Source of the DNA: an uncultured Erysipelotrichaceae bacterium
GTDB taxonomy: Bacteria; Bacillota_I; Bacilli_A; RF39; UBA660
Assembly: GCA_902789225.1 (NCBI GenBank)
Contig: CADANC010000010.1
Span: 1 to 38,134, forward strand
DNA length: 38,134 nt
Direction: 5' to 3'
Shown: positions 1 to 38,134 of the stretch, piece by piece
Numbering within the stretch: the first letter of the stretch is position 1
Layout: every line of letters starts with the position of its first letter
The notes under the pieces: generated by a model
The model's input: only the letters and a program-made list of their open reading frames with translations
Told to the model about the DNA's origin: nothing
Databases searched by the model: none
Made by a program: the position numbers and the translations under genes

Positions 1-24
1 ACAACTGCTGGATCATCACATGAA
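1..24 (+). repeat. 24-bp direct repeat of the window ends, left copy
   Basis: The first 24 bases (encoding TTAGSSHE) are identical to 38111-38134. The reading frame is the same in both copies. Confidence 0.95.
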
Positions 25-858
25 ATTACAGGACTATTAGGAGCAGGAAAGACTTATACATTACATGAAGTAAAACCTCCTACAGGATATGTAACAGCAC
101 AGGATCAAGTATTTACAGTTAATGGTGATACAACAAATCTTAACATAGAAATGGTTGATGAACCAAATGTAGTAAGTTTAGTAAAGTTAGATTCAAAATC
201 TAAAGAGCCACTTGCAGGTGCATTATTACAAGTACTAGATAAAAATAAAAATGTAGTATATGAATTCACATCTACTGAAGAAAGAATTATATTAACAGGA
301 GTTTTAATAACAGGAGAAACATATTATTTACATGAAGAAGGTGCTCCAAATTTATATCAAAGAACTGAAGATGTAGAGTTTACTGTTGGAGATACTACTA
401 AAGAATTAGATGTAAAAATAGCAGATGATAAGACATTATTAAGTATTGAAAAAACAGATGAAAAAGGAAATATAATATCAGGAGCATTATTACAAATAAT
501 AGATTCAAAAGGAAATGTAATAAAAGAATTCACATCAAGTGAAAAAGCAGAAGAACTATATGGAGTATTAAATGAAATGGAAATCTATACATTACATGAA
601 GAAAAAGTACCAGAAGGATACTTAAAAGCAGAAGATATTAAATTCAAAATAGATGAGCATGGTAAAGTGAACATCTTTGAAGGTAATGAAGCAAAAGTAT
701 TAGAAGAAAATATAATAAAAATGGTTGATAAAAAGCCAAGCAATAATATAATAATAAATCCAGAAACATCAAAAAAAGGTATATTCATAGTAATAATAAT
801 CCTAGTAATAGTATTACCAATAATAAAAATTGTTAGTAAAAAAATAAATACAATATAA
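1..858 (+). CDS. SpaA/CnaB-repeat surface protein, C-terminal part with membrane anchor (5' partial)
   Basis: The frame is open from base 1, so the ATG at 151 is internal and not the start. The translation is two and a half prealbumin-like (SpaA/CnaB) repeats, then a C-terminal anchor. Each repeat has an early Lys in a KxD-type strand, a Glu in the LHE...P.GY turn and an Asp near the last strand; these are the positions that form Lys-Asn/Asp isopeptide bonds in this fold. The tail has NPETS, a possible sortase motif of the NPxT type, then about 20 hydrophobic residues and a basic end (KIVSKK). The protein is probably displayed on the cell surface and wall-linked. The first 24 bases equal the last 24 of the window and the frame joins the adhesin that begins at 32586, so this may be its C-terminus. 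A separate upstream paralogue is the alternative. No sortase gene is in the window. Confidence 0.85.
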   Translation, partial: TTAGSSHEITGLLGAGKTYTLHEVKPPTGYVTAQDQVFTVNGDTTNLNIEMVDEPNVVSLVKLDSKSKEPLAGALLQVLDKNKNVVYEFTSTEERIILTGVLITGETYYLHEEGAPNLYQRTEDVEFTVGDTTKELDVKIADDKTLLSIEKTDEKGNIISGALLQIIDSKGNVIKEFTSSEKAEELYGVLNEMEIYTLHEEKVPEGYLKAEDIKFKIDEHGKVNIFEGNEAKVLEENIIKMVDKKPSNNIIINPETSKKGIFIVIIILVIVLPIIKIVSKKINTI

Positions 859-875
859 AAAGTAGTTTATTATAA

Positions 876-908
876 AATAACATCTCAAGAAAGTGAGGTG
901 TTATTTTT
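876..908 (+). terminator. Rho-independent terminator after the SpaA-repeat gene; also hides an RBS
   Basis: A 12-bp stem (876-887 with 894-905, one G-T wobble) has a 6-base loop and a T-rich 3' side. It lies 17 bases after the stop at 858. The right arm contains GAGGTG (895-900), the apparent ribosome binding site of the transposase-like start at 909, so the hairpin could also block translation from read-through RNA. Confidence 0.75.
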
Positions 909-938
909 ATGGGTAAACATTATTCGGAAGAATTCAAG

Positions 939-950
939 AATCGACTTTTT
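939..950 (+). repeat. 12-bp direct repeat flanking the Bro-N gene, left copy
   Basis: AATCGACTTTTT is repeated exactly at 1889-1900, on the other side of the Bro-N gene. The right copy is an arm of the terminator. Confidence 0.6.
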
Positions 951-953
951 CTT

Positions 954-983
954 TTGAAATTTTATAAAAAAACATATTGTAAT
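954..983 (+). promoter_or_regulatory. Promoter of the Bro-N gene
   Basis: A -35 of TTGAAA (954-959) and a -10 of TGTAAT (978-983) are separated by 18 bases, each one mismatch from consensus. The expected transcription start near 990 falls inside the LexA-like palindrome at 985-998. Confidence 0.5.
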
Positions 984-984
984 A

Positions 985-998
985 CGAACAAATGTATG
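985..998. promoter_or_regulatory. LexA/DinR-like SOS box
   Basis: CGAACAAATGTATG fits the Gram-positive LexA box CGAACRNRYGTTYG at every position but one. It sits directly downstream of the -10 element and over the expected start site, where a repressor would block the Bro-N gene. One site with one mismatch is suggestive, not proof. Confidence 0.4.
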
Positions 999-1026
999 CT
1001 AAATTAGTTGATAAGGGAGGTATTAT

Positions 1027-1890
1027 ATGAATCAAAATAAAATGCATTTAGTAAATAAAATATTTAATAATGAAACAATTAGAACTGTATGGGACAAAGA
1101 ACAGGAAAAGTATTTCATAAGTGTTGTAGATATAGTTAGTGTGTTAACTAATAGTAATAATCCAAGACACTATTGGAATGTTTTAAAAGGAAGATTAAAA
1201 GAAGAAGGAAATGAAACGGTCACAATTTGTGACCAGTTGAAACTTAAAGCTCAAGATGGTAAGTATCGTTTAACAGATGTTGTTGATATTGAAGGAATGT
1301 TTAGAATTATTGAATCAATTCCAAGTAAAAATGCAGAACCTATAAAACAATGGCTAGCAAAATTAGGAAGAGAAAGAATAGATGAAACATTTGATCCTTC
1401 AATAGCAGTACAAAGAGCAATTGATACATATAGAGTAAAGGGATACCCAGAAGATTGGATTATCAAAAGAATAAAAGGTATTCAAGATAGAAAAAAATTA
1501 ACTGATGTATGGAATGAACATGGTGTTTCTACTGAAAAAGAATATGCAATTCTAACAAATGAAATATATAAAGAATGGTCTGGTATGACTGCTAATGAAT
1601 ATAAATCATATAAAGGACTTAGAAAAGAATCATTAAGAGATAATATGTCAGATGTTGAAGTGGCACTTGCAGACTTAGGTGAATTAGCAACTAGAGAAAT
1701 AGCTAAAAAGAAAAATCCTAAAGGATTAGATGAAAATATAGATGTGGCAAAGCGTGGTGGTAAAATTGCAAGTAATACAAGAAAAGATTTAGAAAATGAA
1801 TTAGGTGAAAGTGTAGTTACTAATGATAATGCGTTAAACTATAAGTATATTAATAGAAAAGAAATAAAAACAAAGAAAAAAGTCGAGTAA
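1027..1890 (+). CDS. Bro-N domain protein (phage antirepressor-like)
   Basis: The 287-residue protein begins with a Bro-N type DNA-binding domain (about residues 10-105: NNETIRTVWDKEQEKYFISVVDIVSVLT, then a DVVDIEGMFRIIESIPSKNAEPIKQWLAKLGRERI stretch). The rest is a charged helical region with DxxWNEHGVSTEKEYAILTNEIY. Bro-N proteins occur in phages and as single chromosomal genes, where several act as antirepressors or regulators. The start has AGGGAGG (1014-1020) at good spacing. The gene stands alone between an IS scrap and a minus-strand gene, with a LexA-like box at its promoter and a 12-bp direct repeat on both sides. No other phage gene is nearby. The family call is firm; the role is unknown. 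Damage-inducible expression is inference. Confidence 0.85.
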   Translation: MNQNKMHLVNKIFNNETIRTVWDKEQEKYFISVVDIVSVLTNSNNPRHYWNVLKGRLKEEGNETVTICDQLKLKAQDGKYRLTDVVDIEGMFRIIESIPSKNAEPIKQWLAKLGRERIDETFDPSIAVQRAIDTYRVKGYPEDWIIKRIKGIQDRKKLTDVWNEHGVSTEKEYAILTNEIYKEWSGMTANEYKSYKGLRKESLRDNMSDVEVALADLGELATREIAKKKNPKGLDENIDVAKRGGKIASNTRKDLENELGESVVTNDNALNYKYINRKEIKTKKKVE

Positions 1891-1900
1891 TCGACTTTTT
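1877..1900. terminator. Bidirectional terminator between convergent genes
   Basis: A perfect 10-bp stem (1877-1886 with 1891-1900) encloses GTAA, has A-runs on the left and T-runs on the right, and so works in both directions. The stop codon of the Bro-N gene lies in the loop and the stop of the PASTA gene lies in the right arm. Confidence 0.85.
1889..1900 (+). repeat. 12-bp direct repeat flanking the Bro-N gene, right copy
   Basis: AATCGACTTTTT, identical to 939-950, lying in the right arm of the bidirectional terminator. Confidence 0.6.
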
Positions 1901-3770
1901 ATTTAGCAATCGTAATTGTATAAGTTTTACCAGTACATGTTTCTAATACATCACCTGGCTTAATACCTGAAATAAAGCTTCCTGGAGTAGCACCACTAGT
2001 AGAATCTCCAATAATCTTTATAGTTACATTATCAAATTGACTTCTATTAAAATAACTACTTAATTGACTATATACAGAATTATAACTTTCAGGATTAGCA
2101 AATATATTAGCTAATTCTCCACCAACTGTAACTGTACCAGGAGTACATGTAGCAGTTGGAGTAGTAGGATTAGTAGTAGAAGAATTATTATTACTATTAT
2201 TATTATTTCCACTATTATTGTTATTATTACCAGCATTATTATTTCTAGGTTCAGTCTTAGCTTTACCTGAACTTACTACAATAGTAACTGTAGTATTAGT
2301 ATTAATTTCACTACCAGCTCTAATACTTTGACTAATAACAACATCTTCATCAACACTATCACTTGATCTATAAGTAATATTATATTTAATACCAGCATTC
2401 TTTAATTCTTTAGTAGCTTTATTTTTAGTCATATTAGTAACATCAATCATTTTTATCTTTTTACCAAGAGAAACAGTTACAGTAATAATATCTCCATTTT
2501 TAATAGTGTCACCACTCTTTACTGAATAACTTATTACTTGTCCAGCATCAACACTATCACTAAATTCATTTTCTACAACATATTCAATATCATATTTAGA
2601 TGCCCATGAATAAAAATCATTTATATTATCAAATTTTTCCATCTTTAATTTACCTAAAGATACATATATTGTAACAGTATCACCTGATACTAAAACATCA
2701 TTTTTATTCTTATCGGCTTTAATAATATGATTTTTATCTATAGAATCATCATATTGATCTTCTATCTTTATCTTTAATCTATTTGAAACTATCCATTTAG
2801 TTACTTCATTAATAGTCTTATTTTTAACATCAATCATTTTAATTTCTTTTCCACGAGAAATTGTTACTTTAATTGGATCACTATTAATCTTAATCTTAGT
2901 ACCAGCATCAACTGACATCTTCATAACTGTATCTTTATCATATTTAGAAGAAGTTCCTTCATCAAATTCATAATTAATATGATTTTGTTTTAAATAAAAT
3001 ATTGTTCTAAACTTACTCATTCCAACTAAGTCTCTTAAATTAACTTCATCATAACTTAATTCTAATCCATAAGAGAATGTTAATTTTAAAGGATCACTTC
3101 TCTTAATAGTTCCTTTAGTACTTTGTTCTATAACAGTATTTTCTTTTTCATCACTTTGTACAAATTCTACTGAAACATTTCCTAAATAGTTTTCTTCTAC
3201 AAAATTAATTACTTGTTCATCAGTCCAACCAGACATATCAGGAATAACAACTAATTTATCAGGATTAGCTCCATCACTAATAGATATTTTTACTTTTTTA
3301 ACTTCTTCAATAGGAGTATTATTATCTATATCTTGACTAATAACAAAATTAACAGGAACTATATCACTATATTCATATATATAATCAAGTTCTACATTGT
3401 TTTTAGTAGACCAATCAATTACTTTATCTATTTTCTTACCACTAAGATTAATAAGCTTTTCATTAGAAACATTATTAATATTTTTATTAATAAAATTGTA
3501 CCCATAAAAACCTATTAATAATAAAGAACTAAGTACAATAATTCCACTTTTCTTAATATTACTTCTAAATCCAATAATAACAAAAGTAATAGTAAATAAT
3601 ACTAATATAAAATTATTAATAAAATTATTTATATTATTATCTATATTCATAATAAAATAAAATAAACCAATAAATAGAGTAATAACTAATAATATATTTA
3701 AAAATATACTATTTTTATTTTTCTTCTTTTTGATTATTTTATCTAAATCCTTATCTATATCTTTAGACAT
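1899..3770 (-). CDS. PASTA-domain membrane protein without a kinase domain
   Basis: This 623-residue protein has a short Lys-rich cytosolic start (1-19), three hydrophobic segments (about 20-43, 47-68, 76-94), then about six tandem PASTA-like modules (about 100-505). Each module carries a VISQ..xxG..I..xDxI.V.VS.G pattern. An Asn-rich linker (about 508-532) leads to a C-terminal domain with two cysteines (about 545-623). PASTA domains bind peptidoglycan stem peptides or muropeptides and are usually the outer part of PknB/StkP kinases or of PBPs. Here there is no kinase or transpeptidase, so a wall-sensing or structural role is inferred. AGGATG precedes the ATG. The gene is convergent with the Bro-N gene and shares its terminator. 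I do not recognise the C-terminal domain. Confidence 0.85.
   Translation of the reverse strand: MSKDIDKDLDKIIKKKKNKNSIFLNILLVITLFIGLFYFIMNIDNNINNFINNFILVLFTITFVIIGFRSNIKKSGIIVLSSLLLIGFYGYNFINKNINNVSNEKLINLSGKKIDKVIDWSTKNNVELDYIYEYSDIVPVNFVISQDIDNNTPIEEVKKVKISISDGANPDKLVVIPDMSGWTDEQVINFVEENYLGNVSVEFVQSDEKENTVIEQSTKGTIKRSDPLKLTFSYGLELSYDEVNLRDLVGMSKFRTIFYLKQNHINYEFDEGTSSKYDKDTVMKMSVDAGTKIKINSDPIKVTISRGKEIKMIDVKNKTINEVTKWIVSNRLKIKIEDQYDDSIDKNHIIKADKNKNDVLVSGDTVTIYVSLGKLKMEKFDNINDFYSWASKYDIEYVVENEFSDSVDAGQVISYSVKSGDTIKNGDIITVTVSLGKKIKMIDVTNMTKNKATKELKNAGIKYNITYRSSDSVDEDVVISQSIRAGSEINTNTTVTIVVSSGKAKTEPRNNNAGNNNNNSGNNNNSNNNSSTTNPTTPTATCTPGTVTVGGELANIFANPESYNSVYSQLSSYFNRSQFDNVTIKIIGDSTSGATPGSFISGIKPGDVLETCTGKTYTITIAK
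2170..2250. repeat. Trinucleotide repeat encoding the Asn-rich linker
   Basis: Runs of TTA/TTG on the plus strand (Asn codons on the minus strand), interrupted by Ser and Gly codons, link the PASTA modules to the C-terminal domain. Such triplet tracts can change length by slippage without shifting the frame. Confidence 0.7.
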
Positions 3771-3883
3771 ATTACCACATCCTATAATATAATTATAATA
3801 TATTGAAAAAACCTAGTAAAATTATTGATGTATACATATTGTAAAGAAATGTCTAAATAAAATAAGTATGATAAAATATATTG

Positions 3884-3889
3884 AAGGAG
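3884..3889 (+). promoter_or_regulatory. RBS that sets the start of the ligase-like gene at 3895
   Basis: AAGGAG sits 5 bases before the ATG at 3895. The upstream in-frame ATG at 3868 has no such site. The paralogue at 18277 begins with the matching residues MKKFIEKN. Confidence 0.8.
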
Positions 3890-3894
3890 TTTTT

Positions 3895-5604
3895 ATGAAA
3901 GATTTTATTAAAAGAAATTTATCTATCTATATAAGTATTATGATATTACTAAATCCTATAATAGATCTATTTACTGGAATAAATAGACATCTATTAAATA
4001 TTGATTTATCTATAGGAATTATAATTAGAATAATATTTTTAATTTCAATAGTATTAATATCAGTATTTATATATGATAAAAAGAAATTAATATTTCCATA
4101 TTTAATAATGCTTATATTTAGTATTCTATTCGTAGTAGATATTTATATATTTAATAGAAGTATTTTATTTGAAAGTATTCAATCTGCTACAAAGATATTC
4201 TTCTTTCCAGTACTTTTATTAACATTATTCCCAATAAGAGAAGAATTTAAAATAAGTAATATGACTTTATTTAGTACTTTAATACTATATTTATTATTAA
4301 TATTTATACCTGATTTATTTCATTTAGGTTATGACACATATGAAATAGCAAAAAAAGGATATCTAGGTTTCTTTAATTCAGCTAATGAAGTAAGTGGAAT
4401 AATATCTATACTTACTCCAATAATGTTCATAATATTTAGTAAAACTAAGAATTATATCTTAAACATATTATTAGGTATTTTATATATAGTAGTTATTTTA
4501 TCTATAGGAACTAAGACCCCTATACTAGTATTAGGAATAACTCTATTCATAACATTTATATATTTATTAATAAATCTACATAGAAAAAAGAAATATAAAA
4601 GTATACTTGTATCTTATTTATTATTAATAATATTTATATCAGGATCTATATTTATAATTCCTAGAACTGTTTTTTATAAAAATATAAAGATACATCTAGA
4701 CTATTTAAAAATAGATGAATTATCTGATTTTACTGATAATCCTGAATATATAGATCATTTTGTATTCTCATCAAGATTAAAATTTCTAAAAAATAGATAT
4801 AATGATTACAAAGAATATCCATTATATGTAAAATTATTAGGAAGTGGAACTAATAAAAAAGAAATAAAAGATGTAGAGATAGATTATTTTGATATTTTAT
4901 TTGAGGTCGGAATAATAGGATTTATTATAGTATTTAGTATATTATTATATGTTTTAATTAATTTATTAAAAGAATTTAGAATAAAAGGCTATAATGAATT
5001 AATGTATTTATTAAGTATTATATTTATATTTTTATTATCTCTACTTACAGGACATATAATATTATCACCTGCAGTAAGTACAATAGTAACAATATTATTA
5101 TTTAAAATGACAAAAAGGAATAAGAAAGATTTATTATTTGCATTAGTAGACTCAAAAGATTATATTATGAAACTATTAAATGATTTAGATAAATCAAAAT
5201 ACAACATAACAATACTTACAAATAAACAATCCACATTAAATAGCAATATTATATTAAGACACAAAAGAGATGCGAATAAACATAACACATTTAAAGGAGC
5301 TATATGTAATTTTATAAATACAATTAATTATAAAATTATTAATTATGATAATTATGACTATAGTTTTTCATATAATTCAAAGCTTAATAATAAATTAGCT
5401 CTAATTAGTAGTAATAATAATACTGTATATATTTCAGAAAATGAAATTAATAAAGACATTAATAGTTTTAATAATATTATTATTACTAAAGATGAGATAA
5501 AAGAATCATTATTAAAGAAGTATCCTGAAATTGAAAATAAAATAGTATTTATAAAATCAAATTCTAAAAAGATAACTTATGAATCTATAAAAAATTCAAT
5601 TTAA
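3895..5604 (+). CDS. O-antigen ligase/Wzy-like membrane protein with a decayed glycosyltransferase tail
   Basis: From the RBS-supported ATG at 3895 the protein has 569 residues. Residues 1 to about 405 form a polytopic membrane domain with the NPIIDLFTG start, the YLGFFNSANEVSGIISILTPI loop, the IGTKTP segment and a large extracellular loop (IHLDYLKIDEL...SRLKFLKNR), as in O-antigen ligase/polymerase proteins that transfer or polymerise undecaprenyl-linked glycans. It closely parallels the protein at 18277. The part after about 410 matches only the first half of that protein's GT4 domain (NYDNYDYSFSY; NNNTVYISENEI) and ends before the nucleotide-sugar-binding half and the EX7E motif. The membrane enzyme may work; the glycosyltransferase part cannot be a complete GT4. 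Whether it is a ligase or a polymerase cannot be told from sequence. Confidence 0.8.
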   Translation: MKDFIKRNLSIYISIMILLNPIIDLFTGINRHLLNIDLSIGIIIRIIFLISIVLISVFIYDKKKLIFPYLIMLIFSILFVVDIYIFNRSILFESIQSATKIFFFPVLLLTLFPIREEFKISNMTLFSTLILYLLLIFIPDLFHLGYDTYEIAKKGYLGFFNSANEVSGIISILTPIMFIIFSKTKNYILNILLGILYIVVILSIGTKTPILVLGITLFITFIYLLINLHRKKKYKSILVSYLLLIIFISGSIFIIPRTVFYKNIKIHLDYLKIDELSDFTDNPEYIDHFVFSSRLKFLKNRYNDYKEYPLYVKLLGSGTNKKEIKDVEIDYFDILFEVGIIGFIIVFSILLYVLINLLKEFRIKGYNELMYLLSIIFIFLLSLLTGHIILSPAVSTIVTILLFKMTKRNKKDLLFALVDSKDYIMKLLNDLDKSKYNITILTNKQSTLNSNIILRHKRDANKHNTFKGAICNFINTINYKIINYDNYDYSFSYNSKLNNKLALISSNNNTVYISENEINKDINSFNNIIITKDEIKESLLKKYPEIENKIVFIKSNSKKITYESIKNSI

Positions 5605-5607
5605 TAA

Positions 5608-5637
5608 TTGAAATAAAACAAAAAAGTTATATATAAT
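5608..5637 (+). promoter_or_regulatory. Promoter for the membrane protein and phosphoglycerol transferase genes
   Basis: A -35 of TTGAAA (5608-5613), an 18-base spacer and a perfect -10 TATAAT (5632-5637) lie 28 bases before the start at 5665. The two genes downstream overlap and should be co-transcribed. Confidence 0.6.
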
Positions 5638-5664
5638 AATAGAGTAAAAGTTAAGGAGGCAAAA

Positions 5665-6018
5665 ATGATAGAGTTTATATGTATATTCTTTCCAGGATTA
5701 ATAGCTGCTGGAAAATGTGATTTAAAAAGAGATATTAATAAATTAATAGTAAATTATGGTGGATACACTATATTTATAAATATATTTACTATATGGATTA
5801 TGCATAGTTTAGGTTTTATTAAGAAGAATGTATTAGTTGAAAGTAATTTCAAATTAGATTTTGCACTATACTATGTATTAATTGCTGTAGTGTTAGCATT
5901 TATTTTACCAACAATTGTTAATTATATTAAAGACCACTTTAAAATTGATTTCAGAAAGGTTAGTAGAAATGAAAAAAGTATCAAAAAAGATACTAAAAGC
6001 ATTAGAAATCATAGGTAG
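5665..6018 (+). CDS. Small membrane protein of unknown function
   Basis: The 117-residue protein has a hydrophobic N-terminus with an FFPGLIAAGKCD motif, a second membrane segment (about 33-52), a third (about 69-90) and a basic, hydrophilic tail. I do not recognise the family. TTAAGGAGG gives a strong RBS. Its last 50 bases overlap the next gene, whose start and RBS lie inside it, so the two are probably translationally coupled and may work together in glycerol-phosphate polymer synthesis; that link is inference from position. Confidence 0.7.
   Translation: MIEFICIFFPGLIAAGKCDLKRDINKLIVNYGGYTIFINIFTIWIMHSLGFIKKNVLVESNFKLDFALYYVLIAVVLAFILPTIVNYIKDHFKIDFRKVSRNEKSIKKDTKSIRNHR
5953..5959 (+). 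promoter_or_regulatory. RBS inside the upstream gene that sets the start at 5969
   Basis: AGAAAGG is 9 bases before the ATG at 5969. The longer frame from a TTG at 5915 has no comparable site and would overlap the upstream gene by over 100 bases. Confidence 0.65.
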
Positions 6019-7543
6019 AATAGCATTAAATGTAGTATTCTATGCTATGATTTTTCTAACTATACTTGCAGTTCTTTCTACAAAATGGGTTAAAGCAACA
6101 TATGGTGGTCTAACTGTAGATGAAATTTTATTTCATTTAACTGTACCTATTGAAGGAACTGAAACAAGTATATTAAAAAGTTTTTATACAAAAGCGTTAT
6201 ATCCATCTATTTGGATGGTAATTCCTATAATTATTCTATTATTCTTTGTATTTGATTATTTTAGAAGATATAAAGCAACATTCATAGATTTTACTGTTTT
6301 TAAAAAGAAGGTTTCTATTAAAATACATACTATAGTTTTGGCATTATTATTATTTGCTGGATCATTCTACTTAATGTGGACAAACATTGATAAATGTCTT
6401 ACTAAATTAAAAATATATGATTATATAGAGTCTCAAAAAGAGGATAATCAATTTATTAAAGACAATTATGTAGAAACAAGTGAAGTAGAACTAACTTTTC
6501 CAAAGAAAAAAAGAAATTTAATATATATATTTCTTGAATCATTTGAATCAAGTTATTTTAGTACATACTATGGAGGAGATGAATATTATAATCTTCTAGA
6601 AGGAATAACTGATCTAACTTCTGAAAACATAAATTTCTCAAACACTGATAAATTTGGTGGGGCTTTACAAGTTCCAGGAGCAACTTGGACATCTGGCTCT
6701 CTTGTTGCACAAACTTCTGGAGTTCCTGTAAAAATGGATGGACAAATGATAAACAATGTATATAACCATTCTTCATATATGAAAGGGGCAACAACTTTAG
6801 GCGACATCCTAAAAGAAGAAGGATATAACCAAGAATTTATTATGGGTTCAGATAAATCTTTTGGTAATAGAGATGTTTACTTTGAAGGGCATGGAGACTA
6901 TGATATCTTAGATTTAAAAAAAGCCAAGAAACTAGGGAAACTACCTGAAGATTATTACGTTTGGTGGGGATATGAAGATTCAAAACTATTTGAATATGCC
7001 AAAGAAGAAGCGCTTAAACTATCACAAGAAGATGAACCATTCAATTTAACTTTGTTAACAGCAAATACCCACTTTGAAGGTGGTTATTTAGAAGAAGATT
7101 GTCCAAATATTTATAATGAACAATATTCAAGTGTAATCGCTTGTTCTGCAAATCAAATAAATGATTTTGTAAGATGGGTACAAGCACAAGACTTTTATGA
7201 CAATACAACTATTGTACTTGTAGGAGATCATCTAACAATGTCTACGGCATATTATGAAAATGCAATAGAAAACTATACAAGAACTGTCTATAACTTATTC
7301 ATTAATCCTGCTGTAACACCAGTTGATACAAATAATCGACAATTTTCAGTTCTAGATATGTTTCCATCGACACTAGCTGCCATGGGAGTAAAAATAGATG
7401 GTGATAGGCTTGCACTAGGAACAAATTTATTCTCAAAAGAGCCAACTATAATAGAAAAATATGGTTACGATGAAGTAAATAAAGGACTAGAAGCACGAAG
7501 TACATATTATAATAATAAATTCATTTATGGAACATTGAAGTGA
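5969..7543 (+). CDS. LTA synthase/MdoB-family phosphoglycerol transferase
   Basis: The 524-residue protein has several N-terminal membrane segments (about 10-35, 75-95, 115-137) and an extracellular sulfatase/alkaline-phosphatase-fold domain (about 180-505). Visible metal and catalytic motifs are FLESFES (Glu190), the nucleophile region PGATWTSGSLVAQTSG (likely Thr241), NTHFEGG, and GDH (Asp420, His421). LtaS and OpgB enzymes transfer sn-glycerol-1-phosphate from phosphatidylglycerol onto teichoic acid or glucan. The WTSGS signature is closer to the OpgB (MdoB) WTIAG than to the LtaS nucleophile site, so the acceptor may be a glycan rather than a plain lipoteichoic acid chain; that is inference. 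The start is the ATG with AGAAAGG upstream, overlapping the previous gene by 50 bases. The gene ends in a TGA inside its own terminator. Confidence 0.88.
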   Translation: MKKVSKKILKALEIIGRIALNVVFYAMIFLTILAVLSTKWVKATYGGLTVDEILFHLTVPIEGTETSILKSFYTKALYPSIWMVIPIIILLFFVFDYFRRYKATFIDFTVFKKKVSIKIHTIVLALLLFAGSFYLMWTNIDKCLTKLKIYDYIESQKEDNQFIKDNYVETSEVELTFPKKKRNLIYIFLESFESSYFSTYYGGDEYYNLLEGITDLTSENINFSNTDKFGGALQVPGATWTSGSLVAQTSGVPVKMDGQMINNVYNHSSYMKGATTLGDILKEEGYNQEFIMGSDKSFGNRDVYFEGHGDYDILDLKKAKKLGKLPEDYYVWWGYEDSKLFEYAKEEALKLSQEDEPFNLTLLTANTHFEGGYLEEDCPNIYNEQYSSVIACSANQINDFVRWVQAQDFYDNTTIVLVGDHLTMSTAYYENAIENYTRTVYNLFINPAVTPVDTNNRQFSVLDMFPSTLAAMGVKIDGDRLALGTNLFSKEPTIIEKYGYDEVNKGLEARSTYYNNKFIYGTLK

Positions 7544-7562
7544 TATATCACTTCTTTTTTTT
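7537..7562 (+). terminator. Rho-independent terminator after the phosphoglycerol transferase
   Basis: GAAGTGATATATCACTTC (7537-7554) is a perfect palindrome followed by a run of eight or more T. The TGA stop codon is inside the left arm. Confidence 0.9.
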
Positions 7563-7580
7563 AGGAAACTTTTGTAGATT

Positions 7581-7610
7581 TTGAAAAATAACAATAGTAT
7601 GGTATATTAT
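7581..7610 (+). promoter_or_regulatory. Promoter of the GH25-ricin gene
   Basis: TTGAAA (7581-7586) is followed by TATATT (7603-7608, spacer 16) or TATTAT (7605-7610, spacer 18). The start codon is only about 14 bases past the -10, so the leader is very short. Confidence 0.55.
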
Positions 7611-7623
7611 AAATGGTGATTTG

Positions 7624-10497
7624 ATGAATAAAAAAATATTAAAAATAATAATTATAATATTTATATTAACAATAAGTATAAACGTAAAAGCAGAAGATAA
7701 TATTTCCGGCACTTTTAACATTACATCAAAACTAAATAATAACAAAGTTATTGATTTATCAGGCGGAACAATAAGAGATAGTGGGAATATTCAAATATAT
7801 CAAAGTAATGGAACAAATGCCCAAAATTGGAGAATAACTAAAGAGAGCGATGGATATTATACAATTTCCATTGCCTCTAATAATAATTATGTATTAGATG
7901 TTTCAGGAGGAATTTTTGCAAATTCATCAAATGTACAGTTATATAGAAGAAATAATACTATTGCTCAAAAGTGGATTATAGAAAAGTCTGAAAATAATTA
8001 TTACACTATTTATTCATATAATAGAAATTATGTTTTAGATGTAAGCGGCGGTTTAACTTCAAATGGAACTAATATCCAGATATTTCAAAGCAATGGAACA
8101 AATGCCCAAAAGTTTTATTTAACAGAAACTACAACATCTAGTTCAAGCAGTGGAGTAAGTGAAAGAGAAACTGCACCTAATTATGTAGATATTAATAATG
8201 ATACATATATGTTGTCATCAGTATTAAACAACCAAAAAGCGTTAGATCTATCAGGTGGTACTATTAAAAATAGCTCTAATATTTGGTTATATACAGCAAA
8301 CTATACAGAAGCTCAAAAATGGAAATTTACTAAAGGTAATGATGGATACTATACAATAGCTTTATCATCTAATAATAATTATGTATTGGATGTTTCAGGC
8401 GGTATTTTTAATAATTATTCAAATGTACAATTATATTACAGAAACAATACACCAGCTCAAAAATGGAAATTAATAAAAGACGCAAATGGTTATTTCTCAA
8501 TTGTTTCCTATAATAATAAATTTGTATTAGATGTAAATAATGCTTCAACTATAGATGGAACTAATATTCAGATATTTCAAAGTAATGGAACAAATGCTCA
8601 AAAATTTTTAATAAATAGAGTAGTAACAGGAATAAAAACAATAGATTCTGGATTGTATTATATAGATACAATAGACTCTAATAATAGTATAAATTTAGCG
8701 TCAAATAATATAGATGCCTCAACTAAGAATAACTCTTCAAATGAAAGATGGTATATTAAATATTTAAATAATGGATATTATACAATTAGATCTTATGCTG
8801 ATGGTTATGCCCTTACTATTGCCAACAACAATAAAAAAGCAGGCGGCAATGTAACATACACCTCATATAACGAAAGCATTTCACAACAATGGGCAATATT
8901 AAAAAATAATGATGGAACATATACTATAACATCAAGATATAATGGATATAACATAGATATAAGTAATAATAATGTAATAGTAAAAGATGAAAGCGATGCA
9001 ACTACTCAAAAGTATAAGATAAATAAAGCACTAGATTATGGAACTAAAACCATAGAAGATGGTTATTATTTTATAAATAGTAAATTAGATAATAAAAGAT
9101 CAATAGATATAAGTGGAGGAACAATAAAAGAAAATCAAAATGTACAATTATATACATCAAACTCAACTTATGCACAAAAATGGTTTGTTAAGTATTTAGA
9201 AAATGGATACTACAATATTAAAGCAAATAAAGATGAAGATTATTGCTTAACTAATAAAAATAATAATATTCAGATTAATAAATGTGATAATTCATCTGAC
9301 CAACAATGGATAATAAAAGAAAGTGGTAATGGTTATTATTCTATTGTTAATGAAAATTACTCATTTGTAAGCGTAAAAAACTCATCAACATCAGATGGGA
9401 CAAATATAGATATAGAAAATCCAACATATTCAAATGCTCAAGTGTTTAAGTTCATTAGAACAGCAGATGGTGAAACTAAAAAACTATCATCAAATGGATA
9501 TTACACAATTAGTAGTTCTTTAGATGAAAATTATGTAGTTGATCTATCTAGTGCCAACACAACAAATGGTAATAATATTCATATATATTCTCAAAATGGT
9601 ACAAAGGCTCAAAAGTGGAATTTCATACATAATTCAAATGGTTATTATACAATCTCTACTGGATTGGATAATAATAAAAGAATTGATGTAGCACCTAACA
9701 ATAATGTCCAAATATATTCAGCAAATAGTAATTATTCTGAACAATGGATTCTAAAAGAAACTGGTGATGGTTACTATTACATAATTTCTAATTCAAATGG
9801 ATTATATTTAGAGGTAAATAGTAATACTGCAACAAATTTTGCTAATATAAGTGTTAATGAATTTACTGGAGCAGAAAATCAAAAATTCAAAATTACAAAA
9901 ACTAGACTTGAAAATGTAGTAATTGATGTAAGTGCGCATAATGGTAACATCGATTGGGCAACTGTAAAAAGAGATTCTGGAATATATGGAGTTATAGTAA
10001 GAATCTCAGGTGGAGCACAAAATGAAGACGCTAAACTAGCAACAAACATTTCTGCATTAAAGCAATATAATATTCCATATGGCATATACATCTACAGTTA
10101 CGCTGAAAATTATAATGAAGGTGTATATTATGGGGATTGGACTAATAGCATTATAAATAAATATAATCTTAATCCAACATTAGGAATATATTTGGACCTA
10201 GAAAATTCAGATAGTTACAATGAAAATATACTTAACTCTCCAATTGGGACAGCTATATACACAGATATTACTAAAGGGTATGTATCTAAAGTACCAAATG
10301 CAAGAATATATGCTAATTTAAATTATGCAAATGGAATTTTAAACACACCATATTTAAGATCAAAATTAACTTGGATTGCTCAATGGGAAAGTAAATGTGA
10401 CTATACTGATTATTACAATTTATGGCAATATACAAGCAAAGGTAGTGTTCCAGGAATAAATGGAAATGTAGATATGAGTTATTATTATATTGATTAA
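7624..10497 (+). CDS. Secreted GH25 lysozyme with about five ricin-type lectin domains
   Basis: The ATG at 7624 (957 residues) is preceded by GGTGA; the TTG one codon earlier is not needed. A signal peptide (KKILKIIIIIFILTISINVKA) is followed by about fifteen beta-trefoil lobes marked by QxW/QxF motifs such as AQNWRI, AQKWKF, AQKWFV and EQWIL, which makes about five ricin-B domains between residues 25 and 760. Residues 765-957 are a GH25 muramidase: DVSAHNG (Asp768), LDLE (Asp858, Glu860) and the closing NVDMSYYY. GH25 enzymes cleave the MurNAc-GlcNAc bond of peptidoglycan. The lectin array probably binds a carbohydrate, possibly the glycan made by the neighbouring locus, or a host or competitor glycan. 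No LPxTG-type anchor is present, so it is likely secreted or held by lectin binding. It has its own promoter and terminator. Confidence 0.93.
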   Translation: MNKKILKIIIIIFILTISINVKAEDNISGTFNITSKLNNNKVIDLSGGTIRDSGNIQIYQSNGTNAQNWRITKESDGYYTISIASNNNYVLDVSGGIFANSSNVQLYRRNNTIAQKWIIEKSENNYYTIYSYNRNYVLDVSGGLTSNGTNIQIFQSNGTNAQKFYLTETTTSSSSSGVSERETAPNYVDINNDTYMLSSVLNNQKALDLSGGTIKNSSNIWLYTANYTEAQKWKFTKGNDGYYTIALSSNNNYVLDVSGGIFNNYSNVQLYYRNNTPAQKWKLIKDANGYFSIVSYNNKFVLDVNNASTIDGTNIQIFQSNGTNAQKFLINRVVTGIKTIDSGLYYIDTIDSNNSINLASNNIDASTKNNSSNERWYIKYLNNGYYTIRSYADGYALTIANNNKKAGGNVTYTSYNESISQQWAILKNNDGTYTITSRYNGYNIDISNNNVIVKDESDATTQKYKINKALDYGTKTIEDGYYFINSKLDNKRSIDISGGTIKENQNVQLYTSNSTYAQKWFVKYLENGYYNIKANKDEDYCLTNKNNNIQINKCDNSSDQQWIIKESGNGYYSIVNENYSFVSVKNSSTSDGTNIDIENPTYSNAQVFKFIRTADGETKKLSSNGYYTISSSLDENYVVDLSSANTTNGNNIHIYSQNGTKAQKWNFIHNSNGYYTISTGLDNNKRIDVAPNNNVQIYSANSNYSEQWILKETGDGYYYIISNSNGLYLEVNSNTATNFANISVNEFTGAENQKFKITKTRLENVVIDVSAHNGNIDWATVKRDSGIYGVIVRISGGAQNEDAKLATNISALKQYNIPYGIYIYSYAENYNEGVYYGDWTNSIINKYNLNPTLGIYLDLENSDSYNENILNSPIGTAIYTDITKGYVSKVPNARIYANLNYANGILNTPYLRSKLTWIAQWESKCDYTDYYNLWQYTSKGSVPGINGNVDMSYYYID

Positions 10498-10523
10498 TAA
10501 CAATTATTTTAAAATATTTTATT

Positions 10524-10547
10524 AAGGATGACATAAGTCATCCTTTT
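10524..10547 (+). terminator. Rho-independent terminator after the GH25 gene
   Basis: A perfect 9-bp stem (10524-10532 with 10537-10545) with loop ATAA and a T-run. The stem AGGATGAC/GTCATCCT and the following TTTTATA recur at 18176-18201. Confidence 0.9.
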
Positions 10548-10680
10548 ATAGCTATTATTAGATAGTAATTAGATGTAATTAAAATAAAAATAAATAGTTG
10601 GAAAGCCATTAACTATATTCAATTATTTTTTCAATAGACAATACTAAAACAATTATGAAGGTAGACTTTTTTAGACGTTT
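10548..10680. other. Intergenic stretch with nothing recognised
   Basis: This AT-rich interval lies between the GH25 terminator and the cassette promoter. I see no gene longer than about ten codons, no RNA motif and no clear repeat. Confidence 0.6.
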
Positions 10681-10710
10681 TTGTTAAAATAATTAAGAGT
10701 ACTATATATA
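10681..10710 (+). promoter_or_regulatory. Promoter of the ABC exporter/glycosyltransferase cassette
   Basis: TTGTTA (10681-10686) is followed by TATATATA (10703-10710) at 16-18 bases. GAAGGAG lies just downstream, ahead of the ATG at 10728. No other strong promoter appears until 18248, so it probably drives 10728-18120. Confidence 0.5.
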
Positions 10711-10727
10711 AAAAAGAAGGAGTTTTT

Positions 10728-11540
10728 ATGAAGAGTATTAACAATATGATATCTAACTTTAAAAAATATTGGTATCTAATGACACAAATAATTTTAAGAG
10801 ACTTTAAAAGAAAATATAAAAGAAGTGTCTTAGGGGTTGTTTGGAGTTTATTATATCCTATAATGATGATGGCAGTTATGACTGTTGTTTTTTCTCATAT
10901 GTTTAGATTTGGTTCGGATGGAACAAATTATTTAGTATATTTAATGACTGGTATTATTATTTGGAATTATTTTAGTGAGGCTACAACTGGCGCTATGACA
11001 TCGGTTGTAGATAATTTCACACTAATCAATAAGGTATACATACCAAAGTATGTATTTCCACTATCAAAATGTTTATTTGTTGGAATTAACTTTTTATTAA
11101 CACTAATTCCATGGTTTGGTGTAATAATATTAACAAAATTTGGATTAGGAACATATCCAGCAAGCATTAATATATATTATTTATTATTACCAATAATATT
11201 TGCATTCTTTTTTTTATTTACTGTTGGAATTGGATTAATTCTATCTTGTATTTCGGTTTTTTTAAGAGATGTATTTTACATATTTGGAATAATTTTAACA
11301 ATTTGGAATTATTACACACCAGTGTTTTACAGTTTATCTATATTGCCAGAAAAACTACAATACATATTTAAATTTAACCCTCTATACCAATATATTAATT
11401 CAATAAGAGATATAGTGTTATATGGTAAGTGTCCAAGCATAATGACATTGGGAATCCTAGCATTAATGGGATTTGTATCATTAGGTATAGGGGCATTGAT
11501 ATTTAAGAAAAACCAAGATAAGTTTATTTATTATATTTAA
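10728..11540 (+). CDS. Polysaccharide/teichoic acid ABC exporter, permease (Wzm/TagG type)
   Basis: The 270-residue integral membrane protein has an amphipathic cytosolic start (ILRDFKRKYKRSVLGVVWSLLYPIMMM), which is the signature of ABC-2 polysaccharide permeases, then six hydrophobic segments. Wzm/TagG proteins form the channel that moves undecaprenyl-diphosphate-linked O-antigen or teichoic acid across the membrane. The ATPase partner starts 12 bases downstream. GAAGGAG precedes the ATG by 7 bases. It is the first gene of a five-gene cassette that includes glycosyltransferases, which supports a glycan substrate. The family assignment is firm; the exact polymer is unknown. Confidence 0.9.
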   Translation: MKSINNMISNFKKYWYLMTQIILRDFKRKYKRSVLGVVWSLLYPIMMMAVMTVVFSHMFRFGSDGTNYLVYLMTGIIIWNYFSEATTGAMTSVVDNFTLINKVYIPKYVFPLSKCLFVGINFLLTLIPWFGVIILTKFGLGTYPASINIYYLLLPIIFAFFFLFTVGIGLILSCISVFLRDVFYIFGIILTIWNYYTPVFYSLSILPEKLQYIFKFNPLYQYINSIRDIVLYGKCPSIMTLGILALMGFVSLGIGALIFKKNQDKFIYYI

Positions 11541-11552
11541 TAGGAGGCCACA

Positions 11553-12335
11553 ATGATATACGTAAATCACGTTTCAATGAAATTTAATTTAGGAATTGAA
11601 AAGGGATTTTCTTTAAAACAAGCGTTTGTTAATTTTTTCGATCCTAAAATAAGAAAAAAAAGAGAAAAGAAATCTTATTTTTGGGCACTAAATGATATTA
11701 GTTTTCACATAGAAAGTGGAGAAGTGGTTGGTTTAATTGGATCGAATGGAGCAGGGAAATCCACTTTATTAAAAGTTGTAAGTGGAGTTTTAAAACCCAC
11801 AAAAGGAAATGTACAAGTAAATGGTGTTATCTCACCAATGATTGAATTGGGCGCTGGATTCGACCAAGATTTAACAGCTAGAGAAAACATTTTTTTGAAT
11901 GGAGCTATATTAGGTTATTCAAAAGAATTATTGGAAGAAAAATATGAAGAAATTGTTGAGTTTTCAGAACTAAGAGATTTTCTAGATGTTCCTGTAAAGA
12001 ATTTTTCTTCAGGAATGGTTGCAAAACTTGCTTTCTCTATCGCAACAATTGTTAATCCTGAAATACTAATAGTTGATGAAATATTATCCGTAGGTGACAT
12101 CAAGTTTCAGGAAAAAAGTAAGAACAAAATGATGGAATTAATTAAAGGTGGAACAACAGTACTATATGTTTCTCATTCAATTGAAAGCATTAAAGAATTG
12201 TGTACAAAAGTTATTTGGATTGAGCATGGAACAATAGTTAAAATAGGTGCAGCCGATAAAATTTGCGAAGAATATTATAAAGCACAATTAGGAAAAGATT
12301 ATAAAGAAGAAACAACTAAGAAATCAAAAAAATAA
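11553..12335 (+). CDS. Polysaccharide/teichoic acid ABC exporter, ATPase (Wzt/TagH type)
   Basis: The 260-residue ATP-binding subunit has Walker A GSNGAGKST (63-71), the signature FSSGM (151-155), Walker B ILIVDE (171-176) and the switch His208. The PMIELGAGFDQDLTARENIFLNG stretch is typical of the Wzt/TagH/RfbE group. It powers export of a lipid-linked glycan together with the permease upstream. At 260 residues it lacks the C-terminal carbohydrate-recognition domain of long Wzt proteins, so substrate length control through a Wzt cap-binding domain is not expected. AGGAGG precedes the ATG. Its end is Lys-rich. Confidence 0.93.
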   Translation: MIYVNHVSMKFNLGIEKGFSLKQAFVNFFDPKIRKKREKKSYFWALNDISFHIESGEVVGLIGSNGAGKSTLLKVVSGVLKPTKGNVQVNGVISPMIELGAGFDQDLTARENIFLNGAILGYSKELLEEKYEEIVEFSELRDFLDVPVKNFSSGMVAKLAFSIATIVNPEILIVDEILSVGDIKFQEKSKNKMMELIKGGTTVLYVSHSIESIKELCTKVIWIEHGTIVKIGAADKICEEYYKAQLGKDYKEETTKKSKK

Positions 12336-12355
12336 ATAATTAGGAGGAAAAGTTG

Positions 12356-14149
12356 ATGAAAAAATATATTCACTATTGCTGGTTTGGAGGTAAACCATTA
12401 CCAAAACTTGCAAAAAAATGTATTAGAAGTTGGAAGAAATACTTGCCAGACTTTGAAATAATACTATGGAATGAAGAAAACACTGATTTAAATGAGTGTG
12501 CTTTTATTAAAGAGGCATATGAAAACAAAAAATGGGCATTTGTTGCCGATTATGCAAGAACAAAAGCAATGTATGAGTATGGTGGAATATATTTTGACAC
12601 AGATATGGAAATAATCAAACCAATAGATAGTCTTATTAATGAAAAAAACGGTTTTTTAGGAGTAGAAGATTCTCATATGATTGCATGTGGTGTATGGTTT
12701 GAGCCTAACCCAAAAAGCTTTTTGGCAAGCAAAATGTTAGATTTTTATAAATCTATGGAATACTTTGATATAGATAATATGTATAAAATAAGTATTCCTA
12801 GAGTTATTAGTAATATTTTAAAAGACTATGATTCATCAAACTTTGAAACTCAAAAATTAAAAAACAATGAAATAATATATAAAAGAGATTTCTTTTATCC
12901 TTTATCATATGATCACCAAAATAATATTTTTACAGAAAATACATGTATGATACATTATTATGATGCAAGTTGGACACCAAAGTGGGAACAAAAAGAAAAC
13001 AAGATTTTTAGAATATTTGGAAAAGAAAAAGGACAAAAAATAATAAAAGGAGTAGGAAAAGCTAAGAGAGGAATAAAAAAAGGTATAAAACTGGCTATTT
13101 ATCCAGTTTATAAGTTTAATAAAAAAAGGAAACTAGTAACACCTAATTATAAACAGAAAATAAAAGAATCAATTAATATGATAAAGCCAACAAAATACGA
13201 TTATATAGCTTTTCATAATCCGGATTGGCTTGGGGTATCGAGTGCAACAAAAGAATTGTTTGATAATGCAGTTCCACTTGGAGAGTTGCATAGAAAAAAA
13301 GATATCAGTACTATAAGAAAAAAAATTATAGAGTGTGGATATAAGAAAATTATTTTTAGTGGTTTTTGTATTGGGTGGAAAAAATTAGCAGAAGATCTTA
13401 ATAATAAAGGGGTCATAATTCAAACGTATTTCCACGGAAGTCATAGTCAAGTACTTGAGCCTTATGGGTGGGCTAGAAATATGGAAATATTTCATTTAGC
13501 TAAAGAAGGTACCGTGAAAAAAATGGGTTTCTGCAAAGAAAGTTTAATAAACTTTTATAAGAAGTTTGGATGCCCAGCTTATCTATTATCAAATAAAGTG
13601 AACGTTCCCAAAAATAAAAAAACAAGAAAGAACAATGATTTTGTTATAGGTATCTATGCAGCAAAGACAAGTATCCTTAATAAAAATGCATTTGTTCAGC
13701 TAGCAGCAGCATCTTTATTAAAGGATAAATCAATAAAAATCGACATGGTTCCTCTTACTAAAGAAGCAAAGAAATTTGCTGAATTGTTAGGATTAGAAAT
13801 AGAAGGAATTGATCACAACATACCTAGAGAAGAATTATTAAAAAGATTAGCTAACTGTGATTTATCTTTATATGTTACATATTCTGAATGTGCTCCTATG
13901 TCACCTCTTGAAAGTTTTGCACAAGATACAATTTGTATTGTTGGCAATAATTGTCACTATTTTAAGGGAGAAGAATTAGAAAAATATATAGTGGTAAATC
14001 AAGAAAACAATCCGGAAGAAATATCTAAAAAAATTGAATTTGCTCTTAATAATAAAGAAAAAGTATTAAATTTATACAAATCATGGGAAGATAAAAATAG
14101 AAAAATGTCAGAAGAACTACTTCAAGCGTATTTAAAGGATGGTGAGTAA
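12356..14149 (+). CDS. Two-domain glycosyltransferase, GT32-GT4 fusion
   Basis: The ATG at 12356 (597 residues) has TAGGAGG 8 bases upstream; the TTG just before it is an alternative. Residues 1 to about 215 are a GT32-like domain: KKYIHYCWFGGKPLPKLAKKCIRSWKKYLPDFEI, VADYARTKAMYEYGGIYFDTDMEI with the DxD at Asp81-Asp83, and GVEDSHMIACGVWF. A basic linker follows (about 215-275). Residues about 280-597 are a GT-B fold of the GT4 type, with an HGSHSQ motif and SECAPMSPLES carrying an EX7E pair (Glu511, Glu519). It probably adds two successive sugars to the glycan exported by the ABC transporter. Its C-terminal domain is related to the next protein downstream, which looks like a degenerate copy. 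Confidence 0.85.
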   Translation: MKKYIHYCWFGGKPLPKLAKKCIRSWKKYLPDFEIILWNEENTDLNECAFIKEAYENKKWAFVADYARTKAMYEYGGIYFDTDMEIIKPIDSLINEKNGFLGVEDSHMIACGVWFEPNPKSFLASKMLDFYKSMEYFDIDNMYKISIPRVISNILKDYDSSNFETQKLKNNEIIYKRDFFYPLSYDHQNNIFTENTCMIHYYDASWTPKWEQKENKIFRIFGKEKGQKIIKGVGKAKRGIKKGIKLAIYPVYKFNKKRKLVTPNYKQKIKESINMIKPTKYDYIAFHNPDWLGVSSATKELFDNAVPLGELHRKKDISTIRKKIIECGYKKIIFSGFCIGWKKLAEDLNNKGVIIQTYFHGSHSQVLEPYGWARNMEIFHLAKEGTVKKMGFCKESLINFYKKFGCPAYLLSNKVNVPKNKKTRKNNDFVIGIYAAKTSILNKNAFVQLAAASLLKDKSIKIDMVPLTKEAKKFAELLGLEIEGIDHNIPREELLKRLANCDLSLYVTYSECAPMSPLESFAQDTICIVGNNCHYFKGEELEKYIVVNQENNPEEISKKIEFALNNKEKVLNLYKSWEDKNRKMSEELLQAYLKDGE

Positions 14150-14150
14150 T

Positions 14151-15074
14151 ATGACAAATAAGAAGACTATTATATTACTAGATGATGAAGATAAACTAAT
14201 GCATAAAGTATTTACATATAGTTTTAAACATGCTGATGTTAGAACTGTTCCTTCTTCATATTCACCATTTGATCGAGATGAACTTGCAAAAGAAATAAAC
14301 AACAATTATCAGCAAGTATTATTTTTTGGTTATTTCAATCAATTATACTTGATATTGCCATTGATATCTAAAACTATTATAAAGAAATGGATAATTGATC
14401 ATGGAATAGCTAAATTATCAGAAGATAATGAATTATCAAATTTATTACAAATATTTGAGTATAAAGAAAGAGGATTAATTGATTATATTGGAACAACAAA
14501 ATATGATTTATATATAACATTTTCAGACAAGATGAACTTTCTTCAACTTGATTATAAAAGAGAGAAGATTGAAGAGAAAAACACAAATAAAAGTATTGGT
14601 ATACTAAATCAGTATTATGAATTTTCATCTAATTTTTACAATCAGATTAGTGGAGTTGCTTTATCTGATATTAAAAATGTAAAAGTATTAAACTATAACA
14701 ATATTACAAAACAATTTGCTATAGACTTTAATATAGAACTCTTTAGAGAACAAAATATAGAAAAACTAATAGAAGGAAATATGGTAAATTTAAATTGTAA
14801 GTTTTGCGATATTTCTCCAATACCTTTCCTAATAAGCATGGATTTAGAAATACCTTGTATTTTGGGAAATACAAATATATTAGATGATAGTCAAGAACTA
14901 AGAAACTATCTTGTATTAGAAAGTGATGATGACGTAAACGAAATAAAAGAAAAAATAGAAAGAGCAATAACATCAAAAAAAGAGATTATGAATTTATATT
15001 TAAAATGGAGAAAGGATTATAGTAAAAAATCCAAACAAACCATAGAATCATTTATGAAACTAGGAGGCGAATAA
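14151..15074 (+). CDS. GT-B-like protein lacking the EX7E residues (possible inactive glycosyltransferase partner)
   Basis: The start chosen is the ATG at 14151, two bases after the upstream stop, with AAAGGATGGTGAG before it (307 residues); an ATG at 14139 inside the upstream gene is the alternative. The C-terminal third aligns by eye with the GT4 half of the previous protein: CKFCDISPIPFLIS against YSECAPMSPLES, CILGN against CIVGN, and similar ends (LYLKWRKD against LYKSWEDK). Both glutamates of EX7E are replaced, by Asp and Ile. GT4 enzymes need these to bind the sugar nucleotide, so this protein is probably not an ordinary GT4 and could be an accessory or regulatory partner. The frame is intact, which argues against simple decay. 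The function is inferred. Confidence 0.65.
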   Translation: MTNKKTIILLDDEDKLMHKVFTYSFKHADVRTVPSSYSPFDRDELAKEINNNYQQVLFFGYFNQLYLILPLISKTIIKKWIIDHGIAKLSEDNELSNLLQIFEYKERGLIDYIGTTKYDLYITFSDKMNFLQLDYKREKIEEKNTNKSIGILNQYYEFSSNFYNQISGVALSDIKNVKVLNYNNITKQFAIDFNIELFREQNIEKLIEGNMVNLNCKFCDISPIPFLISMDLEIPCILGNTNILDDSQELRNYLVLESDDDVNEIKEKIERAITSKKEIMNLYLKWRKDYSKKSKQTIESFMKLGGE

Positions 15075-15075
15075 A

Positions 15076-18000
15076 ATGAAAAAAGTATCTATAATAGTTC
15101 CCTGCTATGGCACTGAAGAGTTTATAGAACAATGTATTCAAAGTTTATTTAATCAGTCATATAAAAATATAGAAATAGTTGCAGTAAATGATTGTTCTCC
15201 AGGAAATATGAGTGAATTGTTACACAAATTAGCAGAAAAAGACAGTCGATTAAAAATAGTTGAGAATGAAAAAAACAAAGGTTTATTTCATACTAGAATA
15301 GTTGGCTCAAAGTTTGCAACTGGTGATTATATATCTTTTATAGATAGCGATGACTACGTAGATATGGATTATTGTAGATTGTTGGTTAATAAAGCCGAAA
15401 AAGATAAATGCGATGTTGTATTAGGAAACTATGTTAGAAAAAACGAAGAGGGTGAATATATTGCAGGATTGTCATTTAATACTAATGACGAAATTTATGA
15501 TGGAAAAGAGTTCTATGATATGTATTTCGACCAAACTGGAAGAAAAATCAGAAATCATATGCTTTGCAGTAAACTAATAAGTAGTAGCGTATGGAAATCT
15601 GTACTAAAAGTAGCTAGCACCTTAAAAGAAAGAGTTGTAATGACAGAAGATGTTGCTTTTTCTACTATTGCTTTATTTTATGCGAAAAAGGTAGGCTATT
15701 GTGACAATGCGATTTACTATTATATTAATAATGATGCTCAATCAACAAGTGTGAAAAATATAAGCATAGAAAAAGTAAACAAAAATATAAAAGATATACT
15801 AACAGTATTTGATTTTATTAAAAACTTTCTAATTAGCCAAAATATATATACAAAATATAAAGAAAAGCTAGAATTATGGAGAGGTTTTTACTTATCAATG
15901 CACATTAACGTGTATAAAAGACTAAAAAAGAAAAACAAAAATATTCAAAAACTTGATTTTGATTATGAAAAAGATGAAGGTGTTCAAAACTTTTTTAAAA
16001 TTAAAGAAACAGATAAAAGTTGGGATAATTATCACGGATTAATAACAAAATTTGATCCTGGCTTCTTAAAGATAAAAGAAAAAATAATGGATGAAAGAAT
16101 TAAAGTTGTGAGTTTTGATTTATTTGATACTCTTGTAACAAGACCTTTTATGACTCCTAGTGATATGTTTTTACTTCTAAATCAGACTTTTATCAAAGAA
16201 TTTAAGCCAATAGAGGCAGTAGATTTTTCTAGAATTAGAAAAAATTGTGAAAGAGACTTAAGAGATATTAATTATAAAAAAGGAATTCAAGAAGTTACTC
16301 TAGATGAAATATATGATTTAATTGCAAAGAAATATAATTTGGATAATAAGAAATTAAAAAAAATAAAAGATCTAGAGGAAAAAATGGAATTACATTTTTG
16401 CAGAAAAAGAAATTCTGGTTATGAACTATATACACTAGCAAGAGATTTAAATAAAAAGGTAATTTTAACTTCTGATATTTATTTATCATTAGATTTAATT
16501 AAAAAAATATTGACAAAAAATGGTTATGAATTCGATAAAATATATCTTTCATCTGAACTAAAGAAAACAAAAGCATCTGGAACAATGTTTGAATATGTAA
16601 TAGATCAAGAAAAGACAAAAGATATACTTCATATAGGAGATAACTACATAAGTGATTATCAAAAACCAATGGAATATGATATATCTTCTGCTCAACTATT
16701 TAAAGCTATAGACGTATTTATGGGATATACACCAAAAGATGTAAGGAATTGTGGAATGCTATATAAAAAATTTGTTGCATTTAATTATGATCATATACCA
16801 TATGAAGAAAACTATGGCGTTAGATGCTCATTAGCACTAATTGCTAATCAATACTTTGATAATCCATTCCGTTCTTTTAATGAATATTCAGACTTTAATG
16901 GTGATCCTTATTTTATTGGTCACTATGCATTAGGAATGCAAACTATAGCTTTATGTAATTGGTTATTAACAGATGCTACTGAAAATAAAATTGACTCTAT
17001 ATCATTTATGGCTAGAGATGGTTATATTCCATACAAAGCCAGTGAAATATTAAAAAATGCAATTGAAAAATATAATAATATTGAACTAAATTATATATAT
17101 GTTTCTAGAAAAGCCTTAATGCCATTATTATTAAAAGATAAATGTGGAATATCAATGATAGAAACATACTTGAATTACGATATGCTAACTCCTAGAGATG
17201 TTATAAAACAACTAGAAAGTGTTATGAATTTCGATTCAAAAATAGAAAAGACAATAAGCAAAGAATTTGATCTGGATAAAGTCTTTGAAAGTGAAAGGGA
17301 TTTCAATAATAAACTTTCAATTATCTATGACAATTGTTTTAGTGAAGAAAAGTATAATTATTATTATGGTTTATGTAAAAAATATTTTGAGGATAATTTT
17401 TGTGGAAATGCGGCTACTTTTGACATTGGGTATAGCGGAAAACCAGAGGCGATCATTTCATCAATTATTGAAAAACCAATTACAACTTATTTCATACATA
17501 CAAATAGTTCAATAGCATTTAATAATATCAGAAATTGTTCTTCGAGATTAAAAACGTTCTATGACTATAAACCAACGTTAACTGGAACAACTAGAGAATT
17601 ATTTATATCAAGCACAAATTCAACTTGCATAGGTTATAGATACAAAAACAATAAAATAGAACCGATTTTTTCAAAAAGTGAAAAGTATAATTACTTTAAT
17701 ATTGATATGATACATAAAATACAACAAGGAGCACTGGATTTTGTAACAGAATTTTGTGATTATTTTAGTGAATATTTCGATCAGATTGATATGAATAAAT
17801 ATTATATGTCCATTCCTTTAGAATACTATTATCATTATGTTCAGATGGAAGATAGATTGCCAACAAAAAATCTTTTGTTCGAAGATAATGTTAATCACTA
17901 TGTTGAAATTAATAAGTTTATTTTTAATCGATATGAGGCGTATACAAAAGAATACAATTTAGGGTCTGTACCAAAGGTATATGTAGAGGATTTAATAAAT

Positions 18001-18120
18001 TATCATTTGCCAAGAAATAGAATAAATAGAGCTATATATTATCTCGCAAAAGATCCTACATTATTTAAAGATAAACTTAATAAATGGTTAAAGGAAAAGA
18101 AAAATTCATTAAAGTCTTAA
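15076..18120 (+). CDS. GT2 glycosyltransferase fused to a HAD-like domain and a COG5610-type C-terminal region
   Basis: The 1,014-residue protein begins with a GT2 domain (about 1-230: VSIIVPCYGTEEFIEQCIQSLFNQ, FIDSDDYVDMD). Residues about 343-560 are HAD-like: FDLFDTLVTRP (nucleophile Asp348), LTSDIYL and HIGDNYISD (Asp522, Asp527). Residues about 600-1014 carry FMARDGYIPYKASEIL and IYVSRKALMPL, as in the COG5610 group of HAD proteins attached to capsule glycosyltransferases. Position +2 after Asp348 is Phe instead of the usual acid/base Asp, so ordinary phosphatase chemistry is doubtful. AGGAGG lies before the ATG and the gene follows the previous stop by one base. It probably adds a sugar or sugar-phosphate unit in the exported glycan. 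It ends the cassette. Confidence 0.85.
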   Translation: MKKVSIIVPCYGTEEFIEQCIQSLFNQSYKNIEIVAVNDCSPGNMSELLHKLAEKDSRLKIVENEKNKGLFHTRIVGSKFATGDYISFIDSDDYVDMDYCRLLVNKAEKDKCDVVLGNYVRKNEEGEYIAGLSFNTNDEIYDGKEFYDMYFDQTGRKIRNHMLCSKLISSSVWKSVLKVASTLKERVVMTEDVAFSTIALFYAKKVGYCDNAIYYYINNDAQSTSVKNISIEKVNKNIKDILTVFDFIKNFLISQNIYTKYKEKLELWRGFYLSMHINVYKRLKKKNKNIQKLDFDYEKDEGVQNFFKIKETDKSWDNYHGLITKFDPGFLKIKEKIMDERIKVVSFDLFDTLVTRPFMTPSDMFLLLNQTFIKEFKPIEAVDFSRIRKNCERDLRDINYKKGIQEVTLDEIYDLIAKKYNLDNKKLKKIKDLEEKMELHFCRKRNSGYELYTLARDLNKKVILTSDIYLSLDLIKKILTKNGYEFDKIYLSSELKKTKASGTMFEYVIDQEKTKDILHIGDNYISDYQKPMEYDISSAQLFKAIDVFMGYTPKDVRNCGMLYKKFVAFNYDHIPYEENYGVRCSLALIANQYFDNPFRSFNEYSDFNGDPYFIGHYALGMQTIALCNWLLTDATENKIDSISFMARDGYIPYKASEILKNAIEKYNNIELNYIYVSRKALMPLLLKDKCGISMIETYLNYDMLTPRDVIKQLESVMNFDSKIEKTISKEFDLDKVFESERDFNNKLSIIYDNCFSEEKYNYYYGLCKKYFEDNFCGNAATFDIGYSGKPEAIISSIIEKPITTYFIHTNSSIAFNNIRNCSSRLKTFYDYKPTLTGTTRELFISSTNSTCIGYRYKNNKIEPIFSKSEKYNYFNIDMIHKIQQGALDFVTEFCDYFSEYFDQIDMNKYYMSIPLEYYYHYVQMEDRLPTKNLLFEDNVNHYVEINKFIFNRYEAYTKEYNLGSVPKVYVEDLINYHLPRNRINRAIYYLAKDPTLFKDKLNKWLKEKKNSLKS

Positions 18121-18175
18121 TATAAAGACTAGAAAACAATAGGAAAAGCAATCAAAATAATGATAAAAATCATTT

Positions 18176-18201
18176 AGGATGACGCATGTCATCCTTTTAT
18201 A
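18176..18201 (+). terminator. Rho-independent terminator ending the ABC/glycosyltransferase cassette
   Basis: An 8-bp stem (18176-18183 with 18188-18195), loop GCAT and T-rich tail. The arms and tail are identical to the terminator at 10525-10550; only the loop differs. Confidence 0.88.
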
Positions 18202-18247
18202 TTGCTTCTCATATTTATATTTATTAAATAAAAAAAATAACCAAATA

Positions 18248-18256
18248 TGATATAAT
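18248..18256 (+). promoter_or_regulatory. Extended -10 promoter of the ligase-GT4 gene
   Basis: TGATATAAT gives a TGn extended -10 with a perfect TATAAT (18251-18256); no good -35 is seen. The 15 bases at 18242-18256 recur exactly at 32544-32558 before the adhesin gene. Confidence 0.65.
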
Positions 18257-18276
18257 TAAATAAATGGAGCGTTAGA

Positions 18277-20580
18277 ATGAAAAAGTTTATAGAAAAAAAT
18301 ATAAATATAATAATTTCTTTATTTGTTATTCTAGGTCCTGTTATAGATTTATTGACAGGATTAAGTACTAATAAAACTAATTTAAGTCTATCATTAGGTA
18401 TCATTGTTAGAACTATATTTTTATTATTCATAGTTATAGTTTCTATTTTTATTTTTAAAAAGAAAAAATTAATTATTCCATATTTAATAATTGGATTATA
18501 TTTTGTATTCTTTTTAATAGGAAATATATTATATAAAGATAATGTTTTAATAAATGAGATTCATGGTTTTATAAGAACATTCTATTTTCCAATTCTACTT
18601 ATAACAATGTATTCTATAAATGATAATATAAGAATAAGTAAGATGTTATTATTTACAACTTTATTTATATATTTATTATTAATATTTATTCCTATGATTT
18701 TTGGAATAGGATTTCAAACATATGATATTACAAAAGTTGGGACTCTAGGTTTTTATGCCTCAGCTAATGAAATTAGTGGAATAATTTCTTTATTAACACC
18801 TATTATTTTTATTATCTTTTTTAACACTAAAAAAAATATAGTTAAGTTTATATTCTTTATTTTTTATTTAATTGTTATTTTAATGATTGGAACAAAAACA
18901 TCATTTATTACACTAATTATCACTATTGTTATGAGTTTTATATATTTAGTAATCTATTCAATTAAAAAGAAAACATATAAGAATTTAATGAAGATTTCTT
19001 TAATTACAATAATTGGAATAGTTGTGATTTCTTTAATTATTCCAAAAACTAATTTTTATAAAAATATAGAAATTCATTTAGATTATTTAAAAGTTGATAA
19101 AGTCACTGATATTTTTAAAGATGAAAAATTAATAGATCATTTTATATTTAGTCAAAGATTAACATTTTTAAATGATAAGGCAAATACATATAGTAATGCT
19201 AATAATTATCAAAGATTATTTGGATTAGGTTATACAAAAAATAATAAAACTATGAAATTGATTGAGATGGATTTATATGATGTTTATTATAGTCATGGAA
19301 TTATTGGCTTTATAATTTTTGTCACAATTGTTTTGTATGTATTAATTAATATAATTAGAAAAAGAAATAAAGCAAACTATGAAAGATATATGCTTAGTAT
19401 AAGTGCTTTATTAATAATATTATTATCTTATGTCACAGGACATATAATTACAGCACCTGCAGTAGATATAATAGCTGTAATAATATTATTATCTTTAATG
19501 AGAAGAAATAAAAAAGATCTATTATTTGCAGATAAAGATTTAAGAATAGGTGGAATAGAATCTGCTCAAGTAAATTTAATTAATAGAATTGATTTTAATA
19601 AATACAATGTCACTTTAATTCTAGAAGAAAAAAGTGGAGAACTATTAAATAAGCTAGATTCTAGAACAATAGTAAAAGAATTAAAAGTAAGTAACAATAG
19701 AAATATTATTATAAGAAAGATTACTAATGTACTTAGAAAACTAATCTTTACTATTTTTAATTATAATAATTATGATTTTAGTTGCTGCTATACTACATAT
19801 AGCTACAGTAGTAATAAAATTGCAAAACTTGCTAGTAAAAATAATAGTATTTATGTTCATAGTGATTATAAATATGTTTATCAAGATGAAAAAGATTTTA
19901 GAGAGTTCTTTGATAGTCGTAAGGTGAATGAATATAAAAGCATTATATTTGTTTCTAATGAAGCAAGAAAATCTTTCATAGATATCTATAAAGAATTAAA
20001 AGATAAAACAATCGTGTTTAATAATTTTGTTGATATAGAAAAAATTAAGAAACTAAGTAATGAAAAAATAGATGTTGAAAAGAATAGTGATAGGCCATTA
20101 TTTGTTTTTGTCGGAAGATTGGACGACTCTTCTAAAAAACTAAAAAGAGCAATCAATTTAGTTAAAGATTTAGATATTGAATTATGGATTGTTGGAGATG
20201 GACCTGATAGAAAGATGTATGAAGAATATACAAAAGAATTAAAAGTAAATAAATATGTTAAATTTATAGGTAGAAAAAACAATCCATATCCATATATGTT
20301 ACAAGCTGATTATTTAATAATAACTTCTGATTATGAAGGTTTCCCTGTTATATATCTAGAAGGAATTACTTTAAATAAAAATATAATTACAACAATAAAT
20401 ACTAGTGATGATGAAATAAATATGGAAGATTACGCCTATATTGTTTCAAAAGAGAATATATCTAAAGATACTAAAAAAGTATTAGAAAGAAAAAAAGATA
20501 ATAAAAAAGATATTAATCTAGAAGACATATTTAAAAGAAGAATGAAAAAATTAGAAAAATTATTTGATTCAACTATTTAA
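18277..20580 (+). CDS. O-antigen ligase/Wzy-like membrane protein fused to a GT4 glycosyltransferase
   Basis: The 767-residue protein has two halves. Residues 1 to about 405 are a polytopic ligase/polymerase domain (GPVIDLLTGLS, GFYASANEISGIISLLTPI, MIGTKTSFI, large loop with IHLDYLKVDKV...SQRLTFLN). Residues about 412-767 are a cytosolic GT-B domain of family GT4: LRIGGIESAQVNL near its start, FVGRLDDSSKKL, WIVGDGPDRKMYEEYTKEL, FIGRKNNPYPYMLQADYLIITSDYEGFPVIYLEG with EX7E at Glu687/Glu695. One chain could thus add a sugar inside and ligate or polymerise outside the membrane, an arrangement I do not recognise as standard. The protein at 3895 is a paralogue with a broken GT half. TGGAG precedes the ATG; the gene heads a run with two GT2 genes. 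Confidence 0.87.
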   Translation: MKKFIEKNINIIISLFVILGPVIDLLTGLSTNKTNLSLSLGIIVRTIFLLFIVIVSIFIFKKKKLIIPYLIIGLYFVFFLIGNILYKDNVLINEIHGFIRTFYFPILLITMYSINDNIRISKMLLFTTLFIYLLLIFIPMIFGIGFQTYDITKVGTLGFYASANEISGIISLLTPIIFIIFFNTKKNIVKFIFFIFYLIVILMIGTKTSFITLIITIVMSFIYLVIYSIKKKTYKNLMKISLITIIGIVVISLIIPKTNFYKNIEIHLDYLKVDKVTDIFKDEKLIDHFIFSQRLTFLNDKANTYSNANNYQRLFGLGYTKNNKTMKLIEMDLYDVYYSHGIIGFIIFVTIVLYVLINIIRKRNKANYERYMLSISALLIILLSYVTGHIITAPAVDIIAVIILLSLMRRNKKDLLFADKDLRIGGIESAQVNLINRIDFNKYNVTLILEEKSGELLNKLDSRTIVKELKVSNNRNIIIRKITNVLRKLIFTIFNYNNYDFSCCYTTYSYSSNKIAKLASKNNSIYVHSDYKYVYQDEKDFREFFDSRKVNEYKSIIFVSNEARKSFIDIYKELKDKTIVFNNFVDIEKIKKLSNEKIDVEKNSDRPLFVFVGRLDDSSKKLKRAINLVKDLDIELWIVGDGPDRKMYEEYTKELKVNKYVKFIGRKNNPYPYMLQADYLIITSDYEGFPVIYLEGITLNKNIITTINTSDDEINMEDYAYIVSKENISKDTKKVLERKKDNKKDINLEDIFKRRMKKLEKLFDSTI

Positions 20581-20594
20581 TAAGAGGTGAGAAT

Positions 20595-21512
20595 ATGCCA
20601 AAATTTAGTATAGTTATACCTGTTTATAATGTAGAAAAATATATTAAGAGATGTCTTGATAGTGTATTTAATCAAACTTATAAAGATTTTGAAGTCATAG
20701 TAGTAAATGATGGAACAAAAGATAATAGTATGGAAATTGTTAAAGACTATGATGTAAAAATAATAACTCAAAAAAATCAAGGATTAAGTGTTGCTAGAAA
20801 TACAGGTGTTAAAAAAGCTAAGGGAGAATATATTATATTCTTAGATAGTGATGACTACATAGAAAAAGATCTATTAAAGAATATTAATAAATCTTTAGAT
20901 AATAATCCTGACCTTGTAAGATTTCAAATTCAAGAGGTATTTGAAGACTCAGACAATGTTAATATCTATAATGAAGAAGAATTCACTGGATATAATGGAG
21001 TAGAAGCATTTGAAAAAATATGCAGTTATCATTATGTTGAAAATGCATGGGCATATGCTATAAGAAGAGATTATTATAACCATAATAAATTTCAATTTGC
21101 TCCAGGAACTATCCATGAAGATTTTGGTTTAATTCCATTAATTATTATAAAAGCAGATATAGTTAATTCAATATCATATGTTGGCTATAATTATGTTCAA
21201 CGTTCAGGAAGTATTATGAGCCAAAAAGATTATGAAAAGACTAAGAAAAAAGTAAATGATTTCTATAATCATTACTTATATTTAACTAAAGAGATAGATA
21301 AAACAAATCTAGATTCTAAAATGTTTAAAAGTTTCATATCAAATAGTTTAATCTTAAAGATATGTGAACTAAAAGGAAAAGACTATAAGAATTTCAAAAA
21401 TAGATTAAAAGAAGATAAAGTATTTGATAATTTACTAACTAATACGATAACTAGAAAAATAAAAAGTATTCTTTTTAAGATTAGTCCTAAACTAGTAGAA
21501 AAAATAAAATAA
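20595..21512 (+). CDS. GT2 family glycosyltransferase
   Basis: The 305-residue protein is a GT-A fold family 2 enzyme: FSIVIPVYNVEKYIKRCLDSVFNQTY at the start, VVNDGTKDNS, GLSVARNTGVKKAKGEYI and the metal/nucleotide-binding FLDSDDY (Asp84-Asp87). HEDFGL near the middle is the usual catalytic-side ED motif. No membrane segments are seen, so it acts in the cytosol on a lipid-linked acceptor. AGAGGTGAG precedes the ATG and the gene follows the ligase-GT4 fusion by 14 bases, indicating one operon. The donor sugar and linkage cannot be told from sequence. Confidence 0.9.
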   Translation: MPKFSIVIPVYNVEKYIKRCLDSVFNQTYKDFEVIVVNDGTKDNSMEIVKDYDVKIITQKNQGLSVARNTGVKKAKGEYIIFLDSDDYIEKDLLKNINKSLDNNPDLVRFQIQEVFEDSDNVNIYNEEEFTGYNGVEAFEKICSYHYVENAWAYAIRRDYYNHNKFQFAPGTIHEDFGLIPLIIIKADIVNSISYVGYNYVQRSGSIMSQKDYEKTKKKVNDFYNHYLYLTKEIDKTNLDSKMFKSFISNSLILKICELKGKDYKNFKNRLKEDKVFDNLLTNTITRKIKSILFKISPKLVEKIK

Positions 21513-21543
21513 AAAAAATATTATGGAATAGAGGTTATTTAAA

Positions 21544-22494
21544 ATGAAAAATGATGTTAGTATAATTGTCCCAATCTATAATGCTGAAAAGTATTTAAAA
21601 AAATGTGTTGATTCTTTATTAAATCAAACAAAAAAAGAACTTGAAATCATTTTAATAAATGATGGGTCAACAGATAATACATTAAAAATATTAAAAGAAT
21701 ACAAAGATAAAAGAATTAAGTTTTTTTCAAATAAAAATCAAGGAATTGGAAAAACAAGAAATTTTGGTATATCTAAAGCTACATCAAAATACATAATGTT
21801 TTGTGATAGTGATGATTATTATGAACCAAATATGTGTGAATTAATGTTTAATGAAGCAGAAAAAAAAGACTTAGATATTGTTATTTGCGATTTTTATAAA
21901 GAATATGATAGTGGAGAAGTTGAACCTTTTAAAGTAGCAAGCTTTGATACTACAACTTTAAAAGAAACACCATCTTTAATTAGAACTATTAATTTAGCAC
22001 CATGGAATAAAATATATAAAAGTGAATTAATAAAAGAGAATAATATTATGTTTGAAGAAAAACTTAAATATGAAGATACGCCATTTGTTGCAAAAGCATT
22101 GGACTATGCAAAGAAAATTGGTAAAATAGATAAATGTCTTAATCATTATATTATACATGAACAAAGCGAAACCACTATTAGAGATAGACGATGCTTTGAT
22201 ATTATTAAAATAGTTGATATATTAAGAAACTATTTTAAAGATAAAGATTATATTAAAGAAGACTTAGATAAATGGACAGTAAGAACAATTACTAATTATA
22301 CTATTCAACAAAGAGATCAAATAGATAAAAAAGTTGGAGAAGAGTTTATAGAAGAAGCTTTCTCTTATTTAAAAAGAGAAGTACCAGACTACAAAAGTGG
22401 TAAGTATTATAAGGACAGAAGCTTAATAAAAAAAGTAATTGAAAGAAGTGAATTATTAACAAAAATATATGTTTTTTTATCTAATAGAACATAG
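21544..22494 (+). CDS. GT2 family glycosyltransferase
   Basis: The 316-residue family 2 enzyme has VSIIVPIYNAEKYLKKCVDSLLNQT, LINDGSTDNTL, GIGKTRNFGISKA and FCDSDDYY (Asp88-Asp91); KYEDTPF supplies the ED motif. It resembles the previous gene but is not a recent duplicate. TAGAGG lies 9 bases before the ATG and it follows the previous gene by 31 bases, so co-transcription is likely. It is the last gene of the 18277-22494 run. The sugar is unknown. Confidence 0.9.
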   Translation: MKNDVSIIVPIYNAEKYLKKCVDSLLNQTKKELEIILINDGSTDNTLKILKEYKDKRIKFFSNKNQGIGKTRNFGISKATSKYIMFCDSDDYYEPNMCELMFNEAEKKDLDIVICDFYKEYDSGEVEPFKVASFDTTTLKETPSLIRTINLAPWNKIYKSELIKENNIMFEEKLKYEDTPFVAKALDYAKKIGKIDKCLNHYIIHEQSETTIRDRRCFDIIKIVDILRNYFKDKDYIKEDLDKWTVRTITNYTIQQRDQIDKKVGEEFIEEAFSYLKREVPDYKSGKYYKDRSLIKKVIERSELLTKIYVFLSNRT

Positions 22495-22554
22495 TTTTAT
22501 AAAATAATTTTATTCATATATAATAGATCCATATTTTGAATTAAGTATAAAAAT

Positions 22555-22581
22555 TTGTGTCAATAAATAAAAATATATAAT
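22555..22581 (+). promoter_or_regulatory. Possible promoter of the GT-C-like gene
   Basis: TTGTGT (22555-22560) and a perfect TATAAT (22576-22581) have a short 15-base spacer, 40 bases before the start at 22621. The gap from 22495 holds no gene. Confidence 0.35.
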
Positions 22582-22620
22582 ATAAAATCATAAAAATAAG
22601 AGAAAGGAATATAAAAGATT

Positions 22621-24402
22621 ATGAATAGAGAAACTAATAATAATATTAAGTATAGTAAAAGTGAGAAAAAAAATCTAACAAATGAAAAAACAAATATGAG
22701 AAAGTTAGTATTTTCTATATTTATAAGTTGCCTTGTTTACATTTGCATAGCACAAGAAGGATATATTAATAAGTATAATATTGTCTTATTGCCATTAATA
22801 TTTTTCTTTTCTTATTTCGTATATCATTGTAAATTTGAAAAAAAATATACTAAGATTTGTTTGTTTTTTTCTATCATTTATTCCATTTTATTTTTGTTTG
22901 GAAGTTTAACTTTTGAAATATTGTATAGTAAAACTGAATCAATAATAAACATACTTATCAGTATGCATAGTGTAGCAATCTTATTAGGAACATTTCCTGT
23001 TTTTTATATAGTTTTGATGAAATTACTATCACTTATAGATAATATAGTTATTGAGAAAAAAGAAAAAAGAATTAATAAACTTTTCATAAAAACTATGATT
23101 TGTATGTTATTATTATGGTTACCATATTTTATCTTTTATATACCAGGATTTTTAACAAGTGATTCAATTTCACAAATTGGACAAATAATTTCTGGTAATT
23201 ATAATAATCATCATCCAATCGCACATACCTTGGTCGAATTTGTTCCTTTTAAATTAGGAATGCTAATATTTAATAATGCTACAATTGCTACAAGTATGAT
23301 TACAATAACACAAATGATTATAATGTCAGCAATATTTAGTTACTTGATCAAATTTTTATATGAAAGAAATATTAACAAAAAAATATTGATGATTATTTTT
23401 TGCTATTATGCAATATTACCGATGAATGTATTATATAGTCTAGTACTTTGGAAAGATGTTATTTTTGCAGGAATAATATTATTGTTAACAATTGAATTAG
23501 TTAAAATGTTAGAATACAAGAAAATAACTATAGAAAAAATGGTTCGTTTAGGAACAATATGTTTGTTATCAATGCTCTTTAGACATAACGCCTTTTATAT
23601 GATGATTTTATTAGCTTTTATATTAATTATTGCGTTTAGAAAACAATTAAAATATATATTACCAACTTTTATCATCGTATTTTCAATATATTATCTTATT
23701 AATATTCCATTATTTAATGCATTAAATATAAATAGAAGTGAATCTATAGAATATATAGCAATTCCATTACAACAACTTGGTAGAATTTCATATAAAGATG
23801 GAAGTATAAGTGATGAAGAAAAAAAAGAATTGGCAAAAGTAATATCTGTAGAAAATATGAAAAAATTATATGATCCAAAATTTACTGATTGTATTAAATT
23901 TGATGAATCTTTTAAAGCAGACTACTTAAATAAGCATAAATTAGAATTTTTGAAAATTTATATTAATATTATCTCAAAAAACAAAATAATTGCATTTGAA
24001 TCATATTTAACATCTACGTTAGGTTATTGGTATCCAAACATAGATCATTGGACTATTATGAATGATTTTGAATATAATACTTACGGAATAAAAAGAATTG
24101 ATATTTTATCAAAGGATAAAAAGGATTATATAACAAAACTGTTAGTAACTAAAAGCGTTCCTTTGTATAATTTTATTTGGAGCATAGGATTATATGTTTG
24201 GTTAGTGATATTTTCTATTGGTTACTGCGTATATAAAAAAGAAAATAAGAAATTAATTGTTTATGTTCCTGTATTTGGTATATGGCTATCTTTATTAGTT
24301 GCAGCACCAACATTTGCAGAATTTAGATATATGTATTCTTTTGTCACAACACTTCCGATATTGATCCTGCTACCAAAAATGAAAATAAAAAAGAGGAATT
24401 AA
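22621..24402 (+). CDS. Polytopic membrane protein, GT-C-like (DUF6020-type)
   Basis: The 593-residue protein has a hydrophilic N-terminus (1-25) and about twelve hydrophobic segments. YIPGFLTSDSISQIGQI after the fourth or fifth segment puts an Asp in the first large outer loop, as in GT-C glycosyltransferases that use polyprenyl-phosphate sugars. HHPIAHTLVEF and YSLVLWKDVIFA follow, features I associate with DUF6020 proteins. It likely transfers a sugar outside the membrane from a donor made by the membrane-anchored GT2 enzymes at 24470 or 25442; that link is inference. GAAAGGA is about 12 bases before the ATG, a slightly long spacing. The name DUF6020 is from memory and should be checked. 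Confidence 0.7.
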   Translation: MNRETNNNIKYSKSEKKNLTNEKTNMRKLVFSIFISCLVYICIAQEGYINKYNIVLLPLIFFFSYFVYHCKFEKKYTKICLFFSIIYSILFLFGSLTFEILYSKTESIINILISMHSVAILLGTFPVFYIVLMKLLSLIDNIVIEKKEKRINKLFIKTMICMLLLWLPYFIFYIPGFLTSDSISQIGQIISGNYNNHHPIAHTLVEFVPFKLGMLIFNNATIATSMITITQMIIMSAIFSYLIKFLYERNINKKILMIIFCYYAILPMNVLYSLVLWKDVIFAGIILLLTIELVKMLEYKKITIEKMVRLGTICLLSMLFRHNAFYMMILLAFILIIAFRKQLKYILPTFIIVFSIYYLINIPLFNALNINRSESIEYIAIPLQQLGRISYKDGSISDEEKKELAKVISVENMKKLYDPKFTDCIKFDESFKADYLNKHKLEFLKIYINIISKNKIIAFESYLTSTLGYWYPNIDHWTIMNDFEYNTYGIKRIDILSKDKKDYITKLLVTKSVPLYNFIWSIGLYVWLVIFSIGYCVYKKENKKLIVYVPVFGIWLSLLVAAPTFAEFRYMYSFVTTLPILILLPKMKIKKRN

Positions 24403-24415
24403 ATCGATATATTAA

Positions 24416-24444
24416 TTGGTAAAAATAATAAAGTAATGTATAAT
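24416..24444 (+). promoter_or_regulatory. Promoter of the GT2-GT2-GtrA operon
   Basis: TTGGTA (24416-24421), a 17-base spacer and a perfect TATAAT (24439-24444) stand 25 bases before the ATG at 24470. Confidence 0.6.
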
Positions 24445-24469
24445 AATTTATAAGGAATGGGTGAGTAGA

Positions 24470-25420
24470 ATGAAAAAATATAATAAAAATGATACATTTA
24501 ATGATAAAAAAATAGCTGTATTAATACCATGCTATAACGAATCAAAAACTATAGAGAAAGTAATTAATGACTACAAAGAAGCATTACCTGAAGCAGATAT
24601 CTATGTTTATGATAATAATAGTAGTGATGGTACTGATAAAATAGCTAAAAAGGCTGGTGCTATTGTTAAATATGAACATAGACAAGGAAAAGGAAATGTT
24701 ATTAGAACTATGTTTAAAGAAATTGATGCTGATTGTTATCTAATGATAGATGGAGATGATACATATCCAGCAGAAAATGCAAGAGAAATGTGTGATTATG
24801 TTTTAGAAGATAATGTAGATATGGTTATTGGAGATAGATTATCTTCAACATATTTTGAAGAAAATAAAAGACCATTTCATAACACAGGTAATAAACTAGT
24901 AAGAGGATTAATCAATTCATTATTTAAAAGTAACATAAGAGACATAATGACTGGATATCGTGCATTTAGTTATGATTTTGTTAAAACATTTCCAGTTTTA
25001 TCAAAAGGATTTGAAATAGAAACAGAAATGACTATTCACGCATTAGATAAAAATATGCAACTAAAAGAAATACCAATTGAATATAGAGATAGACCTGAAG
25101 GATCAGTATCAAAACTAAATACATTCTCAGATGGTTTTAAAGTATTAAAAACAATTGGAAGATTATTTAAAGAGTATAAACCAACAATATTTTTTGGATT
25201 AATAGGATTATTATTCTTATTAATTTCACTAGGGTTTGGTATACCAGTATTTGTTGATTACTTTAAGACTGGATTAGTTGAAAGATTCCCAACACTAATC
25301 TTTTCAGGATTTATGTTAATGATTTCAATATTAAGTTTTGTATGTGGAATAATTCTAGAAGTTGTTGTTAAAAAACACAGACAATTATTTGAACTAATCT
25401 TAATAAACACAAAAAGATAA
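24470..25420 (+). CDS. Membrane-anchored GT2 glycosyltransferase (polyprenyl-phosphate type)
   Basis: Starting at the ATG at 24470 (316 residues; GTG at 24461 is the alternative) it has a DPM1-like GT2 domain: IAVLIPCYNESKTIEKVI, YDNNSSDGTDKIA, HRQGKGNVIRTMF, LMIDGDDTYP (Asp94-Asp97), DIMTGYRAFS and GFEIETEMTIHAL. Two hydrophobic segments follow (about 235-257 and 275-300). Enzymes of this type load a sugar from a nucleotide donor onto undecaprenyl phosphate at the inner face. GGGTGAG precedes the ATG. It leads a three-gene run with another GT2 and a GtrA protein, the usual set for making and flipping a lipid-phosphate sugar. The sugar is unknown. Confidence 0.85.
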   Translation: MKKYNKNDTFNDKKIAVLIPCYNESKTIEKVINDYKEALPEADIYVYDNNSSDGTDKIAKKAGAIVKYEHRQGKGNVIRTMFKEIDADCYLMIDGDDTYPAENAREMCDYVLEDNVDMVIGDRLSSTYFEENKRPFHNTGNKLVRGLINSLFKSNIRDIMTGYRAFSYDFVKTFPVLSKGFEIETEMTIHALDKNMQLKEIPIEYRDRPEGSVSKLNTFSDGFKVLKTIGRLFKEYKPTIFFGLIGLLFLLISLGFGIPVFVDYFKTGLVERFPTLIFSGFMLMISILSFVCGIILEVVVKKHRQLFELILINTKR

Positions 25421-25441
25421 TAAAAGAAGGAGGATACCTAC

Positions 25442-26404
25442 ATGGCAAAAAAAGAATTAATTACATGTATAGTTCCTTGTTTTAATGAAGAAGAAGTAAT
25501 ACCTATCTTCTATAAAGAAATAACAAAAGTCTCTTCAAAAATGAAAATGGTAGACTTTGAATACTTATTTATAGATGATGGTTCTAGTGATAAAACACTA
25601 AAAATATTAAGAGATTATGCACAAAAAGATAAAAGAGTAAGATATATATCTTTTTCCAAGAATTATGGAAAAGAAGCAGGCATGTATGCAGGACTTAATA
25701 ATGCCAAAGGTGATTATGTCGCTATAATGGATGTTGACTTACAAGATCCTCCTTCATTATTAAAAGATATGTATAAGTATATTGTAGAAGATGGTTATGA
25801 TGTTGCTGCTATATATTCTTCATCTCATGAAGATTATCCAATCATTAGAAAAGGATTAACAAAACTTTGGTATAAAATAAATTATAAATTATCAGGTAAT
25901 CAAGAAAAACCTGGTACAAGAGATTATAGATTGATGAAGAGAAAAGTAGTAGAATCTATCATATCAATGAGAGAATTTAATAGATATACTAGAGGTTTAT
26001 ATTCTTATGTTGGATATAATGTTAAATGGATTTCTATACCGACACCAGATAGAGTTTGTGGAACTACTAAATATCCAATTAAAGTATTAGTAAAATACTC
26101 ATTAGAAGCTATTACTTCAACATCATCAAAACCATTAACAATATCAGCTCACATTGGATTACTATTTTGCTTAATTTCATTTATATTTATGATAGCTATT
26201 ATTATTAAAACATTAATATTTGGTGACCCTGTATCAGGATGGCCAAGTCTTGCTTGCATAATTACATTTTTAAGTGGACTACAATTATTCTTCTTTGGTA
26301 TTTTAGGATTATATATTTCAAAAATATATACAGAAGTTAAAAGTAGACCATTATATTTTATAAATGAAACTGAAAAAGACATAATAAATAAAGAAGAGGA
26401 TTAA
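25442..26404 (+). CDS. GtrB-like bactoprenol-phosphate glycosyltransferase
   Basis: The 320-residue GT2 enzyme has ITCIVPCFNEEEVIPIFYKEI, LFIDDGSSDKTL, ISFSKNYGKEAGMYAGLNNAKGDYV and MDVDLQDPP (Asp97-Pro104), the hallmark of the GtrB/Csb group. RDYRLMKRKVVESI and YTRGLYSYVGY follow, then two C-terminal membrane segments (about 235-260, 270-300). GtrB proteins make undecaprenyl-phosphate-glucose or related lipids. AAGGAGG is at good spacing before the ATG. The GtrA-type membrane protein starts two bases after its stop, matching the gtrA/gtrB pairing of O-antigen and teichoic acid modification systems. The acceptor-side enzyme could be the GT-C-like protein upstream. Confidence 0.9.
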   Translation: MAKKELITCIVPCFNEEEVIPIFYKEITKVSSKMKMVDFEYLFIDDGSSDKTLKILRDYAQKDKRVRYISFSKNYGKEAGMYAGLNNAKGDYVAIMDVDLQDPPSLLKDMYKYIVEDGYDVAAIYSSSHEDYPIIRKGLTKLWYKINYKLSGNQEKPGTRDYRLMKRKVVESIISMREFNRYTRGLYSYVGYNVKWISIPTPDRVCGTTKYPIKVLVKYSLEAITSTSSKPLTISAHIGLLFCLISFIFMIAIIIKTLIFGDPVSGWPSLACIITFLSGLQLFFFGILGLYISKIYTEVKSRPLYFINETEKDIINKEED

Positions 26405-26405
26405 T

Positions 26406-26945
26406 ATGAGTAATAGAATAAAAACAAAAGAATCAAAAGAAAAAAAGAAAGTAAATAATACTTCTAAAAATAATAAAAAAGAAAATAAAGCAATAGATGA
26501 TGAAACACTATCTACTGTAAGAAGTGAATTAAAAAAGAAAAATATTTATTTAAATAAACAACAAGAAGAATTAATGATACAAATATTCAAATTTATTGTA
26601 GTAGGAGGAATTGCTACTGTAATAGATTGGATTATATATTTTGTTTTATATCACTTTATAAAGATAGAACCTATCATAGCAAACATTATTTCATTTGCTG
26701 TATCTGTTGTTTATAACTATTGGGCTAGTTGTAAATATGTATTCAAAGTTAATAAAGAAAAATCTAGAACTAGACAATTTGTAGAATTTATTGTTTTTGC
26801 AATAATCGGATTATTAATAAATGAAGTAATTATTTGGGGATTACATAATGAGCTAGAATGGAATGCCATGTTAGTTAAGATTATCGCAACAGCAATAGTA
26901 ATGGTATTTAATTTTGTAACAAGAAAAAAATTCTTAGAAAAATAA
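26406..26945 (+). CDS. GtrA-like membrane protein (putative lipid-sugar flippase)
   Basis: The 179-residue protein has a Lys-rich, probably cytosolic N-terminus (1-55) and four membrane segments (about 58-175) with the GtrA pattern: FKFIVVGGIATVIDWIIYFVLYH, NIISFAVSVVYNYWASCKYVF, QFVEFIVFAIIGLLINEVIIW, MLVKIIATAIVMVFNFVTRKKFLF-like end. GtrA proteins are thought to move undecaprenyl-phosphate sugars across the membrane. The basic extension is longer than in typical GtrA proteins of about 120-140 residues. It follows the GtrB-like gene by one base, and GAGG ends the upstream reading frame as its RBS. Confidence 0.88.
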   Translation: MSNRIKTKESKEKKKVNNTSKNNKKENKAIDDETLSTVRSELKKKNIYLNKQQEELMIQIFKFIVVGGIATVIDWIIYFVLYHFIKIEPIIANIISFAVSVVYNYWASCKYVFKVNKEKSRTRQFVEFIVFAIIGLLINEVIIWGLHNELEWNAMLVKIIATAIVMVFNFVTRKKFLEK

Positions 26946-26970
26946 AATGGTTAAATAAATTAACCATTTT
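26944..26970. terminator. Bidirectional terminator after the GtrA gene
   Basis: A perfect 11-bp stem (26944-26954 with 26960-26970), loop ATAAA, flanked by A and T runs. It serves the GtrA operon and the convergent minus-strand gene, whose stop lies in the right arm. Confidence 0.9.
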
Positions 26971-27592
26971 TTATATTTAAATTATCTATATTAGCAATAG
27001 TAGCATCTACTGCATATTCAATAAATTCATTAATCAAATCTTCATCAAATAAAACATTATCTTTTTCTTTTGATTCAATTATTATTAATCCTGCTTTATC
27101 AACAATTACATTTATTTTTTCTATAGGTATTTCTTCAATAATATCATCTATCTCTGGTAAATCTTCATAAAATATTTTTAAATCAAGATTATAATCATCT
27201 ATAAGACTTTTATTAACACTTCCATAATCATCATAAATATATTCCATAAACTTTTCTTCATCAAAATTTTCTTTTTTATTATTCAATTTTATTATTTTAT
27301 TATCATCAATTAAACTAGGAACAAAATATTTAAACCAAATATAATCAGTATATAAATGAATATAATATCCTAATACAAAATCATTATTTAAGTATGATCC
27401 ATATTTATTTAAAAATCTATCAAGATTAGGAATATTTTTTTCTTCATCAACAAAATGTGTTATATCCTTAGAAATATTTATTAATTTAGCTATATCAGGC
27501 GCAATAGATCCAATTAATAATTGACTTTCATCTCGATTTAAAAACTTATTTACTTCCTTTGCTACACATATATGTATTAAACTACTTGCCAT
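26960..27592 (-). CDS. Zinc-dependent phospholipase C-like protein
   Basis: The 210-residue protein starts MASSLIHICVAKEVNKFL, then QLLIGSIAPDIAK, DITHFVD and FVLGYYIHLYTDYIW. The spaced His and Asp residues (His7, Asp in APD, His in THF, HLYTD) fit the metal-binding pattern of the zinc-dependent phospholipase C/S1-P1-like family, many of which are cytoplasmic proteins of unknown substrate. No signal peptide is seen. The C-terminal half is acidic and I do not recognise it. AGGAGG lies 6-7 bases before the ATG. The gene is divergent from galE and convergent with the GtrA operon. Confidence 0.65.
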   Translation of the reverse strand: MASSLIHICVAKEVNKFLNRDESQLLIGSIAPDIAKLINISKDITHFVDEEKNIPNLDRFLNKYGSYLNNDFVLGYYIHLYTDYIWFKYFVPSLIDDNKIIKLNNKKENFDEEKFMEYIYDDYGSVNKSLIDDYNLDLKIFYEDLPEIDDIIEEIPIEKINVIVDKAGLIIIESKEKDNVLFDEDLINEFIEYAVDATIANIDNLNIKNG

Positions 27593-27612
27593 AAAGACCT
27601 CCTACAATAAAC

Positions 27613-27618
27613 ATTATA
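27613..27618 (-). promoter_or_regulatory. Extended -10 promoter of the PLC-like gene
   Basis: On the minus strand the sequence reads TGTTATAAT, a TGn extended -10 with perfect TATAAT, about 20 bases before the start codon. The leader is therefore very short. Confidence 0.55.
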
Positions 27619-27670
27619 ACATAAGAAAAATATAATTTAATTTATAAGATTTTGTTTTTATTGTTTAATA

Positions 27671-27679
27671 TGTTATATT
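27671..27679 (+). promoter_or_regulatory. Extended -10 promoter of galE
   Basis: TGTTATATT is an extended -10 (TATATT at 27674-27679), with TTGTTT at 27653-27658 as a poorly spaced -35. The galE ATG is 50 bases downstream with AGGAGG before it. Confidence 0.45.
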
Positions 27680-27729
27680 AATATTAGATAAATAATTTAT
27701 AGAATTATAAAGAAATAGGAGGTAAGATT

Positions 27730-28737
27730 ATGAGCGTTTTATTAACAGGAGGAGCTGGATATATAGGAAGTCATACAGCTATTGAGTTATTAGAAAAAAA
27801 TGATTTAGTAGTTATAGATGATTTTTCTAATAGTAAACCAGAAGTATTAGATGCAATAAAAGAGATTACAAATAAGGAAGTAACTTTTTATGAAGGAGAT
27901 TACAGTGATAAAGACTTCCTAGAAAAAGTATTTAATGAAAATGAAATTGATGCAGTAATAAACTTTGCTGGTTTTAAAGCTGTAGGCGAATCAGTAAAAG
28001 AACCATTAAAATATTATGATAATAATATTGGTGGATGTATTCATCTATTAGAAGTAATGCAAAAACATAATGTTAAAAAATTTATTTTTAGTAGTAGTGC
28101 TACTGTATATGGAAAACCAGAAGTAGTGCCAATCACAGAAGAAGCAAAAGTAGGAGGAACTACTAATCCATACGGAACAACTAAATTATTTATTGAAAGA
28201 ATATTAGAAGATTTATATAAAAGTGATAATACTTGGAATATTTGTATATTAAGATATTTTAACCCTGTAGGATCACATCCATCAGGATTAATAGGAGAAG
28301 ATCCTAATGGTATACCAAATAATTTAATGCCATATATTGTTAGAGTAGCAGCAGGACAGTTAGAAAAATTAACAGTATTTGGAAATGATTATAATACTCA
28401 TGATGGTACAGGAGTAAGAGATTATATTCATGTAGTAGATTTAGCAAAAGGACATGTAAAAGCATTAGAAAAACTTAATAAAGAAGATAGTGGATTATTT
28501 ATATATAATTTAGGAACTGGTACAGGATATAGTGTATTAGATATGATTAATGCATTTGAAAAAGCAACTAATAAAAAGGTAAATTATGTAATAGGACCTC
28601 GTAGAGAAGGAGATATTGATGAATGTTACTCTGATCCTACTAAAGCAAATAATGAACTTAATTGGAAAGCAGAATTAACTATAGAAGACATGTGTAGAGA
28701 TTCATGGAATTATATAGAAAAAAAGAATTCTAAATAA
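27730..28737 (+). CDS. galE: UDP-glucose 4-epimerase
   Basis: The 335-residue protein has the NAD-binding GGAGYIGS (7-14), NFAGFKAVGESV, FSSSATVYG and the catalytic YGTTK (Tyr148, Lys152). HDGTGVRDYIHVVDLAKGH and the C-terminal YSDPTKANNEL are GalE features. It interconverts UDP-glucose and UDP-galactose in the cytosol using bound NAD. Length is normal for the family. The start has AGGAGG 8 bases upstream. Next to a large glycosyltransferase region it probably supplies UDP-galactose (or UDP-GalNAc) for the surface glycan, in addition to galactose use. It is monocistronic, with its own promoter and terminator. Confidence 0.95.
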   Translation: MSVLLTGGAGYIGSHTAIELLEKNDLVVIDDFSNSKPEVLDAIKEITNKEVTFYEGDYSDKDFLEKVFNENEIDAVINFAGFKAVGESVKEPLKYYDNNIGGCIHLLEVMQKHNVKKFIFSSSATVYGKPEVVPITEEAKVGGTTNPYGTTKLFIERILEDLYKSDNTWNICILRYFNPVGSHPSGLIGEDPNGIPNNLMPYIVRVAAGQLEKLTVFGNDYNTHDGTGVRDYIHVVDLAKGHVKALEKLNKEDSGLFIYNLGTGTGYSVLDMINAFEKATNKKVNYVIGPRREGDIDECYSDPTKANNELNWKAELTIEDMCRDSWNYIEKKNSK

Positions 28738-28748
28738 TAAAATACATA

Positions 28749-28782
28749 AAAAGATGCATATAAAAAAGATGCGTCTTTTTTT
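28749..28782 (+). terminator. Rho-independent terminator after galE
   Basis: A 10-bp stem (28749-28758 with 28770-28779, one G-T pair), an 11-base loop and seven or more T. Confidence 0.8.
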
Positions 28783-28829
28783 ATAAAAGTATTATATATT
28801 AAGCCCAATTTTTAATTATTCAATTTATT

Positions 28830-28838
28830 TGTTATAAT
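28830..28838 (+). promoter_or_regulatory. Extended -10 promoter of the DUF7666-like gene
   Basis: TGTTATAAT gives an extended -10 with perfect TATAAT (28833-28838). The start codon is only about 17 bases further, so the leader is little more than the RBS. Confidence 0.55.
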
Positions 28839-28854
28839 AAGGCTGGTGATGTCT

Positions 28855-29373
28855 ATGGAATTACACGGTTATAAAGCATTTAATAAAGGACTAACTAATA
28901 GATATGGAAAAGAATTTAAAGTAGGAGAAACTTATGAAATTAGCGGTCCTTTGAAATTTGGCAATAATGGTAATGGTTTTCATTTTTGTGAAAGACTTGA
29001 AGATACGCTACGTTATTTTCCTGCAATGGAAGAAGAAATAGAAATAGCTGAAGTAACAGCACTTGGCAATATAGAAGAATATGCAGATGAATATTATTGT
29101 TATTATGATATGTTCTGTACTGATAAAATTAGAATAGATAGAGTATTAGATAGAAAAGAAATAATTGAAATGTTCTTAGATAAAAATAATTTTAGAGTGA
29201 TGAGATTTGTTCAAGGTTTTAAACTAAAACCAATGGAATTAGATCTATACAAACTAGTATATGAGTCAAATATATGTGTAATGGATTCTATAGCATATTA
29301 TCAAGAAGGAGATAAAGAAGTTTATAATAGAAGAGCTAAAATAAGAAAACTAAGAAAACAAACTAATACTTAG
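28855..29373 (+). CDS. Hypothetical protein, DUF7666-like
   Basis: From the ATG at 28855, which has GGTGA 5 bases upstream, the protein has 172 residues; ATG 28849 and GTG 28846 are alternatives. It starts MELHGYKAFNKGLTNRYGKEFKVGETYEISG, then GNGFHFCERLEDTLRYFPAMEEEIEIAEVTALG. This KGF...GxxYxVGxTY...GFHFC...Y.. pattern is found in phage and bacterial proteins of unknown function that I know as DUF7666. The rest is charged and mostly helical. It is single, with its own promoter and terminator. The function is unknown and the family name is from memory. Confidence 0.65.
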   Translation: MELHGYKAFNKGLTNRYGKEFKVGETYEISGPLKFGNNGNGFHFCERLEDTLRYFPAMEEEIEIAEVTALGNIEEYADEYYCYYDMFCTDKIRIDRVLDRKEIIEMFLDKNNFRVMRFVQGFKLKPMELDLYKLVYESNICVMDSIAYYQEGDKEVYNRRAKIRKLRKQTNT

Positions 29374-29389
29374 TAATTATATATAAGAT

Positions 29390-29412
29390 GAGCTATAATT
29401 AGCTCTTTTTTT
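29390..29412 (+). terminator. Rho-independent terminator after the DUF7666-like gene
   Basis: GAGCTA/TAGCTC stem (29390-29395 with 29400-29405), loop TAAT, followed by a T-run. Confidence 0.8.
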
Positions 29413-29447
29413 ATTAAATGTTTAATATTTTATATAAGTTTTATACG

Positions 29448-29456
29448 TGTTATAAT
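29448..29456 (+). promoter_or_regulatory. Extended -10 promoter of the HD-domain gene
   Basis: TGTTATAAT: extended -10 with a perfect TATAAT (29451-29456). It supports the start at 29478, because the longer frame from 29418 would begin upstream of the promoter. Confidence 0.6.
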
Positions 29457-29477
29457 AAAACTATATTTGGAGGATAT

Positions 29478-30509
29478 ATGACAAAATTTAATTACAATAT
29501 AAATGAAAGAGTACTAGAATACTTTAGTATATTAGAACCAAATTTTCCTGAATTCTTATATGATTATATAAATACAAAAGAATTACTAAAACAACAATAT
29601 ATCTTCTTAGGATGCGGAACAATATATAGTGATCTATATGATACTAATTTTTTCTATTCCAATTTAGATCATTCTATAGGAGTAGCATTAATAATATGGC
29701 ATTTTACTCATGATAAGAAACAAACAATATCAGGACTATTTCATGATATCGCAACTCCTTGTTTTAAACATTGTGTAGATTTTATAAACGGAGATTATAT
29801 GAATCAAGAATCTACTGAAGAATTAACTGCAGAAAAACTAAAAGAGTCTACTGAAATCAAAGCATTATTAAAAAGAGATAATATAGCTATAGAAGAAATA
29901 GAAGATTATCATATATATCCTATTGCTGATAATGATAATCCAAGAGTATCAGCTGATAGATTAGAAGCAGCGCTAGCTAATTCTTTATTAACTTATAATA
30001 TATTAACTTTAGATGAAGTAAAAGAAATATACAATGACTTAGAAATTCAAAAAAATGAAGATGGTGAATTAGAATTAGGTTTTAAAACAAAAAAATATGC
30101 AAGATTACTAGTTAAAGCATCTACAACACTATCAGTTATTTATAGAGATGATAAAACAAGATATTCTATGCAATTTATTGCTGATATTTTAAAAAATCTA
30201 AATAAGGATAATTTAATAACAATAGATGATTTATATGAATTAAAAGAAACTGAAATAATAGATATTATAAAAGAATCAAAATATAAAGATATTTATAATA
30301 CTTGGATTAAATCTAAAAAAGTAAATATCTCAAATGAAGAACCTGATAATGTTTATTATGTTCATCATGGAGCTAAAATAAGATATATGAACCCATTATA
30401 TAAAGGTAAAAGAATATATGATGAATGTAAAATAGCAAAAAGATATATAGATAATAATTTATCTTATAGTATGGATAATTATGTATATATAGATAATATT
30501 AATTTTTAG
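29478..30509 (+). CDS. HD-domain phosphohydrolase
   Basis: The ATG at 29478 with GGAGG 5 bases upstream gives 343 residues. The HD signature is visible: LDHSIGVALI (His65), ISGLFHDIATP (His89-Asp90) and a later SADRLEAAL supplying the last Asp. These residues bind the metal pair in HD phosphohydrolases, which act on nucleotides or phosphate esters. FLGCGTIYSD and YSNLDHS precede the domain. The C-terminal third (HHGAKIRYMNPLY) is shared with a group of HD proteins of unknown substrate. A lipoprotein gene follows by 8 bases and is probably co-transcribed. Confidence 0.8.
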   Translation: MTKFNYNINERVLEYFSILEPNFPEFLYDYINTKELLKQQYIFLGCGTIYSDLYDTNFFYSNLDHSIGVALIIWHFTHDKKQTISGLFHDIATPCFKHCVDFINGDYMNQESTEELTAEKLKESTEIKALLKRDNIAIEEIEDYHIYPIADNDNPRVSADRLEAALANSLLTYNILTLDEVKEIYNDLEIQKNEDGELELGFKTKKYARLLVKASTTLSVIYRDDKTRYSMQFIADILKNLNKDNLITIDDLYELKETEIIDIIKESKYKDIYNTWIKSKKVNISNEEPDNVYYVHHGAKIRYMNPLYKGKRIYDECKIAKRYIDNNLSYSMDNYVYIDNINF

Positions 30510-30517
30510 GAGGAATT

Positions 30518-30904
30518 ATGAAAAAAGTCTTATTATCAGGTATTATTATATTAAGTTTATTCTTAATTGTAGGTTGTAAGAATAAAGAAATAAAAGAAGT
30601 AGATAGTCCAGAAGTAATTGAACTAGAAGGAAATCCTACTACAGGATATGAATGGACTTGTGTTGCTAAAGATGAAAAAATTGCTAAAGTTGAATCTATT
30701 TTTAAACCAGATGAAACAACTAGTGCTATTACAGGAGAAGGTGGAACATATTTATTTACTGTAACAGGACTTAAAGAAGGAAAAACAACTATTACATGTA
30801 AGTATGCAAGAAATTGGGAAAAAACTGATAATGATGAAGAAAGAAATTATAATGTTATAGTAGATAAGAATTTAAAAGTATCAATTGAAGAAAATAATAA
30901 TTAA
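30518..30904 (+). CDS. Lipoprotein with a chagasin-type (I42) cysteine protease inhibitor domain
   Basis: The 128-residue protein has a lipoprotein signal (KKVLLSGIIILSLFLIVGC, lipid-linked Cys20). The mature part shows the three loops of the I42 chagasin family in order: NPTTGYEW (39-46), GEGG (73-76) and RNW (98-100) in place of RPW. In chagasins these loops block the active site of papain-like cysteine proteases. The protein would sit on the outer face of the membrane and could guard against host, competitor or self-made cysteine proteases; which one is unknown. AGGAGG precedes the ATG. It follows the HD gene by 8 bases and is closed by a terminator. Confidence 0.87.
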   Translation: MKKVLLSGIIILSLFLIVGCKNKEIKEVDSPEVIELEGNPTTGYEWTCVAKDEKIAKVESIFKPDETTSAITGEGGTYLFTVTGLKEGKTTITCKYARNWEKTDNDEERNYNVIVDKNLKVSIEENNN

Positions 30905-30944
30905 AAAGTTAAAATAATTAATAAAAAAGATAATAATATAAATG

Positions 30945-30973
30945 AAGTGGAATTATGAAAATTCCGCTTTTTA
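30945..30973 (+). terminator. Rho-independent terminator after the I42 lipoprotein gene
   Basis: A 10-bp stem (30945-30954 with 30960-30969, one G-T pair) with a 5-base loop and T-rich tail. Confidence 0.8.
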
Positions 30974-30978
30974 TTATT

Positions 30979-31104
30979 ATGAGAAAATTTTATTTAATGT
31001 ATCCAATTTGGCAGGCAGTGTCTGCCAAATTAAGTTGGTCTCATTATTTAGAATTAATTAAGATAGATGAAGAAGAAAAGAAAAATTTTGAATTAAATAG
31101 TTAA
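30979..31104 (+). pseudogene. DUF1016/YhcG-family remnant (41 codons)
   Basis: This short frame reads MRKFYLMYPIWQAVSAKLSW followed by SHYLELIKIDEEEKKNF. That is the middle of the N-terminal domain of DUF1016 (YhcG-like) proteins, where (L)SWSHY.(E/L)LL.I is the hallmark; full proteins have over 300 residues with a C-terminal PDDEXK nuclease domain. Both flanks of the domain are missing, there is no RBS, and the upstream terminator abuts it. It is a decayed fragment. A perfect 10-bp inverted repeat lies within it. DUF1016 proteins are often found with defence or restriction-modification genes, so an older defence gene may have been lost here; that is inference. Confidence 0.7.
31005..31031. 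repeat. Perfect inverted repeat inside the DUF1016 remnant
   Basis: AATTTGGCAG (31005-31014) and CTGCCAAATT (31022-31031) are exact reverse complements around a 7-base centre. It is GC-rich for this genome. No T-run follows, so it is not a terminator. Confidence 0.7.
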
Positions 31105-31144
31105 AATTAGTATTTTTTTATTATCTAACAAATTATAGTATAAT
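31102..31144 (+). promoter_or_regulatory. Promoter region of the small acidic protein; copy A of a 43-bp repeat
   Basis: It ends in a perfect -10 TATAAT (31139-31144) and begins at the stop codon of the DUF1016 remnant. It matches 31419-31461 at 39 of 43 positions. No clear -35 is seen. Confidence 0.55.
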
Positions 31145-31193
31145 TATTTTTAGTTATTGTAATGATTTAAAAGTATAAGGGAGATATAAAAGA

Positions 31194-31421
31194 ATGAGTG
31201 AAATAGAAGAAAAATTAAGAAAAAAATTAAAAGAATACACTTTTGATTATGAAAATAATGATATATCAGGAGTAATGAATTTACTTGATACAGATGAAGA
31301 TATGCAAAAAATGTATGATTATATAGTTGATAATAATATTACTGATACAGATGATATCTATGATTATGGAATTGAATTATGTGATGATTTTGAATATATT
31401 GATGGAATAGAAGAAGATTAA
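31194..31421 (+). CDS. Small, very acidic protein of unknown function
   Basis: The 75-residue protein is a basic helix-like start (EEKLRKKLKEY) followed by a strongly acidic body rich in Asp, Glu, Tyr and Ile (DTDEDMQKMYDYIVDNNITDTDDIYDYGIELCDD). There is no signal peptide or membrane segment. I do not recognise a family. AAGGGAG is about 11 bases before the ATG. It sits between two copies of a 43-bp promoter block, the second of which starts at its stop codon and drives the lipid kinase gene. Confidence 0.6.
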   Translation: MSEIEEKLRKKLKEYTFDYENNDISGVMNLLDTDEDMQKMYDYIVDNNITDTDDIYDYGIELCDDFEYIDGIEED

Positions 31422-31461
31422 AATTAATATTTTTCTATTATTTAACAATTTATAGTATAAT
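31419..31461 (+). promoter_or_regulatory. Promoter region of the lipid kinase gene; copy B of a 43-bp repeat
   Basis: It ends in TATAAT (31456-31461), 24 bases before the ATG at 31485, and begins exactly at the stop codon of the acidic protein. It is the near-identical partner of 31102-31144. Confidence 0.6.
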
Positions 31462-31484
31462 AGTCTTGAAAGGAGGATTATTAT

Positions 31485-32402
31485 ATGAAGAAATGTAAGA
31501 TTATAATGAATCCTCAAAGTGGTAAAAAGAAAAAAGTTAATTATCATTCTCTTTATGACGTATTAAGAAAATATGGTTATGATGGAGAAATAATCTTTAC
31601 TAAAGGAGCTAAAGATGCTACTAAAATAGTTGAAGAACTACCTAATGATGTAGACTTAGTTATTTCTTGTGGTGGAGATGGAACGCTTAATGAAGTTGTA
31701 ACAGGAGACATGAGACGTAAACATAAATTAACTCTAGCAAACCTTCCACTAGGAACAGTAAATGATGTAGGAAACATGTATGGTCTAAATAAAAGTATTT
31801 TAGAAAATCTAGAATTGTTATTAAGTGGAAAACCTAAAAAAATAGATGTTTGCTATATTAATGATTCTTCATTTGTATATGTTGCTTGTCTTGGAGACTA
31901 TATTGATATGGCATATTCTACACCTCGTGAACTAAAAGCAAAATATGGAAAAATGGGATATGTATTATATGGAGTAAAGCAATTTTTAACAAAAAAAGTA
32001 CATCATTATAGAGTTAGATATACTGTAAATGGAAAAACTTATGAAGATGATTATTCCTTCTTCTTTATAACAAATTCATCACGTATAGCAGGATTTAATG
32101 ATGTTTACTATGATGTTAAACTAGACGATGGAATGTTTGAAGTAGCATTTGCTAAAATAAAAACAAAAAAAGATATGTTTACTACGCTTATTCAACTAGG
32201 AACAAAAGATATAAAAGATGTAAATGAAGTAACATATTATAGAACAAATGAAATAAAAATAGAATTCTTAGATCCACCTAAATCATCATGGTGTATTGAT
32301 GGAGAAGAATATAAATATCAAGGAACTACATTTGACTTAAAAGTAGTACCAGGACCTAAAATGTTATTACCAAAAGATAATGTAAAAATACTATTTGATT
32401 AA
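31485..32402 (+). CDS. Diacylglycerol kinase/YegS-family lipid kinase
   Basis: The 305-residue protein begins KCKIIMNPQSGKKKK and has SCGGDGTLNEVV (GGDGTLNE at 63-70) and LPLGTVNDVGNMYGL, the nucleotide-binding motifs of the DagK/YegS/LCB5 family. SWCIDGEEYKYQGTTFDLKVVPG is the usual C-terminal part. DgkB-type enzymes phosphorylate diacylglycerol, which LTA synthase releases when it uses phosphatidylglycerol, so this would recycle the by-product of the phosphoglycerol transferase at 5969. That functional link is from known biology, not position. AAAGGAGG gives a strong RBS. It has its own promoter and terminator. Confidence 0.9.
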   Translation: MKKCKIIMNPQSGKKKKVNYHSLYDVLRKYGYDGEIIFTKGAKDATKIVEELPNDVDLVISCGGDGTLNEVVTGDMRRKHKLTLANLPLGTVNDVGNMYGLNKSILENLELLLSGKPKKIDVCYINDSSFVYVACLGDYIDMAYSTPRELKAKYGKMGYVLYGVKQFLTKKVHHYRVRYTVNGKTYEDDYSFFFITNSSRIAGFNDVYYDVKLDDGMFEVAFAKIKTKKDMFTTLIQLGTKDIKDVNEVTYYRTNEIKIEFLDPPKSSWCIDGEEYKYQGTTFDLKVVPGPKMLLPKDNVKILFD

Positions 32403-32417
32403 ACCATTTAAGAATAA

Positions 32418-32445
32418 AGCATAATCATTTGATTATGCTATTTTT
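32418..32445 (+). terminator. Rho-independent terminator after the lipid kinase gene
   Basis: A perfect 9-bp stem (32418-32426 with 32431-32439), loop ATTT, then ATTTTTAT. Confidence 0.85.
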
Positions 32446-32549
32446 ATGTCAATATACAAAAAACATTTACACAAACTATACATTTATTATATAGGAAATA
32501 TCTACAAATATGTAAAAAGATAGAAATTTATTATAAATAAAGTCAAATA

Positions 32550-32558
32550 TGATATAAT
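32550..32558 (+). promoter_or_regulatory. Extended -10 promoter of the adhesin gene
   Basis: TGATATAAT, an extended -10 with perfect TATAAT (32553-32558). The 15 bases 32544-32558 are identical to 18242-18256. Confidence 0.65.
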
Positions 32559-32585
32559 AAAAATGGTAAGATAGGAGAATAAAAT

Positions 32586-35500
32586 ATGTTGAAATCAATA
32601 AGAAAGATATTTAAGAATAATAAAAGAAAAAATACCATCTTAGTTTTAACAGTCTTTATATTATGCCTATTAATGGTAGGTTTTGGCATTTCAAAAATCT
32701 TTAAAAATAATAATGTCAATGTAATAAAAAATGCAGATAAAAAAGAGGCAGTACAAGGTAGTGGAAGTCTATCTGGTTGGAGTCTCTTCTTTGACATGTA
32801 TACAAATAATGAAGGAGAAAGTGTTGTTGATAGAACTAATTCCATTGATACTCTTGATTATGAGTTTCCTACAACAGATGGAACAAAATTAATAACTCAT
32901 CAAGTATCATATACATATATTGGTAGTCAATCATATCCAGCACACTCACTACAAATAGTAGTCCCTGTATTTAAGACAGGAACAGACTCTGATTCAGAAC
33001 TATACACAGTACAAAGAGTAGTAAATTCAGGTGAATGGTCATATACAGAACAAACTATCGAAGGAAAACCATATTTAGTTTTTACTAACAATAATGATAT
33101 TGCTGTAGCTGAAGCAGGTGAACACTTACAAGGATCTTTCCAAATAGCATATCTTGTAGAAGGAAAAGATGTTTACGTAAGATATAATGAATCAACTAAT
33201 TCTGAAGAACCTTTAAATAAAACTTTTGATGCAAAATTTATTAATACTTCAGACAATGAAACAATAAACTCAGACAATAAAACAGTTAAATTGAATATAG
33301 GAAAATCAGATTACAATTTAACAAAAACAGCAAGTAAATTAAGTTCACTAGACGGAATACCATCAGGTGATTATACTTGGGTAAAATATACAGTAACAGC
33401 TAGACGTCCAGATGGATTAAGAACAACAATTCTTGACCCTGCTGGAAATCTTATTAGAGAAGATTTACCTAGTTCTAATTGTAAAATATTAGATAAAGAC
33501 TTAAATGAAATATCTATTAGTGAAGATAATCATTATTGGATAGACGGATATACTTCATATGATACAGATGAACAAGCAACAATAAAATGGGAATTATATA
33601 TAGGATACCCAGTAGATGAATTTGATGGCGAAGAAATAACAAATACAGCATACTTTTATGGACAATATACTGATGCTCAAGCTGCTTACAATAAAGACAG
33701 CCAAACACATGAAATTGAATATATAAAAGATGCTAGTGTAACAATAAATGAAAGTGATTTTAAATTTGAATATAGTGGAAGACTATATGGTATTCAAAAG
33801 AATCAAGACTCTAAATGGCAAAATTGGACATCTAAGTTTTTATCTACTGATAAAATAGCTGACACATATGATTCAGTAACATATTATCTTTCACCTGTAG
33901 CTAGATATACTGGAACAGCTTTGACTGTTAGAGTAGGTGACGATAGACAATACTTAGTAGATACAAATGGAGTAGATAATAATAATGATATAACTGGAAA
34001 TCTTGTTGGACAAATAAAACAGTGGATGGATGAAGATGACTATTTCTTTACTAGAGTAACTATACCAGTATTTAAAAATGGAAATGGACAAAATATTGGT
34101 ACATATCAAGCAAAATTATTTGTAAGATATGCTAATACTGATACATTTGTAGAATATGAATCATTTGATACAAGTGCTAGTAAAACTTTCACATTTACTC
34201 AAGATCAAAAAGTTGTTAGTTGGTATTTTGAAATATATGATATGACAGAATCAATTGAAAACACATTATCTTATTATATGACAAATAACCAACATGTAGT
34301 AACAACTGTTGCATATGCTAAAAGTGATATATATGATTTATTCAATAATACATATCCCGATACAGAAGGTATTAATTATAATGGAAGAATTCATAACTTT
34401 TGCTATATAAATGTATTTGATAGTGAAGGTAATTTATTAAATGAAGTATCAAAGTCTTCTTATGCAGGAACAGGATATAATGATGGATTAGCAGATTGGG
34501 ACTGGTTAACATATGGTCACTACATGCAAAGATCGGAACATCATGCAGATTTCGTAGCAGGTAGAGAAGGCTATAGAATTACTAAAAGATTTAGTGGTTC
34601 ATCACAATATGATAATAATAAATGGACTGGTAGTTTTGAAATAAGTGCAAGACCACTAGAAAGTATGGGTTACACCATTGGAAAAATGACTAAAATAGAT
34701 ATGTATGATTTATTGCCATTAGGTATGGAGTATGATTCTAGTAAAAATGTAGAAATGCAAAATTGGCCTTACTCATATTGTTTAAGCGGAGATTTTACAA
34801 ATTGGAATCAATTCTTAAAAGATCATACAACAGTAGATATTAAATATAACTACAATAATACTAATAGAACTAAAATTCATGTATCTATAGACTTAACTGG
34901 ATATAATGTTGTTAATACATGTTCATATTTGTATGTAACAGCTACTGTCCCTGTATATGTTCCATATGATTCACTTGCCGAATATGGACTAAATTATACT
35001 AACTGGTCATTTATTAATACAGAACCAGGTGGAGGAAAATTAATATGGCCATATAGTAGAATTTATTCATTAGGCTGGAGTGACAGGTCAACTTTTATGT
35101 ATGACACAGGGGTTAAAGGAGCATCAAATTACTCAATAGCTTTAAATGATCCTGATTTGGCAGATATTAATGAAAACAATAGTACTTCCGATGATATCGT
35201 AGGTGTTAGTTATGACACAATTAAACTACTATCAGCATATTCTTCAGAAAGTACTCTTAAAAAATATGTAAGATCATATACCATAAATGATGATGATAGT
35301 ATTACTTATAATTCAGAGTGGAAAGAAGGCATTTCTCTAAAGACAAATGATCATTATGAATATAAGCTTCGTATAAGAAATTCAATGGATAATACTATAA
35401 CAAATGTAGTACTATACGATAATTTGGAATCTTATTATTACGATAGACAAAATAATCAATTTGTTTCATCTGGAGACGGATGGCAAGGAATATTCGAAGG

Positions 35501-37646
35501 AGTAGATACTGAAGCATTAGAAGAAGCAGGATATCATACAAAAGTATACTATTCAACAAATAATAAAGCAGGTAGTTTATATACAAATAATAATAGAAAC
35601 ACTATATCATCTGATTGGCATTTATTATCAAGCTTAAATGAGAGTGATTATTCTCAAGTTAAATCAATTGCGATAGAAATTCTAAATCAAAATGGAGAAC
35701 CTGCAACAATTCCAATTGATACTACAGTATATGCAGTTGTTAAAATGAAAGCACCAAGTTCTAATACTAAAGAAAAAGCATTCAACGCATATTGGACAGA
35801 ATGGAGTGCAGTAGATAATACTGGTCAAGTAATAGGTGGTCTAGATGGAATTCATAGTAACATTACTGAAGTTACTATTGAAGGATTAAATATGATGTTC
35901 CTAAAAACTGATGAAACAGGCAATGCTTTAGCAGGAGCAACTCTACAAATATTAGATTCTAATAATGTAGTAGTAGAAGAATGGACATCTACTGGAGAAG
36001 CTCATGTTGTATCAGGAAAACTAATAGCAGGAAACACATATAAATTACATGAAGTAAGTGCACCAGAAGGATATATGCCATCAGAAGATGTTACTTTTAC
36101 AGCAACAAATATGTCATCATCAGATACTCCAGTTACAATTGAAAATGCAAAAACAAAAGTAACAATCAAGAAAGTTGATGAAGATGGAAATAACTTAGCA
36201 GGAGCAACTCTACAAATTCTAGATTCTAATAATGCAGTAGTAGAGGAATGGACATCAACTACAGAAGCACATGAAATAATCGGAGAATTAGAATTAGGTG
36301 AACAATATAAATTACATGAAGTATCTGCGCCAACAGGCTATATAAAAGGCCAAGATCAAACATTTACTTTAAGTAAAACTGATAATAATAAAGTAGTAAC
36401 AATGGTTAATAAAAAGACTAGTGTTAAGATTAAAAAAGTTGATATATCTGATAATTCTGCACTTGCAGGAGCAACACTTCAAATACTTGATAATAACCAA
36501 GTAGTAGAAGAATGGACATCAACTACAGAAGCATATGAAATAAAAGGATTAACTATTGGCAAAGAATATACTTTAAAAGAGACTGCAGCACCAGCTGGTT
36601 ACTTAATAGCTGAAAATATTACATTTACAATAAATGAAGCTGGACGTATAACTACAACAGCTCCAACAACAACAGGAACAAATGGTGAAACAATAATATT
36701 ATTAAAAGATAGACAGTCAAAAGTAAAGATTAGTAAAACAGATAAAACAAGTGGAACTTTACTTGCAGGAGCAACACTACAAATATTAGATAATAACCAA
36801 GTAGTAGAAGAATGGACATCAACTACGGAACCACATGAAATAGAAGGACTAACAGCAGGTAAAGAATATACTTTAAGAGAGACTACAGCACCAGAAGGAT
36901 ATAAACTAGCAGCAGATACTAAATTTACAATAGATGAAACAGGTAGAATAACAACTACAGGAACAACTAGTAGTGATGGAACTCTTATCGTAAAAGATGA
37001 AAAAACAAAAGTTAAGATTAACAAAGTAGATGTATCATCAGGTGAAGCATTACAAGGAGCACATCTTCAAATACTTCTTGGTTCAACTATAGTAGAAGAA
37101 TGGGATTCAACAGGACAAGCACATGAAATAGAAGGACTAAAAACAGGAGTAGAATACACTATAAAAGAAACAGTAGCACCATCTGGTTATATGATTGTTA
37201 ATGATAGTAAATTTACAATAGCTACAGATGGAAAAATTACTTTTACAGGAACAGTTAGTACAGAAGGAGTACTTCTTGTAGAAGATTCAAAAACTAGTGT
37301 TAATATTATAAAAGTTGATGAAGACGGAAATGCAATACAAGGAGCAGAACTACAGATATTAAAAGGAGATGGTACTGTAGTTGAGTCTTGGACAAGTGAT
37401 GGATCTACTCATACAGTTGTAGGAAAATTAGTAGCAGGAAACACATATAAATTACACGAAGTAAGTGCACCAGATGGCTATGCTAGAGCCGCTGATGTAA
37501 CATTCACAGTTAATTCTAATTCAACAACTCAAACAGTTACAATGACAGATAAAAAGACTAAAGTAAATATTTTAAAAACAGATGCTAATGGAAATGGATT
37601 GGCAGGAGCTGTTTTAAGAATAAAAGATGGAAAACATATACCCTAG
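32586..37646 (+). CDS. Giant SpaA/CnaB-repeat adhesin, N-terminal 1,686 residues (ends at a frameshift)
   Basis: ATG 32586 follows AGGAG. The start is basic (MLKSIRKIFKNNKRKN) with one hydrophobic segment (about 19-38), acting as signal or membrane anchor. Residues about 60-1100 form a long, Thr/Ser/Tyr-rich, probably beta-stranded region that I do not recognise. From about residue 1103 SpaA/CnaB repeats follow, mostly 88-100 residues each, with KxD...LAGATLQILD...EEWTST...L(H/K/R)E..AP.GY. Six are complete and a seventh is cut: one base seems missing from the A-run at 37631-37634, giving an early TAG at 37644. The other frame then continues the repeat. Each repeat keeps the isopeptide Lys and Glu; the third residue is Asn in the first two and Asp afterwards. 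The protein is probably an elongated, protease-resistant surface stalk. Confidence 0.85.
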   Translation: MLKSIRKIFKNNKRKNTILVLTVFILCLLMVGFGISKIFKNNNVNVIKNADKKEAVQGSGSLSGWSLFFDMYTNNEGESVVDRTNSIDTLDYEFPTTDGTKLITHQVSYTYIGSQSYPAHSLQIVVPVFKTGTDSDSELYTVQRVVNSGEWSYTEQTIEGKPYLVFTNNNDIAVAEAGEHLQGSFQIAYLVEGKDVYVRYNESTNSEEPLNKTFDAKFINTSDNETINSDNKTVKLNIGKSDYNLTKTASKLSSLDGIPSGDYTWVKYTVTARRPDGLRTTILDPAGNLIREDLPSSNCKILDKDLNEISISEDNHYWIDGYTSYDTDEQATIKWELYIGYPVDEFDGEEITNTAYFYGQYTDAQAAYNKDSQTHEIEYIKDASVTINESDFKFEYSGRLYGIQKNQDSKWQNWTSKFLSTDKIADTYDSVTYYLSPVARYTGTALTVRVGDDRQYLVDTNGVDNNNDITGNLVGQIKQWMDEDDYFFTRVTIPVFKNGNGQNIGTYQAKLFVRYANTDTFVEYESFDTSASKTFTFTQDQKVVSWYFEIYDMTESIENTLSYYMTNNQHVVTTVAYAKSDIYDLFNNTYPDTEGINYNGRIHNFCYINVFDSEGNLLNEVSKSSYAGTGYNDGLADWDWLTYGHYMQRSEHHADFVAGREGYRITKRFSGSSQYDNNKWTGSFEISARPLESMGYTIGKMTKIDMYDLLPLGMEYDSSKNVEMQNWPYSYCLSGDFTNWNQFLKDHTTVDIKYNYNNTNRTKIHVSIDLTGYNVVNTCSYLYVTATVPVYVPYDSLAEYGLNYTNWSFINTEPGGGKLIWPYSRIYSLGWSDRSTFMYDTGVKGASNYSIALNDPDLADINENNSTSDDIVGVSYDTIKLLSAYSSESTLKKYVRSYTINDDDSITYNSEWKEGISLKTNDHYEYKLRIRNSMDNTITNVVLYDNLESYYYDRQNNQFVSSGDGWQGIFEGVDTEALEEAGYHTKVYYSTNNKAGSLYTNNNRNTISSDWHLLSSLNESDYSQVKSIAIEILNQNGEPATIPIDTTVYAVVKMKAPSSNTKEKAFNAYWTEWSAVDNTGQVIGGLDGIHSNITEVTIEGLNMMFLKTDETGNALAGATLQILDSNNVVVEEWTSTGEAHVVSGKLIAGNTYKLHEVSAPEGYMPSEDVTFTATNMSSSDTPVTIENAKTKVTIKKVDEDGNNLAGATLQILDSNNAVVEEWTSTTEAHEIIGELELGEQYKLHEVSAPTGYIKGQDQTFTLSKTDNNKVVTMVNKKTSVKIKKVDISDNSALAGATLQILDNNQVVEEWTSTTEAYEIKGLTIGKEYTLKETAAPAGYLIAENITFTINEAGRITTTAPTTTGTNGETIILLKDRQSKVKISKTDKTSGTLLAGATLQILDNNQVVEEWTSTTEPHEIEGLTAGKEYTLRETTAPEGYKLAADTKFTIDETGRITTTGTTSSDGTLIVKDEKTKVKINKVDVSSGEALQGAHLQILLGSTIVEEWDSTGQAHEIEGLKTGVEYTIKETVAPSGYMIVNDSKFTIATDGKITFTGTVSTEGVLLVEDSKTSVNIIKVDEDGNAIQGAELQILKGDGTVVESWTSDGSTHTVVGKLVAGNTYKLHEVSAPDGYARAADVTFTVNSNSTTQTVTMTDKKTKVNILKTDANGNGLAGAVLRIKDGKHIP

Positions 37647-38134
37647 AAGAAGTTACTCCACCAAATGGATATGCTAAAGCTGTAGCAAAAACATTTACAG
37701 TTCCAACTGATGGAAGTAATGTGAGAGTTACTATGTCTGATACAAAAACAAAATTAGAAGTAACAAAAGTAGATAGTAATAATCGAAATATTTCAGGAGT
37801 AGTATTACAAATATTAGATGCAAATAATAATTCAGTAGTACAAGAATGGACTACGACAGGTAGTGCTAAAGTGGTAGAAGGATTAACTGCAGGTCACGCG
37901 TATATATTACATGAAGCAAGTGCACCAGATGGATATACAATTGCTCCAGATATCAGATTTACAATGAATACAGATATAGGAACACAAAAAATTGTAATGA
38001 CAGATGGAGCAACAAAAGTAACAATTAATAAAGTAGATTCACAAGGAAATAAACTAGAAGGAGCAAAATTACAAATATTATCAGGATCTACAGTAATAGA
38101 TGAATGGACAACAACTGCTGGATCATCACATGAA
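37631..38134 (+). pseudogene. Continuation of the adhesin in the shifted frame (3' partial)
   Basis: Read from 37631 the sequence is open for exactly 168 codons to the last base. It begins KTYTLEEVTPPNGYAKA, the second half of the broken seventh repeat, and continues through a complete eighth repeat (KLEVTKVD...LHEASAPDGY) into the ninth (KVTINKVD...DEWTTTAGSSHE). There is no start codon or RBS at its beginning, so it is expressed only if the frameshift is a sequencing or assembly error or is bypassed. The final codons TTAGSSHE are repeated, base for base, at the start of the window. Confidence 0.8.
38111..38134 (+). repeat. 24-bp direct repeat of the window ends, right copy
   Basis: Identical to bases 1-24. 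Joining the ends at this overlap keeps the SpaA-repeat frame open into the C-terminal anchor at 858. Confidence 0.95.

Follow-up and report, generated by a model that had tools for sequence, protein, structure and literature searches.

Terminal identity of the contig

The window examined here spans contig C10 (38,134 bases) from end to end; C10 is one of the 43 contigs that make up a 1.6-Mb draft genome. The adhesin parts and the repeat described below lie on its plus strand. The first 24 bases of the window (positions 1 to 24) are identical to the last 24 (positions 38111 to 38134), and both ends lie within adhesin coding sequence. The locus raises the question of whether such ends mark a circular molecule, the two halves of one giant adhesin gene, or a break in a chromosomal contig. 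A sequence-only reading had reported the 24-base identity together with a reading frame that continues through the join, and both observations were confirmed. Given the base composition, a terminal match of this length has a probability of ~1e-12, and chance identity of the contig ends was ruled out.

The genome was searched for the 24-base word with up to 3 mismatches allowed. It occurred exactly four times, each time as an exact copy and each time at a contig tip: at the start and the end of C10, at the start of C4, and at the start of C11 (reverse strand). Longer matches were found between contigs than within C10. The last 99 bases of the window (38036 to 38134) are exactly identical to the reversed C11 tip and correspond to the first 99 bases of a 174-base repeat, while the first 99 bases of the window (1 to 99) are exactly identical to the head of C4 and correspond to the last 99 bases of that repeat. 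The tips of C10 match C4 and C11 over more bases (99 each) than they match each other (24).

Contig tips share a fixed length

We compared 81 contig tips, leaving out the far ends of C39 to C43. Tips of C8 and C37 to C43 were excluded because tips consisting of N gave false 400-base matches (the N content was checked for C8, C37, and C38). Among the unmasked tip pairs with a common suffix of at least 15 bases, 15 of 15 shared exactly 99 bases, and no other length was seen. Further tip overlaps in the same genome, of 26 and 30 bases, could have the same 99-base rule as their origin. From the way such programs work, uniform 99-base tips point to a de Bruijn-graph assembler in which neighboring contigs overlap by 99 bases; the implied setting would be a word size of 99, or a word size of 100 with overlaps one base shorter. 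MEGAHIT and idba_ud were the assemblers in the rumen study (PMC5830445) that is the apparent source of record RUG343, the congener G001.

These lengths suggest how the terminal identity came about. Two paralogous SpaA-repeat adhesin genes on the same chromosome have 174 identical bases in common, and an assembler working with a 99-base overlap would be unable to pair the two entrances of this repeat with its two exits. Four contigs end at the repeat because the entrances and exits could not be paired, and each of them retains 99 repeat bases. With a repeat of 174 bases and tips of 99, opposite tips would overlap by 99 + 99 - 174 = 24 bases. C10 looks circular because one entrance to the repeat and one of its exits happen to fall on a single contig. 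We conclude with high confidence that short-read assembly produced the terminal identity as an artifact, that the contigs form the linear order C11 (reversed)-C10-C4, and that there are two adhesins rather than one. In this reading C10 is an ordinary chromosomal piece, and joining its two ends would be an error.

Two adhesin heads and two adhesin tails

The genome has two copies of the adhesin N-terminal region, one at C10:32586-35885 and one on C11 (48% protein identity), and two of the C-terminal region, at C10:1-858 and C4:1-852 (75% DNA identity). SpaA domains were found by Pfam in both heads and both tails. In the window, PF17802 (SpaA; curated cutoff of 23.1 bits) matched positions 32586 to 37643 with 281 bits in 6 stretches and positions 1 to 855 with 95 bits in 3 stretches. 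No Pfam family matched the large N-terminal region.

In the favored order, adhesin 1 would consist of the C11 head and window positions 1 to 858. Its part in the window, delimited by its open reading frame, Pfam SpaA matches, a motif, and synteny, carries SpaA repeats, the motif NPETS, a membrane helix, and a basic tail. Adhesin 2 would consist of window positions 32586 to 38134 and the start of C4; the part in the window, assigned from open reading frames, Pfam SpaA matches, comparison with the C11 paralogue, and synteny, comprises the N-terminal region and SpaA repeats. Both genes probably encode long surface proteins in which SpaA folds are arrayed in tandem and a helix and a basic tail form the C terminus. 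Window positions 1 to 858 encode NPETS ahead of the helix, and the other adhesin has NPQTT there; with five sortase-family matches in the genome, anchoring by a sortase through a putative NPxT-type signal is plausible. Several surface proteins of this genome (L011:5786-7285, window 1-858, and L012:1-852) have NPQTG-, NPETS-, or NPQTT-like motifs, rather than LPxTG, ahead of a terminal membrane helix. Several sortase-family genes occur in the congeners as well as in this genome.

The reading frame is continuous over the shared stretch under either pairing of heads with tails. The sequence and frame of that stretch are common to both genes, so each head can be read into either tail, and frame continuity does not discriminate between the pairings. 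This bears directly on the possibility of a 38,110-base circle, in which the window ends would be the halves of one giant adhesin and C11 would join C4 directly. Such a circle accounts for the 24-base end overlap and its continuing frame, and it is one of the two pairings that the assembly graph formally allows, but the other pairing continues the frame equally well. The sequence-only reading had further calculated a gene of 2,128 codons across the join. The arithmetic holds (5549 + 858 - 24 + 1 = 6384 = 3 x 2128), whereas the join itself is unsupported; in the favored order, this 2,128-codon frame combines parts of two genes and is chimeric.

Gene order in congeners supports a chromosomal origin of the window

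Two genes in the window served as synteny markers. On the left is a PASTA-domain gene (1899 to 3770, minus strand; Pfam PASTA), whose orthologues in G002 and G003 adjoin the C11 orthologues. On the right is a lipid-kinase-like gene (31485 to 32402; diacylglycerol kinase type by sequence), which C4 orthologues follow in G001, G002, and G003. A single contig of 108,888 bases in G002 carries the C11 orthologues, the PASTA gene, the lipid-kinase gene, and the C4 orthologues (C4:941 to C4:19190) in this order, and the order is identical on a single contig of 114,509 bases in G003. Neither G002 nor G003 has an adhesin at either junction, so these contigs show the order of the flanks and not that of the adhesin halves. 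In G001, the orthologue of C4:941 lies ~60 bases after the lipid-kinase gene (88 to 92% protein identity), and adhesin 1 and the C11 neighbors are together on contig C58. Comparison of the adhesin 2 upstream flank with G001 gave no clean empty site: there is too much divergence between the intergenic sequences. Alignment on the C4 flank was good. C11 adjoining C4 was seen in none of G001, G002, and G003.

C11-C10-C4 is thus the arrangement of the genus. We infer that the window's own species keeps the gene order of its congeners, and on that basis the true order in this species is almost certainly C11-C10-C4, in linear form. It follows from the congener order that the window ends would belong to two different genes. 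The collinearity of C11, C10, and C4 with the congeners makes it unlikely that the second gene came from contamination or from a mixture of strains.

The same comparisons weigh against the circle. The terminal copies lead also to C4 and C11, not only to each other as in a complete circle, and the flank genes of the window are embedded in the chromosome of G002 and G003, between the C11 and C4 orthologues. The C11-C4 adjacency that a circle entails occurs in no congener. Plasmid records gave no match to window positions 1 to 25000, and no viral contig contains the 24-base word. A circle would also require that the segment had been cut from the chromosome in this species, and nothing indicates that. 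We therefore regard a circular molecule as extremely improbable.

Of the alternatives offered by the sequence-only reading, a chromosomal contig broken inside a repeat gene, which that reading favored, is the one that the tip matches, the 99-base rule, and the congener order support. Its view of the window ends as halves of one giant adhesin is not supported, given the two heads (C10 and C11), the two tails (C10 and C4), and the congener order. That reading had itself named two paralogous genes, as revealed by reads, as the contrary case; two paralogous genes are what we found, through synteny rather than reads.

Near-identical repeat tails and a frame break in adhesin 2

Sequence comparison showed a tract that is nearly identical between the paralogues, from 37572 to 38134 and on through the first 99 bases of the contig. 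The identity is 94.4% over the last 504 bases, with an additional 62 identical bases, and reaches 100% over the final 99. Upstream of ~37570 the paralogues are only about 65 to 80% alike, and their identity breaks off abruptly past base 99 of the contig head. The N-terminal regions are 48% identical, and against that background the near-identical tails probably stem from a recent gene conversion or an unequal exchange; we infer that the 174-base identity arose through recent gene conversion between the repeat tails. The G001 orthologue of adhesin 1 has the same repeat unit at the corresponding place, which hints that adhesin 1 may have been the donor of the converted tract.

At window positions 37630 to 37646, 70 nt of the C11 paralogue are absent from adhesin 2, between short GGAAA repeats. 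The adhesin 2 frame is broken near 37631, and a stop codon at 37644 to 37646 ends the open reading frame. A single missing base had been proposed near 37631; the actual difference is this 70-nt gap relative to the C11 paralogue, which may be a genuine deletion, may vary among strains, or may stem from faulty assembly.

A further possibility is that homologous recombination at the direct-repeat adhesins sometimes excises the chromosomal segment in circular form, so that both pairings would exist in the population. In the favored order the two genes are in direct orientation, ~38 kb apart, with a similar stretch of roughly 600 bases that includes 174 identical ones, and the genes between them differ among congeners. 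The data contain no sign of an excised form, however; the assembly graph would be identical without one, and repeats this short seldom recombine. We consider excision highly improbable. The broader proposal, that the direct-repeat adhesins act as recombination ends that occasionally excise or rearrange the ~38-kb surface-polysaccharide segment or swap adhesin tails, is very unlikely.

Genes adjoining and between the adhesins

Next to adhesin 1, window positions 863 to 960 contain a hairpin with T's after it, together with a short reading frame beginning MGKHYSEEFKNR, which we take to resemble the start of an IS3-type transposase. The first 59 bases of this element recur at 95% identity at a contig end in G001; the element is possibly an IS remnant. 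Also adjoining adhesin 1 is a Bro-N domain gene of the phage antirepressor type (1027 to 1890); it is absent from the three congeners (G001, G002, and G003), and a second copy of its N-terminal part lies on C12.

Between the adhesins, positions 3868 to 28737 hold a polysaccharide-type locus with an O-antigen ligase-like protein, an ABC exporter pair, and glycosyltransferases. G001 has part of this locus in common; in G002 and G003 the locus is far smaller. Adhesins flanking a variable polysaccharide-type locus are ordinary for a gut Firmicute.

Implications and comparison with known systems

The analysis averts two false claims, a circular element and a chimeric 2,128-codon gene. It also provides a general test for matching contig ends, which is to ask whether the same word occurs at other contig tips of that assembly and whether shared tips have one fixed length. 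What remains is modest: an uncultured Bacilli-type gut bacterium has two SpaA-repeat adhesin paralogues around a polysaccharide locus, and their repeat tails appear to have been recently homogenized.

The contig structure agrees with repeat-induced breaks in short-read metagenome assemblies made with de Bruijn-graph assemblers. In such breaks, contigs likewise end at a common repeat with tips of fixed length, and opposite tips overlap by twice the tip length minus the repeat length; here the fixed length is borne out by 15 tip pairs. C10 does not differ from these breaks and carries both the entrance and the exit of one repeat. The encoded proteins resemble the SpaA/Cna_B-type surface proteins of Gram-positive bacteria (PF17802) in that both adhesin genes have tandem SpaA domains, and they share with them a C-terminal hydrophobic helix and a basic tail; the genome also has sortase-family genes. 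They depart from these proteins in the putative sortase signal, which is NPETS or NPQTT rather than LPxTG, and in an N-terminal region that is large and matches no Pfam family.
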